Positions 1 to 64,000 of a stretch of DNA of 64,000 nt are shown here, one piece after another. The number at the start of each line of letters is the position of its first letter. Within the stretch, counting starts at the first letter, position 1. Source of the DNA: Sideroxydans sp. (GTDB lineage: Bacteria; Pseudomonadota; Gammaproteobacteria; Burkholderiales; Gallionellaceae); contig WGNQ01000012.1 in the NCBI GenBank assembly GCA_016124455.1, positions 1 to 64,000 on the forward strand. The letters are read 5' to 3'. The notes beneath the pieces were generated by a model. That model searched no databases. It saw nothing but the letters and a program-made list of their open reading frames with translations, and was not told the origin of the DNA. Position numbers and translations under genes: made by a program.

Positions 1-134
1 CGCGATCTCCGGCAGCAAAGCTGCCAGACTGCACGAGGTGCTGTTCGCCGTTCAAGTCGGAGACACCTTCAAAACCTCAAAATGCGGCATCAGATAAGGA
101 TTCCAGAGTCATGGGATCGTTTTTAACCGGACAC
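1..134 (+). mobile_element. Right end of a probable insertion sequence (transposase C-terminus plus terminal sequence)
   Basis: The first 97 bases read open on the plus strand as the tail of a protein ending HEVLFAVQVGDTFKTSKCGI-R and a TAA stop at 95-97. This resembles transposase C-termini of the IS4 type, recalled rather than searched. About 35 bases further on, hsdS on the other strand loses its expected sequence at positions 133-137, next to CTAG. The stretch TTTTTAACCGGACACT between the stop and this junction would be the terminal inverted repeat. The rest of the element lies left of the window, so the other end and the target duplication cannot be checked. Confidence 0.5.
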
Positions 135-510
135 TAGTGAAATACGGCATGAAATCAACAGTGCGCAAATAATGATACAAAAACCTGGTATCAAGCCCCT
201 GCTTACCGCACACAACATGGACATGATTATTTGCCCAGAATTTCCCATTGGCATATTGAATAGAGTAATTCTCTAGGCTTGCTGAGCCATCTTCCGCGAT
301 TAGCACATATTCGCCGTCGTGGGTGTAGCCATCGACATAATCCTGAATATTGTTTGCGCCGTAATATGGCGTTTCTCCGGATACCCGTTGCGAAGCTTTT
401 ACTGGCGTTCTTCCACTGTTCGCTACCTCAACAAAGCTTTCATCCCCCAATACCGTCCACTCCACCTCAACCCCATCCAGCAGCCGTTCCATAAAATCGT
501 TTGCACTCAT
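109..510 (-). pseudogene. hsdS: Truncated type I restriction specificity subunit HsdS
   Basis: The 133-codon frame begins like the first target-recognition domain of a type I specificity subunit, with GETPYYGANNIQDYV, EYVLIAEDGS, FWANNHVHVV and YHYLRTVDFMPYFTS. Full HsdS proteins have about 400 residues and two such domains. Here the match ends after FTS and about nine unrelated codons follow to a stop. Those codons lie in the presumed insertion-sequence end, so the gene is interrupted. Its start codon overlaps the stop of the upstream rhuM gene (ATGA). Without a second recognition domain the system probably cannot methylate or restrict, unless another hsdS exists. Confidence 0.8.
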
Positions 511-1505
511 TTTTTACGGCTCTCTTTTTTGGCCTGCTTTTCCAGTGTGGCAATGGTTTTCAGGTAGTCTTGTTCCACATTGGCCAGCGTTTTGGCCTTG
601 TATTTCCGGTATTCGAGTTTGGCTTTGGTTTCTGCTTGTGCATGGGAAATGCTGCCTGCGTTGTCGAGCAGCTTGCGCCCGGCGGAGCCGAGTATCGTAT
701 CCAGCTCTCGCACATAATCGGCCATGCGCATTTCGCGTTGCTCGATGGCGTTCAATTCGGCCAGGTCAAAGTATGCCGAAACGAGGTTGTTCAATACCTT
801 GAGTTCTTGTTCATCAAGATAGTTTTTGGCAATCATGGCTTCGGCCTGGGTGGGCTGGCTGCCTTTGAAGTTGCTTAACCCGGCAAAGGGCTTGTCGCTG
901 CCCACGCGCAGGTAGATGACTTCGCTGGCGGTGTGACCGTGGGCGGCGTAGTGCAGTTTGTTCTGAACGATCTTGAAAAACGCCAGGCTAGTTTCACTGT
1001 TGGGGGTGTAATCGGTTGCCGTGGCGTATAGATCCAGCACCTGCCGATACATGACTTTTTCACTGGAACGGATGTCGCGAATGCGATCAAGCAGCTCTTT
1101 CCAGTAACTGCCGCCGCCGAGGTTTTTCAAACGCTCGTCGTTGAGTGCAAAACCTTTTTCGAGATATTCCTTCAATACCGTGGACGCATAGCGTCTGAAT
1201 TGCACGCCACGCACAGAGCGCACGCGGTAGCCTACGGCCAGAATCATATCGAGGTTGTACAGCGTAATCGTGCGTGAAACTTCGCGCTTGCCCTCGGTTT
1301 GAACTGTCAACTGCTGGTTGACAGTTGCCTGCTCATCCAGCTCATGGTCATCGTAAATGGCCTGAATATGCTTGCTGATATTTTGCTTGCTGGTTTGAAA
1401 CAGTTCGGCGATTTGTAGTTGCGACAGCCAGGCCGTGCCGTCCTCCAGATGCAGATCAATCCTGGTGGCGCCATCTTCGGTGGTGTAGATCACGACGTTG
1501 CTCAT
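507..1505 (-). CDS. rhuM: RhuM family protein in a type I restriction operon
   Basis: This 332-residue protein matches the RhuM (virulence protein) family. An N-terminal helix-turn-helix-like region contains [22 protein letters not shown], and a conserved core contains [24 protein letters not shown]. The C-terminal half is charged and helical. RhuM genes are often found between hsdM and hsdS, as here, with 4-base overlaps on both sides (ATGA with hsdM at 1502-1505 and with hsdS at 507-510), so the three are co-translated. Its biochemical role is not established; the first domain suggests DNA binding. The gene looks intact although its partner hsdS is broken. Confidence 0.85.
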
Positions 1506-3058
1506 GCCTCCAGCTCCTCACCTTCGATCTCCGTCACTATCGCGTCTATCTCGATGCGCAGCTTGTCAATCTTGGCGACAGTGGTTTTCAGCTCGGCATT
1601 GAGCTGGGCAATATCCACCACTTCGCGGTTGTCTTTGGCTTCGACATAGCTGCTCACCGACAGGTTGTAGTCGTTGGCCGCGATGGCCTCAAAAGGGAGC
1701 GATTTGGCAAAGTGCGCCATATCCGCTTTGCTATCGAACACCTGCATGATGTGTTCGATGTGCTTATCGGTGAGCGTGTTGTTATTGGTTTCTTTTTTGA
1801 ACAGACCACTGGCATCAACAAACTGGGTGGTGGTGTCGGTTTTGTGTTTGGACAGCACCAGAATGTTGACGGCGATGGTGGTGCCAAAAAACAGATTGGG
1901 CGCAAGCGAGATCACGGTTTCGACGTAGTTGTTATCCACCAGATATTGGCGGATTTTCTGCTCGGCACCGCTGCGGTAAAAAATACCAGGGAAGCAGACA
2001 ATGGCGGCGCGGCCTTTGCTGGAGAGGTAGCTGAGCGCGTGCAGCACAAAGGCAAAGTCGGCTTTGGATTTGGGCGCCAATACACCGGCAGGCGCAAAGC
2101 GGTCGTCGTTAATCAGGGTGGGGTCGTCTGAGCCTATCCATTTCACCGAATACGGCGGGTTGGAGACGATGGCATCGAAAGGTTTGTCGTCACCAAAATG
2201 CGGGTTGATCAGGGTATTACCCAGCTGGATGTTGAACTTGTCGTAGTTGATGTTGTGCAAGAACATGTTCATCCGCGCCAGGTTGTAGGTGGTGTGGTTG
2301 ATCTCCTGACCAAAAAAACCGTCCTCAATGATGTGCGCGTCAAAGTGCTTCTTGGCTTGCAGCAGCAAGGAGCCGGAGCCGCAGGCTGGGTCGTAAATCT
2401 TGTTGACGCTGGTCTGCTTGTGCATGGCGAGCTGGGCAATCAGCTTTGAAACATGCTGAGGGGTGAAAAACTCGCCACCGGATTTGCCAGCGTTCGCGGC
2501 GTAGTTGGAGATGAGGAATTCATAGGCATCGCCAAACAGGTCGATGTGGCTACCGTCAAAGTCGCCGAAATCCAGTTCGGCCACGCCTTTGAGCACGGCG
2601 GCCAAGCGGAGATTTTTATCTTTGACGGTATTGCCGAGGCGGTTGCTGGTGGTGTCGAAATCGGCAAACAGGCCTTTGATGTCTTGCTCGGAGGGGTAGC
2701 CGTTGGCGGTCGCTTCGATGGCGGCAAAGATGGCGGCCAGGTCGGTGTTCAGGCTCTCGTTGGTGTTGGCGCTGGCGGCCACTTTGACGAATAACTGGCT
2801 GGGATAGATGAAGTAGCCCTTGGTTTTGATGGCGTCGTCTTTGATGTCCGGGGTGATGACCTTATCGGAAAGCTCCGCGTACTTGATGCTGTCGTCACCG
2901 CCTTCGATGTAGCTGGCAAAGTTTTCACTGATAAAGCGATAAAACAGGGTGCCGAGTACATATTGCTTGAAATCCCAGCCATCAACTGCGCCGCGTACAT
3001 CGTTGGCGATTTGCCATATCTGGCGTTGCAGGGCGGCGCGTTGTTGGGTGCTTGTCAT
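1502..3058 (-). CDS. hsdM: Type I restriction-modification methyltransferase subunit HsdM
   Basis: This 518-residue adenine-N6 DNA methyltransferase subunit is first in the hsdM-rhuM-hsdS operon. An N-terminal helical HsdM domain is followed by the catalytic Rossmann domain, with the SAM motif [12 protein letters not shown] near residue 225 and the catalytic motif NPPY in [12 protein letters not shown]. Length and motif order are normal. An AGGGAT ribosome site lies a few bases before the ATG. It needs HsdS for DNA recognition, and that gene is truncated here. hsdR is not in the window and may lie beyond the insertion sequence. Confidence 0.93.
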
Positions 3059-3444
3059 TCTGTTATCCCTGTGTTGACGTGTTATTACAAGCGGTAGGAA
3101 CTTTATATTACGTTGTACTTATTTAGAGCGGTGGCCGCGCTCCAAAAGATCATTGTACCTAATAAATGGTGCCGTTATGGGCCCCGGAATGGCTCGCCGC
3201 CCCGTTCTCGAATTAAGGTCGTCTTAGCCATGCTTAGCGGACATGGCGCTGCTTGTTGCTGAAGTCAGCTATGGCCGATAAGCAGGCATTTCCGTTGATG
3301 CCCTGAAACTTCTTTTAGTAGAAAGCAAACACTATCAATAGAAATAGACACCAGCAATATGCCAAAAGACATAGATAATCTGAACGTGCCAAATTTGGCA
3401 GGCAGATTGTCGTCTGCGGGCTATGTTGGGGCAGTAACGATCAG
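3059..3444 (-). other. Intergenic region of 386 bases; hsdM promoter side, no gene recognised
   Basis: No convincing coding frame is visible between hsdM and the end of the fliR operon. The 60 bases next to hsdM are AT-rich and presumably hold its promoter. At 3387-3400 there is a perfect 14-base palindrome, TGCCAAATTTGGCA, about 45 bases after the fliR stop. It lacks a T-tract, so it may be an operator or an RNA hairpin rather than a strong terminator. GC falls here compared with the flagellar genes, which fits a boundary between the core cluster and an acquired restriction module. Confidence 0.45.
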
Positions 3445-4236
3445 TTAAGGCTGTGAAGCGAATTCGTGCGCGATGCGTTGCATCATGCCGAGTCCGTCGT
3501 GGGTGATTTTGTCGAGTAGTGGCCCGAAGTAGGGCAGCGACATGGCCAGCGTGAGAAAGCCGATAGCCAGTGTGATCGGGAATCCCACCGCGAACAGGTT
3601 GAGTTGCGGTGCGCTGCGGGTCAGGATGCCGAGTGCGAGGTTGGTGATCAGCAATGCGCCCAGCAGCGGTAGCGATAATTGCAGCGCGTAACTGAAAATG
3701 CTGCCTACCCATATTGCCAGTGTATGCAGTGCCAGTGCCGAGGGCAGTGCCGTGCTGATGGGAAAGGTCTGGAAACTGTCAGCCAGCGCAGCCAGCATGT
3801 ACAGATGCCCATCCATGCTGAGAAAGGCGAGGGCGACAATGATGCCGAGAAACTGGGCCAGTACGGGCGAAAACGAGGCGTGCTGCGGATCATAGAAGCT
3901 CGCGAAGCCCAATCCCATCTGCAATCCGGCCAGTTCACCGACCGTTTCTACCGCCGTGAAAATGATGCGCATGGTGAATCCCATGGCCAGTCCGGCCAGC
4001 ATCTGTTGCAGCAGAATGAAGATGCCGGTGGCGGAGCCGGGTTCGATACCGGGCTGGATATTCAGCGTGGGCGCGATGATGATGGTCATCATGACGCTCA
4101 ATCCGATTTTGACGTGTACCGGGACTTGTTTGTTGCCGAGGATCGGTGAGCTGGCGATCAGTGCCAGAATGCGCGCGAGCGGAAAGATGAAAGCGGCGAC
4201 CCAGGCTGACCATTGTGCGCTGGTGAAAGTGAGCAT
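3445..4236 (-). CDS. fliR: Flagellar export apparatus protein FliR
   Basis: This 263-residue integral membrane protein is part of the FliPQR core of the flagellar type III export gate. It has six or so hydrophobic segments and the FliR-type region GFTMRIIFTAVETVGELAGLQMGLGF near residues 80-110. It is the last gene of the fliL-to-fliR run, nine bases after fliQ. Length is typical. FliR, FliP and FliQ assemble into a helical pore at the centre of the basal body through which rod, hook and filament subunits pass. Confidence 0.95.
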   Translation of the reverse strand: MLTFTSAQWSAWVAAFIFPLARILALIASSPILGNKQVPVHVKIGLSVMMTIIIAPTLNIQPGIEPGSATGIFILLQQMLAGLAMGFTMRIIFTAVETVGELAGLQMGLGFASFYDPQHASFSPVLAQFLGIIVALAFLSMDGHLYMLAALADSFQTFPISTALPSALALHTLAIWVGSIFSYALQLSLPLLGALLITNLALGILTRSAPQLNLFAVGFPITLAIGFLTLAMSLPYFGPLLDKITHDGLGMMQRIAHEFASQP

Positions 4237-4245
4237 GGGGACTGC

Positions 4246-4515
4246 CTAGCCCACCATCCATGGAATTCCGCTGAACAGGCGCTGGATATAATCAAGCATC
4301 AGCCCGACCATCCATGGCCCGGCGATGATCAGCACCAGGAACATGCCGATCAGCTTGGGGATGAAGGACAGGGTCATTTCGTTGATCTGGGTGGCCGCCT
4401 GGAAAATGCTGATCAGCAGGCCGATGGCCAGTGCGGTGATCAGCAGCGGCGCGGAAACCATCAGTGTGAGTTCCAGCGCCTGCTGGCCCAGGGTCAATAC
4501 GCTTTCCGGAGTCAT
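4246..4515 (-). CDS. fliQ: Flagellar export apparatus protein FliQ
   Basis: This 89-residue protein has two membrane helices and the usual FliQ start (MTPESVLTLGQQALEL) and the conserved stretch ISIFQAATQINEMTLSFIPK. It belongs to the export gate core with FliP and FliR. It sits between those two genes with gaps of about ten bases on each side, the standard order fliP-fliQ-fliR. Size matches the family exactly. Confidence 0.95.
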   Translation of the reverse strand: MTPESVLTLGQQALELTLMVSAPLLITALAIGLLISIFQAATQINEMTLSFIPKLIGMFLVLIIAGPWMVGLMLDYIQRLFSGIPWMVG

Positions 4516-4525
4516 GTTCGCCTCG

Positions 4526-5281
4526 TCACGTGTAGAAACTCTGCACCAGCGAGCCGATCAGCAGGTTCCAGCCGTCGGCCAGCACGAACAGCATGATTTT
4601 GAACGGCAGCGAGATGACTGCCGGCGACACCATCATCATACCCATAGACATCAGCACACTGGCCACCACCATGTCGATGATCAGGAATGGGATGAACACC
4701 ACGAAACCGATCTGGAATGCCGTCTTCAGCTCGCTGGTGACATAGGCCGGTACCAGGATTTTGAGCGGAACGGTTTCCGGGCTCTGCAAGGGCGCGCTGT
4801 TGGAAATGCGCACGAACAGTGCCAGGTCGGTTTCGCGTGTCTGGCGCAGCATGAAGGCCTTGAGCGGTGCGCTGCCTTTTTCATAGGCTGTTTCCAGCGA
4901 CATTTTGTTTTCGCTGTACGGCAGGTAAGCCTCGCTGTAGATCTTGTCCAGCACCGGCGACATCACAAAAAAGGTGAGGAACAGCGCCAGCCCGATCAAG
5001 ACCTGGTTGGGGGGCGAGGACTGCGTGCCGAGTGCGGAGCGCAGCAATGACAGCACGATGATGATGCGGGTAAAGCTGGTCATCAGCAGCAGGATGGCCG
5101 GCAGGAAGGTCAGCGAGGTGATCAGGATCAGCGTCTGCAGGCTGAGCGAATAACTCTGCCCGCCGCCGGCGACAGGGGTGCTGGTAAAGGCCGGCATGCC
5201 GGCATCTGCTGCGAATGCTGCCGGAACCATGGCACATAACAGCAACAGCAGGAGCAGGCGGGCAGGCAGCCTACGTGGCAT
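4526..5281 (-). CDS. fliP: Flagellar export apparatus protein FliP
   Basis: This 251-residue protein has an N-terminal signal peptide (positively charged start, LLLLLLL core, cut near AFA-AD), then the conserved [16 protein letters not shown] and [15 protein letters not shown] segments, a periplasmic domain, and two C-terminal helices. It forms the main ring of the FliPQR export pore. The start overlaps the end of fliO by 11 bases, so translation is probably coupled. Confidence 0.96.
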
Positions 5282-5705
5282 TGCGTTTCTCCATCACCTG
5301 CTTCAGCCATAGCTGGAACTTGCCGTCGTTGGCGTCGGATACGTGGCTCTCGGGCGGCAACTCGCTCTTGGGCATGGTGTGCAGGGTGCGCACATTGCCC
5401 TGGGCAACGCCGAGGATCAGCCATGTATCGTTGATTTCAACCACTACCACGCGTTCGCGCTGGCCGACCGCGACGCCGCTGATGACCTTGAGCTGCCGGC
5501 CTGCGCCCTGCAGCGGCTGGCTGATGCGTTTCAGCACCCAGGCGATCAGCACCACTGCGCCGAGAACCAGCAACAGGCTGAATATGACCTGCAGCATGCT
5601 GCCGGAGGAAAGTACCGTGGGCGGCGTGTAGGCGGGGCGTGTGGTTTCGGCAACCGCGAGTACCGGGAAACCCAGTAGCGCGGACAGCAGGAGGCGGGCT
5701 GACAT
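5271..5705 (-). CDS. fliO: Flagellar biosynthesis protein FliO
   Basis: This 144-residue small membrane protein has an N-terminal leader, one strong membrane helix ([20 protein letters not shown]) and a cytoplasmic FliO domain ([17 protein letters not shown]). FliO helps FliP assemble into a stable ring and is not part of the final motor. The gene has the expected place between fliN and fliP and overlaps fliP. The family is weakly conserved, but helix, domain and context agree. Confidence 0.9.
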
Positions 5706-5719
5706 AGGCGGCGCTTCGG

Positions 5720-6121
5720 TTATTTGTTGATGCGACGCAGGCGTTCCGATGGTGTGATGATGTCGGTCAGGCGGATGCCCAGCTTGTCGTTTACCACCAC
5801 CACTTCACCCTGCGCGATCAGGAAGCCGTTGATCAGCACATCGAGCGGCTCGCCGGCCATGCCGGACAACTCAACCACCGACCCCTGCGCCAGTTGCAGC
5901 AGGTTCTTGATCGGCATCTTGGTACGACCCAGTTCCACGGTAAGCTGTACCGGGATATCAAGAATCATGTCGAGATCATTGTGCCCACCGAGACCGGCGC
6001 CACCGCCGAACTGTTCAAAGACGTGCGGCTGTGCGGTCGGCTGTTCGGGAGCCGAGGCGGATTGCTCTGCCAGGGCGGCACCCCAATCGTCGGCACTGAT
6101 TTGTTCGCTATCGTCAGCCAT
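5720..6121 (-). CDS. fliN: Flagellar motor switch protein FliN
   Basis: FliN forms the lower C-ring of the motor and binds FliH-FliI during export. The C-terminal SpoA domain is clear: LDIPVQLTVELGRTKMPIKNLL and GSVVELSGMAGEPLDVLINGFLIAQGEVVVV. I use the ATG at 6121 (133 residues; MADDSEQI) because GGAGAA lies seven bases before it and the gap to fliM is then 13 bases. A longer reading from 6172 would overlap fliM and has no ribosome site. The first 50 residues are an acidic, Gln/Ala-rich linker. Confidence 0.94.
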   Translation of the reverse strand: MADDSEQISADDWGAALAEQSASAPEQPTAQPHVFEQFGGGAGLGGHNDLDMILDIPVQLTVELGRTKMPIKNLLQLAQGSVVELSGMAGEPLDVLINGFLIAQGEVVVVNDKLGIRLTDIITPSERLRRINK

Positions 6122-6134
6122 GCTTGTTCTCCAC

Positions 6135-7118
6135 TTACGAATCGCCGGCCGAGCTAGCCAGCAGTTTTTCAACTTTCAGTGCGTACTGGCTGTTGAATAC
6201 GCCATACTTGCACTCCATTACCGGGATGTTGTCCACCTGTGCGGTGATATTTTCACCGACTTCCAGCGGGATCACGTCACCGACCTGCATTTTCAGGATG
6301 TGGTCGACCGTGACATTGCCGGTGCCGAGTACCGCGACCAGTTCGATCTCCGCCGACTGTACCTGGCGCGACAGCATTTGCAGCCAGCGCTTGTCTACCG
6401 CCAGATGGTCGCCCTGCATCGTGCTGTAGAGCAGTTCGCGAATCGGCTCGATCATGGAATAGGGCAGGCAGACATGGAAGGAGCCGCCGGTGCCGCCGAA
6501 CTCGATCTCGAACGTGGTAACGATCACCACTTCGTTGGGGGTGGCGATGTTGGCGAATTGCGGGTTCATTTCCGAACGCACGAATTCGAATTCCAGTTTG
6601 TATACGGTTTCCCATGCCTTGTGCATGGACTCGAACACGGCCCCCATCATTTTCTGGATGATGCGCTGTTCGGTCTGGGTGAATTCGCGCCCTTCGACCC
6701 GGGTGTGGAAACGCCCGTCGCCGCCGAACATGTTGTCCACTACCAGGAAGATCAGGTTGGGGTCGAATACGAATAACGCATTGCCGCGCAACGGCTTGGC
6801 CTGTATCAGGTTGATGTTGGCGGGCACCGGCAGGTTGCGGATGAACTCGCTGAACTTGCTTACGCGCAGCTGGCCGATCGATACGTCGGCCGTGCGCCGC
6901 ATCAGGTTGAACAGGGAAATCCGGAACTGGCGCGCAAAGCGTTCGTTGATGATTTCCATGGTGGGCATGCGCCCGCGCACGATGCGCTCCTGGGTGGCCA
7001 GGTTGTAGCTGCGTACGCCTTCTTCCGTTCCTTCCGGCGTTTCGCTTTCCTCAGCCTCGCCGGTGACTCCCCGTAGCAGGGAGTCAACTTCGTCCTGGGA
7101 GAGGAAATCCTTGCTCAT
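6135..7118 (-). CDS. fliM: Flagellar motor switch protein FliM
   Basis: This 327-residue protein is the middle C-ring protein that receives the chemotaxis signal. The N-terminal peptide LSQDEVDSLL (residues 5-14) is the known binding site for phosphorylated CheY. The middle CheC-like domain and C-terminal SpoA domain (QVGDVIPLEVGENITAQVDNIPV) follow. It lies between fliL and fliN with short gaps, as in other FlhDC regulons, and its partner cheY is at 34373-34762. Confidence 0.96.
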   Translation of the reverse strand: MSKDFLSQDEVDSLLRGVTGEAEESETPEGTEEGVRSYNLATQERIVRGRMPTMEIINERFARQFRISLFNLMRRTADVSIGQLRVSKFSEFIRNLPVPANINLIQAKPLRGNALFVFDPNLIFLVVDNMFGGDGRFHTRVEGREFTQTEQRIIQKMMGAVFESMHKAWETVYKLEFEFVRSEMNPQFANIATPNEVVIVTTFEIEFGGTGGSFHVCLPYSMIEPIRELLYSTMQGDHLAVDKRWLQMLSRQVQSAEIELVAVLGTGNVTVDHILKMQVGDVIPLEVGENITAQVDNIPVMECKYGVFNSQYALKVEKLLASSAGDS

Positions 7119-7127
7119 GGTCTCGGG

Positions 7128-7799
7128 CTACTGGATGATGAAGGAAGTAAACAGCACATCGACGATGCCTTCCTTTTTCGCATCTTCATCTTCCGCAGGT
7201 GCGGCAGCCTCTGCAGCGGGTGCTTCATCGGCAGCCGGCTCGGCGGCTTCCGGTGCGGATGCAGTGACGCCGGATGCCGCTACACCCGAGGCGGCGGCAA
7301 CGCCGGAGGCTGCAACGGCTGCGGCAGGCGCGGGTTTTGGAACGGGGCGGTGGATGCCGAGTACGGCATCGGTTTCGCTGATGATTTCATCGGCCAGCTT
7401 CTTCTTGCCGGCCACCGGGGTCAGTTCCGAAGCGTGTTTGCTGGAAAGCAGCAGCAGCAGCTTGCTGCGTATTTCGGGAAGGTTGGCCTTGATTTTCTCT
7501 TCCAGCGTGGGGTCGAATATCTTGAGCGAGATGCCGACCTGCAGGAACTGGTCGCCTTCCTCGCGTTGCAGGTTGACGGTGAAGGGCTCCAGGTTGATGA
7601 ATTTCGGCTGGTCGAGCAGCACAGCCTGCTCCTTCTTCTCTTTGCCTTCATCACTACCATGGCTGCCGCTGAGGAAATACCAGGCTGCACCACCGGCAAT
7701 GGCCAGAACAAGCAGGACAATAATGACCAGCAGCAATTTCTTGCCCTTCGGCTTTTCTGCTGTTTCTTCTTCGCTTGCCTGTTTTCCGCTCTTTGCCAT
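7128..7799 (-). CDS. fliL: Flagellar basal body-associated protein FliL
   Basis: FliL is a single-pass inner membrane protein that surrounds the stator and supports torque. It has a Lys-rich cytoplasmic start, one membrane helix (LLLVIIVLLVLAIAGGAAWYFL), and the FliL periplasmic domain. At 223 residues it is longer than typical (about 160) because of an Ala/Pro/Glu-rich insert of roughly 60 residues (about 140-205), just before the conserved C-terminal VDVLFTSFIIQ. The insert looks flexible. It is the first gene of fliLMNOPQR; the 107-base gap to fliK leaves room for a promoter. Confidence 0.92.
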   Translation of the reverse strand: MAKSGKQASEEETAEKPKGKKLLLVIIVLLVLAIAGGAAWYFLSGSHGSDEGKEKKEQAVLLDQPKFINLEPFTVNLQREEGDQFLQVGISLKIFDPTLEEKIKANLPEIRSKLLLLLSSKHASELTPVAGKKKLADEIISETDAVLGIHRPVPKPAPAAAVAASGVAAASGVAASGVTASAPEAAEPAADEAPAAEAAAPAEDEDAKKEGIVDVLFTSFIIQ

Positions 7800-7906
7800 C
7801 TTTAATTTTCCTTGTTGTTGAGGATTATCTGAAAAATTGCCAATTATGATGCGCTGAATAAAGCCGCTAAATCAGCTTACCTCAACCTTTTGTTCTTGTC
7901 TTGCTT

Positions 7907-8941
7907 CTAGGCAAATGTATCGACCAGCCCGTTGTGACGACTGATTTGCACAGTCCGTGTCGTCTGGCTGATACCGCCAATGCCGGTGATCGTGCCGGAA
8001 TCGTTGCCGGGTGCGGTACGCGATTGGCCATGGGGCTGGCTGGCATGGTTGTCCCGCTGTCCCTGGTCGCTAACCGTTGCGTTACCCAGCATAATTCCGT
8101 TATCGGCCATCATTTCGCGAAGTTTAGGCATCGCCTGTTCTATGGCATCACGCACGGCAGCATGGGGTGAGGTGAACATGGCGGTGGCCTGGTCGCCGCT
8201 GACGTTGAGCACCACATCCAGCGGCCCAAGGTTCGGGGGATTGAGATGCAGTTCCGCGCTCTGTGCATGCTGTGTGGCCAGCCAGGTGATTTTCTGGCTG
8301 AAATCGCCACCCCAGTTCTTGCTGTTGACCGGCGTATCCACACTGAGCTTGGCTGGATTGGCGGCAGCCGGCAGCGCATTGGCCTGGGCGAACTGGGACA
8401 GCGCGGCTGCCGGGGGCTGTGCATCGGCCGGCATGGCGGGCTTGTGCTGGCCGGACAATTCGGCCTTGTCGGAAAGCGTGTGCAATGCCGCGGCAAACTG
8501 CTGTTCCTTGCCCGCTACACCATGCTTGTCGGCGGGAACTGCACTCTGTCCCGGCTGTGCCAGCGCCAGTTTCAGCGCAGCCTTGCCATCCGTGAGGGCG
8601 GCCTTGCCATGCGTGCCGGCAGTGGCGGTTGCGTCGGGTTTTGCGGTTGCCTGCGTGGCATTTCCGACCAGCAGTGCTGCCAGCATGTCAGCCGGGGGCG
8701 TATTTGTGCTGCCGTCAGTGGCGGCGGCTTGCAGCCTGGATTTTTTATCCTCGGCGATGGCGGTGAAGCTATCCAGGGAGGTACCGGTAGCCGGACTTGT
8801 TTTGTCGGCAAGCTGGCGTGCCAGCACATTGCCAAATGGATCGGCAGCCTGCGCGGTTGCCTGGTCATCCGGTGCCTGGGCCGAGGATGTGGCGGGTGCG
8901 GCGGACACTTGCGGGGTGTTGGTGGAAATGGGCAGGTTCAT
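7907..8941 (-). CDS. fliK: Flagellar hook-length control protein FliK
   Basis: This 344-residue protein has a long, low-complexity Ala/Gln/Thr N-terminal part and a conserved C-terminal Flg_hook domain (AELHLNPPNLGPLDVVLNVSGDQATAMFTSPHAAVRDAIEQAMPKLREMM, within residues 225-285). FliK measures the hook and makes FlhB switch from hook to filament export. It lies after fliJ with a 16-base gap. A second FliK-domain gene is at 16477-17505; this one has the standard operon place and the standard architecture, so it is the likelier hook ruler. Confidence 0.9.
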   Translation of the reverse strand: MNLPISTNTPQVSAAPATSSAQAPDDQATAQAADPFGNVLARQLADKTSPATGTSLDSFTAIAEDKKSRLQAAATDGSTNTPPADMLAALLVGNATQATAKPDATATAGTHGKAALTDGKAALKLALAQPGQSAVPADKHGVAGKEQQFAAALHTLSDKAELSGQHKPAMPADAQPPAAALSQFAQANALPAAANPAKLSVDTPVNSKNWGGDFSQKITWLATQHAQSAELHLNPPNLGPLDVVLNVSGDQATAMFTSPHAAVRDAIEQAMPKLREMMADNGIMLGNATVSDQGQRDNHASQPHGQSRTAPGNDSGTITGIGGISQTTRTVQISRHNGLVDTFA

Positions 8942-8957
8942 GGTTATGGCTCCCGTA

Positions 8958-9416
8958 TCAGACTTCGTTGTTCTTCAGGTGCTTGTAAGCGGCGAAACGT
9001 CCGGTGTGTTCATCCTGCAGTCGTTGTTCGGTTTTGGTTTCCAGTTTTTTTGCGGTTTCGACATGGCGCTGTGCCAGTGTCTCGAATGATTTCATTTTGC
9101 GCTGTGCCTGGTTCAGTTCAGTACGGCCGGCCTGCACGGAATGATTCGCCTTTTCTATGGCGAAACGCTGCTGCGAGATGGCATCGTCCAGACGGTTGAT
9201 GAATCCCTGGAAATTACGCAGGCCGGCTGGGTCCATGCCGTTCTGTGCCGCTTCCTGGAAGCGGGCATGGTAATCCTTGCGGTATTGCAGCAACGTGTCG
9301 AGCTTGTCCTGGGCGACCTGTTTCTGCTGGTTGAGCTGTCCCAGCTGCCTGGTGGCGGATTCGTTCTTCTGTTGTGCCAGCGTCAGCAGCGGTTGCAGGG
9401 AAAAAGGCTTGCTCAT
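8958..9416 (-). CDS. fliJ: Flagellar export chaperone FliJ
   Basis: This 152-residue, almost entirely helical coiled-coil protein starts MSKPFSLQPLLTLAQQKNESATRQLGQLNQQK, as FliJ does. FliJ inserts in the FliI hexamer like the gamma subunit of ATP synthase and links the ATPase to FlhA. It lies directly after fliI with a 14-base gap. Low sequence identity is normal for this family; size, coiled coil and gene order carry the assignment. Confidence 0.92.
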   Translation of the reverse strand: MSKPFSLQPLLTLAQQKNESATRQLGQLNQQKQVAQDKLDTLLQYRKDYHARFQEAAQNGMDPAGLRNFQGFINRLDDAISQQRFAIEKANHSVQAGRTELNQAQRKMKSFETLAQRHVETAKKLETKTEQRLQDEHTGRFAAYKHLKNNEV

Positions 9417-9430
9417 GTGCTATATCTCTT

Positions 9431-10840
9431 TCACTGTGGTGGGTTAAACAGGGAGTTGAATGCGCTTACCCCGCGGGCATAGGGTTCCTGCTCATACATG
9501 CCCTGTTTGAGGAAACGCTCCATCTGCGGATACAGTGTGATGCCCTCATCCAGCAGCGGGTCGCTGCCGGGCACATAGGCGCCCACGCTGATCAGGTCGT
9601 GATTGCGCTGATAATGCGCATACAGCTGCTTGAAGCGCTGCACCTGGCTGAAATGCTGTCCGGGTACCAGATGGTTCATGGCGCGGCTGATCGAGGCTTC
9701 GATATCGATTGCAGGGTAGTGTCCCTGTTCGGCCAGGCGGCGCGACAGCACGATATGGCCGTCGAGGATGGCGCGCGCGCTGTCGGCGATGGGATCCTGC
9801 TGGTCGTCGCCCTCGGTGAGCACGGTGTAGAACGCAGTGATCGAGCCGCCGCCTTCGGTACCGTTGCCGGCGCGCTCCACCAGTTGCGGCAACTTGGCGA
9901 ACACCGAGGGCGGATAGCCCTTGGTGGCAGGCGGCTCGCCGATTGCCAATGCGATTTCGCGCTGTGCCATGGCGTAGCGGGTCAGCGAATCCATGATCAG
10001 CAGCACGTTCTTGCCCTTGTCGCGGAAATATTCGGCGATGGTGGTGGCGTAGGCGGCACCCTGCATGCGCATCAACGGGCTGGTGTCGGCCGGTGCAGCG
10101 ACGACTACCGAGCGTGCCAGGCCTTCCTTGCCCAGGATGTCGGTGATGAATTCCTTCACTTCGCGGCCGCGTTCGCCGATCAGGCCGACCACGATCACGT
10201 CGGCACTGGTGTAACGCGCCATCATGCCGAGCAGCACGCTCTTGCCGACGCCGGAGCCGGCGAACAGTCCCATGCGTTGTCCGCGGCCGACAGTCAGCAG
10301 GTTGTTGATGGCACGCACGCCGACGTCCAGCGCATCCTTGATCGGGGCGCGATCCAGCGGATTGACCGGGCGGCTTTGCAGCGGTGCGGATTCCTCTTCG
10401 AGCAGCGGGCCGATCTGGTCGAGCGGACGCCCCGCACCGTCCAGTACCCGTCCCAGCAGCATGTCGCCGACCGGCAGGTGGCGCGCGAGATCCGAGGCGC
10501 GGCGCCGCGGTGCCATGCGCTTGCCGGAGAACAACGGGGTGCGTGCTGCTTCTACCGGCACCACGCGTGCGCCCGGCACCAGCCCATAGACATCGTTCTC
10601 CGGCATCAGGAATAACTTCTCTCCCGAAAAGCCGACGACTTCCGCCTCGATACGGTTGTTCGGCAATTCGATGGCGCAGGTGCTGCCTACCGGCATTTTC
10701 AGCCCGACGGCTTCCATGACCAGCCCGGTCACCTTGGTCAGCCGCCCGCTGACCTGTAGCGGGGTGCATTGCGCAACGCTGTCGCGGCCGATTTCCAGGC
10801 AGGTTCTCCAGGCTTCGCTATGGCGGGTTGCGGTATTCAT
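9431..10840 (-). CDS. fliI: Flagellum-specific ATPase FliI
   Basis: This 469-residue ATPase powers the flagellar type III export gate and is related to F1-beta. It has the Walker A loop [13 protein letters not shown] near residue 180, the Walker B region [19 protein letters not shown], and the conserved [18 protein letters not shown]. Length is normal. It overlaps fliH by four bases (ATGA) and is followed by fliJ. Confidence 0.97.
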
Positions 10841-11472
10841 GCTTCAGCCATCCAGGCATTGTCCTGGCCCAGGCTGGCGACCACATGCTGCCAGCGCGTA
10901 ACCAGGGTCGCATCGATCTGGCTGTGCGCGGTTTCCACGCGGCAGCCACCGCGTGCCATGTGCGCATCTTCGAAAATTTTCCAGCCGGAGTGGGCGAGCT
11001 GCTCGCCCATCCCCTTGCGCACGAGCGCCGCGTCGTCCGGATGCAGCACCAGATGGGCGGCCTGATTGAAATGCGGCAGGTTGCTGATGGCATCACGGAT
11101 GATGTCCAGCAGCAGCTCAGGCTTGACGGCAAGTGTCTGGTGCACCATCTGTTTGGCGATTTCCAGTGCCAAATCCAGCAAGTCCTGTGAAACCTGCTGG
11201 TCCACTTGCTGCAGTTCCCGGTTCAGCGCATCGAGCAGGCCGCCGATGCGCTGTGTTTCCATGGCGGCTTGCTGGCGGCCTTCGGCGTAGCCTGCCTGGT
11301 AGCCTTCCTCCCGTGCCTGCTGGTGCATTTTCTCGAGTTCTCCGGCGGTAGGCAGGGCGCCGGCGGAAACGCGCTGTCCCGCGCCGCCCAGTGCGCCGCC
11401 CCCGTCGAAAGCGGGGAGTTCCCAGCGCTGCCAGGCGGTGAGCTGTTCCTTGGGGGTGACGGTTTCAGACAT
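10837..11472 (-). CDS. fliH: Flagellar assembly protein FliH
   Basis: FliH is the peripheral stalk that holds and regulates FliI at the C-ring. Positions 55-75 form a Glu/Gln-rich helix ([20 protein letters not shown]), the typical FliH feature, followed by a V-ATPase subunit-E-like C-terminal domain. I choose the ATG at 11472 ([10 protein letters not shown], 211 residues), which overlaps the fliG stop by eight bases; starts at 11493 or 11481 are also open. Its stop overlaps the fliI start. Confidence 0.9.
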
Positions 11473-12460
11473 AGGATTCATCGCCCTTGCCACCCAGTGC
11501 TATCTGTCCTTCCTCGGCCAGGCGGCGTACCACCTTGAGGATTTCCTTCTGTTCGGATTCGACTTCGCTGAGCCTGACCGGGCCTTTGGCTTCCAGGTCT
11601 TCGCGCATCATCTCCGCGGCGCGTTGCGACATGTTCTTGAATATTTTCTCGCGCAGTTCCTCGTTTGCCCCCTTCAGCGCGACGATCAGCGACTCGGACT
11701 GTATTTCGCGCAGGATCAGCTGGATGCCGCGGTCGTCAATATCCATGATGTTGTCGAATACGAACATCTCGTCGATAATTTTCTGTGCCAGGTCGGGGTC
11801 GTAGCCGCGCACCGATTCGATGATGCCGCCTTCCTGCGCGCTGCCCATGAAGTTCAATATTTCGGCGGCAGTGCGTGCGCCGCCCTTGATGCTTTTCTTG
11901 GCAATGGCGTTGCCGGTCAGCAGCTTGGTCAATACGTCATTCAGTTCGCGCAGCGCGGTTGGCTGCACCCCGTCCAGCGTGGCAATGCGCAACAACACGT
12001 CATTGCGGGTGCGCTCACTGAAGAAACCAAGGATGTCGGCGGACAGGTCGGGTTCGAGGTGCGCCAGAATGGTGGCAATGATCTGCGGATGTTCATTGGC
12101 GATCAGCTCGGCAATGGCGCTGGGATCCATCCATTTCAGGCTTTCGATACCGCTGGTATCGCCGCCGTGCATGATGCGGTCTATCAGCCCGGCAGCCTTG
12201 TCATCGCCGAGTGCCTTGTTGAGCATGCTGCGGATATAGTCGCTGGAGTCCATACCGATGGTGGTTTTTTCCGCCGCCAGGTGGTGAAACTCATCGAATA
12301 CGCTGACGATCTGGTCGCGCGAGAGATTCTTGAGCGCAACCATGGCGGTACTGATTTTCTGTACTTCCCGCGGCTCAAGATACTTCAATACCTGAGCCGC
12401 CTCGGATTCGCCGAGGGTCATCAGCAATATCGCGCTTTTGTTGACACCAGCATCACTCAT
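11465..12460 (-). CDS. fliG: Flagellar motor switch protein FliG
   Basis: This 331-residue rotor protein is the direct partner of the stator. The middle domain has the EHPQ motif (IANEHPQIIATILAHL), and the C-terminal domain carries the charged torque helix region (IQLILREIQSESLIVALKGANEEL). It binds the MS-ring through its N-terminus; fliF precedes it with an 8-base overlap. Length and order are standard. Confidence 0.96.
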   Translation of the reverse strand: MSDAGVNKSAILLMTLGESEAAQVLKYLEPREVQKISTAMVALKNLSRDQIVSVFDEFHHLAAEKTTIGMDSSDYIRSMLNKALGDDKAAGLIDRIMHGGDTSGIESLKWMDPSAIAELIANEHPQIIATILAHLEPDLSADILGFFSERTRNDVLLRIATLDGVQPTALRELNDVLTKLLTGNAIAKKSIKGGARTAAEILNFMGSAQEGGIIESVRGYDPDLAQKIIDEMFVFDNIMDIDDRGIQLILREIQSESLIVALKGANEELREKIFKNMSQRAAEMMREDLEAKGPVRLSEVESEQKEILKVVRRLAEEGQIALGGKGDESYV

Positions 12461-14075
12461 TGCTTACCCATTCCTTGACTACTGTTGCCACCATTTTTGG
12501 ATCCTGCTGTGCCATCTGTTTTGCTGCCATCAGATTGCCTTCATAAGATGAGCCGGGCTGTTGCGGACTGTATTGCGGTACGTTACCTGCCGCATGACTG
12601 GCATTTGCCTCATTGATCTCTGCTACTTCAATCGATTTGGCCAGGCTCTTGAACGATGGCCGTATGATACCGAACAGCAGGAATATGCCGATACCTGCAA
12701 TTACGCCATATTTAAGTATTTCCTTGACCAGTGCAATGATCTCGGGCTGCTGCCACAGCGGTACTTCCTCAATGACTTCCTTCGGGGTGTCGAACGCGCT
12801 GTTCTCCACGCTCAGGCTGTCGCCGCGCTTTTCATTGAAGCCAACGGCTTCTTTTGCCAGTGAGGTGATCTGTGCCTTTTCGCCGGCAGTCAGTGGCAGC
12901 GACTTGACCTTGCCGTTCTTGTCGGTAACGGTACGGTTATTGACCACCAGCGCAACCGACAGGCGGCGGATGCTGCCTACCGGGAGCCGGGTGTAGCTGA
13001 TGGTGCGATCCACTTCATAATTGGTGGTTGCTTCCTTATGGCTGTTTGTATTGCTGCCTCCCGATGCGCTGGTGACGGCATTGGCCGACGGGCTGGTGAG
13101 CGGGGCAGTGGCAGGAACCGGCGGCTGGTTGGAGAGCGCACCGGGTACGCCGGCCGCATTGGCCGCGCCGCCATTGAAAGATTCCACCGTCTGCTGGCTG
13201 CGCAGCGCAGCCTGGTTGGGCGGCTGGTTGGGTTTGAAAGTCTCGGCAGTCTGTTCGGTCTGGGTAAAATCAATGTCTGCGGTGACTTGCGCGTGGACAT
13301 TGTTCAGGCCGACCAGCGGGGCAATGATGTCTTCAATGCGCTTGCTGTAATCATCTTCGATCTGGTGCACATACTTGATCTGGTTGGCGTCCATCGGTGT
13401 CGAGCCGCTGTCCGACTGCGAGCTCAACAGGGTTCCGTTCTGGTCGACCAGGGTGACGTTCTTGGCAGGCATATCCGGCACGCTGCTGGAAATCAGGTGC
13501 ACGATCGCATTGACCTGCCCTTCGTTCAGGCTGCGCCCGGGATAGAGCGCCAGTATGACGGATGCGCTGGGCTGCTGCTGTTCCTTGACGAACACGGATT
13601 GCTTGGGGATGGCCAGGTGTACGCGGGCGGTTTGCACGGCGGCCAGTGTTTGCACCGAGCGCGCCAGTTCGCCTTCGATAGCGCGCTGGTAATTGACCTG
13701 TTCGAGGAACTGGCTGGTGCCGAATTTCTGGTTTTCCATCAGTTCGAAACCTACGGTACCGCCTTTGGGCAGGCCCTGCGAAGCGAGGCGCAGGCGCACC
13801 TCATGTACCTGCTCGGCCGGCACCAGCAGCGCACCGCCGCCTTCGGCGAACTTGTAGGGCACATTCATCTGTTGCAGCGACTCGATGATGGCGCCGCCGT
13901 CACGGTCGGACAGGTTGCTGAACAGCACCCGGTAATCCGGCGTCGTTCCCCACATCCACATGCCGGCAAGCAGTGCCACCACCGCACCGATGGCAAAGAT
14001 CAACCCGATCTTCTGTTGCCCGCCGAGCCTGCCCAGCGAGTGGGCGAGGGGAGAATTGAGTGTATTTTCAGCCAT
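12453..14075 (-). CDS. fliF: Flagellar MS-ring protein FliF
   Basis: This 540-residue protein forms the membrane MS-ring and is the platform for the C-ring and export gate. It has an N-terminal membrane helix (IGLIFAIGAVVALLAGMWMW), ring-building domains (YRVLFSNLSDRDGGAIIESL), a poorly conserved Ala/Pro/Gln-rich middle, a second helix (YGVIAGIGIFLLFGIIRPSF) and a C-terminal tail that binds FliG. It heads the fliFGHIJK run. The 163-base gap to the divergent fliE must hold both promoters; no clean sigma-28 or sigma-54 site was found there. Confidence 0.96.
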   Translation of the reverse strand: MAENTLNSPLAHSLGRLGGQQKIGLIFAIGAVVALLAGMWMWGTTPDYRVLFSNLSDRDGGAIIESLQQMNVPYKFAEGGGALLVPAEQVHEVRLRLASQGLPKGGTVGFELMENQKFGTSQFLEQVNYQRAIEGELARSVQTLAAVQTARVHLAIPKQSVFVKEQQQPSASVILALYPGRSLNEGQVNAIVHLISSSVPDMPAKNVTLVDQNGTLLSSQSDSGSTPMDANQIKYVHQIEDDYSKRIEDIIAPLVGLNNVHAQVTADIDFTQTEQTAETFKPNQPPNQAALRSQQTVESFNGGAANAAGVPGALSNQPPVPATAPLTSPSANAVTSASGGSNTNSHKEATTNYEVDRTISYTRLPVGSIRRLSVALVVNNRTVTDKNGKVKSLPLTAGEKAQITSLAKEAVGFNEKRGDSLSVENSAFDTPKEVIEEVPLWQQPEIIALVKEILKYGVIAGIGIFLLFGIIRPSFKSLAKSIEVAEINEANASHAAGNVPQYSPQQPGSSYEGNLMAAKQMAQQDPKMVATVVKEWVSNE

Positions 14076-14238
14076 AATTATCCACCACGGTTGCCTAATC
14101 CAATTAGCACATGTAGCGCATTATCACCATGCCTGACAAGCATGATGCGGGGAATAGCGGGGGAATTCCGGTGCTTTTCCCGCGTTGCCCTGTTGCGGGC
14201 CGGTGATAACGTGCAGGCACTGGAAATGGAGGTGAACC

Positions 14239-14577
14239 ATGAGTGTTTCACAGGTAGACAGTTTACTGGCTCAGATGCGCAGTGCAATAGCTGCCGCACA
14301 AGGCGGGGCGCTGCATGGCGCCACGGTGGCCGCATCCAGAGAAGCGACTGGCGGGGTGGATTTCGCCAGTGCCCTGAAATCGTCGCTAGACAGTGTGGCG
14401 CAGGCGCAAAACAAGGCCGAAGATATGCAAAAGGCGTTTGTGATGGGCGACGACAAGGTCAGCCTGAGCGACGTGATGATCCAGATGCAAAAGGCCAATA
14501 TCCAGTTCCAGACCTCGGTGCAGGTGCGCAACAAGGTAGTGGCTGCCTATAACGACATCATGAACATGCAGGTGTAG
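14239..14577 (+). CDS. fliE: Flagellar hook-basal body complex protein FliE
   Basis: This 112-residue protein joins the MS-ring/export gate to the rod. The C-terminal half has the FliE signature VSLSDVMIQMQKANIQFQTSVQVRNKVVAAYNDIMNM. A good ribosome site (ATGGAGG) lies before the ATG. It is transcribed away from fliF, the usual arrangement, and is the only plus-strand gene within the first 27 kb. GGTGATAACG about 30 bases before the start resembles the -10 regions upstream of flhB and flhF, so a shared promoter type is possible. Confidence 0.94.
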   Translation: MSVSQVDSLLAQMRSAIAAAQGGALHGATVAASREATGGVDFASALKSSLDSVAQAQNKAEDMQKAFVMGDDKVSLSDVMIQMQKANIQFQTSVQVRNKVVAAYNDIMNMQV

Positions 14578-14583
14578 GCTGCA

Positions 14584-15375
14584 TCATGGCGTGGTCAACG
14601 CCATTGATTGCAGCACATCCTGCTGTTGTTGCGTAATGTAACGCTGCAGCACGATTTCCGTCTTGCCGTCGAGCCTGAAGAACTGGCACCCGACCCGCCT
14701 GAAGGTTTCGCCTGATGGCTTGCTGATCACGAAACTGTTGCGCACCTCAAGGGTGACGCTTATCGACAGGTCGCCGGACAGGTGAATCCGGCAGTTCGGA
14801 TAGACTTTCCCCGGCTGCAACGCCGTATCTTCCGCTTGGCAGACCAGTGCTATGCCGCCGCTGCTGATGTCCATGATATTCATTTCGCGCTTGTGCGCGG
14901 GTAATCCCGGCTTGATCGGGATGGTGCATTTCAGCGGTTTGAGCAGGTGCGTCGCCAGGCGGTAATAATCGCGCCGCTGGATGCGTAGCAGGGTATCCGG
15001 CAAAGGCAGGTAGAAGGCCGGGGCATTCTGGTACATGACCATTTCGGCCTGGCGTGATTCGAACTGAATCTTTATCTGGTGATACGAGCTGACAAAAACA
15101 ATATGCTTGCTTTGCGCGAGGCGCCGGTTGTCCGTGGGTTTGGGGCCGCTTTCCAGCCAGAGGCCTTGCGCATCGGCGGCAAGGGCGGTCGTCAGGATGA
15201 AGCTGTTCCCGTCATCGTAATACAGCGCTACCCGCAAGCCCTTTTCGGCGATGGCGTGCAGGGTGAACTGGATTTCCTTGCGGGAGCGGACGAGGAAACG
15301 TTCGGCCTCATCGTCTGCAAAGGCTTCGATTTTCAGCTGGACTTCGCTGCGTTTGATCATAGGATGATTGCCCAT
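14584..15375 (-). CDS. YcgR-type flagellar brake protein with PilZ domain (copy 2)
   Basis: This 263-residue protein has an N-terminal YcgR domain (FLVRSRKEIQFTLHAIAEKGLRVALYYDD) and a C-terminal PilZ domain. The cyclic-di-GMP binding motif RRDYYR and the second motif MDISSGG are intact. YcgR with cyclic-di-GMP binds the motor and slows it. The start overlaps the stop of the upstream paralogue at 15375-16139 (TAATG), so the two are co-translated. They are clearly homologous (SRKEIQF, RIQRRD, ISSGG/LSSGG, ITKPSG), which points to tandem duplication. Confidence 0.88.
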   Translation of the reverse strand: MGNHPMIKRSEVQLKIEAFADDEAERFLVRSRKEIQFTLHAIAEKGLRVALYYDDGNSFILTTALAADAQGLWLESGPKPTDNRRLAQSKHIVFVSSYHQIKIQFESRQAEMVMYQNAPAFYLPLPDTLLRIQRRDYYRLATHLLKPLKCTIPIKPGLPAHKREMNIMDISSGGIALVCQAEDTALQPGKVYPNCRIHLSGDLSISVTLEVRNSFVISKPSGETFRRVGCQFFRLDGKTEIVLQRYITQQQQDVLQSMALTTP

Positions 15376-16139
15376 TATGTGCTGGACTTGATCAGGCTCT
15401 GCTCGAGCTGGGTGATATAGCGCTGCAGCAGGATTTCCACCTTGCCGTCCAGGTCGACGAATTTGCAGCCGACCCTTTTCGTGGTGACCCCGGATGGCTT
15501 GGTAATCATGAACATATTCCGCACCTGGAGAGTGACGCTGATGCTGGTATTGTCAGCCAGGAGGATCCGGCAATCCGGGTATATCCTGCCTTCTTCCAGA
15601 TAGGGGTCATCTTCTGCGCAGGTCAGTGCGACGCCGCCACTGCTGAGATCCAGAATGGGATATGCCTGCGTGTCATCGGTCGGCAGCGGCTTGACCGGAA
15701 CGATGCATTTCAGCGGATTGGCGATCGGCGTGGGCAGGCGGAAATGGTCGCGCCGCTGGATGCGCAGGAAGTCGCGTGGCAGCGGCATGAAAAAAGCCTC
15801 GGTGTCATCGAATTCATCGATTTCGAGGTGGTCCGAAGTGAATTGCGCCTTGACGTGCTGATGGGCGCTCACGAAATAGAATTTCCTGCTTTGCGCAATG
15901 CGCTCGTTCTGCTTCTGGTTCTGGCTGGCCTCGAGCCACAAACCATGCTGATTGACGTCGAGCAGCGTGGTCAGGATGAAGGTCTCGCGATTGCCGTAAT
16001 ACAGTGCAACCTGGCTGTTTTGCCGGGCGATGGATTTCAGGATGAACTGGATTTCTTTTCTGGAATGTATGCTGAAGCGCGCATCATCTTCGTCGGAGAG
16101 CAGTTCAAAGGTCAGTCGAATTGGTTGCTGTAATGCCAT
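15375..16139 (-). CDS. YcgR-type flagellar brake protein with PilZ domain (copy 1)
   Basis: This 254-residue protein has the same two-domain build as its downstream neighbour: a YcgR N-terminal domain (FSIHSRKEIQFILKSIARQNSQVALYY) and a PilZ domain with RRDHFR near residue 120 and DLSSGG near 167, both needed for cyclic-di-GMP binding. It probably curbs motor speed when cyclic-di-GMP rises; an active-looking diguanylate cyclase is encoded at 23157-24818. The second domain starts earlier and the acidic stretch DEFDDTEAF differs from copy 2, so the two may have different thresholds. Confidence 0.88.
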   Translation of the reverse strand: MALQQPIRLTFELLSDEDDARFSIHSRKEIQFILKSIARQNSQVALYYGNRETFILTTLLDVNQHGLWLEASQNQKQNERIAQSRKFYFVSAHQHVKAQFTSDHLEIDEFDDTEAFFMPLPRDFLRIQRRDHFRLPTPIANPLKCIVPVKPLPTDDTQAYPILDLSSGGVALTCAEDDPYLEEGRIYPDCRILLADNTSISVTLQVRNMFMITKPSGVTTKRVGCKFVDLDGKVEILLQRYITQLEQSLIKSST

Positions 16140-16169
16140 GTCTGATAAATATTGTTGCGGCTTGTGGAA

Positions 16170-16493
16170 TTATGAGGGAGGCTGTCCCGGGGGTAGCACA
16201 AAATCAGCGGTATTTTCCCCTCGCTCCAAACGATATAGCCAAGCCAGTAATTCTGCCACAGCAAGGTACAGTTGGGGGGGGATGTTTTGATCCAGCTCGA
16301 CCTGCATCAGCATGCCGACGAGGTCTGCCGACTCATGTACAAAGACGCCGTGCTCCCTGGCGCGGTCGATGATTGCCTGGGCGATCAGGCCGCGCCCCTT
16401 GGCGACTACCTGTGGTGCCGCGTCGTGGCTGCGGTAGGCGAGTGCGACCGCCATCTGGCGCTTGTTGCCCGGGGTTTTATCGGATTGGCTCAT
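16170..16493 (-). CDS. FlhB C-terminal domain homologue (FhlB type)
   Basis: This 107-residue soluble protein matches only the cytoplasmic C-terminal part of FlhB: AVALAYRSHDAAPQVVAKGRGLIAQAIIDRAREHGVFVHES. The autocleavage NPTH of true FlhB is not present. In full FlhB this part sets export specificity, and such stand-alone homologues can partly replace it. It overlaps the upstream fliK-like gene by 17 bases. The conserved pairing suggests that the two act together on export switching; that is inference. Confidence 0.82.
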   Translation of the reverse strand: MSQSDKTPGNKRQMAVALAYRSHDAAPQVVAKGRGLIAQAIIDRAREHGVFVHESADLVGMLMQVELDQNIPPQLYLAVAELLAWLYRLERGENTADFVLPPGQPPS

Positions 16494-17505
16494 CTTGCGT
16501 TACCTGTGTGCTGACGACCGGGATGCCGGCATCGGACAAAGAGGCAACCAGTTGTGAACTGGCCGTGCCCAGCAGCTTCCGGGTCTGCGTGTCCGAGGCA
16601 TTGAGCGTCAGGCTGATACCCGAGGAATTGAAATTCAGCGTGGCGGTGACTGTGCCCAGCCGGGGCAGGTCGAGGTGCAGCTGCGTGGCCCATTGCCGTT
16701 CATTTTCCATGGCGGCGGCAGTGTGTGGCGTCCGCTCGTGGATTTCCCATTGCATGGTCTGCCCCGGCCACACCTGTCCCTGCCAGACGACGTGGCTGGT
16801 TTCCAGGGCGTTGAGTTGTTGCTGTACCAGTGCCTGCATGTGTTCCGGAATATCGGGCAGCTTGTTGCCATGTATTGCCGCGGCAGCGGCCTGGCTTATG
16901 CTGTCGCCCAGCGTGGCTTGCTGGGTTGCGGCGGGGCTGGCGGCTGGCCTGAGGTTTTGCGGTTCCTGCAATAACTGTGCGGTGCTGCGTGTGCCCTCCA
17001 GCCATTGCGCCTGATGCGATTCGTAGAACAGGCCGCTGTTGCTCAATGCCTCACGCAACTGGCTGGCAAGCTGCTGGGGTTGCGGCGGTTTGTCGGCGAC
17101 CCATAGCGGCGTACTTTGCGATGCGTGTATTTGCGCTTTTGCCGGTTGCTGCTGGGCAAGCGACGATAGTAGTCGCGATGCCGAACTCAGTTGTTCCGGG
17201 GTGGAGAGCGGGTTGGCTGAAGCGAGCATGCCGAAGGTCAGTCGCGGCTGCAGCGATACGACTTGCAACTGCACCGTGTCCCCGGGACGGATGGCGGCGG
17301 GAAGGGGCATTTGCACCATCTGGCTGGAAATGCGTACCTTGAATAAGCCGGGGGAGACTTCAGCCAGCACCTGCCCCTGGAGTTTTTGTCCCTGCTCGAA
17401 GGGGCTGCCGGCGCCGGGTTTGAGCGGATCGGGTGCCGCCGCCGGCAGTGGTTTTTGCGTAAGCGCTAACGCCTTGATCGTGTTGAGGAGGTCGGCGGGC
17501 AGCAT
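16477..17505 (-). CDS. Second FliK-domain protein, paired with the FlhB-like gene
   Basis: This 342-residue protein has no signal peptide. Residues 40-80 form a small beta-rich region (GQKLQGQVLAEVSPGLFKVRI), then a Gln/Ala-rich linker, then a C-terminal Flg_hook domain (LHLDLPRLGTVTATLNFNSSGISLTLNASD). It is similar to FliK in domain but not in location, sitting next to the FhlB-type gene. It may regulate hook length or export switching with that protein. Its function is not known to me and should not be equated with the fliK at 7907-8941. Confidence 0.8.
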   Translation of the reverse strand: MLPADLLNTIKALALTQKPLPAAAPDPLKPGAGSPFEQGQKLQGQVLAEVSPGLFKVRISSQMVQMPLPAAIRPGDTVQLQVVSLQPRLTFGMLASANPLSTPEQLSSASRLLSSLAQQQPAKAQIHASQSTPLWVADKPPQPQQLASQLREALSNSGLFYESHQAQWLEGTRSTAQLLQEPQNLRPAASPAATQQATLGDSISQAAAAAIHGNKLPDIPEHMQALVQQQLNALETSHVVWQGQVWPGQTMQWEIHERTPHTAAAMENERQWATQLHLDLPRLGTVTATLNFNSSGISLTLNASDTQTRKLLGTASSQLVASLSDAGIPVVSTQVTQDEPIR

Positions 17506-17532
17506 GCGTTCATTTTAGCGCAGGCGGAGTGG

Positions 17533-17856
17533 CTATTGACCGGAATAGCTTTGCCGTACACGCTGTTCGACCTTGGTGTTGCGCATGACACGCTGTAATT
17601 GAGCCATCCAGGGCTCGGTGTGACTGCGGATTACCGCATCGTCAGCGAGAATCTGGCGGATCAGCGCGGCCTTCTGTTGCCTGGAGGTCTCACTCAAGGT
17701 GGGCGCGTCGTCGTCGGCTGCCTTCATGATTTCTACGCGCTGGCGGCATTCGCCTTCCAGCTTGAGCAGTGTATCCCATTCGCCATGCGTCGCCGCATCG
17801 CGCATCTTGGCGGTAATGGCGGATAGCGATTCATAATTTTCGATGACTTGATGCAT
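17533..17856 (-). CDS. fliT: Flagellar export chaperone FliT
   Basis: This 107-residue helical protein begins IENYESLSAITAKMRDAATHGEWDTLLKLEGECRQRVE, typical of FliT, the chaperone of the filament cap FliD. In enteric bacteria FliT also binds FlhDC and reduces its activity, linking cap export to gene control. It follows fliS by five bases in the usual fliD-fliS-fliT order. FliT sequences are poorly conserved, so context matters for the call. Confidence 0.87.
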   Translation of the reverse strand: MHQVIENYESLSAITAKMRDAATHGEWDTLLKLEGECRQRVEIMKAADDDAPTLSETSRQQKAALIRQILADDAVIRSHTEPWMAQLQRVMRNTKVEQRVRQSYSGQ

Positions 17857-17861
17857 GCTGC

Positions 17862-18350
17862 TTACATCCTTCCATAAACCAGGGGTGATTGTTGCTTCAT
17901 GCCTGCCACGGGTGGTTGCTGGGGCACTGCGGCCACCGGGGCAGGCGCTGCTGCCTGCGTGCTCTGGCGGATGCTTTCCCAGGCGCCGCGCAGCTCGATC
18001 AGCAGGCGGCTGACTTCGTCCAGTGCCGCAATGTCGTTGTTCAGGTTGGCGCTCAGCAGGCGCTGCGCCATGTAGCTATACAGTGCGGCCAGGTTTTGTG
18101 CGAGTTCGCCGCCGGCCTCGGTATTCAGGCTTTCTTTCAGGCCACTCTCGATGATCAGGATGGCATGCGAGATCGACTTGCCCTTGGCTGCCGTTTCCTT
18201 GCGCATGATCTGGTTCTTGGCCGAGGCGATGGCCAGCAGCGCACCCTGGTAGAGCAGCAGGATCAGTTTGTGCGGATCCGCCTCAGCGGAACTGATGTTC
18301 GATTCTATCCCGACATTGGCGTAGGCGTTGAGTGCTCTGGCAGTATTCAT
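17862..18350 (-). CDS. fliS: Flagellin export chaperone FliS
   Basis: This 162-residue protein has the FliS core: ALNAYANVGIESNISSADPHKLILLLYQGAL near the start and LAALYSYMAQRLLSANLNND in the middle. It binds the C-terminus of flagellin and prevents early polymerisation. The last 35 residues are an Ala/Pro/Gln tail not found in most FliS proteins. It lies 12 bases after fliD and five before fliT. Confidence 0.93.
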   Translation of the reverse strand: MNTARALNAYANVGIESNISSAEADPHKLILLLYQGALLAIASAKNQIMRKETAAKGKSISHAILIIESGLKESLNTEAGGELAQNLAALYSYMAQRLLSANLNNDIAALDEVSRLLIELRGAWESIRQSTQAAAPAPVAAVPQQPPVAGMKQQSPLVYGRM

Positions 18351-18362
18351 GTGTTGTTACTC

Positions 18363-20366
18363 CTATGGTAGTCGGGCCAATTGCTGGGTCAGGTAGGTGC
18401 TGAGCTGGTTCATGGTGCCCAGCATCGCATCCAGTGAGGAATATTGTGTGGTTAATGCCACCTGGTCTGCTGCGATGCGTGCATTCAACGCGGTAATCCG
18501 GCTGTTGATATCCTTGATCGAGGTGTTGAAGCCGTCCGTTTCGCTGGTCAGCGGACCGGTCGAGCCGAGCAGCGAGTTGGCAAAATCATTCAGGGTATAG
18601 GCATAGCCTTGCGAATAGCTGACCGTGCCGCGGCTGCCGGTGCTGCCGCCCAGCACCACGATGGAGAGCCCGGTGCTGTCACCTGCACTCGAGGTCAGCA
18701 GCTGTCCCTGGCCGGTCGCTGCCATGCCGTTGATGGTGCCGGCGACATCTTTCCCTGCGGCCTGTGTCGGCGTCCCCAGCAGGTTGCTCAGGCCGTTGCC
18801 GCCGGTCACCGCCACGCTGGAAGTCGAACCATACGAGGCGGAGGTAATGGTGAACACGCCGGCATTCTGCGTTACCGCCACCGACAGGCTATTGCTGGAC
18901 AGCGCACTGTTGATTTTCGATTGCAGTTCGCTGGCCAGTGTGGCGGCGGTATATGTACCTGCGCTTAGCGTGACCGAGGTGGCCGTCCCGTCCACGGTAA
19001 GGTTGAGGGCATCGTTGCTGCCGGCAGTAATGGTGGTGGAGGCCGCGGCGGCAGAGCCGGTCGTCGATCCCTGTGCGGCCAGTTGTGTGACATTGACGCC
19101 GTACGTGCCGGGCTTGGTGCTGCTGCCCGCATAGCTGTAGCTGACCAGGCTGTCCGAGCTTTTGCCTACTGCGGCGAAAAGGTTGGCGATGTCGCCGAAA
19201 TTGCTGGACATTGCCTGGTTGAGCTTGGTCGAGTCGAGCGCCAGCGTGCCATCCGCCTGGAAGGTTATGCCGATTTGCGACAGGCTGGAGAAGGCGCCGG
19301 TGTTGTTGCTGATCGGGGTGTTCAGGGCATTGCGCAAATGCGACATGATCATGTTGGTCGAGGCATCGCCGAGCAGGACGCCGCCGGTATTATTCGTGGC
19401 GTCATAACTGGAGACGCTCTTGACCGTGCCGGCCAGATCATTGAACGACTTGACGAAGCTGTTTACCGCGGTGGTGATGGCGGCGGTGTTATTAGTAACC
19501 GCGAGACTCACCGGTCCGGTGCTGACATTTTTCAGGTTCAGTGTTACGCCCTGGATGACGTCGCTCACGGTGTTGGAACTCTTGCTGATCGACATGCCGT
19601 TGACGGTGAATTGCGCGTCCTTGGCGGTGATCGTTTCCGACATGTTCTGGGTGCCTGCGGGGTCCTGCGACAACAGGCTGCTCAGCGCGGCATCGCCGGC
19701 AACCGTGATTTTCATGCTGTTGTTTGCCCCCGTGGTGGCGGAGCTCAGTACCAGGCGATAAGGTGACGCGCTGCCATCGTTGACGATAGAGGCGGTCACG
19801 CCGATGTTGGTGGCATTGATCGCGTCGCGTATGCCGGTCAGCGAATTGTTGGTGGAGTCTATGGTGACGCTTTTCGTGCCGGCTCCGTTGGAGGTGAAGG
19901 TGGCGCCGGTATAGGTGCCGCCAGCGAGCGTGCCGCCGGTAATACTGCCGAAATCGAACGTCAGCGTGGTCGAACTGCCGCTACCGACGGCCGCGGTGGT
20001 GCTGGCCTGTCCGGCGGCAGCCAGATTCTGCGCCTGGGCCAGGTTGGCGACCGATAAGGTATATGACCCGGCAGCGGCAGTTGTCGATGCCGATGCCGAC
20101 AGCACGGTAGTGTCGGACGAGGTTGCGGTAAGCGACTTGAATTGCGACGGCGTACTCAGACCCTGCACTGCGCTCTGGAATGAGGAAAGTGCGCCTTGTA
20201 CCGTGCCGATCGCCGAGATCTTGGCCTGGTAGCTCGCGATCTGCTTGTTCATCAAGACCAGTGGCTGGCTTTCAACCGCCATCAACTGGCTGACAATGCT
20301 CGCCACGTCGATCGACGAAGTGGTGGCCGAGGTGGCGGCTATTGCAGTGGTTGATGAGCTTGCCAT
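18363..20366 (-). CDS. fliD: Flagellar filament cap protein FliD
   Basis: The cap protein FliD promotes flagellin polymerisation at the filament tip. The N-terminus has SIDVASIVSQLMAVESQPLVLMNKQIASYQAKISAIGTVQ and the C-terminus a coiled coil (TSIKDINSRITALNARIAADQVALTTQYSSLDAMLGTM), both diagnostic. At 667 residues it is longer than the usual 450-500. The extra length is Ser/Thr/Gly-rich outer domain, partly repeated (LTVDGTATSVTLSAGTYTA). It sits between flaG and fliS on one strand. Confidence 0.94.
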   Translation of the reverse strand: MASSSTTAIAATSATTSSIDVASIVSQLMAVESQPLVLMNKQIASYQAKISAIGTVQGALSSFQSAVQGLSTPSQFKSLTATSSDTTVLSASASTTAAAGSYTLSVANLAQAQNLAAAGQASTTAAVGSGSSTTLTFDFGSITGGTLAGGTYTGATFTSNGAGTKSVTIDSTNNSLTGIRDAINATNIGVTASIVNDGSASPYRLVLSSATTGANNSMKITVAGDAALSSLLSQDPAGTQNMSETITAKDAQFTVNGMSISKSSNTVSDVIQGVTLNLKNVSTGPVSLAVTNNTAAITTAVNSFVKSFNDLAGTVKSVSSYDATNNTGGVLLGDASTNMIMSHLRNALNTPISNNTGAFSSLSQIGITFQADGTLALDSTKLNQAMSSNFGDIANLFAAVGKSSDSLVSYSYAGSSTKPGTYGVNVTQLAAQGSTTGSAAAASTTITAGSNDALNLTVDGTATSVTLSAGTYTAATLASELQSKINSALSSNSLSVAVTQNAGVFTITSASYGSTSSVAVTGGNGLSNLLGTPTQAAGKDVAGTINGMAATGQGQLLTSSAGDSTGLSIVVLGGSTGSRGTVSYSQGYAYTLNDFANSLLGSTGPLTSETDGFNTSIKDINSRITALNARIAADQVALTTQYSSLDAMLGTMNQLSTYLTQQLARLP

Positions 20367-20381
20367 GATGATCTCGCTTTC

Positions 20382-20747
20382 TTAAGCCTGGTGCTTGACC
20401 AGCAGGCCTTTGGGCATGGAGTCGATCGACTGGGAAATGGCAATCGCTTCTTTCGATGGGAGCTGCTTGAGCACTTCGCCGGTCTTGGACTCGACTATCT
20501 TGACCACGGTTTTGTGCGAATCCTGATCGATGCTGAATTGCAGGTTTTTGTTCGCCTGCAATAGCTTGTTATTGATGGTGTCTACTGCTTGCTGTACTTG
20601 AGCTTCGCTGGGCTGGCTGGCTGCTGGCTGGGCCGGCTGAACTTTGGCTGCAGCAGTGCCGGTACTCGACGGAGCAGGCAAAGGCGTGGCCTGGCTGCCT
20701 GAGGTCTGTGGCGAAGGTGATGCATTATTTATATTCTGGATTGGCAT
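20382..20747 (-). CDS. flaG: FlaG family flagellar protein
   Basis: This 121-residue protein has a low-complexity Pro/Ala/Ser first half and a conserved FlaG domain (VDTINNKLLQANKNLQFSIDQDSHKTVVKIVESKTGEVLKQLPSKEAI). FlaG lies between flagellin and fliD in many polar-flagellate bacteria and affects filament length; its mechanism is unclear. It is downstream of fliC and separated from it by an 82-base gap with a strong hairpin. GGAGAAGC is the ribosome site. Confidence 0.9.
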   Translation of the reverse strand: MPIQNINNASPSPQTSGSQATPLPAPSSTGTAAAKVQPAQPAASQPSEAQVQQAVDTINNKLLQANKNLQFSIDQDSHKTVVKIVESKTGEVLKQLPSKEAIAISQSIDSMPKGLLVKHQA

Positions 20748-20773
20748 TATGCTTCTCCTTTAATCCTAAAGCG

Positions 20774-20805
20774 CCAGCCAGATAACGCTTTCATTATCTG
20801 GCTGG
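20774..20805 (-). terminator. Strong hairpin between fliC and flaG
   Basis: A perfect 12-base inverted repeat, CCAGCCAGATAA and TTATCTGGCTGG, flanks an 8-base loop, 25 bases after the fliC stop. On the minus strand it is followed by GGCGCTTTAGG rather than a clear T-run. It may therefore be a partial terminator or a stabilising 3' end that raises fliC mRNA over the flaG-fliD transcript. Confidence 0.6.
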
Positions 20806-20829
20806 GCCGTTACTCAATTGCGTGCTGCC

Positions 20830-22983
20830 TTATTTCAACAGGGTCAGTACGCTGTTAGGTAATGCATTTGCCTGTGCCAACATTGCGGTACCAGCTTGCT
20901 GCAGGATCTGGTTCTTTGTCAACGCTGCGGTTTCTGCAGCGAAGTCGGTATCCTGCACCCGGCTACGCGCAGCACTCAGGTTGGTCACACCACTTTGCAG
21001 GTTGCTGACCACCGACGTGAAGCGGTTCTGGATCGCGCCGAGCGTGCCGCGCAAGCCGTTGACCACTTCCAGTGCGGAATCGACACGTTGCATGGTGGTG
21101 TTGGCATTGCTCGTGGTGAGCACGTCGGCTGTGGCCAGCGAACCGGAGTTGGCTGCAATCGTTGCGCTCAGACCGAAACCGCCGGATGCCGCTGCGGTGG
21201 TGCCCAGCGTGCCGCCCACTGCGATGGCCTGGGAACCGGTCAAGGTCAGTGTGCTGCCGTCGGTGGAGGCATTGACGCCGCTCACTTTGGTGTTGATCGC
21301 ATCGACCAGCGCCTGCAGGTTGGTATAGTTGCCAGCCAGGTCAACCGGTGTCGAAGTCCCGGCAGCCAGAGTCAGTGCGCCGGTTGCCAGTGTGAACGGA
21401 CCCGCTGCGATACCGCCAACGATGGCATCCTGTCCTGCGGTGCCGTTTGCGACGGTGATGCCGGCGTTGCTGGCAAAGCCGCTGATCGCAGTAATGTTCA
21501 CGGCAGTCGAGGCGATGCCTGTCGTATTGCGGGCAATGGTGATCGCGCCGTTGGTGTTGGTCACGGTATACGTATTGGGCGAAGCGGTGTTGAGCTGCGC
21601 CTGGATGCTGTTGGCGTTACCAGTGGCCAGGTCGGCGAAGCTGGTGTAGCTGGTGTTCAGCGTGATGGCATGCCCGTCCACGGTGAAGCCGGCGTTGGTC
21701 GAGGATACGGCTGCAGTACCTGCGGTACCGGCGCCGTTCACGATGCCGTTGTTCACTGCGGAGGCATTCGCGCCGGTAATTGCCACAGCTGCGGTGGAGC
21801 CGGTATGGGTGATCTTCAGACCGGTTGTTCCGGCGCTCACCGTGTAGCCGGTCAGGCCGGCAGCGGTCAGGGCTGCAGTAATGGCGGCGTTGAGTGTGCC
21901 GGCGCCAGTGCCGGTGCCGGTTACGGTAACAGCGGTATTGACAGTCACCGCGACGCCATCGACGCTGAAGATGGCATTCTGGTTGGCGCCACCGGCATTA
22001 CCTGCGGTGTTGGCGAAGCCGGCAGCTTGTGCGGCAACGTCGGCGTTGGTAATGGCCACTGCTGCTGCACCGGGGCCGGTAATGGTCAGGTTGTTGCCGC
22101 TGGCTGTTACCGTGTAACCGGCTGTGTTGGCCACCAGTTGGGACTGGATGTCAGTCGCCATCGCGGCCATGCTTGCATAATTCTGGTTCAGCGTGACGGC
22201 GATGCCATCAATGTTCATCTGCGCCAGCGTGCCGGTTGCGGTGGAGAAGTCCAGCGTGCCGTTGGTGGTCTGGATGTTGTTGCCCTTGACTGCGCTTGCG
22301 GCGCTGTAGTCGTAGGCGGCGGCCTGGGTCGCGCCGGTCAGCGCGTTAATGCCGTCCACTTGTGCAGCAGCCGCCACGCCGAAGTTGAAGGTCGACGGGT
22401 TGATCGTGATCTGGCCGGCCGTAGCAGGAGTGGAAGCGGTAACCAGGTTGGCTGTCGATGCAGTCGCAATCGCGCCGGTGCTGGCCAGTCGGGTGCTGGT
22501 GGCCAGGTTGACGGAAATCGAGTCACCCACGTTGGCGCCGACCTGGAACTGTGCCGTGCCGAGCGAGCCGTCCAGAACCTTCTGGCCGTTGAACGAGGTT
22601 TGCGACGATACGCGGTCGATTTCAGCCAGACGCTGCTGGACTTCTGCGTTCAGGGCTGCGCGGTCGGCCGCGGTGTTACTGGCGTTGGCCGATTGCACGG
22701 CCAGGTCGCGGATACGCTGCAAGTTGTCGGTCACGGCTTGCAGCGCGCCTTCTGCGGTTTGTGCCAGCGAGATGCCGTCATTGGCATTGCGGATCGACTG
22801 GCTCATACCAGCGATCTGGCTGCTCATCCGGCTCGAAATTGCCATGCCTGCGGCGTCGTCCATCGCGCTGTTGATGCGCAGACCGGAGGACAGGCGCTGA
22901 ATCGACGTCGCGAGGTTGCTCTGCGACATGCTCAGGTTGTTCTGGGCCGTCATGGAGGCGATATTAGTATTGAGGGATAGCAT
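20830..22983 (-). CDS. fliC: Flagellin FliC
   Basis: This is the filament subunit, 717 residues, well above the 280-500 of most betaproteobacterial flagellins. The conserved N-terminal (LSLNTNIASMTAQNNLSMSQ, LSSGLRINSAMDDAAGMAIS) and C-terminal (SRVQDTDFAAETAALTKNQILQQAGTAMLAQAN) coiled coils are intact. The middle 400 residues are surface-exposed and contain about three degenerate repeats of 80-90 residues, each with a DG-AVTLN block, a YTVT block and an AVAIT block. It is the only flagellin gene in the window and is transcribed from the sigma-28 promoter at 23085-23111. Confidence 0.97.
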   Translation of the reverse strand: MLSLNTNIASMTAQNNLSMSQSNLATSIQRLSSGLRINSAMDDAAGMAISSRMSSQIAGMSQSIRNANDGISLAQTAEGALQAVTDNLQRIRDLAVQSANASNTAADRAALNAEVQQRLAEIDRVSSQTSFNGQKVLDGSLGTAQFQVGANVGDSISVNLATSTRLASTGAIATASTANLVTASTPATAGQITINPSTFNFGVAAAAQVDGINALTGATQAAAYDYSAASAVKGNNIQTTNGTLDFSTATGTLAQMNIDGIAVTLNQNYASMAAMATDIQSQLVANTAGYTVTASGNNLTITGPGAAAVAITNADVAAQAAGFANTAGNAGGANQNAIFSVDGVAVTVNTAVTVTGTGTGAGTLNAAITAALTAAGLTGYTVSAGTTGLKITHTGSTAAVAITGANASAVNNGIVNGAGTAGTAAVSSTNAGFTVDGHAITLNTSYTSFADLATGNANSIQAQLNTASPNTYTVTNTNGAITIARNTTGIASTAVNITAISGFASNAGITVANGTAGQDAIVGGIAAGPFTLATGALTLAAGTSTPVDLAGNYTNLQALVDAINTKVSGVNASTDGSTLTLTGSQAIAVGGTLGTTAAASGGFGLSATIAANSGSLATADVLTTSNANTTMQRVDSALEVVNGLRGTLGAIQNRFTSVVSNLQSGVTNLSAARSRVQDTDFAAETAALTKNQILQQAGTAMLAQANALPNSVLTLLK

Positions 22984-23084
22984 TTGTACTCTCCTTAATA
23001 AACTGGATTTACTAACACGGCACTGCTGCCGCTTACTACGGTCTGCCCTGAACTGCGAGGCACTTGCAACCGCCGTTGTTCCAG

Positions 23085-23111
23085 TTATCGGATGTAGTTC
23101 GAGAAACTTTA
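23085..23111 (-). promoter_or_regulatory. Sigma-28 (FliA) promoter of fliC
   Basis: On the minus strand the sequence reads TAAAGTTT, 11 bases, TCCGATAA. This matches the sigma-28 consensus TAAAGTTT-N11-GCCGATAA in 15 of 16 positions. It lies 102 bases upstream of the fliC start, giving a leader of about 95 bases. The fliC ATG has an AAGGAG ribosome site. Confidence 0.92.
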
Positions 23112-23156
23112 GTGCTGTCCATAAGCTTTTTCGTGATGGTCATGCGGCGACAGGGT

Positions 23157-24818
23157 TCATGAAGCCTTGAAGACGCGGTTCTTGCCGGCCAGTTTGGCCT
23201 GGTACATGGCCTTGTCGGCACGCCCGATCACGTCTTCGGTATCCTCATTGTTGGCGCGTAACGCCACGCCTGCGCTGAAGGTGACCAGCAGGCGCTCATT
23301 GTTGTGCAGGAAGAATTTCTTGGTGAGTTCGCGCTGCAGGCGGTTGACGGTTTCCACCGCCTCGTCCAGGCTGGTATCGGGCAGGACGATGATGAATTCC
23401 TCGCCGCCGTAGCGGGCGACAGCATCGGAAGGGCGCAGGCTTTCCTTGATCACATTGGACAGGTGTACCAGGGCGGAATCGCCGACCTGGTGGCCGAGGG
23501 TATCGTTGAGCTGCTTGAAATTGTCGATGTCCAGCAGCGCGATGCTGATCGGGGTCTGGTTGCGGTCGGCGCGCTGGGTTTCGCGCTCGAACATTTCATC
23601 CATGCCGCGCCGGTTGAGCGCCCCGGTGAGCTGGTCTTCATGGATCAGCTCGCTGATCTGTTCCAGTTCGTCTTCCAGCCGCTTGATCCGTTCTTCCGCA
23701 TCGGTGACCTGCTTGCGTGCGCTCAGCAGTTCCTCGTGGGAGCGCATCACGCTGGTCTGGATGATGCGCGTATCGTGCATGATGTCTTCCAGGATGTGGC
23801 TCAGTTCGGGGAGGTTGTCGGCCTGGCCGATTTTCTGGTTGTAGCTTTCTATCTTGGCGTGATATTCGCCGGTGCTCTCGGTCAGTTTCCCCATGCGGTC
23901 GATGAAGGTCGTCATCAGGGTCTTGAGCGTGGTCTTGGCATCGGCCAGGCTCTGCTTCAGTGTGCTTTGCTTGATGATGGCGTCGCGCAGGTTGCGTTCC
24001 GCGTCGGCGATGCTCCTCCGGTCCAGCGGATTGGCGATGATTTCCTGTAATGTGCTGATCTGGCCATGCAGCCATTTGTCGTCGGCCACCAGCTCACCGA
24101 CGTTTTCCACCAGCAGGCGCAACAGGCGCATCAATCCTTCCTGAATCTTGATTTTGTCGCCGCCGCGCAGCTCGAGCTTGAGCCAGAACTGGCGGAGGTG
24201 CTTGGCAATCAGGGTGATCTCGGCATTATTCCTGGCGGCGCGTATCTGCTGTGCCAATGCCTTGATCTCGGTGGACAAGTCGGCTTGCAGGGGCAGCATG
24301 CTTTCCAGCGTCTGCGCCAGCATTTCGCGCAGCTGCGACATCAGTTCGTCGTTGACGACCGGGCTATTAATGCCGGCCTCGGCAGCCCTCGATGGTTTGC
24401 CCGCGGCTGCAGGCATGGCGGCATCTATTTCAGGAGCCGGGACGGCTTCGACCGGGCTGCCGGTCGTCGGCCCGGCCCACGAGCGTATCAGCCCACGCAA
24501 TTTTTCGAACAATGTCGCCTGGTTGCTGGCGAATTTTGCCAATACGGTTTCCAGTCCTTCTTTCTTGCGCGAAATGGTAATGCCCTTGTGTGGGGTTTCC
24601 AGCTGCTTGAGCAGGTCGCGGATGAGCTCGTTCCAGGGTTGCTGTTCATTCCTGGCAGTATTGCCGGCCGCTGCGTCCGTTTCTGCCGCTGCGGGTTTTG
24701 TACCGGAAACTTCCTGATAGGCGCGCGCGTAATTTTCCGGGGTCGGCGCCTCCTTGCGCGCAAGCAGCATTTTCATGGCATCGCGTGCGATTTCAGAGGG
24801 AGTGGTGGGTCGGGTCAT
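23157..24818 (-). CDS. Diguanylate cyclase (GGDEF domain)
   Basis: This 553-residue protein has a helical, poorly conserved N-terminal part of about 380 residues (with a coiled coil near 340-380, EELLSARKQVTDAEERIKRLEDELEQIS) and a C-terminal GGDEF domain. The active-site motif is GGEEF and an RPSD inhibitory-site motif lies five residues before it, so it should make cyclic-di-GMP and be product-inhibited. No membrane helix is evident. It is encoded next to fliC, and the two PilZ/YcgR proteins at 14584-16139 are plausible receivers. Confidence 0.93.
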   Translation of the reverse strand: MTRPTTPSEIARDAMKMLLARKEAPTPENYARAYQEVSGTKPAAAETDAAAGNTARNEQQPWNELIRDLLKQLETPHKGITISRKKEGLETVLAKFASNQATLFEKLRGLIRSWAGPTTGSPVEAVPAPEIDAAMPAAAGKPSRAAEAGINSPVVNDELMSQLREMLAQTLESMLPLQADLSTEIKALAQQIRAARNNAEITLIAKHLRQFWLKLELRGGDKIKIQEGLMRLLRLLVENVGELVADDKWLHGQISTLQEIIANPLDRRSIADAERNLRDAIIKQSTLKQSLADAKTTLKTLMTTFIDRMGKLTESTGEYHAKIESYNQKIGQADNLPELSHILEDIMHDTRIIQTSVMRSHEELLSARKQVTDAEERIKRLEDELEQISELIHEDQLTGALNRRGMDEMFERETQRADRNQTPISIALLDIDNFKQLNDTLGHQVGDSALVHLSNVIKESLRPSDAVARYGGEEFIIVLPDTSLDEAVETVNRLQRELTKKFFLHNNERLLVTFSAGVALRANNEDTEDVIGRADKAMYQAKLAGKNRVFKAS

Positions 24819-24942
24819 AATGCAGCGCAGTTGTTTTTATCGGATGGCCGGGATTATCGAAAATTAATGCAGGGAACCAAGTGGGGAATAGGGGGCGTTT
24901 CACATTTTAATTCGTTCCGGAGGATCGCCCGATGGTTCGGGG

Positions 24943-25575
24943 CTAGTCTATCAGGTGGTTGCTGATGGCGTAGTGGATGGCTTCGGCATTGGTCTTCAGC
25001 TTCATCTTTTCCATCAGCCGGCTGCGGTAGACGCTGACGGTCTTCGGGCTGAGCGACATGATCTCGGCCATCTCGCTGAGCTTCTTGCCGGAAGCCATCA
25101 GGCACAGGGTCTGGTATTCGCGATTGGACAGGGTCTGATGCATTAACTCCTTGTAGCCTTCGGAAAGCCCTTCGGCGAGTTCTTCAGCGAGCTGGGTACT
25201 GATGTATTTCTTGCCGCGCGCAACCTGGCGTATGGCGATCACCAGTTGGGCCGGTGCGCTCTGCTTGTTCAGGTAACCGGATGCACCCGCTTTCAGGGCG
25301 CGCAGCGCGTATTGCTCTTCAGGGTGCATGCTCAGGATCAGCACGGGCTGTTTCGGGTTGTTCTTCTTGATCTGTTTTAATACGTCAATGCCATGCTTGT
25401 CCGGCAGCGTGATATCCAGCAGCACGAGATCGAAATCTCCCTCCCTGGCCATCTGGATGGCCTGCATTCCATTCTCTGCTTCGCCGGTTACACGCATGTC
25501 GTTCGTGTCGTCCAGAACCTGCTTGAGTCCTTTGCGGATGATCGAATGGTCGTCTGTAACGAGTACCTTGATCAT
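24943..25575 (-). CDS. NarL/FixJ-type response regulator
   Basis: This 210-residue protein has a receiver domain (VLVTDDHSIIRKG; phospho-acceptor Asp in LVLLDITLPD; Lys in YLNKQSAP) and a C-terminal LuxR-type helix-turn-helix (TLSNREYQTLCLMASGKKLSEMAEIMSLSPKTVSVYRSRLMEKM). It overlaps the upstream kinase gene by four bases, so the two form a pair. Its target is unknown. Its position between flagellin and flhDC suggests control of motility or attachment. Confidence 0.92.
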   Translation of the reverse strand: MIKVLVTDDHSIIRKGLKQVLDDTNDMRVTGEAENGMQAIQMAREGDFDLVLLDITLPDKHGIDVLKQIKKNNPKQPVLILSMHPEEQYALRALKAGASGYLNKQSAPAQLVIAIRQVARGKKYISTQLAEELAEGLSEGYKELMHQTLSNREYQTLCLMASGKKLSEMAEIMSLSPKTVSVYRSRLMEKMKLKTNAEAIHYAISNHLID

Positions 25576-27110
25576 TGTTGGGCGCTCCCGGCCGTGTCGC
25601 GTAAGGCTTGACGCTGTGGTGAGGCCTGTATGGTACCTGCATTGCGGGGGATGGTGATGGCTATGCTGGTGCCTTGGCCTGCCGCACTGCTGATCTTGAG
25701 TTTGCCGCCAAAATAGGTGATGCGCTCCTGGATGCCGCGCAGGCCGAAAGAGTGCGGCTTGTGCTTGTCGGTCTCAGCCAGGCCGCGGCCATTATCGCTG
25801 ACCATCAGTGCGACCTCGTGCTGCTGGTTGCGGATATCGATTTTGATACGGGTGGCCTGGGCATGTTTGATGATATTGGTCAGGGTTTCCTGGAAAATTC
25901 TGAACAGGGCGATATCCAGTTCGGGGTCGAGTTCTTCACGTTCATCTATATTGGTAAATTCACACTGTATGCCGGTGCGCTTGCGGAATTCCTCTATTTC
26001 CACCTCGATTGCCGCCACAATGCCGAAGCAGTCCAGCACGCCGGGGCGCAACATAAGCGAAATGTTGCGTGCCTCAATAATACATTTATCGACCAGTTCT
26101 TCGATACCTTTCGATATTTCCGTGACTTTCCTGTTTTCAGCTGTCAGATGATTGTTCATCCGTACAACTTCGAGCTTGATGGCGGTCAGGATGCCGCCGA
26201 GATTGTCATGTACCTCGCGGGATATGTTCAGGCGCTCCTGTTCGCGCACATCCTGCACGTGCTGGGAAAGTGCGCGCAACTCCTCCCTGGAGCGGTCGAG
26301 TTCGATGCGTGCGGCCTTGCTTTGCGTAATGTTGAACATTACGCCTTCCCATTGCGTGCTCCCGTTGTTCAGGCGGCGAGGGCTGCAACGCAGGTTGATC
26401 CATTTTATTTCGCCGGTTACCGGCATGCTGATGCGCCCCTCCCAGTTCCAGAAGCTGGACTGCTCGGCGGAGAGCCTGATGGCGAGGTCATAGGAAGGGC
26501 GGTCATCCTGGTGGATCATGTTCAGGAATAATGCGGCATCTTTCTCCAGTTCCTGGGGGCCGAGTCCGAGCAGCGCCCAGCTGCCTTCGCTGACGTAGGG
26601 AAAGCTTGTGCCGCCGTTTGCCGCAAGCAGCATCTGGTAAGCCATGCCGGGGAGATTGGAGATGAAGGCGCTCAGGCGGGCCTGGTTTTCCTGCAGGGTG
26701 GCCTGGCTTTCGTTGTGGGCACGCCGTATCTTTGCCTCACGCAGGTTGTGTTCTATGGCAAATGCGAGGCGGCTCAAGTCGCTTTTGCAGAGATAGTCGT
26801 CCGCGCCGGCCTGCATTGCCCGGTTTATATTTTTGTCCTGGGTGTCGTGGCAAAGAAACAGGAAGGGAATGTCCTGCCCCATTGTTTTTGTCAGCTTGAG
26901 AAGATGCAGTCCACCCAGTGCCGGCAAATCATAGCTGCAGAGAATGATGTCCGGGGCATAGCTGGCCAGGACAGTTTTCATGGCATCCGGGTCGCCGCCC
27001 GGCCAGTACCGGGTCTGGTAACCGCCGGCCTCCAGCTTATCCAGAACCTGTTGTGCATCGTGTTGAGACGAGTCAACTAGAAGTACGCGGGGGGGCGTGT
27101 TTATCTGCAT
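25572..27110 (-). CDS. Sensor histidine kinase with N-terminal receiver-like domain and PAS domain
   Basis: This protein has three parts: a receiver-like domain (residues 8-125), a PAS domain (about 150-265) and a NarX-type kinase core with REVHDNLGG (phospho-acceptor His) and the ATP-binding VSDNGRGLAE. No membrane helix is seen. The receiver has Ser59 (in DIILCSYDLP) where the phosphorylated Asp is expected, so it is probably a pseudo-receiver. I start at the ATG at 27110 (512 residues), because the 39 codons upstream (to 27227) do not resemble a domain and lack a ribosome site. It pairs with the response regulator at 24943-25575. Confidence 0.87.
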   Translation of the reverse strand: MQINTPPRVLLVDSSQHDAQQVLDKLEAGGYQTRYWPGGDPDAMKTVLASYAPDIILCSYDLPALGGLHLLKLTKTMGQDIPFLFLCHDTQDKNINRAMQAGADDYLCKSDLSRLAFAIEHNLREAKIRRAHNESQATLQENQARLSAFISNLPGMAYQMLLAANGGTSFPYVSEGSWALLGLGPQELEKDAALFLNMIHQDDRPSYDLAIRLSAEQSSFWNWEGRISMPVTGEIKWINLRCSPRRLNNGSTQWEGVMFNITQSKAARIELDRSREELRALSQHVQDVREQERLNISREVHDNLGGILTAIKLEVVRMNNHLTAENRKVTEISKGIEELVDKCIIEARNISLMLRPGVLDCFGIVAAIEVEIEEFRKRTGIQCEFTNIDEREELDPELDIALFRIFQETLTNIIKHAQATRIKIDIRNQQHEVALMVSDNGRGLAETDKHKPHSFGLRGIQERITYFGGKLKISSAAGQGTSIAITIPRNAGTIQASPQRQALRDTAGSAQQ

Positions 27111-27352
27111 GATCTTTATTAAATATGGTGCTTCAAAACTGTTACGGATCCGGGCGGCAATCGCCTTACTATAAGCAAGGGCGGTAGGAGCCGCAACCGC
27201 TTCGGTGGTCGCAGCCCCTGAAATCATGCCGCCCGGGCCGCAATAATCACGTTGTTCTTGAGCCGGGATCTGCTGGGAAAAAATTTATTGAAAATAATAT
27301 TTCAACATATCAATTGGTTAATAAAAATATGAAAAATATTTCAAAAAATCCC

Positions 27353-27379
27353 TAAAGTTTTTCCGGCGCTTGCCGATAG
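27353..27379 (+). promoter_or_regulatory. Sigma-28 promoter P1 (unit 1)
   Basis: TAAAGTTT, 11 bases, GCCGATAG: 15 of 16 consensus positions. Transcription should start near 27386, just before the hairpin at 27389-27423. Confidence 0.88.
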
Positions 27380-27385
27380 ATTCCT

Positions 27386-27430
27386 CGACAGTATGATTTT
27401 CTCCCCTTGCGAAATTGATACTGTTTTTTT
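27386..27430 (+). ncRNA. Putative sigma-28-dependent small RNA, copy 1
   Basis: A transcript from P1 would be about 45 bases long. CAGTATGATTTT (27389-27400) pairs with GAAATT-g-ATACTG (27411-27423; one bulged G), a 12-base-pair stem with some G-U pairs, followed by seven T. This is a good intrinsic terminator. The 10-base loop CUCCCCUUGC contains a strong anti-Shine-Dalgarno sequence. The reverse complement of the loop and 3' arm resembles the flhD ribosome-binding site at 27656-27678. No expression data are available; it could also be a leader element of flhDC. Confidence 0.55.
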
Positions 27431-27440
27431 AAAACAGCCC

Positions 27441-27467
27441 TAAAGTTTTTTTCGGGCTGGCCGATAT
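27441..27467 (+). promoter_or_regulatory. Sigma-28 promoter P2 (unit 2)
   Basis: TAAAGTTT, 11 bases, GCCGATAT: 15 of 16 consensus positions. The predicted start is near 27474, just before the second hairpin. Distance to the flhD ATG is about 210 bases. Confidence 0.88.
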
Positions 27468-27473
27468 ACAGAT

Positions 27474-27514
27474 TGTCAGTGCGGATTTGTCCCCTTGCAA
27501 ATTCGTGCCGTTTT
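27474..27514 (+). ncRNA. Putative sigma-28-dependent small RNA, copy 2
   Basis: CAGTGCGGATTTG (27477-27489) pairs with CAAATTCGTGCCG (27498-27510), with one A-C mismatch and three G-U pairs, around the loop UCCCCUUG. A shorter T-run, TTTT, follows. Compared with copy 1 the stem has changed on both sides and still pairs, which supports a selected RNA structure. Bases 27489-27503 are perfectly complementary over 15 bases to the flhD ribosome-binding site. Confidence 0.55.
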
Positions 27515-27595
27515 GCCTGATTCCCGTGTTCTAGCGCCTTGGCGACCGGAGCGTGGGGGTTCGGCTATTCAATTGTAGGAATTTTGCTTACAAAG

Positions 27596-27619
27596 AAATC
27601 AGAAAATTTCTGATTTTTT
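27596..27619 (+). terminator. AT-rich inverted repeat with T-run in the flhD leader
   Basis: AAATCAGAAA and TTTCTGATTT flank a single A and are followed by TTT. This is a perfect 10-base inverted repeat about 65 bases before flhD. It could act as a weak terminator/attenuator for read-through from P1 and P2, or as a protein-binding palindrome. The low GC makes strong termination doubtful. Confidence 0.4.
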
Positions 27620-27663
27620 CCTACCTGCTCGCCCCGCAGAATGCAATCGTCTGCACAGACATC

Positions 27664-27678
27664 AATTTGCAAGGGGAC
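27664..27678 (+). promoter_or_regulatory. flhD ribosome-binding site, complementary to the upstream hairpin loops
   Basis: AATTTGCAAGGGGAC includes the Shine-Dalgarno AAGGGGA five bases before the flhD ATG. It is the exact reverse complement of 27489-27503 and, apart from one inserted base, of the loop and 3' arm of copy 1. The complementarity extends past the Shine-Dalgarno into AATTTGC, so it is more than an ordinary purine/pyrimidine match. Confidence 0.7.
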
Positions 27679-27682
27679 CAAC

Positions 27683-28003
27683 ATGAACGCGAATCAACTG
27701 CATGAAGAAATCAAGGAAGCCAATCTTTCCTATCTGCTGCTTGCCCAGCAGATGATCAATGACGATCAGGCGGCGGCCGTATTTCGACTGGGTATTAGCC
27801 AGGAAATGGCGGATTTGATTGCTCGCCTGACTCCCGCGCAGCTGCTGAAAATGGCGGCGTCCAATATGCTGCTCTGTCGTTTCCGCTTCGACGAGCGCCT
27901 GTTGCTGAATATGGTTACCGATTACAACAAGGATCGCCTGATGTCCCAGCCGCATGCGGCCATCATGATGGCCGGCCAGCCGGTAGAAGCCCTGGCGGCT
28001 TGA
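27683..28003 (+). CDS. flhD: Flagellar master regulator subunit FlhD
   Basis: This 106-residue helical protein forms the FlhD4C2 activator of the class II flagellar operons. ANLSYLLLAQQMINDDQAAAVFRLGIS and DLIARLTPAQLLKMAASNMLLCRFRFDE are typical. I start at the ATG at 27683 (MNANQLHEEI) because AAGGGGA lies five bases before it; a frame from 27641 would run through the ribosome site. flhC follows after 31 bases. Two sigma-28 promoters and anti-ribosome-site hairpins upstream suggest feedback from FliA. Confidence 0.95.
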   Translation: MNANQLHEEIKEANLSYLLLAQQMINDDQAAAVFRLGISQEMADLIARLTPAQLLKMAASNMLLCRFRFDERLLLNMVTDYNKDRLMSQPHAAIMMAGQPVEALAA

Positions 28004-28034
28004 CTCACAGTGGTAGTGGATGACAGGGGGACTT

Positions 28035-28592
28035 ATGCGCAATAAAAGTGTACTCACCGAGGCAAAGCAAATTCAACTGGCTGTGGAACTGATCGAGTTT
28101 GGCGCACGCCTGCAACTGCTGCAGGAGGAAATATCGATCAGCCGCGAGCGCTTGCTGAAGCTGTATAAGGAAGTGAAAGGTGAATCCCCGTCAAAAGGAA
28201 TGCTGCCTTATTCAACCGACTGGTTCATGAGCTGGCTGCCCAATATCCACTCGTCACTGTTCATCAACATTTATCAGTTCCTGATCCAGAATGCCGGCGT
28301 GTCCGGGGTGGAGGCGCTGATCAAGAGTTACCGGCTTTATCTGGAGCAGGTTCAACTCGGGGGCGATGCCGAGCCGGCGCTAAGCATTACCCGGGCCTGG
28401 TTTCTGATCCGCTTTTTTGATGCGGACATGTTGAAGCTGGCGGCGTGCAAAGAGTGTGCCGGCCAGTATGTGGTGCATAGCAACGAATTGTATGGTGACT
28501 ATGTGTGCGGTATTTGCCGGCCACCATCGCGTGCCGGAAAAACCAAGAAACAGGCGGCATCGCTGGACAAAGAAGTTTGCACTTCCATTTAA
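28035..28592 (+). CDS. flhC: Flagellar master regulator subunit FlhC
   Basis: This 185-residue DNA-binding partner of FlhD carries the zinc-binding cysteines C-x2-C and C-x2-C in ACKECAGQYVVHS and DYVCGICRPP near the C-terminus. The ATG at 28035 follows AGGGGGAC by two bases. That ribosome site also shares GGGGAC with the flhD site, so the upstream hairpin RNAs could bind it as well, though more weakly. The last codons overlap the motA promoter. Confidence 0.95.
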   Translation: MRNKSVLTEAKQIQLAVELIEFGARLQLLQEEISISRERLLKLYKEVKGESPSKGMLPYSTDWFMSWLPNIHSSLFINIYQFLIQNAGVSGVEALIKSYRLYLEQVQLGGDAEPALSITRAWFLIRFFDADMLKLAACKECAGQYVVHSNELYGDYVCGICRPPSRAGKTKKQAASLDKEVCTSI

Positions 28593-28615
28593 ATTTCCCT
28601 TAAAAGCGCCGATAC
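28589..28615 (+). promoter_or_regulatory. Candidate sigma-28 promoter of motAB
   Basis: TTAAATTT, 11 bases, GCCGATAC, overlapping the flhC stop. Thirteen of 16 positions match the consensus. It lies 166 bases before the motA ATG, leaving a long leader with short hairpins (for example AGAGC/GCTCT). Confidence 0.7.
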
Positions 28616-28780
28616 CACTAGAATGCGAAAGTTGTAGAGACGGCCGCATTCCTTCCGTTTGTTTGCGAACTGACGAAAGAGAGCTGCCTGGCTCTATAAA
28701 TTTTTCGCTGGAGGCCGAGGCTCTCATGTTATTTAGCCTCTGGATTCTTGCAGTTTTCACACCCTCATGGAGCGCAGGTT

Positions 28781-29635
28781 ATGTTGGTGATTATCGGGTA
28801 CATTGTGGTGGTGGGGGCGGTATTCGGCGGTTTTGCCCTGGCTGGCGGTCATCTGGGGGCATTGTTCCAGCCGCTTGAGTTGCTGATGATCGGCGGTGGC
28901 GCGTTAGGCGCTTTTTTTGTGGGGAACTCAGGCAAGGCACTCAAGGCCACATTGAAGGCTCTCCCCAGCGTATTTAAAGGCTCAAAATACAGCAAGGACA
29001 TGTATATGGAACTCATGGCGCTGCTGTATGAGTTATTGAGCAAGGTGCGCAAGGAGGGGCTGATGTCGATCGAAGGCGATATCGAAAAGCCTGAAGAAAG
29101 CCCGGTTTTCTCCAAGTATCCCAAGATCATGTCCGATCACCATATCATCGAATTCCTGGCGGATTATTTGCGCATCATGGTCAGCGGCAATCTCAATTCC
29201 ATGGAAATCGAAAACCTGATGGAAGTCGAGATCGAGACGCATCACCATGAGGCGCTGGTTCCGGCGCATGTGATCGCCAAAGTGGGCGACGGCCTGCCGG
29301 CGTTCGGTATCGTGGCTGCGGTGATGGGAGTGGTGCACACCATGGAGTCGGTGGGCGTGCCGCCCTCCGAGCTGGGTATGCTGATTGCCCATGCGCTGGT
29401 GGGAACCTTCCTCGGCATCCTGCTGGCCTATGGATTTGTCGGTCCGCTCGGCGGTCTGCTGGAGCAGAAGGTGGAAGAGTCATCCAAAATGTTCCAGACC
29501 ATAAAGGTCACCCTGCTGGCCAGCCTCAACGGCTATGCGCCGGCAATGGCCGTGGAGTTTGGGCGCAAAGTCCTGTACTCAACTGAACGTCCCGGGTTCG
29601 CCGAGCTTGAAGAACATGTCAAGCAGAAGCGTTAG
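28781..29635 (+). CDS. motA: Flagellar stator protein MotA
   Basis: This 284-residue protein has four membrane helices and forms the proton channel with MotB. Helix 1 is VIIGYIVVVGAVFGGFALAGG; the torque loop and helices 3-4 (GDGLPAFGIVAAVMGVVHTME, LVGTFLGILLAYGFVGPL) include the conserved prolines. I use the ATG at 28781 (MLVIIGY), preceded by GGAG, since MotA proteins start here. A frame opening at 28748 adds 11 residues unlike MotA. A second stator pair is at 45416-46937. Confidence 0.96.
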   Translation: MLVIIGYIVVVGAVFGGFALAGGHLGALFQPLELLMIGGGALGAFFVGNSGKALKATLKALPSVFKGSKYSKDMYMELMALLYELLSKVRKEGLMSIEGDIEKPEESPVFSKYPKIMSDHHIIEFLADYLRIMVSGNLNSMEIENLMEVEIETHHHEALVPAHVIAKVGDGLPAFGIVAAVMGVVHTMESVGVPPSELGMLIAHALVGTFLGILLAYGFVGPLGGLLEQKVEESSKMFQTIKVTLLASLNGYAPAMAVEFGRKVLYSTERPGFAELEEHVKQKR

Positions 29636-29662
29636 GCTCGGACGTTTGGTGAGGTACGGCGC

Positions 29663-30688
29663 ATGAGCAGTGATGATAAAAAACCGATAGTCATCAAGCG
29701 GATCAAGAAAGTCTCGGGCGGCCATCATGGTGGTGCGTGGAAGATTGCCTATGCCGACTTCGTGACGGCGATGATGGCATTCTTCCTGCTGATGTGGCTG
29801 CTTGGTTCAACGACCAAGGGCGATTTGCAGGGAATTTCCGAGTATTTCAAGACTCCGCTGAAGGTCGCCCTGATGGGCGGCTCGGGCAGCGGCGACAGCT
29901 CCAGCATCATCAAGGGCGGCGGCCAGGACCTGACGCGCAGTGCCGGCCAGGTCAAGCGCGGCGACCTGGATACCAAAAAGAAAATCATCAATCTCAAGGC
30001 GGCGCAACAGGAATTTCTGCGCCTCGAAAAGCAGCGCGAACTGGACAAGCTGAAAGAGCTTAAGTCGAATATTGAAAAGGCGATCGAGTCCAACGACAAG
30101 TTGAAGCAATACAAGAGCCAGATATTGCTGGATATCACCAGCGAGGGGCTGCGGATTCAGATCGTGGACGAGAAGAATCGCCCCATGTTCCGCAGCGGCA
30201 GTGCGCAGCTGGAGCCCTATACCAAGGAAATCCTGCATGAAATCGGCGAGACGCTGAATCAGGTGCCGAACAAGATCAGTCTGTCCGGACATACCGATGC
30301 CCAGCCTTATGCGGGCGGCGGCAAGGGCTACAGCAACTGGGACCTGTCGGCCGATCGCGCCAATGCTTCGCGGCGCGAGCTGATTGCTGGCGGCATGTCC
30401 GGGGACAAGGTGGTACGGGTGGTGGGGCTGGCTTCAGCGGTACTGTTTGACAAGAACGATCCACTTAATCCGGTTAACCGTCGCATCAGTATCATCGTGA
30501 TGAACAAACAGGCAACCGAGTCGGCGCAGCATGACGGCGGTACGGTCTCGGTCGACGCGGAGAGTAATGATGATGTGCAGCAGGCGGTCGCGGATGAGGC
30601 GGCTGCATCGGCACCAGCCGAGACAATAAAGCCGGTTCCATCGATAGTACCCGTTTTGCCGCAGCCATCCTCCCCTCCCAATCATTAA
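29663..30688 (+). CDS. motB: Flagellar stator protein MotB
   Basis: This 341-residue protein has the membrane helix with the proton-binding aspartate (Asp32 in IAYADFVTAMMAFFLLMWLL) and a C-terminal OmpA-like peptidoglycan-binding domain (SLSGHTDAQPY, NWDLSADRANASRREL, NRRISIIVMNK). A C-terminal Ala/Pro extension follows. It lies 27 bases after motA. MotB anchors the stator to the cell wall. Confidence 0.96.
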   Translation: MSSDDKKPIVIKRIKKVSGGHHGGAWKIAYADFVTAMMAFFLLMWLLGSTTKGDLQGISEYFKTPLKVALMGGSGSGDSSSIIKGGGQDLTRSAGQVKRGDLDTKKKIINLKAAQQEFLRLEKQRELDKLKELKSNIEKAIESNDKLKQYKSQILLDITSEGLRIQIVDEKNRPMFRSGSAQLEPYTKEILHEIGETLNQVPNKISLSGHTDAQPYAGGGKGYSNWDLSADRANASRRELIAGGMSGDKVVRVVGLASAVLFDKNDPLNPVNRRISIIVMNKQATESAQHDGGTVSVDAESNDDVQQAVADEAAASAPAETIKPVPSIVPVLPQPSSPPNH

Positions 30689-30722
30689 AGATTCGCTCAG
30701 TATTGCCGTTATGCATTAACAA

Positions 30723-30745
30723 GGCCGGTCGAAACCGGCCGATAA
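30723..30745 (+). promoter_or_regulatory. Hairpin after motB fused to a sigma-28 -10 element
   Basis: GGCCGGT and ACCGGCC pair around CGAA, forming a 7-base stem 35 bases after motB, without a T-run. The right arm runs into GCCGATAA (30738-30745), a perfect sigma-28 -10 box, 28 bases before the chemoreceptor ATG. The -35 region (ACAA at the expected spacing) is poor, so promoter activity is plausible but not certain. Confidence 0.45.
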
Positions 30746-30773
30746 CCAATACGAGTAGATGGGGGAGAAAAGC

Positions 30774-32399
30774 ATGAGGAACTGGTGGAACGGCTTATCG
30801 CTCAAGAACAAGCTGCAAATTCCCATCCAGGCTATTTTGTTGGTGATTCTTATCGTCGCCCAGCGCTGGGCGCTCGACCAGTTTGAGAGTCGTGTGCTGG
30901 GGGAGGCCGAACAGAAGGCCGTGGTGTCTGCTGATGGCGTGATCAACGGCCTGAACATCATGATGGAGAGCGGCATCATCGGCGACAAGGAGATGCGCAA
31001 GCTGTTCATTTCCAAAATGGGCAAATCGGATAAAGTCGAAGAGTTGCGGGTGATTCGCAACAAGCAGGTTTCCGACCAGTTCGGCCCCGGCATGCCGCAG
31101 GAGGATGCCCAGGATGCGCTTGATCATGCCGCACTCGATACAGCCAAGACCCAGTTCAAATTGATGGCGGAAGGCGAAAAGAAATCCATGCGTGTGGTGG
31201 TTCCCTTCATCGTTTCGACCAATTTCCGCGGTACCAATTGCCTGATGTGCCATAACGTCAAAGTAGGGAGCGTGAATGGTGCGGCCAGCGTTACCCTGAA
31301 CCTGGATGACGAGTTTGCCATCATGAAGAAGGCGGGCATCCTGTTATGGGCTGCGCAGATATTGATGCAGGTCGTATTGTTCTTCGTGATCGGCTGGATC
31401 ATCAATCACGTCATCCAGCCGACCAAGGAGCTGCAGCGCGGCATGTTGGCGATGCAGACCGATGGCGACTTGTCGCGGCGCGTTCCGGTGCACAGTTCCG
31501 ATGAAATCGGCCAGACGGCCAAGGCGTTCAACGCGCTGGTGGAAGGTTTCCAGAAGATCGTCACCCAGATGCACGGATATGCGGACCAGGTTTCTGCCGC
31601 CTCTTCCGCGCTGGCCAGGAACTCCGGACAGGTTGAGCAAAGTTCGCAGCGCCAGAGCGAGGACGCGGTTACCGCTGCGGGCCTGGTTGAGCGGATGAGT
31701 GGCAGCATTGCCTCGGTGGCTGACAGCGCCAATGCCGTTTCCGCGCTATCGCAGGAAAGCTTGCAGCGTGCCCAGCGCGGTCAGCAAAGCCTGCAGGAGA
31801 TGATGGGCGAAATCGGGGAAGTGGAGGAAGCCGTCAAGCAGATGGCCGGTTCGGTGGAAGCTTTCGTGAAGAGCACACAGACCATCACCAACATGACACA
31901 GCAGGTGCGTGACATTGCCGAGCAGACCAACCTGCTGGCGCTTAATGCGGCCATCGAGGCGGCGCGTGCAGGCGAGCAGGGGCGCGGCTTTGCGGTGGTC
32001 GCGGATGAGGTACGCAAGCTGGCCGAGAAGTCGGCGCAGTCGGCCAGCCAGATCGATGTGGTGACACAGACACTGAGCGAGCAGAGTGAGCAGGTCGAGA
32101 AGCGCGTACAAAGCGGCTTGAATTCACTGCAAAGCAGCCAGGCACACATGCAGGCGGTTGCATCGGTCCTGGCGCAAGCGAGTGAGTCCGTCAGCAGCGT
32201 CGACCAGGGCGTAGATGAGATCACGACTTCGGTCAACGAGCAGAAGCAGGCCAGTCAGGACATTGCGCGCAATGTGGAGCGTATGGCAACCATGGCGGAA
32301 GCCAACAATACGGTGATTGCCGACACGGTAAATGCCGTCAAGGATATGGAGAAGCTGGCGGTCAATCTCCGGGACGCAGTGGGCAGGTTCAAGGTATAG
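30774..32399 (+). CDS. Methyl-accepting chemotaxis protein with periplasmic c-type haem motif
   Basis: This 541-residue receptor has a membrane helix (about 13-31), a periplasmic domain of the Tll0287-like/DUF3365 kind, a second helix (about 190-212), a HAMP domain, and a cytoplasmic signalling region with the conserved hairpin tip [39 protein letters not shown]. In the periplasmic domain C156-L-M-C159-H160 (31239-31253) is a CXXCH haem-attachment site, so the receptor probably carries haem c and senses redox state or a gas. I use the ATG at 30774 after GGGGAGAA; an ATG at 30759 overlaps that site. It is the only receptor gene here. Confidence 0.9.
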
Positions 32400-32410
32400 C
32401 GGAGTTCATC

Positions 32411-33355
32411 ATGTCTGAATTACTCAAAAATGTGGATGCCCGCACCAAACTGGCGGGAACCAACAAACTGGAAATCCTGATGTTCGTGCTGGGCAAGGAC
32501 CTGCGTACCGGACGTCGCGAGATTTTCGGCATCAATGTGTTCAAGGTGCGTGAAGTCATGCGCGTTCCTGCGATTACGCGTGCGCCGGAGATGCCTGAGG
32601 CGGTGGAAGGCATGGTGAGCCTGCGCGGGGCGCTGGTGCCGGTAATCGATCTCGCAAAATATACCGGCATCGAGGTCGAGAGCAAGCCGGAAATCATGAT
32701 CGTCACGGAATACAACGGCCACACTCAGGGGTTCCTGGTGGAGGCAGTGGATACCATCCTGCGTCTGGACTGGTCTTCCATGAAAGTGCCGCCCGAGATG
32801 CTGAATGCGCAGATGGGCGGACTGGTAACCGCCGTTACCGAATTGGCCGACGGGCGTCTGGTGATGATGATGGACGTTGAAAAGGTGTTGGCGGAAACCG
32901 GCCATGTCGGCATGGACGATATGGCTTTCAAGGCGGTGCAACCGCTTGGCGTGAGCAACCGTACCATTTTCTATGCTGACGACTCCTCGATTGCGCGTAA
33001 CCAGATCCAGCGTACGCTGGATGCCATGCAGGTCAAGGGTATTGCTGCAGTGAATGGGCGCCAGGCCTGGCAGGAACTGCAAAAAATGGCGGACTACGCG
33101 GATGCCGCGCATATTCCGATGAAGGATATGGTGCAGCTCATCCTGACCGATGTCGAAATGCCCGAGATGGATGGCTACATGCTGACGCGCAAGATCAAGG
33201 AAGACCGGCGCTTTGCCGAGATTCCCGTGCTGATGCACTCCTCGCTTTCCAGTTCATCCAACCAGCAACTCGGCAAAGCCGTGGGGGTGGATGAATATGT
33301 GTCCAAATTTGAAGCTCAGAAACTGGCGCAGACCCTGAAGCGCCTGTTGATGTGA
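32411..33355 (+). CDS. cheV: Chemotaxis coupling protein CheV (first copy)
   Basis: This 314-residue protein has an N-terminal CheW domain (FGINVFKVREVMRVPAITRAPEMPEAVEGMVSLRGALVPVIDL) and a C-terminal receiver domain with the acceptor Asp in LILTDVEMPEMDGY and Lys in YVSKFEAQ. CheV links receptors to CheA and may act as a phosphate sink for adaptation. It follows the receptor gene by 11 bases and is followed at once by a second cheV. Confidence 0.93.
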   Translation: MSELLKNVDARTKLAGTNKLEILMFVLGKDLRTGRREIFGINVFKVREVMRVPAITRAPEMPEAVEGMVSLRGALVPVIDLAKYTGIEVESKPEIMIVTEYNGHTQGFLVEAVDTILRLDWSSMKVPPEMLNAQMGGLVTAVTELADGRLVMMMDVEKVLAETGHVGMDDMAFKAVQPLGVSNRTIFYADDSSIARNQIQRTLDAMQVKGIAAVNGRQAWQELQKMADYADAAHIPMKDMVQLILTDVEMPEMDGYMLTRKIKEDRRFAEIPVLMHSSLSSSSNQQLGKAVGVDEYVSKFEAQKLAQTLKRLLM

Positions 33356-33366
33356 AAGGAACGGCC

Positions 33367-34347
33367 ATGAGTAGCCTCGCCGAATATCAAGCGTCACTTA
33401 ACAGCCTCCAGTCGCAGGGTGACAGCAATGCCAGCCTGTTCGACAGTGTGGATGCGCGTGCCAGCCTGGCCGGTTCGAACAAGATGGAAATCCTGCTGTT
33501 CTCGATGGGGACGCAGGAAAAGTTTGGCATCAACGTATTCAAGGTGAAAGAAGTCTGCCATGCGATGAAGGTCACGCGTACCCCGAACATGCCGCCCGGC
33601 GTGGATGGCATTGTCAGCTTGCGCGGCCATATCATTCCGGTGCTGGATATGGCGAAATTCATGAATCTGGGAAGCAGTGCCAAGCAGGAAAAGAACACCA
33701 TGATGGTGACCGAATACAGCCGCCATATCCTGGGTTTCCTGGTGCATGACGTCGACCGTATCGTGCGCGTCGACTGGGATAAAGTGCGTGCCGCCGACAA
33801 TATGATGTCGCGCAGCGGCCACCTGATTACCGCGATTACCGAATTGCCGGATGGCGGCCTGGTGTCGATTCTCGATGTCGAACAGGTTCTGGCGACGGCA
33901 TTCGGTGAAGATGTGGTGGGGAATATCGATAAAGTCGAAAGAGGCCATGAATTATGCGTCTTTTTTGCAGATGACTCTTCGGTCGCACGTAAGAAAATAG
34001 CCGAGCTGCTGGACAAGATGGGCGTTAAGCACATGCAGGCAACGAACGGCAGGGAAGCGCTGGAGCGCCTGAAGGGTATGGCGGACAACGCCATGAACAG
34101 TGGTACCAGTCTGCGCGAGCAGATCCAGGTGATCCTGGTCGATGCCGAAATGCCGGAAATGGATGGCTATGTGCTGACGCAGAATATCAAGTCGGACCAT
34201 CGCTTTGACGGTATTCCGGTGGTGATGCATTCCTCGCTGTCCTCGCAGGCCAACCGTTCGATGGGTAATCGCGTCGGGGTTGACCATTACGTGGCGAAGT
34301 TCGACGCGGCGATGTTGTCCGAAACATTGCGCCCATTGCTGGTGTAG
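33367..34347 (+). CDS. cheV: Chemotaxis coupling protein CheV (second copy)
   Basis: This 326-residue protein is a paralogue of the preceding gene, with the same CheW domain (KFGINVFKVKEVCHAMKVTRTPNMPPGVDGIVSLRGHIIPVLD) and receiver (ILVDAEMPEMDGYVL, YVAKFDAA). I start at the ATG at 33367, after AAAGGA, instead of a GTG at 33352. No cheW is visible in the window, so these two proteins may supply all or part of the coupling function. The pair may feed different receptor classes or have different phosphorylation behaviour. Confidence 0.93.
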   Translation: MSSLAEYQASLNSLQSQGDSNASLFDSVDARASLAGSNKMEILLFSMGTQEKFGINVFKVKEVCHAMKVTRTPNMPPGVDGIVSLRGHIIPVLDMAKFMNLGSSAKQEKNTMMVTEYSRHILGFLVHDVDRIVRVDWDKVRAADNMMSRSGHLITAITELPDGGLVSILDVEQVLATAFGEDVVGNIDKVERGHELCVFFADDSSVARKKIAELLDKMGVKHMQATNGREALERLKGMADNAMNSGTSLREQIQVILVDAEMPEMDGYVLTQNIKSDHRFDGIPVVMHSSLSSQANRSMGNRVGVDHYVAKFDAAMLSETLRPLLV

Positions 34348-34372
34348 GACAGCGAATTAACTGGAGGCAACT

Positions 34373-34762
34373 GTGGCGGATCCTAATATGAAATTTCTGG
34401 TGGTGGACGATTTTTCCACCATGCGCCGCATAGTGCGAAACCTGCTCAAGGAACTGGGCTTCACCAATGTGCAGGAAGCCGAGGACGGCGTTGAGGCGCT
34501 GGGCAAGCTGCGCGGCGAGAAATTCGATTTTGTGGTGTCGGACTGGAACATGCCCAACATGACGGGTATCGATCTGCTTCGGGCGATCCGCGCTGATGCT
34601 GCACTCAAGCACTTGCCGGTGCTGATGGTGACGGCGGAAGCCAAGAAGGAAAACATCATTGAGGCTGCCCAGGCAGGAGCCAGCGGTTACGTGGTCAAGC
34701 CGTTTACCGCGGCGACACTGGACGAAAAGCTGAAAAAGATTTTTCAGAACATGCAGAAGTGA
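34373..34762 (+). CDS. cheY: Chemotaxis response regulator CheY
   Basis: This 129-residue single receiver domain has the acidic pair in [18 protein letters not shown], the phosphorylated Asp in [14 protein letters not shown], Thr in VTAEAKKE, and Lys in [11 protein letters not shown]. Phosphorylated by CheA, it binds FliM (N-terminal LSQDEVDSLL) and reverses the motor. The start is GTG at 34373, with GGAGG six bases before it. cheZ starts inside its stop region. Confidence 0.96.
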
Positions 34763-35502
34763 GCGATGCCATGAATAATAAAGCGACACAAGACTCGGAC
34801 GATTTGGAAGCGCTGTTTGACAGCATTGTGGCCGGGGGCAGTGAGCCCGCTGCAGCTGCGGCAGCGCCGGAAAGCAAACCTCAGGATATCGGCGCGCCGG
34901 GTTCCCCGGAAAACGTGTTCAACAAAATCGGCCAGATGACACGTGCGTTGCACGATACCTTGCGCGAACTGGGGCTGGATAAAAGTCTGGAAAAAGCCGC
35001 CGCCTCAATTCCCGATGCGCATGATCGTCTCAAATATGTTGCCGCGATGACCGAGCAGGCCGCCGAGCGCGTATTGAATGCGACAGATGGCGCGCAGCCG
35101 GTGGTGGCCAAGATCGAGAGCGAAGCCCAGCATCTGTCTGCCGAATGGCAGAAGTTGTTCGACAAGCAGCTTGATGTCGAACAGTTCAAGAAACTGGCGA
35201 CCCAGACGCATGCCTATCTGGTCGAAGTGCCGAAGCAGACCAAGGCGACCAATGCCTATCTCATGGAAATCGTGATGGCGCAGGACTTCCAGGATCTGAC
35301 CGGACAGGTCATCAAGAAAATCATGGAAATAACGCAGCAAATGGAGCAGCAACTGGTGGATTTGCTGGTTGAGAATGCACCGCCTTCAGTCAAGCACGAC
35401 AGCGGGCTGTTGAATGGCCCGGTGGTGAATGCGTCCGGACGTGCTGACGTGGTGACTAGTCAAGATCAGGTGGACGACCTGCTGGAAAGTCTGGGGTTCT
35501 AA
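34759..35502 (+). CDS. cheZ: CheY phosphatase CheZ
   Basis: This 247-residue phosphatase removes phosphate from CheY. The active-site region [19 protein letters not shown] (near residues 171-190), with the essential Asp and Gln, is intact. The C-terminus [11 protein letters not shown] is the CheY-binding tail. The GTG at 34759 overlaps the cheY stop; an ATG at 34771 is an alternative start four codons later. It lies between cheY and cheA. Confidence 0.92.
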
Positions 35503-35503
35503 A

Positions 35504-37339
35504 GTGAACGATTTTGCGGGCATGGAAGAGCTGTTGCAGGATTTCCTGCAGGAATCCTCTGATCTGCTGTCTGACGTCGACAGCAAGTTGCTGTACCTCG
35601 AAAAGGCGCCTAATGACAGCAGCCTGCTTAACGATATTTTCCGGGGCTTCCACACGATCAAGGGCGGGGCGGGTTTTCTCAATGCCACAGAACTGGTTAC
35701 GCTGTGTCATCTCACCGAGAACCTGTTCGACAAGCTGCGCAATGCCGAGCTGGAGCTCAATGCGGAACTGATGGATGCCATTCTTGCGGCGACCAGCGAG
35801 GTACGGCAGATGTTCAATTCGCTATCGCAAGGCAGCCAGCCCCCGGCGGCGCCTGCCGAACTGATTGCCGCGTTGCATGCCGCGCTCGAAGGGAAAACGG
35901 TAAAGCTGGAAAAGCCCAAGGCCGCCGCAGCGGCACCGGTATCGACGTCGTTGCAGGCCGCCGCAGAGAGTGCCGGCCCGGACTGGAACGCCTTGTATCA
36001 CTCGCTGGTGGGCGGGGAGCAGCAGGCGCCGGCACAACCGGCTGCAGCGGTTGCCGTCGATGAGGAAAAACTCAAGCAAAGCGCATTCGGCCGGCGTTCT
36101 ACCGACATGCCGGGGGGCGGCGCAGCTGCGCCAGGCCGCCGCGATGTCGAGGCCACCAAGGAAAATACCATCCGCGTCGATACTGAACGCCTGGATCAGG
36201 TACTCAATCTGTCCGGCGAAATCGGCCTGACCAAGAACCGCCTGACCCAGTTGCGCAGCGATATCCTGCAGGGCAAGAGCGATGCGGTGACCATGCGGGC
36301 ACTGGACGAAGCCGTCAATCAGCTCGACATGCTGGTGATCAACCTGCAGAACTCGGTGATGAAAACCCGCATGCAGCCGATCGGCCGGCTGTTCAAGAAA
36401 TATCCCCGCCTGGCGCGGGACCTGGCGCGTCAGCTGGGCAAGGAAGTGGAACTGGTGCTATCCGGCGAAGAGACCGAAATCGACAAAACCATGATCGAGG
36501 ATCTCAACGATCCGCTGGTGCACCTGATCCGCAATGCGGTGGATCATGGTGTGGAAGATACCGAGCAGCGCCTGGCGGCAGGCAAGCCGATGAAGAGTAC
36601 GGTACAGCTGGGCGCCAAGCAGGAAGGCGATCACATCGTCATCAGCATTATCGACGACGGCAAGGGCATGCGACCGGAGGTCATCCGCAACAAGGCGATT
36701 GAAAAGGGGTTGATCCGCTCGGACGTGGCCAATGCGCTGGATGATGCGCAGAGCCTGGAGCTGATCTTCCTGCCGGGTTTCTCTACCAAGGATCAGATTT
36801 CCAGCGTTTCGGGTCGTGGCGTCGGCATGGATGTGGTCAAAACCAATATTCAGAAACTCAACGGCAAGGTTTCGATTTCCTCGGAGGTGGGCAAAGGCAC
36901 TGCACTGACCATCCACCTGCCGCTGACCCTGGCGATCCTGCCGGTGCTGTTGCTGCGCCTGGGTGATCAGTCGTTTGCCGTGCCGCTGACCATGGTGCGC
37001 GAAATTCTTTCCGTCAAGAATGACGAGCTGCAGCATGTGGGCGGCAAATCGACCATGGTGGTGCGCGGAGAAGTGTTGCCGGTCATCATGCTTTCCGACA
37101 TGATCGGCTGGGAACCATCCGAGGCTTCCGAGGTGGGGGTGTTGATGCAGATGGAGAATCGCAGCTTCATCCTCGCGGCGGATGGTTTTGTCGGGCACGA
37201 TGACGTGGTAATCAAGTCGCTGGATACCTTCCGCCCCAAGGGAGTGGCTGGTGTAACCATGTCCAGTGACGGGGAAATCGTCCTGATCCTGGATATCAAG
37301 GAATTGCTGAGCGAAGAGAGCGACGCAACCGGCCGTTAG
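35504..37339 (+). CDS. cheA: Chemotaxis histidine kinase CheA
   Basis: This 611-residue kinase has an Hpt domain with the phosphorylated His50 (FHTIKGGAGF), an Ala/Pro linker, a dimerisation domain (LSGEIGLTKNRLTQLRSDI), an ATP-binding domain (HLIRNAVDHGVED, DDGKGMRP, GRGVGMDVVK) and a C-terminal CheW-like domain. I see no separate CheY-binding P2 domain between residues 130 and 210, only a low-complexity linker. The start is probably GTG at 35504. Confidence 0.95.
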   Translation: MNDFAGMEELLQDFLQESSDLLSDVDSKLLYLEKAPNDSSLLNDIFRGFHTIKGGAGFLNATELVTLCHLTENLFDKLRNAELELNAELMDAILAATSEVRQMFNSLSQGSQPPAAPAELIAALHAALEGKTVKLEKPKAAAAAPVSTSLQAAAESAGPDWNALYHSLVGGEQQAPAQPAAAVAVDEEKLKQSAFGRRSTDMPGGGAAAPGRRDVEATKENTIRVDTERLDQVLNLSGEIGLTKNRLTQLRSDILQGKSDAVTMRALDEAVNQLDMLVINLQNSVMKTRMQPIGRLFKKYPRLARDLARQLGKEVELVLSGEETEIDKTMIEDLNDPLVHLIRNAVDHGVEDTEQRLAAGKPMKSTVQLGAKQEGDHIVISIIDDGKGMRPEVIRNKAIEKGLIRSDVANALDDAQSLELIFLPGFSTKDQISSVSGRGVGMDVVKTNIQKLNGKVSISSEVGKGTALTIHLPLTLAILPVLLLRLGDQSFAVPLTMVREILSVKNDELQHVGGKSTMVVRGEVLPVIMLSDMIGWEPSEASEVGVLMQMENRSFILAADGFVGHDDVVIKSLDTFRPKGVAGVTMSSDGEIVLILDIKELLSEESDATGR

Positions 37340-37415
37340 CACGCATGATGGTGACTGCCGTTGCTTGATGTATTGCCCGCGTTAGCGCTATGACCGTTTC
37401 TGGAGGTGTGCGCAG

Positions 37416-38303
37416 ATGAGCGGAAACGACGACACCGCAATTCCCGCAGGGCGGGAGTTTCTTTTTACCGCGCATGATTTCCAGCGTGTGCGCGACCTGA
37501 TATACAGCCATGCCGGCATTTCGCTCAGTGATAGCAAGCAGGAGCTGGTATACAGCCGCCTGTCGCGCAGGCTGCGGGCGACAGGCATCCGTTCCTTTGC
37601 GGAATATCTGCAGCTGCTGGAGCGTGGTGAACATGCGGAGTGGGAGGCGTTTGCCAATTCGCTTACCACCAATCTCACCTCGTTCTTCCGCGAACCGCAC
37701 CATTTTCCCCTGCTGGCCGATCATCTGCGCGCAATAGCGGGCCGGAATCCGATCACGCTGTGGTGTTCCGCCGCATCCACCGGCGAAGAGGCATATTCAA
37801 TGGCGATGACGGCGGTGGACGTGTTCGGCAGTTTTACGCCGCCGGTCAGCATTATTGCCAGTGATATCGACACCCATGTCCTGGAAAGTGCGCGGGCGGG
37901 CATCTATTCGGAAGAGCAGGTGCGGAAGCTGGATCCGGAACAGGTGAAGCGCTTCTTTCTGCATGGTACTGATGTGCAGGCGGGCCATGTCCGCATACGC
38001 AAGGAGTTGCGCGACATGATTGCCTTCCGTCAGGTCAACCTGCTGCATGACAACTGGCCGCTCCGGCAGCCGCTGGACGCGATTTTCTGCCGCAATGTGA
38101 TGATCTATTTCGACAAGCCAACACAACTGAAGATACTGAAAAATTTTGTACCGTTGTTGCGCAGCGACGGGTTGCTGTTCGCCGGGCATTCGGAAAGCTT
38201 TTATCATGCCGGTGAGTATTTCAAGCTGCGCGGCAGGACAGTGTATGAGCTGTCTCCCCAGGTCAGGGCGCAGCAGGCTGCCGACCCTGCACGGCGCGGC
38301 TGA
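37416..38303 (+). CDS. cheR: Chemotaxis receptor methyltransferase CheR
   Basis: This 295-residue enzyme methylates receptor glutamates using SAM. The N-terminal helical domain (DFQRVRDLIYSHAGISLSDSKQELVYSRLSRRLR) and the SAM-binding domain (TLWCSAASTGEEAYSMAM, IIASDIDTHVLESARAGIY, IFCRNVMIYFDK) are clear. GGAGGTG precedes the ATG. It is followed by a cheB that lacks its regulatory half. Confidence 0.96.
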   Translation: MSGNDDTAIPAGREFLFTAHDFQRVRDLIYSHAGISLSDSKQELVYSRLSRRLRATGIRSFAEYLQLLERGEHAEWEAFANSLTTNLTSFFREPHHFPLLADHLRAIAGRNPITLWCSAASTGEEAYSMAMTAVDVFGSFTPPVSIIASDIDTHVLESARAGIYSEEQVRKLDPEQVKRFFLHGTDVQAGHVRIRKELRDMIAFRQVNLLHDNWPLRQPLDAIFCRNVMIYFDKPTQLKILKNFVPLLRSDGLLFAGHSESFYHAGEYFKLRGRTVYELSPQVRAQQAADPARRG

Positions 38304-38354
38304 ATATGTTCAGAATGAGTACGCATCGTCGCCGTGGGCGGGTCGGAGGTTGAT

Positions 38355-38957
38355 ATGGAAACGTTCAGGTTTCCTCAGGCAGCAGGCAGGATTATCGCCA
38401 TCGGTGCTTCTACCGGCGGTACAGAAGCGATCAAGGAGGTCCTGCTGGGTATGCCGCCAGGGGTTCCGGGTATTGTCATTACGCAGCATATGCCCGAGGC
38501 GTTCACTCATTCCTTTGCGAGCCGTCTGGACAGCCTGTGCCGCATTGCCGTAAAAGAGGCCGAACATAACGAACGCATCCTGCCGGGACATGCCTACATT
38601 GCTCCCGGGCATTCGCATTTGCTGCTGCGGCGCAACGGGACGGACTATTTTGCCGTGCTTGACACCTCGCCGCCGGTCAACCATCACCGCCCTTCGGTGG
38701 AAATGCTGTTCCGCTCGGTTGCACAATGTGCCGGGAAAAATGCCATCGGCATCATGCTCACCGGCATGGGCAGGGATGGTGCCGTGGGGATGCTGGAGAT
38801 GCACCGTGCCGGCGCATACAATTTTGCCCAGAATGAGGCGAGCTGTGTGGTCTACGGCATGCCGCGCGAAGCTGTGGCGCTGGGGGCGGTCGACGAGGTA
38901 GTGCCGCTGTCCGACATGGCCAGGCGCGTACTGGAAAGACTGGCGCACGAAGGCTAG
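38355..38957 (+). CDS. cheB: CheB methylesterase domain without a receiver domain
   Basis: This 200-residue protein contains only the catalytic half of CheB. The catalytic residues are present: Ser19 in [10 protein letters not shown], His in VITQHMP, and Asp in MGRDGAVG. Full CheB has about 350 residues, with an N-terminal receiver that holds the enzyme off until phosphorylated. The ATG at 38355 has GGAGG before it, and only 51 bases lie between it and cheR, so no receiver could have been missed. It should be constitutively active or controlled by another partner such as a CheV receiver. Confidence 0.9.
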
Positions 38958-39031
38958 GGCGATAGCCCGCGAATTGATGCAGGCCGCTGCCGGGAGGCGG
39001 GAGTGCGGAGAATTGCCGCCCAAACCCCTTG

Positions 39032-39097
39032 CTTATTCCCGGTTTGATTTGACGCCGGATTCGGATAATGGCCATGAGCAATGGAGTAACTCATGGC
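39032..39097 (+). repeat. flhB upstream block, copy A of a duplicated promoter-start region
   Basis: These 66 bases, from CTTATTCC through the first codons of flhB, share roughly three quarters of positions with 42458-42525 upstream of flhF. Shared features are a TTTGAC box, GGATAATG/TGATAATG, CCATGA, ATGGAGT and TCATGGC. GATAAT could be a -10 element. Confidence 0.6.
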
Positions 39098-40247
39098 AGA
39101 AGACAGCGATCTAGAAAAAACGGAACAGCCCTCACAGCGGCGCCTGGAACAGGCGCGCGAAGAAGGGCAGGTAGCGCGTTCACGCGAGCTGTCCACCTTT
39201 GCCGTATTGATGGCCGGCGGCAGCGGGCTGTGGCTGATGGGTTCCAATCTTGCCGGCCACATGCTCAAATTGCTGCACGACGGGCTGACCCTGAATGCCG
39301 ATGTCGCCTTCCAGAGCGAATTGCTGCTGCCGCGCCTGTACGACCTTTCGCTGGAAACCCTGATCGCCTTCCTGCCGCTGCTGCTGTTGCTGCTGGCAAC
39401 TGCAGCGCTGTCGCCGCTGTTGCTGAACGGCTGGCTGTTCAGCATGAAGCCGCTGCAGCCCAACCTCGGCCGGCTTAACCCGATCAGCGGCATCGCCCGC
39501 ATGTTTTCTTCGCATGGCCTGATCGAGCTGGGCAAGGCCATCGGCAAGGCGCTGGTGGTCGGTGGAGCGGGTGCATGGGTGATCTGGCATAACCGTGACG
39601 GCATCATGCAGCTGCTGGGGCAGCCGGTCAACGTGGCCGTTCCCTACCTGGGCGGCCTGATGTGGTCGTGTTTCTTTGCCATCATGGGCGGCATGCTGCT
39701 GATCGTGGCGATCGATGTGCCCTTCCAGTTGTGGGAGCACACCAAGAAGCTGAAGATGACCAAGGAAGAAGTGCGGCAGGAAGCCAAGGAAACCGAAGGC
39801 GATCCGCAGGTCAAGGGACGCATCCGCAGCATGCAGCGCGAGATGGCCCGCCGCCGCATGATGTCCGAAATTCCGACGGCGGATGTGGTGGTCACCAACC
39901 CGACGCATTACTCGGTGGCACTGCGCTATTCCGAGACCGGTATGCGCGCCCCGATCGTGGTGGCCAAGGGCAGCCATCTGCTGGCCGCACGCATCCGCGA
40001 AATCGCCATCGAGAACCATGTGCCGATTCTCGAAGCGCCACCGCTGGCGCGTGCCCTGCACAAACATACCGATCTCGGACAGATGATACCGGAGGCCCTG
40101 TATACCGTCGTGGCGGAAGTGATGGCCTATGTCTACCAATTGCGTCGTTACCAGAAGGCAGGCGGTGCGTATCCGCAACTGCCGCAGGAATTACCGGTGC
40201 CGCCGGAGCTTGATCCGGGCGCCAACGTGGAGGTGAGTGAAGAATGA
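39093..40247 (+). CDS. flhB: Flagellar export apparatus protein FlhB
   Basis: This 384-residue protein has four membrane helices and a cytoplasmic domain with the autocleavage site NPTH in DVVVTNPTHYSVALRY near residue 267. Cleavage together with FliK switches export from hook to filament proteins. The ending AGGAYPQLPQELPVPPELD is a Pro-rich tail. The stop overlaps the start of flhA (ATGA). A partial homologue of the cytoplasmic part is at 16170-16493. Confidence 0.96.
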   Translation: MAEDSDLEKTEQPSQRRLEQAREEGQVARSRELSTFAVLMAGGSGLWLMGSNLAGHMLKLLHDGLTLNADVAFQSELLLPRLYDLSLETLIAFLPLLLLLLATAALSPLLLNGWLFSMKPLQPNLGRLNPISGIARMFSSHGLIELGKAIGKALVVGGAGAWVIWHNRDGIMQLLGQPVNVAVPYLGGLMWSCFFAIMGGMLLIVAIDVPFQLWEHTKKLKMTKEEVRQEAKETEGDPQVKGRIRSMQREMARRRMMSEIPTADVVVTNPTHYSVALRYSETGMRAPIVVAKGSHLLAARIREIAIENHVPILEAPPLARALHKHTDLGQMIPEALYTVVAEVMAYVYQLRRYQKAGGAYPQLPQELPVPPELDPGANVEVSEE

Positions 40248-42328
40248 ATGCCATTGTGATGCTGCGTGACTTTATCAAGACTTCCGGCATGCGCGGGATG
40301 GCCGGCCCGGTGCTGATCGTGATGATCCTGGGGATGATGGTGTTGCCGCTGCCGCCGCTGCTGCTGGATATCCTGTTCACCTTCAATATCGCGGTCGCCA
40401 TCATGGTGCTGCTGGTCAGCATGAATACCACCAAGCCGCTGGATTTCGCGGTATTCCCGACCGTGCTGCTGATTACAACCTTGCTGCGGCTGTCGCTCAA
40501 CGTGGCTTCCGCGCGTATCGTGCTGCTCGAAGGGCATACCGGCCCAGGCGCTGCGGGCAAGGTCATCGAGTCGTTCGGGCATTTTCTGGTCGGTGGCAAC
40601 TATGCGGTCGGTATCGTGGTGTTCACGATTCTGGTGGTGATCAACTTCGTGGTGATTACCAAGGGTGCCGGGCGTATCGCTGAAGTGGGTGCACGGTTTA
40701 CGCTCGATGCGATGCCGGGCAAGCAGATGGCGATCGATGCCGACCTGAATGCCGGCCTGATCGGCGAGGACGAGGCGCGCCGCCGCCGTGCCGAAATTTC
40801 GCAGGAAGCGGATTTTTTCGGTTCGATGGACGGTGCGTCGAAGTTTGTGCGCGGCGATGCGGTTGCCGGGATCGTGATCCTGCTGATCAATATCGTTGGC
40901 GGTTTCATTGTCGGTGTGCTGCAGCATAATCTGGACTTTGCTACCGCCGCCAAATACTACACGCTGCTGACCATTGGTGATGGCCTGGTGGCACAGATTC
41001 CCGCACTGGTGATTTCCACTGCGGCAGGTGTGGTGGTGAGCCGGGTGAGTACCGACGAGAACATCGGCCAGCAACTGATCGGCCAGCTGTTCAACCAGCC
41101 ACTGGTACTGGCATTGACCAGTGCGATCATCGGCATCATGGGCATGGTTCCCGGCATGCCGCACTTTGCATTCATTATGCTGGCCGCCGCCATGGCGGCG
41201 GCAGCCTATTACCAGATGCAGCGCAGCAGGAAAGTGCAGCAGGCACCGGAACAGGTCGATGTGGCCGAACCGGTAACGGAGGGCAACGAGGCCAGCTGGG
41301 AGGATGTATCGCAGGTGGACATTCTGGGGCTGGAAGTCGGCTACCGGCTGATCTCGCTGGTGGACAAGGCACAGGATGGCGACCTGCTGCGCCGCATCAA
41401 GGGCATCCGCAAGAAATTCACCCAGGACATGGGATTCCTGCCGCCGGTTATCCATATCCGTGACAATCTCGACCTGCGCCCGAATGCTTACCGCATCACC
41501 CTGAAAGGGGCGGAGATCGGCTCGGGCGAGGCGTTTGTCGCCATGCTGCTGGCAATCAACCCGGGCAATGCGGTGGGCACGCTGCCGGGTACCGCGACAC
41601 AGGATCCGGCGTTTGGCCTGCCGGCGATCTGGATCGACGCTTCCCTGCGCGACCAGGCGCAATCCATGGGTTATACCGTGGTCGATGCGGGCACGGTGAT
41701 CGCGACGCATTTGAGCCACCTGATCCATACCCATGCTGCCGAGTTGCTGGGCCGCCAGGAATTGCAGAACCTGTTTGACCATCTCAACAAGATCGCGCCC
41801 AAACTTACCGAGGATCTGGTACCCAAGCTGTTGCCATTGTCCACGGTGCAGAAGGTGTTGCAGAACCTGCTGGATGAAGGCATGCACATTCGCGACATGC
41901 GCACCATCCTGGAGTCGCTGGCGGAATATGCACCGCAGAGCCAGGATGCGCAGCAGCTCACGGCGCTGGTGCGCATCGCACTCGGCCCGGCGATTGTGCA
42001 GCAACTTTACCCGGCGGCGCAGGAACTGGAAGTTATCGGGATGGACAAGGAGCTTGAATACATCCTGATGCAGGCAATGCAGGCTGGCGGCAACGCGCGG
42101 GCTATTGAGCCGGGGCTGGCCGATACATTGTTGCGTGAGGCCCGTACTGCCGCCCAGACGCAGGAGCAGATGGGATTGCCGACGGTGTTGCTGGTGCCGG
42201 CACAGATACGCGACCTGCTGGCGCGTTTCCTGAAGCGTGCGCTGCCCCAACTCAAGGTCATTTCGCACGAAGAGGTTCCGGGCTTCAAATCGGTCCGGGT
42301 AACCGCCACGGTCGGGGGGCGCGCCTGA
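40244..42328 (+). CDS. flhA: Flagellar export apparatus protein FlhA
   Basis: This 694-residue protein is the largest export gate protein, with eight predicted membrane helices in the first 330 residues and a cytoplasmic nonamer-forming domain. Signature regions include RLSLNVASARIVLLEGHTGPGAAG, the FHIPEP-loop region GARFTLDAMPGKQMAIDADLNAGL, and QADFFGSMDGASKFVRGDA-like text. FlhA uses the proton gradient for export and receives chaperone-substrate complexes. It overlaps flhB by four bases. Confidence 0.97.
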   Translation: MNAIVMLRDFIKTSGMRGMAGPVLIVMILGMMVLPLPPLLLDILFTFNIAVAIMVLLVSMNTTKPLDFAVFPTVLLITTLLRLSLNVASARIVLLEGHTGPGAAGKVIESFGHFLVGGNYAVGIVVFTILVVINFVVITKGAGRIAEVGARFTLDAMPGKQMAIDADLNAGLIGEDEARRRRAEISQEADFFGSMDGASKFVRGDAVAGIVILLINIVGGFIVGVLQHNLDFATAAKYYTLLTIGDGLVAQIPALVISTAAGVVVSRVSTDENIGQQLIGQLFNQPLVLALTSAIIGIMGMVPGMPHFAFIMLAAAMAAAAYYQMQRSRKVQQAPEQVDVAEPVTEGNEASWEDVSQVDILGLEVGYRLISLVDKAQDGDLLRRIKGIRKKFTQDMGFLPPVIHIRDNLDLRPNAYRITLKGAEIGSGEAFVAMLLAINPGNAVGTLPGTATQDPAFGLPAIWIDASLRDQAQSMGYTVVDAGTVIATHLSHLIHTHAAELLGRQELQNLFDHLNKIAPKLTEDLVPKLLPLSTVQKVLQNLLDEGMHIRDMRTILESLAEYAPQSQDAQQLTALVRIALGPAIVQQLYPAAQELEVIGMDKELEYILMQAMQAGGNARAIEPGLADTLLREARTAAQTQEQMGLPTVLLVPAQIRDLLARFLKRALPQLKVISHEEVPGFKSVRVTATVGGRA

Positions 42329-42457
42329 GGCGTATTGAAAGTTTCCACCGCTATTGTTTGCAGCTTCATCAGGCACGCACCGGGACCATCCGGAGGGCGT
42401 GCCTGTTTTGCATCTGGCCATTGCTGAACCCGATGCGAATTGTGCAGTAAACCTCCT

Positions 42458-42525
42458 CTTATTCCGCACTTTGTTTTGACAGCGAATGCTGATAATGACC
42501 ATGACTGATGGAGTGATGTCATGGC
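42458..42525 (+). repeat. flhF upstream block, copy B of the flhB promoter-start region
   Basis: Sixty-eight bases after flhA resemble the region that ends in the flhB start codon. The copied start ATGGCCGG opens a 28-codon frame that stops at 42607. This could be an old duplication of the flhB 5' end or a shared promoter family. Confidence 0.6.
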
Positions 42526-42607
42526 CGGTCAAGACAACTCCGAACAGGCTTTGGGATGCTGGCACCAGTCCTGGTTGTCAGGGCACCATGTGAATGGCGG
42601 GAGATAG
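42521..42607 (+). CDS. Possible 28-residue leader peptide before flhF
   Basis: An ATG after GATGGAGTGATGTC (a plausible ribosome site) opens MAGQDNSEQALGCWHQSWLS and eight more residues, ending TAG three bases before the flhF start. It has no recognised homologue. The start resembles that of flhB (MAEDSDLEKTEQ), so it may be a decayed copy. It could be translated and coupled to flhF. Confidence 0.3.
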   Translation: MAGQDNSEQALGCWHQSWLSGHHVNGGR

Positions 42608-42610
42608 AGC

Positions 42611-43819
42611 ATGAACGTAAGGAAATTTATTGCCAAGACTTCGCGCGAGGCGTTGCATATGGTGCGCAACGAACTCGGGGAGGACGCGGTTATTTTGTCC
42701 AACCGCAAGGTGGCCGACGGTATCGAGATCGTCGCCCTGCCGCAGGCAGAGCTGGCAGGCATCGAGGCGGGGCGCAGCAGCCAGGCCAAACAGGTTTCGT
42801 CAGCTGCAATTTCCGGTTCGCGGGCTGGCCAGGCGGCGATGCAGGCACCGGCTGCTGCGGAAACCTCATCCATCGTGCTGGAACAGCAGGATATTCTTGG
42901 CGAGATCAAGTCGATGCGCGACATGTTGCAGGATCAGCTGGCCTGCCTTACCTGGTCTGACATGCAGCAACGGGATCCGGCCAAGACCAAGATATTGCGC
43001 AACCTGCTGAATGCCGGTTTCAGCCCGGCGCTTTCCCGGCAGTTGCTGGACAAAATGCCGGCTGGCGGGGACATGGGCTGGATGCGCCAGGTGCTGCAGA
43101 ACAACCTGCGTGTTGCAACGACGGAAGACGATGTGGTGGTGCGCGGCGGCGTCTATGCACTGGTCGGCCCGACCGGTGTCGGCAAGACGACGACTACCGC
43201 CAAGCTGGCGGCGCGTGCAGTGGTGCGTTACGGCGCGGACAAGGTGGCACTGATCACGACCGACAGCTATCGTATCGGCGCATACGAGCAGTTGCGCATC
43301 TACGGCAAGATACTCGGTGTTGCGGTGCATGCCGTACGCGATAGCGAAGACCTGCGCCTGACGCTGTCGGCGCTCAAGCACAAACACCTGGTGTTGATCG
43401 ATACCATCGGTATGGGGCAGCGCGATAGCCGCGTTTCCAGCCAGGCCGAGATGCTCGATGGCAGCGGGGCAAAACGGCTGCTGTTGCTCAATGCGACGAG
43501 CAGTGGCGATACGCTGGACGATGTGGTGCGCATGTACAGCGGAGCAGGAATTATCGGCTGCATTCCGACCAAGCTCGATGAGGCGGTGACGCTGGGCACG
43601 GTGCTGGATGTGGTCATCCGCCGCAAACTCAAATTGCATTACATTGCCAACGGGCAGCGAGTCCCCGAGGATCTGCACGAAGTGAACCAGGAATACCTGC
43701 TGCACCGCGCACTCAAGAGTGTTGACCGCAACAGTGCATTCACCGTGGATGAACTGGAATTCCCCGCGCTGATGGGAGGAGCCGGGAAAGCAGAGATGCG
43801 GGGGGAATATGCTATCTGA
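42611..43819 (+). CDS. flhF: Flagellar placement GTPase FlhF
   Basis: This 402-residue SRP-type GTPase sets the position (usually polar) of the flagellum. The N-terminus NVRKFIAKTSREALHMVRNELGEDAVILSNRKV is typical. The nucleotide-binding motifs are GPTGVGKTTTTAKLAAR, TTDSYRIGAYEQLRIYGKILG, and VLIDTIGMGQRD. GGGAGA precedes the ATG. It overlaps flhG, its partner, by 11 bases. Presence of flhF-flhG together with flhDC predicts few, polar flagella. Confidence 0.95.
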   Translation: MNVRKFIAKTSREALHMVRNELGEDAVILSNRKVADGIEIVALPQAELAGIEAGRSSQAKQVSSAAISGSRAGQAAMQAPAAAETSSIVLEQQDILGEIKSMRDMLQDQLACLTWSDMQQRDPAKTKILRNLLNAGFSPALSRQLLDKMPAGGDMGWMRQVLQNNLRVATTEDDVVVRGGVYALVGPTGVGKTTTTAKLAARAVVRYGADKVALITTDSYRIGAYEQLRIYGKILGVAVHAVRDSEDLRLTLSALKHKHLVLIDTIGMGQRDSRVSSQAEMLDGSGAKRLLLLNATSSGDTLDDVVRMYSGAGIIGCIPTKLDEAVTLGTVLDVVIRRKLKLHYIANGQRVPEDLHEVNQEYLLHRALKSVDRNSAFTVDELEFPALMGGAGKAEMRGEYAI

Positions 43820-44699
43820 ACGCATGGCGGACCAGGCTGAGGGGTTGCGCAGGCTGCTGGAGCGCGCTTCCACCCGGGTAGTGACCGTGGCGGGCGCGCG
43901 CAGCGGCTTGGGCATGACCAGCGTGGTGGTCAACATGGCGGCTGCCCTGGCGAACAGCGGCAGGAGCGTACTGGTACTGGATGAGCACCTGTCGCCAGCC
44001 AATGTGGCAAACTCGCTCGCACTCAAGCCGCGCTATGATTTGCTGAATGCGGTGCGTGGCGACAAGTCGCTGCGCGATGTCGTGCTGTGCCCGATGCAGG
44101 GCGTTCATGTATTGCCGGCAACGCGGGCAATGCAGGCGTTGCCGAAGCTGACCGGGATGGAACGGGAACAGTTGCTGGAATGTCTGGCCGAAGCCTCGCG
44201 TGGCAGGGAAGTGGTGCTGGTGGATGCCTCGACCGATGAAGGGCGCTTTGTTTCCGCCAGCCTGGCGCCGGATCAGCCGTTGCTGCTGGTGACGGATGCG
44301 ACGGCAGCGGCCATCACCGAGAGTTATGCCCTGATCAAGCGCATAACCCTGCAGGAGGGGCGCCGCAGATTCGAGATTGTGGTCAACCGGGTGCGTGATG
44401 CTGCCGCAGCGAAGACGGTTTTCGACAATGTGGCGCAGGTGGCGCGACGCCATTTGAGTGTCCGGGTTGAGTATCTGGGATATATTCCGGTTGATGAAAA
44501 GCTGAAACGTGCGACACAATTACGCCGTTCCGTGGTCGAGGCATTTCCACAGGCACCGTCTTCCCGGGCTTTTGCCGAACTGGGGCACAACCTGATATTG
44601 TTACCGGCTGCGGATGATGATGAGGCAGCCGGGTTGCCTCACGTAATCCAACGACTGATGCAGCAGACGTATTCATCGAATATGGCGCATGCGATTTAA
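43809..44699 (+). CDS. flhG: MinD-like flagellar number regulator FlhG, degenerate nucleotide site
   Basis: This 296-residue protein starts LSERMADQAEGLRRLLERASTRVVTVAG, the usual FlhG N-terminus including the DQAxGLR helix that stimulates FlhF GTPase. The deviant Walker A loop, normally KGGVGKT, reads R31-S-G-L-G-M36-T, so both lysines are replaced. ATP binding and dimerisation are therefore doubtful, although the rest of the fold (VLVLDEHLSPANVA, EVVLVDASTDEG) is present. It lies between flhF and fliA, as usual. Confidence 0.9.
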   Translation: MLSERMADQAEGLRRLLERASTRVVTVAGARSGLGMTSVVVNMAAALANSGRSVLVLDEHLSPANVANSLALKPRYDLLNAVRGDKSLRDVVLCPMQGVHVLPATRAMQALPKLTGMEREQLLECLAEASRGREVVLVDASTDEGRFVSASLAPDQPLLLVTDATAAAITESYALIKRITLQEGRRRFEIVVNRVRDAAAAKTVFDNVAQVARRHLSVRVEYLGYIPVDEKLKRATQLRRSVVEAFPQAPSSRAFAELGHNLILLPAADDDEAAGLPHVIQRLMQQTYSSNMAHAI

Positions 44700-44705
44700 G
44701 GGCAT

Positions 44706-45416
44706 ATGTACACTGCAACGGGATTAACCGACAAGGATCAATGCATCCGGGAGTATGCGCCGCTGGTAAAGCGCATCGCCTTCCACATGAAGGCGAAACT
44801 GCCGAGCAGCGTGGAAGTGGACGACATCATCCAGGCCGGCATGATGGGGCTGCTGGATGCATCCAACCGTTATGACGAATTGCGCGGCGCGCAATTCGAG
44901 ACTTATGCTGCGCAGCGCATACGCGGTGCCATGCTGGATGAATTGCGCCAGGCCGACTGGATGCCGCGCAACCTGCGCCGTGATATGCGTCGTATCGAGT
45001 CGGCGATCAATAAATTGCAGCAACGCATGGGTAAACCGCCGAGCGAAGCGGATATTGCAAGGGATCTCGGCATGTCGCTGGACGAATACCAGCAGATGCT
45101 GTTCGAGGCGCGTGGTGCCCAGTTGCTGTATTACGAGGATTTCCACCAGGAGGAGGGCGAGGATTTCCTCGATCGCTATGATCTGGACAGCGACATGGAT
45201 CCGGTGGACCTGTTGCGCGATGAGCGTTTCCGCGGTGCCTTGATCAAGGCGATCGAGGATCTGCCGGAACGCGAACGCATGCTGATGGGCATGCACTACG
45301 AACAGGACATGAACCTGCGGGAGATCGGCGAAGTGATGGGCGTCAGCGAATCGCGCGTATGCCAGTTGCATAGCCAGGCGGTGGCCCGGTTGCGTGGCTG
45401 GCTGAAGGGCCATTGA
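44706..45416 (+). CDS. fliA: Flagellar sigma factor FliA (sigma-28)
   Basis: This 236-residue sigma factor directs late flagellar genes. Region 2 is PLVKRIAFHMKAKLPSSVEVDDIIQAGMMGLLDA with QFETYAAQRIRGAMLDELR; region 4 is LPERERMLMGMHYEQDMNLREIGEVMGVSESRVCQLHSQA. It reads promoters of the type at 23085, 27353, 27441, 28589 and 47800 and is inhibited by FlgM (47451-47765). Its stop overlaps the motC start. Confidence 0.97.
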   Translation: MYTATGLTDKDQCIREYAPLVKRIAFHMKAKLPSSVEVDDIIQAGMMGLLDASNRYDELRGAQFETYAAQRIRGAMLDELRQADWMPRNLRRDMRRIESAINKLQQRMGKPPSEADIARDLGMSLDEYQQMLFEARGAQLLYYEDFHQEEGEDFLDRYDLDSDMDPVDLLRDERFRGALIKAIEDLPERERMLMGMHYEQDMNLREIGEVMGVSESRVCQLHSQAVARLRGWLKGH

Positions 45417-46156
45417 TGGATAAGTTGAGTATTGCCGGTTTGCTGGTTGCCGTGCTGGGCATTATCGGCGGCCAGCTGCTTGAAGGTGGCGACCCGGCCT
45501 TCCTGATGCAGGGCGCGGCATTCCTGATCGTATCCTGTGGCACCCTCGGGGCGGTGATGCTGCAGTGCCCGAGCAAGATATTCGTGACCGGCCTGAAAAT
45601 GGGCGGCTGGGCCTTCGTTCCGCCCGAGTTGTCGAAGCAGAAGATGGTTTACCAGATCACCGCCTGGAGCAGCATGGCGCGCAAGGACGGGGTGCTCGCG
45701 CTGGAACAGCAGGTGGGGATGAATAGCGATCCGTTTCTCAAGAAAGGCCTGCAGTTGCTGGTGGACGGCAATAGCGCAGACAGTATCCGCGAGGTGCTGG
45801 AGGTCGAGATCAATGCGTTTGAGCATCTGCGCTTTTCGTCTGCCAGGATATGGGAATCCGCTGCGGGTTATTCGCCGACCATCGGCATCCTGGGGGCAGT
45901 ACTCGGGCTGGTCCATGTGATGCAGAACCTGAGCGAGCCGGCCAAGCTTGGTGACGGCATTGCCGTGGCCTTTATCGCCACCATTTACGGGGTGGGGCTG
46001 GCCAATCTGGTATTCCTGCCCATTTCCAACAAGCTCAAACTGATCGTGCTGGACCAGGTTGCACAGCGCGAAATGGTGGTGGAGGGGCTTTGCTGCATCG
46101 CCAATGGAGACAACCCGCGCCTGATTGAAAGCAAGCTGCAGGGATACATCACATAG
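45416..46156 (+). CDS. motC: Second flagellar motor protein MotA family (MotC)
   Basis: This 246-residue MotA-like stator subunit has helix pairs at both ends (LSIAGLLVAVLGIIGGQLLEGG; SPTIGILGAVLGLVHVMQNL; VAFIATIYGVGLANLVFLPI). Unlike MotA at 28781 it fits the MotC/PomA-like group found next to fliA in polar flagellates. The ATG at 45416 overlaps the fliA stop (TGATG); a TTG three bases before is also open. It pairs with the following motD. Confidence 0.92.
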   Translation: MDKLSIAGLLVAVLGIIGGQLLEGGDPAFLMQGAAFLIVSCGTLGAVMLQCPSKIFVTGLKMGGWAFVPPELSKQKMVYQITAWSSMARKDGVLALEQQVGMNSDPFLKKGLQLLVDGNSADSIREVLEVEINAFEHLRFSSARIWESAAGYSPTIGILGAVLGLVHVMQNLSEPAKLGDGIAVAFIATIYGVGLANLVFLPISNKLKLIVLDQVAQREMVVEGLCCIANGDNPRLIESKLQGYIT

Positions 46157-46169
46157 GATGAGTGCATAG

Positions 46170-46937
46170 ATGGCACGCAAAGTCAGACGCGGGCAATTCC
46201 ACGACAATCACGAGCGCTGGCTGATTTCGTATGCCGACTTCATCACGCTGCTGTTTGCGTTTTTTGTGGTGATGTATTCCATTTCCTCGGTGAACGAAGG
46301 CAAGTACAAGGTGTTCAGCGCGTCGCTGGTCACGGCATTCGGGCATAAGCCGGCCCAGCCTGAATCAGTCCTGCCGACCAACCAGCACGAGGAGTTCCTC
46401 AAGCTGCTGGTGGACAGGCGGAATGCGCGCTTGGCCGAACTGCAGCGCAAACAGCAGGAGTTCCTGCAGAATATTGCCAGCAGCCTTACCCATGTCATGA
46501 AGCCGCTGGTCAAAAGCGGGCAGGTCAGCGTAACGCAGACCAATCGTGGCGTGGTGCTCGACATCAATGCCAATGCCCTGTTCAGCCAGGGGGATGCGGT
46601 GCTGCAGGCCGGGGCTGTCAAGACTCTGGCCGAGGTGGCGCAGGTGTTGCGCGGCGGTGAGCTGGCAATCGAGGTGGAGGGGCACACCGATGACATTCCC
46701 ATCAAGACACCACAGTATCCTTCCAACTGGGAGCTTTCCTCGGCACGCGCCAGCAGCGTGGTGCGCCTGTTCATCGAGCATGGGGTGCAGAGCAGCCGCC
46801 TGAGTGCGGTGGGGGTAGCCGACAACCAGCCGGTCGTCCCCAACAATACGCCGGAAAACCGGGCCCGGAACCGCCGCGTGAGTGTCACGATACTGGCGCC
46901 GCTGGCGGAACGCGAGCCTGCGCCGTTGCTGCCTTAA
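46170..46937 (+). CDS. motD: Second flagellar motor protein MotB family (MotD)
   Basis: This 255-residue protein has one membrane helix with the ion-binding Asp23 (WLISYADFITLLFAFFVVMYS) and an OmpA-like domain (EVEGHTDDIPIKTPQYPSNWELSSARASSVVRLF, NRRVSVTIL). It is the partner of motC, 13 bases upstream. A second stator set gives the motor an option for different load or viscosity. Its stop converges with flgN after 27 bases, with a small hairpin GCGGC-AAAT-GCCGC between. Confidence 0.92.
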   Translation: MARKVRRGQFHDNHERWLISYADFITLLFAFFVVMYSISSVNEGKYKVFSASLVTAFGHKPAQPESVLPTNQHEEFLKLLVDRRNARLAELQRKQQEFLQNIASSLTHVMKPLVKSGQVSVTQTNRGVVLDINANALFSQGDAVLQAGAVKTLAEVAQVLRGGELAIEVEGHTDDIPIKTPQYPSNWELSSARASSVVRLFIEHGVQSSRLSAVGVADNQPVVPNNTPENRARNRRVSVTILAPLAEREPAPLLP

Positions 46938-46964
46938 GGCGGCGGCAAATGCCGCATCAGTGAA

Positions 46965-47444
46965 TCAGACCGAACCGAGTTTTCGGCCCATGCCGGACAG
47001 GTTGGGTTGCCCGTCGCGGCCATACAGGCCGGTCGCACTTTGTGCTGCATTGTGCAGCACGTTGAGCGCTTGCTGGTTGTGGCCCAGCTTGACCCGGATC
47101 ATCTCGCCGTTGGTGTGGTTGAGTTGCTGTGCGCGAGCAGCCAGCTTGCGGATTTCGCGCCATACCGGCAGTTCCTGTGCGGCATGGGATTGCAGCCAGT
47201 TTTCCATATTGTCGCTCGGGCTGAGCGTGGCTTGGAACTGCTTGCGGGCATTGCCCAGCCCGGTCAGCTGGGCCACTGTCCGGGTCTTGGTTTCGGCAAG
47301 CGTCAACAGTTGCTCGGTTTCCCCTGCAAGCAGGGTGTGCTGTTCGGTTTCCAGCAGGGAAACAAATGAGCGCATGGCATCGCGCTCGGTATGGAGATTG
47401 GAGAGGAATTCCGCCAGCGTGGCGGCAACAGGAACATCAGCCAT
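46965..47444 (-). CDS. flgN: Flagellar export chaperone FlgN
   Basis: This 159-residue helical protein has a conserved middle (LLETEQHTLLAGETEQLLTLAETKTRTVAQLTGLGNARKQF). FlgN escorts the hook-filament junction proteins FlgK and FlgL. It is six bases after flgM. flgA, often in the same operon, is not in the window, and no rod/hook (flgB-L) genes are either, so that operon lies elsewhere. Confidence 0.9.
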   Translation of the reverse strand: MADVPVAATLAEFLSNLHTERDAMRSFVSLLETEQHTLLAGETEQLLTLAETKTRTVAQLTGLGNARKQFQATLSPSDNMENWLQSHAAQELPVWREIRKLAARAQQLNHTNGEMIRVKLGHNQQALNVLHNAAQSATGLYGRDGQPNLSGMGRKLGSV

Positions 47445-47450
47445 GCGGCC

Positions 47451-47765
47451 TCAGCGTTTTTGTGTGCCCAGCAGGTCTTGCACAGATGCAATCAGGCGAT
47501 CTGCCACGACAGTGGAGTTGACCTGGAAACGGCCTTCACTGATGGCCTGCTTGATTTCGGCAACCTTGGCTGCGTCGACTGCCGGCGCACTCGCCATGCT
47601 GCTCTGCATGCTTTGCAGCTGCGCAGTCTTTTCGCCCAGGTGAACACTGGTGCTGCTGGGGGCTGCCGGTTGTGCAGGCGCCGAAGACTTTGCAGCGGGC
47701 GCGCGCGCCTGCCCTTCCGTGGCAGGGCCAACCGGTAAGGGCTTTGCGGATTTTTCGATTTTCAC
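47451..47765 (-). CDS. flgM: Anti-sigma-28 factor FlgM
   Basis: FlgM binds FliA and is exported after hook completion. The C-terminal inhibitory domain is clear: DAAKVAEIKQAISEGRFQVNSTVVADRLIASVQDLL. I choose GTG at 47765 (104 residues, VKIEKSAKPLPVGP), preceded by AAGGAT, since FlgM proteins start M-KI. A frame from 47843 is open but contains the sigma-28 promoter, so it would precede the transcription start. The Ala/Pro-rich middle is typical. Confidence 0.93.
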   Translation of the reverse strand: MKIEKSAKPLPVGPATEGQARAPAAKSSAPAQPAAPSSTSVHLGEKTAQLQSMQSSMASAPAVDAAKVAEIKQAISEGRFQVNSTVVADRLIASVQDLLGTQKR

Positions 47766-48069
47766 GGCAATATCCTTTTTGCTGTCTCTATTGACTGATT
47801 CATCGGCAATATTTAGAGAAACTTTAGCTATTCTTATACACAACTATAACTTTACTTGCAAATTTGCCAATATGCGGCAGATGCTGCCTTGTCAGGCAGT
47901 TAGCTAACTAAAGTTGAAAACCCCCTTAATTTGACCGATTGAGCCATCCCGGGATAAGTAATAATCAGGCTGGATAAGCCATGTGCAGGATGCATGGCGT
48001 GCGACCGGCAGGCCGCGAGAGGGGGCGCTGTATGCGGCTGAGGGACAATCAATAATGGATGGTTAGTGG
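47766..48069. other. Intergenic region between flgM and the ParA-like gene
   Basis: Apart from the flgM promoter there is a 6-base hairpin CTGCCT/AGGCAG at 47884-47899 and an adjacent perfect palindrome GTTAGCTAAC (47899-47908). TAAAGTTG at 47909 looks like a sigma-28 -35 but the nearest -10-like sequence (GACCGATT) is five bases too far, so I do not call it. No clear promoter for the ParA-like gene was found. Confidence 0.45.
47800..47826 (-). promoter_or_regulatory. Sigma-28 promoter of flgM-flgN
   Basis: On the minus strand: TAAAGTTT, 11 bases, GCCGATGA, 15 of 16 consensus positions. It lies 35 bases before the GTG start. This gives the classic feedback of FliA making its own inhibitor. 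Confidence 0.9.
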
Positions 48070-48849
48070 ATGACGGTCGTCGCAGTATTTAATCAGAAGG
48101 GGGGGGTGGGCAAAACCACGACCTGTCTGAATCTCACGGCGGCGCTGGCCATGGCGCAGCGCCATCCGATCGCCCTGGACATGGATCCGCAGGCGCACCT
48201 GAGCCTGGCATGCGGCATCAAGGATGCGCCGCAGGATACCGGCATGGCCGCATTCTTCAAGCACCAGACGCCGTTATCCAGGCTGCTGCGCGATAGCCCG
48301 GCAGGCTGGCAGCTGATTCCTTCTTCGCTCGAACTGGCAAAAATCGATGCCTTGTTCGGCAGCGACCCCAAGGCGGCCAGGTTGCTCAAGCACGGGCTGG
48401 AGGCGGATCTGGCGCTTACCGGCGCGCCGATCCTGATCGATTGCTGTCCGATGCTCGGCGTGCTGACGCTCAATGCCTTGCTGGCATCCGACCGGGTGCT
48501 GATTCCGGTCGCTGCGGACTTTCTGTCGCTACAGGGCGTGACCCGCCTGGATTCGGCGCTGAACGTGCTGGAGCAGAAACTCGGACGCGCGTTCGAGAGG
48601 CGTATTGTGGTAACCCGATTCGATTCCCGCCGCAAACTGTCCTACGACATCTATGACAAAATCATGAACCGCTACGGCAAGCTCGTGTGCAATACGCGTA
48701 TCGGCGAGAACGTATCGCTTGCCACCAGCCCGATGCACGGCATCGATATCTTTGCCTATGCACCACACAGTCCCGGGGCGAAGGATTACCGCATGCTGGC
48801 CAAGGAATTGCTCGAATCCGGGTTCTTTGCACCCGGCAAGATGGCCTAG
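48070..48849 (+). CDS. ParA/Soj-family ATPase (orphan)
   Basis: This 259-residue protein has an intact deviant Walker A (FNQKGGVGKTTTCLNL near residue 10), Walker A' (ALDMDPQAHLS) and Walker B (ILIDCCP). No parB, parS or plasmid gene lies beside it. It may position protein complexes such as chemosensory arrays or type IV pili, or be a remnant chromosomal Soj; which cannot be decided here. It starts with ATG, with a weak ribosome site (AGTGG). Confidence 0.88.
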   Translation: MTVVAVFNQKGGVGKTTTCLNLTAALAMAQRHPIALDMDPQAHLSLACGIKDAPQDTGMAAFFKHQTPLSRLLRDSPAGWQLIPSSLELAKIDALFGSDPKAARLLKHGLEADLALTGAPILIDCCPMLGVLTLNALLASDRVLIPVAADFLSLQGVTRLDSALNVLEQKLGRAFERRIVVTRFDSRRKLSYDIYDKIMNRYGKLVCNTRIGENVSLATSPMHGIDIFAYAPHSPGAKDYRMLAKELLESGFFAPGKMA

Positions 48850-48854
48850 CGGCT

Positions 48855-49664
48855 TTACCGCCGCAACCCGGCCTGATGCACTACCGTAGTGGCGATTTCT
48901 TCCACCGACATGGTGGTCACATCCAGATAGGGGATGCCAAACTGGATCATCATGGTCTGAGCCAGCTGAATTTCGTGGCGGCAATTTTCCAGTGAAGCGT
49001 AGCGGCTGCCGGGCGCCCGTTCGTCGCGGATCTGGTGCAGGCGTTCGGCCGTAATGGTCAGCCCGAACAGTTTGTGCTGCAGCGGCTTGAGCGCTGCCGG
49101 CAGATCCTTCACCGCGAAATCCTCTTCCACCAGCGGGTAGTTCGCGGCATAAATGCCAAACTGTAACGCCAGGTACAGCGAGGTGGGAGTTTTGCCGCAA
49201 CGCGATACGCCGACCAGCACGATTTCGGCGCGCTGCAGGTCGCGGGTGATGCCGCCGTCGTCGTGATCCAGCGCATAGTTCACCGCGTCGATGCGCGCCG
49301 CGTAACTTTCACCCGCAGCGTGCGAACGCCCGACCGCGTGTGCCGAGGCGACACCGAGCTCTGTTTCCAGCGGTGCAATGAACATGTCGAACAGGTCGAG
49401 AAACAGGCCGTCGCACTCTGCCACGATGTCGCGGATTGCCGGCGGCGTCAGCGTGCTGAACACCAGCGGGCGCAGGTCGTCGGCCCGTGCGGCAGCGTTG
49501 ATGCGCTGCAGCGCGACGTGCGCTTTTTCCGCACTGTCGATATAGGGCAGCGTCACCCGCTGGAATTCGATGCCGTCGAATTGGCTGGTCAGGCTGCGTC
49601 CCAGGGTTTCTGCGGTCAGCCCGGTGTGGTCGGAAACGAAAAATACGCTGCGTGTTGCGGTCAT
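48855..49664 (-). CDS. ppsR: PEP synthase regulatory protein (PSRP, kinase/pyrophosphorylase)
   Basis: This 269-residue DUF299 family enzyme inactivates PEP synthase by ADP-dependent phosphorylation and reactivates it by phosphorolysis. The start VFFVSDHTGLTAETLGRSLTSQF and the P-loop GVSRCGKTPTSLYLALQFGI are intact. It is divergent from its target ppsA with a gap of 72 bases. Together they set gluconeogenic flow from pyruvate to PEP. Confidence 0.95.
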   Translation of the reverse strand: MTATRSVFFVSDHTGLTAETLGRSLTSQFDGIEFQRVTLPYIDSAEKAHVALQRINAAARADDLRPLVFSTLTPPAIRDIVAECDGLFLDLFDMFIAPLETELGVASAHAVGRSHAAGESYAARIDAVNYALDHDDGGITRDLQRAEIVLVGVSRCGKTPTSLYLALQFGIYAANYPLVEEDFAVKDLPAALKPLQHKLFGLTITAERLHQIRDERAPGSRYASLENCRHEIQLAQTMMIQFGIPYLDVTTMSVEEIATTVVHQAGLRR

Positions 49665-49736
49665 TGTTCCTGCCGTCCGTTAACTGGTCTATCATCTCCA
49701 TTGCGGATCGATGGCAACTGCTGAACGGAGATGAGC

Positions 49737-52115
49737 ATGGCACAGTATATCGCGTGGTTCGAGACGTTGCGCATGAGCGACGTGAGCAGCGTGGGCGGCA
49801 AGAATGCTTCGCTGGGCGAGATGATTTCCCAGCTGGCGGCATTGGGTGTGCGGGTGCCGGGCGGTTTTGCCACGACGGCACAGGCTTACCGGGACTTTCT
49901 GGCGCAGGACGGGCTGGACAAGCGTATCCAGGTGCTGCTCGACCAGCTCGACGTGGCGGATGTCCAGGCATTGGCCGCGGCGGGTAGCCAAGTGCGGCAA
50001 TGGATCATGGAAACCCCGCTGCAGCCGAAGCTGGAAGCTGAGCTGCGTGTGGCCTATGCCGCGATGCTCAAGCGCGAAGGCGAGAATATTTCGGTCGCCG
50101 TGCGATCGTCCGCCACGGCGGAAGACCTGCCCGATGCGTCCTTTGCCGGGCAGCAGGAAACCTTCCTCAATATCTCCGGCTTCGATAACCTGCTGTCGGC
50201 AGTGCGCCAGGTGTTTGCTTCGCTGTACAACGACCGCGCCATTGCCTACCGCGTGCACCAGGGTTTTGCGCACCAGGACGTGGCACTGTCGGCCGGTATC
50301 CAGCGCATGGTGCGCAGCGACATCGGCGCTTCCGGTGTGATTTTTACGCTGGATACCGAGTCGGGCTTCGACCAGGTCGTGCTCATTACTGCGGCCTACG
50401 GCCTGGGCGAAACGGTGGTGCAGGGCGCGGTGAATCCGGACGAATTCTATGTCTATAAACCTGCGCTGAAGCAGGGCAAGTCGGCGGTCATCCGCCGCAA
50501 TCTCGGCGGCAAGGCCATCAAGATGGAATTCGGCGCAGGAAACGAAACCGGGCGCTCCGTTCGTACGCTGGAAACTTCTGCCGAGGAACGGCAGCGTTTC
50601 TGCATCAGCGACGCCGAAGCGCAGGAACTGGGGCAATACGCGCTGGCCATCGAAGAGCATTATGGCCGGCCGATGGATATCGAATGGGGTAAGGACGGTG
50701 CAGATGGCAAGCTGTATATCCTGCAGGCACGTCCGGAAACCGTGCAGGCGCGCGGCAATATGGACATGCTGCGCCGCTTCCGCCTGAAGCGGCAGTCCGA
50801 GGTGCTGATTACCGGCCGTGCCATCGGTCAGCGCATCGGCGCAGGCCGTGTGTGCCTGGTGCCGGATGCCAGCCAGATGTCGCTGGTTCAGCCCGGCGAC
50901 GTGCTGGTGACCGACATGACCGACCCCGACTGGGAGCCGGTCATGAAACGCGCCTCGGCGATTGTCACCAATCGCGGCGGACGCACCTGCCATGCTGCCA
51001 TCGTGGCGCGTGAACTGGGTATCCCGGCGGTGGTCGGCTGCGGCGAGGCTACCACTGTGCTCAAGCACGATGCGCCGGTTACCGTGTCCTGCGCCGAAGG
51101 GGATATCGGCAAGGTGTACCAGGGCAAGCTTGAGGTGGAAGTCATCGACCTGGCGCTCGACCAGATGCCGGCGCCGCCGGTGAAGATTTCGCTCAACGTC
51201 GCCAATCCGGAACTGGCGTTCGAGTTCAGCCGCCTGCCGAACTATGGGGTGGGACTGGCGCGGCTCGAGTTCGTCATCGCGCGCATGATCGGCATCCATC
51301 CCAAGGCGGCACTGGACTACCCGAACCTGCCCGCCGACATAAAGAAGCAGATTGAGGCCCGCTGTGCGGGCTATGCCTCGCCGGTCGATTTTTACGTAAA
51401 TAAAATGGCGGAGGGCATTGCCATGCTGGGAGCGGCATTCGCGCCCAAGCCGGTGATCCTGCGTTTATCCGATTTCAAGTCGAATGAGTATTCCAGCCTG
51501 CTCGGCGGGCAGGAATATGAGCCGACAGAAGAAAACCCGATGATCGGTTTCCGTGGCGCCTCGCGCTATATCGCGGACAGTTTCCGCGAGTGTTTTGCGC
51601 TGGAATGCCGCGCGGTACGCAAGGTACGCGACGAGATGGGGCTGACCAACGTAGAGGTGATGATTCCTTTCGTGCGTACGCTGGACGAGGCGCGCGGCGT
51701 GATCGCCGAACTCGGGAAGAACGGCCTCAGGCGTGGCGAAAACGGGCTGCGCGTGATCATGATGTGCGAGATACCTTCCAATGCGCTGCTGGCCGAGCAG
51801 TTCCTCGAGCTGTTCGATGGTTTCTCCATCGGCTCCAACGACCTCACCCAACTCACACTGGGCATAGACCGCGATTCCGGCATCGTGGCGGGAGCATTCG
51901 ACGAACGCAACCAGGCCGTGCTGGCGCTGATCGGCATGGCGATCAAGGCGTGCCGCAAGCTGGATAAATATATCGGCATCTGCGGGCAGGGACCATCCGA
52001 CCATCCCGATTTTGCGCAGTGGCTGATGGAGCAGGATATCGAGGCGATTTCGCTGAACCCGGACACGGTGGTGGAAACCTGGCTCTACCTGGCCAAGCAA
52101 CAGGCTGGCAAATGA
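49737..52115 (+). CDS. ppsA: Phosphoenolpyruvate synthase
   Basis: This 792-residue enzyme converts pyruvate, ATP and water to PEP, AMP and phosphate. The N-terminal ATP-binding domain ([44 protein letters not shown]), the phospho-His domain ([23 protein letters not shown]) and the C-terminal PEP-binding barrel are complete. I start at the ATG at 49737 because GGAG lies six bases before it; the ATG at 49731 touches that site. Confidence 0.97.
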
Positions 52116-52235
52116 CATGTGGACAGGAACTTTGTGCGGACTAATGGATACAACGGTGTACAAATAAATACAAACTTTGCGGCGCATTTCGCCTATTATT
52201 TGCCCGCATCAACCAACAGTTACTTCCGATTTATT

Positions 52236-53624
52236 GTGAACAAAACGCTCCGGATTTCCGCCGTTCTCATGGTTGCGCTGGCTGCCTGCCAGCTGGCAGC
52301 CTTCCCCCGGGCTGCGCGGGCTGAAGGTGACTTGCTGTCGACCGGGCAATACATCGAGCCCGGACAATTTCCGCAAACGGCGGATTCCAGCCAGTGCGAC
52401 CGGGAGCGGATCAGGAAGCCACTGGTGCTGGCCGACGTGGTCGAACTGGCTCTGTGCAACAATCCGCAAACCCGCTCGCTGTGGGCCAGTGCCCGGGCGC
52501 AGGCGGCAACCCTGGGTGTCAGCATGTCGAGTTATCTGCCGACGCTGTCATTGCAGGGAAGCGGCTCGCGCAGCGCAGGATCCAATAGCCGCAGCGTCAG
52601 CCTGACCGCCAGTTACCTGCTGTACGATTTCGGCGCGCGTGCGGCCAGTGTGGAAAATGCCAAGCAATTACTGGTCGCGGCCAATGCCACGCGCGACGCT
52701 ACGTTGCAAACCAACTTCCTGACGGCGGTGCAATCCTATTACGGGTTGCTGTCGGCACGCGCGAGCGTCGCATCGCTGGAAGTCGCCGAGCAATCTGCAC
52801 GCGAAAGTCTGGCGGCGGCGGAAGCGCGCTACCTGGCAGGCGTGGCCACCCCGACGGACAAGCTGCAGGCACAGACTGCACTGGCGCAGGCTACGCTCAA
52901 CCTGATCACCGCGCAGGGTACGGAACGTACTGCGCAGGGTACGCTGGCGAACATCATGGGATTCGATGCGAGCCAGCCGTTTACGCTGGCGTCGGTTAAA
53001 GTCGCCGATCCCGACCCGGCAGTGGAGCAGGACATCGGCAGGCTGATCGAGCAGGCGAGAGAGAAACGTCCGGACCTGGTGGCAGCGGATGCGCAGATCA
53101 AGAGCGCCGAAGCGCAGCTGGCGGCCAGCCGCGCGGCGAACATGCCGAGCATCAGCCTGAGCGCATCGACCAGTTCGCAGCGGGTATCCGGCACGCCGAC
53201 CAGCAACAGCAGCAGTATCGGGATTTCGCTCAGCGTTCCGCTGTTCACCGGCCTGCGCAACACTTACCAGATCCGCTCTTCGGAATCGCTGCTTGAAAGC
53301 AAGGTCGCGGCACGCGACCTGCTGGCCAACCAGATTGCGCTGGACGTGTGGAAGGCATACCAGACCCTGCTGACCAACAGCCAGGCGTTGCGTACCGCGA
53401 ATGCGCTGGTCACCTCTGCCGAGCAATCTGCGGAAATGACGCTTGGGCGCTACAAGGCAGGGGTAGCCAACCTGTCGATCCTCGATGTGCTGAATGCGCA
53501 AAGTGCCCTGGCCAGTGCGCGCCAGCAGCAGGTGAGTGCGTTGTACAACTTTCAATCCAGCAGGCTCGGACTGGTCCAGGCCATCGGCCAACTCGACCTG
53601 ACCCAGGTCGGCATAAAGGAATAG
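52236..53624 (+). CDS. TolC-family outer membrane efflux protein
   Basis: This is an outer membrane channel with two OEP repeats, beginning LADVVELALCNNPQTRSLWASARAQAA and RLIEQAREKRPDLVAADAQIKSAEAQ. A signal peptide (KTLRISAVLMVALAACQLAAFPRAARA) precedes the mature part, so I choose the GTG at 52236 (462 residues). An open frame continues upstream to a GTG at 52119 with no signal-like sequence. It heads an operon with macA and macB-like genes. Confidence 0.9.
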   Translation: MNKTLRISAVLMVALAACQLAAFPRAARAEGDLLSTGQYIEPGQFPQTADSSQCDRERIRKPLVLADVVELALCNNPQTRSLWASARAQAATLGVSMSSYLPTLSLQGSGSRSAGSNSRSVSLTASYLLYDFGARAASVENAKQLLVAANATRDATLQTNFLTAVQSYYGLLSARASVASLEVAEQSARESLAAAEARYLAGVATPTDKLQAQTALAQATLNLITAQGTERTAQGTLANIMGFDASQPFTLASVKVADPDPAVEQDIGRLIEQAREKRPDLVAADAQIKSAEAQLAASRAANMPSISLSASTSSQRVSGTPTSNSSSIGISLSVPLFTGLRNTYQIRSSESLLESKVAARDLLANQIALDVWKAYQTLLTNSQALRTANALVTSAEQSAEMTLGRYKAGVANLSILDVLNAQSALASARQQQVSALYNFQSSRLGLVQAIGQLDLTQVGIKE

Positions 53625-53629
53625 CACGA

Positions 53630-54796
53630 ATGAACCAACGACTGACCAGGAATATCGTGATTGGCTTGCTGGTATTTGCCGGCGGCGGGGCCGGCACCTG
53701 GTGGCTGGTTACGCCGAAGCAGATGACGGCGACGGAACGCTACGTGACTGCTGCGGTAGAACATAGCGACATTTCACAGACGGTTTCGGCGAATGGCACA
53801 CTTAATCCGGTGGTGCTGGTAAGTGTGGGCAGCCAGGTCTCCGGCATCGTGAAAAAACTGTATGCCGATTACAACGACAAAGTGAAGGCCGGACAGGTAT
53901 TGCTGGAACTTGATCCCGCGTTGACTCGGGCGCAGCTTCAGCAGAGCGAAGCGACCCTGGCCAGCGCCAAGGCATCGCTGGACCTGGCGAAGGCCAACGA
54001 AATACGTAATCGTGGCTTGTATGCGAAGGAATATGTGACGCGCCAGGATCTCGATACCAGTGTGCAGGCACTCAAGGCCGCCGAGGCGCAGGTTGCGCTG
54101 GCTGCTGCCCAGGTGGCGCGTGACCGCACCAATTTCAACTACACCGTGATCCGTTCGCCGGTTTCCGGGGTGGTGGTGTCGCGCGAGGTGGATGTCGGGC
54201 AAACAGTTGCAGCAAGTTTCCAGACACCTACCTTGTTCAAGATTGCCCAGGACCTGAGCAAGATGCAGATCGATTCGAGTTATGCCGAAGCCGACGTGGG
54301 GAGCATACGCGTCGGCCAGCCGGCAACCTTCCGCGTCGATGCCTTTCCCGACCGGACGTTCCAGGGCGTGGTACGCCAGGTGCGCCTGAATCCGACTACC
54401 CAGCAGAACGTGGTGACTTACGACGTGGTCATTTCCGTCGAGAATCCTGAGCAGGTGTTGCTGCCCGGGATGACAGCCTATGTCAGCATCACGGTGGCCA
54501 AGCGCAAGGAAGCACTGCTGGTGCCGAATGCCGCGCTGCGCTTTCATCCGACGGAGACAGTGCAGCAGGCAAAGTCGCGCAGCGATGACGCGGCGCAACA
54601 GGACGGCGGCATTGCCGGCACCCTCTATGTGCTGCAGGACGGGCAGCCCAAGGCCGTGCATGTCGGCATCGGCATTTCAGACAGCCGCATGTCGGAAGTG
54701 CTGGGCAGCAACCTGAAGGCGGGCGACAAGGTCATCGTCAGCGACCGCCAGGCGGCCGGAACATCCGGCACGAACCGTCGCATGGGGCCGTTCTGA
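53630..54796 (+). CDS. macA: MacA-type periplasmic adaptor (membrane fusion protein)
   Basis: This 388-residue protein has an N-terminal membrane anchor (IVIGLLVFAGGGAGTWWL), a split lipoyl domain (VSVGSQVSGIVKKLYADYNDKVKAGQVLLELD and FNYTVIRSPVSGVVVSREVDVGQTV), a coiled-coil hairpin between them, and beta-barrel and membrane-proximal domains. It joins the TolC-like channel to the MacB-like transporter. AAGGA precedes the ATG. The substrate is unknown; MacAB-TolC systems export macrolides, peptides or haem-related compounds in other bacteria. Confidence 0.92.
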   Translation: MNQRLTRNIVIGLLVFAGGGAGTWWLVTPKQMTATERYVTAAVEHSDISQTVSANGTLNPVVLVSVGSQVSGIVKKLYADYNDKVKAGQVLLELDPALTRAQLQQSEATLASAKASLDLAKANEIRNRGLYAKEYVTRQDLDTSVQALKAAEAQVALAAAQVARDRTNFNYTVIRSPVSGVVVSREVDVGQTVAASFQTPTLFKIAQDLSKMQIDSSYAEADVGSIRVGQPATFRVDAFPDRTFQGVVRQVRLNPTTQQNVVTYDVVISVENPEQVLLPGMTAYVSITVAKRKEALLVPNAALRFHPTETVQQAKSRSDDAAQQDGGIAGTLYVLQDGQPKAVHVGIGISDSRMSEVLGSNLKAGDKVIVSDRQAAGTSGTNRRMGPF

Positions 54797-55539
54797 TGTC
54801 GGAGACGGCAGCCACAGCAGTAATGCCGGTCATCCGCATCGAGCATCTGTACAAGGAATACCTGACCGGCGCCGGCGCCGTGCCCGTGCTGCACGAGCTG
54901 GATGTCACCGTGATGCCGGGCGAATTCGTTGCCATCATGGGGCCTTCCGGTTCCGGTAAATCCACCTTCATGAATATCCTTGGCTGCCTTGATGTGGCGA
55001 CCCGCGGCAGCTATTGGCTGAATGGCCGCGACGTGAACCAGCAGAGCAGCGACGAACTCGCCCACCTGCGCAACCAGGTAATCGGTTTTGTGTTCCAGGG
55101 GTTTAATCTACTGCCACGCGCCAGCCTGGAAGACAATGTTGCGTTGCCATTGATCTATCGCGGGGTAAAACGTGCCGAGCGCCTTGCCCGCGCATATGAA
55201 ATGCTGGAGAAAGTCGGCCTGGGACAGTATCGTTATTCCCGCCCCAACCAGATATCCGGTGGCCAGCAACAACGTGTGGCGATTGCCCGCGCGCTGGTCA
55301 ACCAGCCCAAGCTGATATTGGCCGATGAACCCACCGGCAACCTCGATACCCACACCAGCCAGGAAATCATGGCGCTGTTCACCGAACTCAACCAGCGCGA
55401 CGGCATTACCGTGGTGCTGGTCACCCATGAGGCTGACATTGCTGGCTATGCGCAACGCCTGGTGCGATTGACCGACGGCAATATCGTATATGACGGCCCG
55501 GTCGAGCACGCTGCAGAACATCTGGAGTCGACTGCATGA
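54796..55539 (+). CDS. ABC transporter ATPase, MacB-type
   Basis: This 247-residue ATPase has Walker A GPSGSGKST, signature ISGGQQQRVAIARALV, Walker B LILADEPTGNLDTHTS and the H-loop VLVTHE. The LolD/MacB class is indicated by GCLDVATRGSYWLNGRDV. In E. coli MacB the ATPase and permease are one protein; here they are two genes overlapping by four bases. It drives conformational change of the permease rather than classical transport. Confidence 0.93.
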   Translation: MSETAATAVMPVIRIEHLYKEYLTGAGAVPVLHELDVTVMPGEFVAIMGPSGSGKSTFMNILGCLDVATRGSYWLNGRDVNQQSSDELAHLRNQVIGFVFQGFNLLPRASLEDNVALPLIYRGVKRAERLARAYEMLEKVGLGQYRYSRPNQISGGQQQRVAIARALVNQPKLILADEPTGNLDTHTSQEIMALFTELNQRDGITVVLVTHEADIAGYAQRLVRLTDGNIVYDGPVEHAAEHLESTA

Positions 55540-56756
55540 TAGGCGCGATGCTCAGCGAAGCCTGGCAGGCGATGCATGCAAACCGCATGCGCACGTTCCT
55601 CACCATGCTGGGGATGGTGATCGGCGTGGGCGCGGTCATCATGATGCTGGCCATCGGTCAGGGCGTGCAGCAGAAAGTGGCAGCCTCCATTGCATCCATG
55701 GGTAGCAACCTGTTCATTATCCTGTCCGGTTCCACTACCTCGGGCGGCGCGCGCATGGGAAGCGGGGCGGTGCCAACACTGACGGTGTCGGATGCGCAGG
55801 CACTGGAAGAATTGCCGGGGATTGCGGCAGTCGCGCCCGCCCAGCCGGGTACTGCACAGCTGGTTTATGGTCCCAACAACTGGAGTACACAGGTTTATGG
55901 CACTACGCCGAGTTATCTGACGGTACGTGACTGGACGATGGCCAGCGGCGCGAACTTCACCGATTCTGATGTGCGCTCTGCTACGCGCGTGGCACTGCTC
56001 GGGCAGACCGTGGTGCAGAACCTGTTCGGGAGTGAGGATCCGATAGGCAAGACCATACGCATCAAGAACAGCCCATATGTTGTACTCGGGGTGCTGGGCG
56101 CCAAGGGGCAGAGCCTGGACGGACGCGACCAGGACGACACTGTTATCGTCCCGGTTACCACTGCGCAGCGCAAATTGTTCGGCAGCCAGTTTGCCGGCTC
56201 GGTCAGGTTCATCATGGCACAGGCTGTATCGGCGGATGCAATGCCGGCAGCCGAGAAGGCCATGAATGAGTTGCTGCGCCAGCGCCACCATATACGCAAT
56301 GGCGAGGACGACGACTTTTCCGTGCGCAACCTTACCGCAATGGCGAATACCGCAGCGGAAACCACCCAGGTGCTGTCGTTGATGCTGGGCGCCATCGCTT
56401 CGATTTCACTGCTGGTCGGCGGTATCGGTATCATGAACATCATGCTGGTATCGGTGACCGAACGTACCCGGGAAATCGGCATTCGCATGGCCATCGGTGC
56501 GTGCGGCCGTGATGTGCTGCTGCAGTTCCTGCTCGAAGCCATCATTATTTCGATCATCGGCTGCTTCATCGGTGTGTTGCTTGGCATCGGGGGCGCACTG
56601 GTGGTGGAAAAGGTTACCGGTCTCGGGGTGGTGGTGACCGTGATGTCCATCGTGCTGGCGTTCAGTGTGGCGGCGGCAGTGGGGATATTCTTCGGCTGGT
56701 ACCCGGCGCGCAAGGCATCACGACTCAAGCCGATCGATGCCTTGCGGTTTCAATGA
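55536..56756 (+). CDS. ABC transporter permease, MacB-type
   Basis: This 406-residue membrane protein has an N-terminal helix (MRTFLTMLGMVIGVGAVIMML), a large periplasmic MacB_PCD domain (residues 45-260), and three C-terminal helices including GGIGIMNIMLVSVTERTREIGIRMAIGA, the FtsX-type signature. It is the permease for the preceding ATPase. The ending WYPARKASRLKPIDALRFQ is typical of this class. Confidence 0.94.
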   Translation: MIGAMLSEAWQAMHANRMRTFLTMLGMVIGVGAVIMMLAIGQGVQQKVAASIASMGSNLFIILSGSTTSGGARMGSGAVPTLTVSDAQALEELPGIAAVAPAQPGTAQLVYGPNNWSTQVYGTTPSYLTVRDWTMASGANFTDSDVRSATRVALLGQTVVQNLFGSEDPIGKTIRIKNSPYVVLGVLGAKGQSLDGRDQDDTVIVPVTTAQRKLFGSQFAGSVRFIMAQAVSADAMPAAEKAMNELLRQRHHIRNGEDDDFSVRNLTAMANTAAETTQVLSLMLGAIASISLLVGGIGIMNIMLVSVTERTREIGIRMAIGACGRDVLLQFLLEAIIISIIGCFIGVLLGIGGALVVEKVTGLGVVVTVMSIVLAFSVAAAVGIFFGWYPARKASRLKPIDALRFQ

Positions 56757-56893
56757 CTGAAAAAACAGGTGCGATTGGGGAACTGAAACGCCGGCAGCCG
56801 GCCTCAATATTCCCGGGATGCGGTGTGATAGTATTCCGCCTCGCTTGAGGTTCCGGGCCCGGCGGTCAGCCAGATTAATTTAGGAGGTCATCT

Positions 56894-57472
56894 ATGAAAA
56901 ATACTGCAAAATTGGCATTTCTGTGTGCTGTTGGACTAACCATGGGGGCGGCAGCAAGCACGGCTTCTGCGGCGGATACGTCATCCAAGGCGGCTCCCCA
57001 GAAGCCGGCAGTATCGAAGCCGGCCGGCCATTCTGGTGTGCGTGGAGCGCAGGACCATTGCGAATATGGTCCCGGCATGATGGGTGGTGGAGGTTATGGC
57101 CGCGGCATGATGGGCGGCGGGATGATGGAATCGCCGCGCATGGGCATGATACACATGCTGGACCTGAGCGATGAGCAGCGCGCCAAGATCAACAAGCTGT
57201 CTGACCAGCTGCAGCACGATAACTGGGCAACGATGGGCGCGATGATGGACGAAACAGCGAAGCTGCGCGATCTCTACGAAGCCGACAAGCGCGATCCGGC
57301 AGCGATCGGCAATGAATACCAGAAAATATTCGATCTGAAGCGCCAGATGATCGTGGCGATGCTGACTACCCAGAACAAGATCGAGGATTTGCTGACAGAT
57401 GCGCAGCGTGCGCAGCTGAAGGGCATGCGCCAGCAGATGGGCCAGATGTATGGCCATCCGATGATGCGCTGA
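56894..57472 (+). CDS. Spy/CpxP-like periplasmic protein, Met/Gly-rich
   Basis: This 192-residue protein has a signal peptide (KNTAKLAFLCAVGLTMGAAASTASA) and the two LTxxQ-type motifs of the Spy/CpxP family (LSDEQRAKINKLSDQL and LTDAQRAQLKGMRQQM). Between them lies a segment with many Met and Gly (PGMMGGGGYGRGMMGGGMM), which could bind metal such as copper. Such proteins are chaperones induced by envelope or metal stress. The TAGGAGG ribosome site is strong. It has its own promoter region and follows the efflux operon. Confidence 0.87.
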   Translation: MKNTAKLAFLCAVGLTMGAAASTASAADTSSKAAPQKPAVSKPAGHSGVRGAQDHCEYGPGMMGGGGYGRGMMGGGMMESPRMGMIHMLDLSDEQRAKINKLSDQLQHDNWATMGAMMDETAKLRDLYEADKRDPAAIGNEYQKIFDLKRQMIVAMLTTQNKIEDLLTDAQRAQLKGMRQQMGQMYGHPMMR

Positions 57473-57493
57473 AAAATGCCATGACTGCAGCGG

Positions 57494-57526
57494 GGCCGCC
57501 TCCTGAAAAGGGGGCGGCCTTTTTTA
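57494..57526 (+). terminator. Rho-independent terminator of the spy-like gene
   Basis: GGCCGCC and GGCGGCC pair around a 12-base loop and are followed by TTTTTT. The T-run reaches the hpnE stop on the other strand, so convergent transcription ends here. Confidence 0.85.
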
Positions 57527-58816
57527 TTCAGGCCGCTGCAGGAAAATGTTTTCGGCGCACTGCAGGCCGCTCATCACCGCGCCTTCCAGGGTGGCCGGAT
57601 AATCTCCCATGACGTAATCGCCGGCCAGAAAGATGCCGGGGAGCGGTGTGCGGGTGGCAGGACGGTCAAGCCCGGGCGTGCAGGAAAAAGTGGCGCGCTT
57701 CTCGGCGATGACCTGGTGCCATAGCGGGGATTCGGTTATGCCCAGCTGCTCACGAAGTTCCAGCACGACCTTTTGCGCCAGTTGCGCGTGTTCCAGTTCC
57801 TGGTGCCTGCCTTCGGCGCTGATCACGGCGGCAATCAGCCCATGCTGCCCGGCGATCTGCCCTTTGTCGAACAGCCACTGCGAGAAGCATTGATCGAGGC
57901 CCAGCATTGCCTGGGGCAGCTGCACCTGTTCCGGATATTGCAGGTAGATGGTGTAGATGGGCTGGAAGGAAAGCGCTTCGATCTGCGCGGCGACGGGGGC
58001 AAGCTGCGGTATATCGCGGCACAGGCGCGCAGCACTGGCCGGCGAGGCGGCGCAAACGACATGGCTGTGGCGCTGCGGGCCATGCGCCGTCAGCAGTTCG
58101 ATCGCATTGTCGTGCGGAATGATGGCCTCCACGCTGCAGGCCGTCAGCACCGTTCCCGCCCGCTGCCTGACGTATGCCGCCGCCCGTTCCGGAAACAGCG
58201 CGGAGAAGTCGATGCGCGGCAGCAGGATGTCGGAGTCGGTGCGCGTGCCGTTCAGGCTGTCGCGCAGTACGTTGAGCAGCACCTGTGCGGAGGCATGCGC
58301 TACCGGGGTATTCAGCGCGGAGATGCAGATCGGTTCCCACAGCAGGCGCACCAGCTCCTTGTCCTGTTTGTGGCGGCGCAACAGCTGGAGCGCCGTCATG
58401 TCGAGCGGCAGGGAAAAATGATTGCGGCGCATGCTCAGCATGAAGCGCGCGGCTGATAACCGCTGTGCGAGTGACAGGCCATGCGCGGTGAGCAGTCCGG
58501 CCAGCAGGTGCAGCGGGGCGGGCAGGCGTGGAGCCTGCAGTTCGAAATGCCGGTGCAGGGTCAGTTGCAGCGGCAGGCGCAGGAAATCCTGGCCGATATT
58601 GCCGCCGACCCGGGCGATGAGCTGCAGGGTATGGTGGTAGCAGCCGAGCAGGATGTGCTGGCCGTTATCAAGCCGGGTATCGTTGTGCGGTACACCGCGT
58701 GCACGTCCGCCGAGCTGCCTGGCGCTTTCATAGACGGTGACGGGGATGCCGCGTTGTGCCAGGGCGACGGCGGCCGCCATGCCGGCATAGCCGCCGCCGA
58801 TGACGGCGACGCTCAT
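57524..58816 (-). CDS. hpnE: Hydroxysqualene dehydroxylase HpnE
   Basis: This 430-residue FAD-dependent amine oxidase-like enzyme reduces hydroxysqualene to squalene. It begins with the dinucleotide-binding VAVIGGGYAGMAAAVALAQRGIPVTVYES and RARGVPHNDTRLDNGQHILLGCY. I use the ATG at 58816, which overlaps the hpnD stop (ATGA); a frame from 58852 extends into hpnD. It is the last step of the three-gene squalene route encoded here. Confidence 0.93.
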   Translation of the reverse strand: MSVAVIGGGYAGMAAAVALAQRGIPVTVYESARQLGGRARGVPHNDTRLDNGQHILLGCYHHTLQLIARVGGNIGQDFLRLPLQLTLHRHFELQAPRLPAPLHLLAGLLTAHGLSLAQRLSAARFMLSMRRNHFSLPLDMTALQLLRRHKQDKELVRLLWEPICISALNTPVAHASAQVLLNVLRDSLNGTRTDSDILLPRIDFSALFPERAAAYVRQRAGTVLTACSVEAIIPHDNAIELLTAHGPQRHSHVVCAASPASAARLCRDIPQLAPVAAQIEALSFQPIYTIYLQYPEQVQLPQAMLGLDQCFSQWLFDKGQIAGQHGLIAAVISAEGRHQELEHAQLAQKVVLELREQLGITESPLWHQVIAEKRATFSCTPGLDRPATRTPLPGIFLAGDYVMGDYPATLEGAVMSGLQCAENIFLQRPE

Positions 58817-59652
58817 TTGCTGTTCTGCCACCATGTCTTGTAGGCCAGCCACAGTTTGCGCACTGGCGTCAGCGATACGCGTTCCTTCAATACATGGCAG
58901 CCGCTGGCGACAATTGCGTCGAGCGTGGCGCGGTAGATAGCCGCCATGATCAGTCCGGTGCGCTGTGCCTTGCGGTCGATGGCCGGCAGTTGCTCAAATG
59001 CCTGCTGGTAGAAGCGCTGTGCGCGATCGACCTGGAACTGCATCAATTTCCGGAACTCTTCGGTTTCGTGCGCATTGAGGATGTCATTGCTGGTCACGCC
59101 GAATTGCTGCAGCTCGTCCTGCGGCAGGTAGATGCGCCCGCGTCGCGCGTCTTCGCCGACGTCGCGAATGATGTTGGTGAGCTGGAAGGCGATACCGAGA
59201 TCGTGCGCATATTTGAGCGTCTTGCGGTCGGTATAGCCGAAGATCTCGGCTGCCAGCAGCCCGACCACCGAGGCCACGCGGTAGCAATACAGTTGCAGCG
59301 ACTTGAAGTCCGGGTAGCTGTGCTGGTCGAGATCCATCTCCATGCCGTCGATGATTTCCAGCAGATGTTCCTGCGGCAGGTTGAACTGTTTGACCAGTGG
59401 CACCAGCGCCTGGCATACCGGGTGCTGCGGCGTACCGCCATAGATGGCGGCGGTTTCGCTGCGCCACCAGTTCAGCGTGGTGCGTGCCACGCCCGTATCC
59501 GAACATTCGTCCACCACATCGTCCACTTCGCGGCAGAAGGCATACAGCGCGGTGATCGCGCGGCGCTTGTCCCGGGGCAGGAACATGAAGCTGTAGTAGA
59601 AACTGGAGCCGCTGGCGGCGGCCTTGTCCTGGCAATACTGGTCGGGGGTCAC
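58813..59652 (-). CDS. hpnD: Presqualene diphosphate synthase HpnD
   Basis: This 279-residue isoprenoid condensing enzyme joins two farnesyl diphosphates. The two Asp-rich motifs are visible: ALYAFCREVDDVVDECSD and QLTNIIRDVGEDARRGRIYLP. It is a paralogue of the next gene, hpnC, and lies eight bases after it. In the HpnCDE route HpnD makes presqualene diphosphate, HpnC converts it to hydroxysqualene and HpnE finishes the squalene. Confidence 0.94.
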   Translation of the reverse strand: MTPDQYCQDKAAASGSSFYYSFMFLPRDKRRAITALYAFCREVDDVVDECSDTGVARTTLNWWRSETAAIYGGTPQHPVCQALVPLVKQFNLPQEHLLEIIDGMEMDLDQHSYPDFKSLQLYCYRVASVVGLLAAEIFGYTDRKTLKYAHDLGIAFQLTNIIRDVGEDARRGRIYLPQDELQQFGVTSNDILNAHETEEFRKLMQFQVDRAQRFYQQAFEQLPAIDRKAQRTGLIMAAIYRATLDAIVASGCHVLKERVSLTPVRKLWLAYKTWWQNSK

Positions 59653-59660
59653 AGTCGCTC

Positions 59661-60476
59661 TCAGAAAGTAAACGGGGCGGATTGGCCGAGCATGATAACC
59701 CAGTCGTGCAGGCGCAACACCGGCCGGCGTTCGAACATGTCGAAATTGACGGCTTGCAGCTTGCGCAGGATGCGGTTGCCGCCGGCGATGATCAGGCGCA
59801 TCTCGAGGCCGATGCGGCCGGTGAGGATGCTGCCGAGCGGCGCGCCGCGCCGCATCATCTCACGTGCACGCCTGACCTGGAAGCTCATCAGTTCGCGCCA
59901 TGCCGCATCGGCCTGTCCTTGCGCAATATGCTGCCCGGTCACGCCGTATTGCGCCATCTCGTCCTGCGGCAGGTAGATGCGGCCGATGGCGTAGTCCTTC
60001 CTGACGTCCTGCCAGAAATTGATCAGCTGCAGCGCAGTACAGATATCGTCGGAATAGGCAAGGTTCTGCGGCGTGGCTGCGCCGTACAGGTGCAACAGCA
60101 GGCGCCCCACAGGATTTGCCGAGCGGCGGCAGTAGTCCAGCAGTTCGTCGAAGTCGGCATAGCGTTTCTTTACCACGTCCTGCGAGAACGCATTCAGCAG
60201 GTCATGGAACAGCTGCAGCGGTAACTGGTAGGCGGCGACGATTTCCGCTACGTCGCGGAACAACGGTGTCTGCGGCATCTCGCCGGCGGCGATGCGATTC
60301 AGTTCAGTGCGGAAGCCGTCGAGCTGTGCCAGCCGCTGCTCGTTCGGCGCATCGCCTTCGTCGGCGAAGTCATCGGCCTGGCGTGCGAAGTGGTAGATGA
60401 TCTCGACCGGCCGGCGCAGCCGTTTCGGCAGCAGGATGGAGGCGACCGGGAAGTTTTCGTAGTGATCGACGGCCAT
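59661..60476 (-). CDS. hpnC: Hydroxysqualene synthase HpnC
   Basis: This 271-residue squalene/phytoene synthase family protein starts HYENFPVASILLPKRLRRPVEIIYHFARQADDFADEG, typical of HpnC. The second Asp motif region is QLINFWQDVRKDYAIGRIYLP. Its start overlaps the prmB stop by one base (TGATG). No squalene-hopene cyclase gene is in the window, so the end product (hopanoid or other) cannot be stated. Confidence 0.94.
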   Translation of the reverse strand: MAVDHYENFPVASILLPKRLRRPVEIIYHFARQADDFADEGDAPNEQRLAQLDGFRTELNRIAAGEMPQTPLFRDVAEIVAAYQLPLQLFHDLLNAFSQDVVKKRYADFDELLDYCRRSANPVGRLLLHLYGAATPQNLAYSDDICTALQLINFWQDVRKDYAIGRIYLPQDEMAQYGVTGQHIAQGQADAAWRELMSFQVRRAREMMRRGAPLGSILTGRIGLEMRLIIAGGNRILRKLQAVNFDMFERRPVLRLHDWVIMLGQSAPFTF

Positions 60477-61387
60477 CAGGGCTCGATGAGGTCTTCGCGG
60501 TGCAGCAGGAACACAAATTCGTCGCCGGCCGCCACGTCCAGCCAGGTGAACGGCAGCTCTGGATAGGCGGCTTCCAGCGCATCGCGGTTGTGGCCGATCT
60601 CGACCGCGAGCACGCCATCCGGTACCAGATGCGCAGCAGCATGCCGGAGAATTTCGCGCGTGGCGTCGAGGCCGTCGATGCCGCTGCCCAGCGCGAGTTC
60701 GGGCTCGTGCCGGTACTCGGCCGGCAATACGGCGACCGCAGCGGCATCGACATAGGGCGGGTTGCTGATGATCAGGTCGTACTGCCGCCCCGGCAACTGC
60801 GCGAACAGGTTGGACTCAACCAGGTGCACGCGATCCTGCAGACCATAGTCGGCCACATTGCGGTGCGCCACGGCCAGCGCATCGGGCGAGATATCCACCG
60901 CATCGACTACGGCATTGGGGAAGGCATGGGCAGCCAGAATGGCAAGACAGCCGCTGCCGGTGCACAGGTCGAGCACGCGGGTGACGCTTTCCGGATCGGC
61001 GACCCAGGGCACGAACTGGTCGCGCAGCAGTTCGGCGATGAACGAGCGCGGCACGATCACGCGTTCGTCGACATAGAAGCGGAAGTCGCCGAGCCAGGCC
61101 TCATGCGTCAGGTAGGCGGCGGGCACGCGTTTCTGCACACGCTGTTCGAGCATGCCGCGTAGTGCATCCTTTTCACCCTGGGTCAGCTGTGCGTCGAGGA
61201 ACGGTTCCAGTGTGTCCAGCGGCAGGTGCAGGGTATGCAGGATGAGGTAGGCCGCTTCGTCATAGGCGCTGGCCGAGCCATGCCCGAAACTCAGTCCGGC
61301 TTCGCTGAATGCGCTGACCGCAAAGCGCAGCCAGTCGCGCAGCGTATGCAGTGATTGTGCGGCTTCGGAGAAATCGTGGGTAGCCAT
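60476..61387 (-). CDS. prmB: Protein-glutamine methyltransferase PrmB (ribosomal protein L3)
   Basis: This 303-residue SAM enzyme methylates a glutamine of ribosomal protein L3. The SAM motif VLDLCTGSGCLAILAAHAFP and catalytic NPPYVD are intact. GDFRFYVDERVIVPRSFIAELL is of the PrmB rather than PrmC (release factor) kind. It lies between dapE and hpnC in one run. Confidence 0.92.
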   Translation of the reverse strand: MATHDFSEAAQSLHTLRDWLRFAVSAFSEAGLSFGHGSASAYDEAAYLILHTLHLPLDTLEPFLDAQLTQGEKDALRGMLEQRVQKRVPAAYLTHEAWLGDFRFYVDERVIVPRSFIAELLRDQFVPWVADPESVTRVLDLCTGSGCLAILAAHAFPNAVVDAVDISPDALAVAHRNVADYGLQDRVHLVESNLFAQLPGRQYDLIISNPPYVDAAAVAVLPAEYRHEPELALGSGIDGLDATREILRHAAAHLVPDGVLAVEIGHNRDALEAAYPELPFTWLDVAAGDEFVFLLHREDLIEP

Positions 61388-61391
61388 TTTG

Positions 61392-62879
<1,488 letters not shown>

Positions 62880-62883
<4 letters not shown>

Positions 62884-64000
62884 GTACCCTCGCCGGGAAT
62901 GTCGATGTTGAGTTTGATGCCCCCGAAATCGGCAGCCGGTGCCGCCGGTTTTGCCTCCGGCGTGGTGGTACCCGGTGTGGCGGCATAGGCCTTCATCTTC
63001 GCGCTCTGCGAGTAATCGATCAGCGACGACAGGTTGCTGGCCGAATCGGCGTTGCGCAAGGCTTCCTCCTTGCTTACCTGGCCGCTCTTGAAGAGCTTGT
63101 ACAGCGCCTGCTCGAAGGTCTGCGAGCCGGGCGAGACGCTCTGCTCGATGGCTTCGCGGATCTTTTCGATCTCGTCGTTCTTGATCATGTCGGCGATCAG
63201 CGAAGTGTTGAGCAGCACTTCCACAGCCGGCACCAGCTTGCCGTCGACGCCGCGCACCAGACGCTGCGAGATGACCGCACGCAGGCACATCGACAGGTCG
63301 GACAGTACGCTCTGGCGCGCATCGTAGGGGAAGAAATTAACGATGCGGTTGAGCGCGTGGTAGCTGTTGTTGGCGTGCAGCGTGGACAGGCAGAGGTGGC
63401 CGGTCTGGGCGAAGATCAGGGCGTGCCGCAGCGTGTCGCGATCGCGGATTTCCCCGATCATCAGCACGTCCGGCGCTTCGCGCATGGCGCTGACCAAGGC
63501 ATTGTCGTAGGAGATGGTGTCGGCACCGATCTCGCGCTGGTTGACGATGGACTTGTTGTGCTTGAACAGGTATTCGATCGGATCCTCGATGGTGAGGATG
63601 TGGCCGCTGGTCTGGGTGTTACGGTGCTCGATCATCGCCGCCAGCGTGGTGGACTTGCCGGAGCTGGTGGCGCCGACCACCAGCACCAGCCCGCGCTTCT
63701 CCATGATCAGGTTCTTCAGCACCAGCGGCAGATGCAGTTCCTCGACGTCGAGCACTTTGCCGCGCACGTGGCGGATGACGATGGCGATATCGCCACGCTG
63801 GCGGAAGATATTGACGCGGAAGTTGCCGGTGCCATTCTGGCGGAAGGAGAAATTCATCTCCATGTGTTGCTCGAACAGCGCAGTCTGTTCCGGCGTCATC
63901 ATTTCATAGGCGATGCGCTTGATGGTGTCGCTATCCAGGTTCTGCGCATTGACCGGCATCGAGACGCCCTCGATCTTGATGTTGATCGGCGCACCGACGG
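62880..64000 (-). CDS. pilU: Twitching motility ATPase PilU (5' end beyond the window)
   Basis: This is the hexameric pilus retraction ATPase of the PilT/PilU type, reading open to the window edge; about 373 codons are present. Walker A is VVGATSSGKSTT, the Asp box is LTIEDPIEYLFKH, and Walker B is PDVLMIGEIRDRDTLRHAL. The conserved GHLCLSTLHANNSYHALNRI follows. PilU rather than PilT is supported by the long C-terminal tail (about 50 residues past the core). The frame continues past an internal ATG at 63959 (VGAPINIKIEGVS before it), so the true start lies outside. pilT probably precedes it. Confidence 0.9.

Follow-up and report, generated by a model that had tools for sequence, protein, structure and literature searches.

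A candidate FliA-dependent RNA gene upstream of flhD with a hairpin loop complementary to the flhD ribosome-binding site in Gallionellaceae

Small RNAs whose C-rich loops cover Shine-Dalgarno (SD) sequences include RepG of Helicobacter and the UCCC-motif RNAs of Staphylococcus. The RNA unit described here likewise has a C-rich loop facing a translation site rich in G, in other bacteria and with another promoter and target. It also resembles the sigma-28-dependent, UTR-derived small RNAs UhpU, MotR, FliX and FlgO of E. coli, which tune flagellar genes by base pairing (eLife 2023, PMC10578931). The part of that paper drawn on here describes no pairing of these four RNAs with the flhD mRNA, UhpU acting on lrhA. 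The present unit differs from them in being served by a promoter of its own next to flhD and in having a loop that matches the SD of this gene. A further likeness, control of flhD after transcription, is to the E. coli small RNAs acting on the flhDC mRNA, namely ArcZ, OmrA, OmrB, OxyS, McaS and AsflhD (PMC10578931); the same part of the paper does not describe these as sigma-28-dependent, so that they would bring in outside signals rather than close a flagellar loop. In Campylobacter, FlmR (CJnc170) is a FliA-dependent RNA of 47 nt whose overexpression lowers motility and for which feedback has been suggested; its proposed targets belong to class II, flgE among them, and flhD is not named as a target in the portion of the source used (PMC11187230). 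The E. coli sigma-28 and flhDC small RNAs and FlmR are listed together in a 2026 review, to judge from the section at hand (PMC13432727). Among the matches listed in a search of open-access full-text literature, with subscription papers outside its scope, no description of the present unit was found.

The flhD locus of Sideroxydans sp.

The window, the whole 64,000-nt stretch of Sideroxydans sp. DNA that was analyzed (contig WGNQ01000012.1), carries two tandem units upstream of flhD with a spacing of 88 bp. The elements and genes concerned are as follows.

27353..27378, + strand: FliA (sigma-28) type promoter, copy 1, exact match to TAAAGTTT-N{9,13}-GCCGATA
27387..27425, + strand: hairpin H1 of copy 1 with C-rich loop, predicted fold
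27402..27419, + strand: copy 1 seed, 17 bp with 27661-27677, bulged G27411
27441..27466, + strand: FliA type promoter, copy 2, exact motif match
27479..27508, + strand: hairpin H1 of copy 2, 12 bp, loop UCCCCU, predicted fold, unpaired probability 1.0
27489..27503, + strand: copy 2 seed, GTCCCCTTGCAAATT, reverse complement of the flhD ribosome-binding site
27515..27565, + strand: second hairpin, terminator-like, predicted fold, with a U-poor tail in the window genome
27661..27678, + strand: target, flhD leader and SD AAGGGGA (27671-27677)
27683..28003, + strand: flhD (Pfam PF05247 FlhD, E 1.1e-43)
28035..28592, + strand: flhC, the next gene after flhD (Pfam PF05280 FlhC, E 7.2e-85)
44745..45404, + strand: fliA, the sigma-28 gene and candidate driver of the unit (NCBIfam TIGR02479, 273.7 bits, over the cut-off)

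Both promoters are exact matches to TAAAGTTT-N11-GCCGATA, at 27353 and 27441, and 100 shuffles of the window contained none. The motif TAAAGTTT...GCCGATA is what we take to be the FliA consensus, and in the window such a promoter stands directly before the RNA, as it would for a sigma-28-dependent small RNA. The first hairpin of copy 1 folds with -11.2 kcal/mol and a z score of -4.1 (27383-27434 folded) and is followed by a run of T at 27424-27430; hairpin and T run may possibly form the terminator itself. A scan of 26400-29000 against Rfam 15 returned no family at gathering score and three matches at E 0.7 with scores well under that threshold, none of them in the unit.

The earlier note had reported a perfect 15-base complementarity between the hairpin and the flhD ribosome-binding site, and this was confirmed: read in reverse complement, 27489-27503 is identical to 27664-27678, which covers the SD. 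With a repeat finder the copy 2 match reaches 18 nt at 94% identity (27486-27503 with 27664-27681). The same complementarity with one extra base, claimed for copy 1, was likewise found, TCCCCTTGC-[G]-AAATTGAT forming 17 bp with 27661-27677 around a bulged G. When the 300 nt upstream of flhD were dinucleotide-shuffled 5,000 times, 252 of the shuffles reached 9 nt and none reached 15 nt, the maximum being 12. The second hairpin behind copy 2 and the conservation of the unit in relatives add to what that note had described.

Other elements of the locus were recorded beside the unit. Two palindromes lie between it and flhD at 27573-27619 (TTGTAGGAA...TTACAA and AATCAGAAA...TTTCTGATT), and the forms GTAGGAA...TTCCTAC and CGGAA...TTCCG occupy the same place in many relatives; they are perhaps an operator or promoter region of flhD. 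A divergent two-component pair on the - strand at 24943-27227, consisting of a kinase with receiver, PAS and HisKA_3 domains and a LuxR-type response regulator, is a candidate for the regulator acting there. The flhD leader also has a CCCC stretch of its own (27632-27638), about 40 nt before the SD and able to fold locally onto it. The leaders of L100 and L099 have such a stretch too, GTCCCCGCAAAA in L100 being a match to the SD region that is interrupted by a small bulge.

Hairpin architecture and distribution in the family

The nearest named relatives of the window FlhD belong to the Gallionellaceae (Sideroxydans, Nitrotoga, Ferriphaselus and Gallionella, plus genome bins), and the unit appears to be carried by many iron- and nitrite-oxidising bacteria of this one family. 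Genera are given here by codes, g12 corresponding to Nitrotoga and g14 being Sideroxydans-like, since named and coded loci share upstream DNA. We found flhD in 111 of 158 family genomes and took the upstream DNA of 110 flhD loci from 106 of the 111 genomes, 104 loci having at least 330 nt; G048, G062, G083, G115, G117 and several second flhD copies fall outside this set. Of the 110 loci, 55 have a strict FliA-type promoter in the 420 nt before flhD (19 in g6, 17 in g14, 13 in g12, 3 in g5 and one each in g1, g11 and g15), the nearest promoter lying at -314 to -235. At 49 of these 55 loci the loop region contains CCCC or CCCT, and five loci, the window and four of g12, carry a double promoter. 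In the g14 genomes G129, G131, G137 and G144, a promoter that we judged by eye to be sigma-70-like has taken the place of the FliA promoter, while the loop TCCCCTCGC and the SD GCGAGGGGAC are kept. A g14 subclade comprising the loci L100, L101, L102, L105 and L094 has a sigma-70-like promoter (by eye) instead of the FliA promoter, the anti-SD hairpin and the SD staying in place.

A common layout is seen at the flhD of many relatives: a FliA promoter, H1 with an unpaired C-rich loop, and a terminator-like hairpin. We folded 56 units, one per locus and picked for having the unit, as transcripts that begin immediately downstream of the promoter and end near the conserved GTAGG box, and all 56 gave a fold of two hairpins. 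The CCC core of H1 was mostly predicted to be unpaired with a probability of 0.9-1, the values being lower in L020, L090, L082 and L026. The second hairpin is often GC-rich and followed by U, with U tracts that are fuller in g5, g6 and g14 and poorer in the window and in g12.

RNAalifold detected no common structure when all 51 promoter-plus-H1 units were aligned together, which we think reflects loop sizes of either 6 or 8 nt depending on the genus, and the search model was for this reason built on sequence only. That first alignment was made without nine loci that had a promoter but no C-loop, a diverged C-loop or a near-duplicate sequence. Splitting the alignments by group recovered the H1 structure. 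In an alignment of 28 distinct rows (29 of 37 non-g14 rows used), both partners had changed in 8 of 11 pairs (46 cells), a level that none of 500 shuffles reached, kinship being ignored, and slid controls in the same alignment stayed far below H1. The covariation was weaker in the 16 rows of g14, where 5 of 12 pairs changed and 66 of 500 shuffles were as high, or 2 of 500 by the covariation score, again ignoring kinship.

At E <= 1e-6 the promoter-plus-H1 sequence model matched 61 times, in 56 of the 158 family genomes, and comparison of coordinates placed all 61 just upstream of flhD; weaker matches concern mainly the promoter part. Searched against 399 genomes of the order, the model matched 10 genomes outside the family at E <= 1e-4, partially and on the promoter side only, and the C-loop was not seen in 8 of these 10 outside-family matches, those near an flhD. 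In the family coded f42, FliA promoters stand upstream of flhD at six loci (L430, L431, L433, L435, L437 and L438; -247 to -256) and are followed by a terminator-like hairpin after a different first hairpin, the SD being AAGGAG in five of the six; the family coded f34 has FliA promoters at two loci, at -345 and -366. Together these eight loci lack the C-loop, and seven of them have the SD AAGGAG or GAGGAG. The presence of FliA promoters at flhD in the absence of the C-loop suggests that a FliA-driven RNA at this place may be older than the anti-SD loop.

Pairing of loop and ribosome-binding site across genera

For the window genome the comparison covered 1.64 of 2.23 Mb, in which an automatic selection yielded 1,515 ORF starts besides flhD; flhD itself, which the selection had missed because of a longer overlapping frame, was entered by hand. 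With the loop plus the 3' arm of H1, copy 1 (-26.3 kcal/mol) and copy 2 (-29.2 kcal/mol) both formed their strongest duplex with flhD, which none of the 1,515 other starts equaled, although for copy 2 the runner-up came close (-29.2 vs -27.8 kcal/mol). With the short loop alone, flhD ranked first for copy 2 and third for copy 1. The flhC SD CAGGGGGACTT reached -18.4 kcal/mol with the copy 2 loop and is possibly a weaker second target. No Hfq gene was found in the window genome, an assembly that is 89% complete; one was present in 27 of 30 other genomes searched.

The perfect complements of the loops were also counted before start codons elsewhere. The g14 sequence GCGAGGGGAC stands before ATG 31 times in 34 genomes, 18 of them at flhD, against 4 times for the reversed control; in 12 of the 13 non-flhD sites, which were read, the frames are at most 62 aa except for one gene of G150 with 501 aa or more, met twice and once cut short, so that, of the places read, no real gene other than flhD recurs. 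The g12 sequence TGCAAGGGG precedes ATG 49 times in 19 genomes (12 at flhD, 14 in G106; reversed control 6). GCRAGGGGTC, for g6, was found before ATG 51 times in 76 genomes vs 38 for the reversed control, and no recurrent gene start was recognized in the 30 of 51 loci read; eight of these 30 open a frame of at least 100 aa, and the one frame that recurs, in G022 and G053, looks like an internal codon. In the window genome, the shorter CAAGGGG before RTG is common (70 vs 29 for the reversed control).

A loop-SD match of at least 9 nt was found at 29 of the 55 promoter loci. Among the 19 g6 promoter loci, eight reach 7 contiguous pairs and none reaches 9, L114 and L119 having long interrupted matches with good energies. 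In G090 (g7), which had been left out when the promoter-plus-H1 model was built, GATTTCGTCCCC pairs with GGGGACGAAATC over 12 nt, with the register moved in the direction of the start codon; 1 of 5,000 shuffles reaches 12 nt.

At the variable place of the loop, 59 loci scored by eye against the SD gave 26 T-A pairs, 27 C-G pairs, six C-A mismatches and no T-G. On a tree holding 58 of these loci, two loop changes and three SD changes are needed; over random pairings, 1.4 of the 2 had an SD that differed in the direction of the loop change, 0.6 had no SD difference, and none went the opposite way. These independent changes are too few for significance. Independent change of loop and ribosome-binding site at orthologous loci, which the earlier note had named as speaking against the pairing, appears in 6 of the 58 tree rows, all of g6, where a loop C faces an SD A. 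Duplex energies within the own genus were better than with permuted genera, 67 of 5,040 permutations being as good, and the effect was weaker with block means (132 of 5,040). Against ribosome-binding sites of other genera, g14 comes out strongest, 13 of its 18 rows ranking their own first, and 11 of 18 g6 rows rank theirs in the worse half. Copy 2 of the window ranks 10 of 51 and the two g5 rows rank 34 and 25 of 50, places explained by the SD motif being shared by other genera.

Outside g6, the SD contains GGGG at 41 of 42 loci with a C-loop vs 8 of 19 without one, a count that ignores relatedness and omits L093 and six loci with less than 330 nt upstream and no loop; within g6, GGGG is not tied to the loop (17 of 21 vs 18 of 21). 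Where the loop has been lost, the SD is GAGGAG in G013 and still GCGAGGGGAC in G157 and G124. Across the set, except in part of g6, the seed is thus predicted to be exposed and complementary to the ribosome-binding site of the target, and changes together with it in the few independent cases.

Action of the unit and alternative readings

The promoter match, the covarying H1, the predicted open loop, the complementarity, the partial co-change with the SD and the constant position at flhD are read directly from the sequence. The reading that we favor, and consider probable, is that a small RNA made under FliA control keeps flhD from being translated, acting in trans as a negative feedback. A small RNA gene upstream of flhD, doubled in the window genome, would be transcribed by RNA polymerase with FliA into an RNA of about 45-105 nt, consisting of H1 with its C-rich loop and then the terminator-like hairpin, or for copy 1 of H1 itself with the T run. 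The loop would pair with the SD of the flhD mRNA, the pairing spreading into the 3' arm of H1, and the duplex would keep ribosomes off flhD. FlhDC activates fliA in E. coli, and we assume the same for the window organism; FlhDC would then switch on fliA, FliA would make the RNA and the RNA would bring FlhD down, so that the late flagellar stage would feed back on the master regulator. Transcription, termination, action in trans and the direction of the effect we infer, repression being expected as the SD itself would be covered. The earlier note's proposal of a FliA-made RNA covering the flhD SD gains from the conserved promoter, the covarying hairpin, the loop predicted to be open, the terminator-like hairpin, the best duplex within the 1.64 Mb covered and the co-change between genera, and fits less well in part of g6. 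The loop and SD retained in the four g14 genomes that lost the FliA promoter also count for the favored reading. Counting against it are the weak g6 matches, the small number of loop changes on the tree, the narrow lead of copy 2, the third place of copy 1 with the short loop, the many g12 and CAAGGGG occurrences away from flhD, the SD kept in G157 and G124 after loss of the loop, the Hfq gene not found in the window genome and the U-poor tail of the second hairpin there.

The earlier note had offered, beside action in trans, a long leader folding back in cis, and both fit the data in hand, which as sequence do not separate them. In the cis form, the FliA-driven transcript would read through into flhD and the loop would fold onto the SD as a leader rather than a free RNA, its sense being that late-class transcription could not make FlhD; we consider this reading unlikely. 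Such a fold is predicted in the window, where the SD of a hypothetical read-through RNA pairs with copy 1 (mean probability 0.87) and that of an RNA from the second promoter with copy 2 (0.97), and the loop pairs with the SD above 0.7 in 10 of 15 orthologues folded after a check of the loop position. All strong model matches moreover lie at flhD, the nearest promoter at -314 to -235, as action in cis needs. Against it, the other five of the 15 orthologues do not favor cis pairing, a hairpin of terminator character lies between H1 and flhD in 56 of 56 folded units, and an untranslatable mRNA of a master regulator seems wasteful. The second hairpin and the separate promoter favor a free RNA over a cis leader, and either action would lower FlhD. 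It is conceivable, at a tentative grade, that one element works in two modes, the free small RNA shutting flhD in trans and the read-through RNA locking the SD in cis.

Two readings give the flhD match a smaller role. The unit could be a FliA-dependent small RNA that acts on different mRNAs or on further ones as well, flhD being a minor target or a target in some genera only, and the loop GACCCCTYGC retained in g6 even at non-matching flhD, together with the f42 loci where promoter and terminator-like hairpin persist ahead of flhD with no C-loop, points that way; we hold it improbable, no second recurrent target having appeared in g6 (51 vs 38 in the control; 30 of 51 read) or in the g14 places read. 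A chance resemblance, in which any C-rich loop looks like an anti-SD sequence and regulates nothing, would profit from the G-rich SDs that make matches of 6-7 nt cheap, from the 9 nt reached in 252 of 5,000 shuffles and from the 70 occurrences of CAAGGGG before RTG in the window genome. It has to account for 15 and 17 paired bases in the window, the best of 1,516 starts, for the 12 nt of G090 in a new register and for the matches of at least 9 nt at 29 of 55 promoter loci, and we give it very little credence. A CsrA decoy was set aside, the loop having no GGA, as were operator repeats at the DNA level, the stems varying while the pairing is kept.

The means by which the late stage of flagellar development dampens its master regulator are understood only in part. 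If the two-mode reading were true, FliA could only lower FlhD, and the GGGG SD of the master regulator would be maintained by its pairing with a neighboring RNA. In the family of Gallionella, Sideroxydans, Nitrotoga and Ferriphaselus, where little genetics exists, the sequence would reveal a direct connection by RNA between FliA and flhD, and the genus-specific pairs of loop and SD would serve as ready-made natural compensatory mutants.
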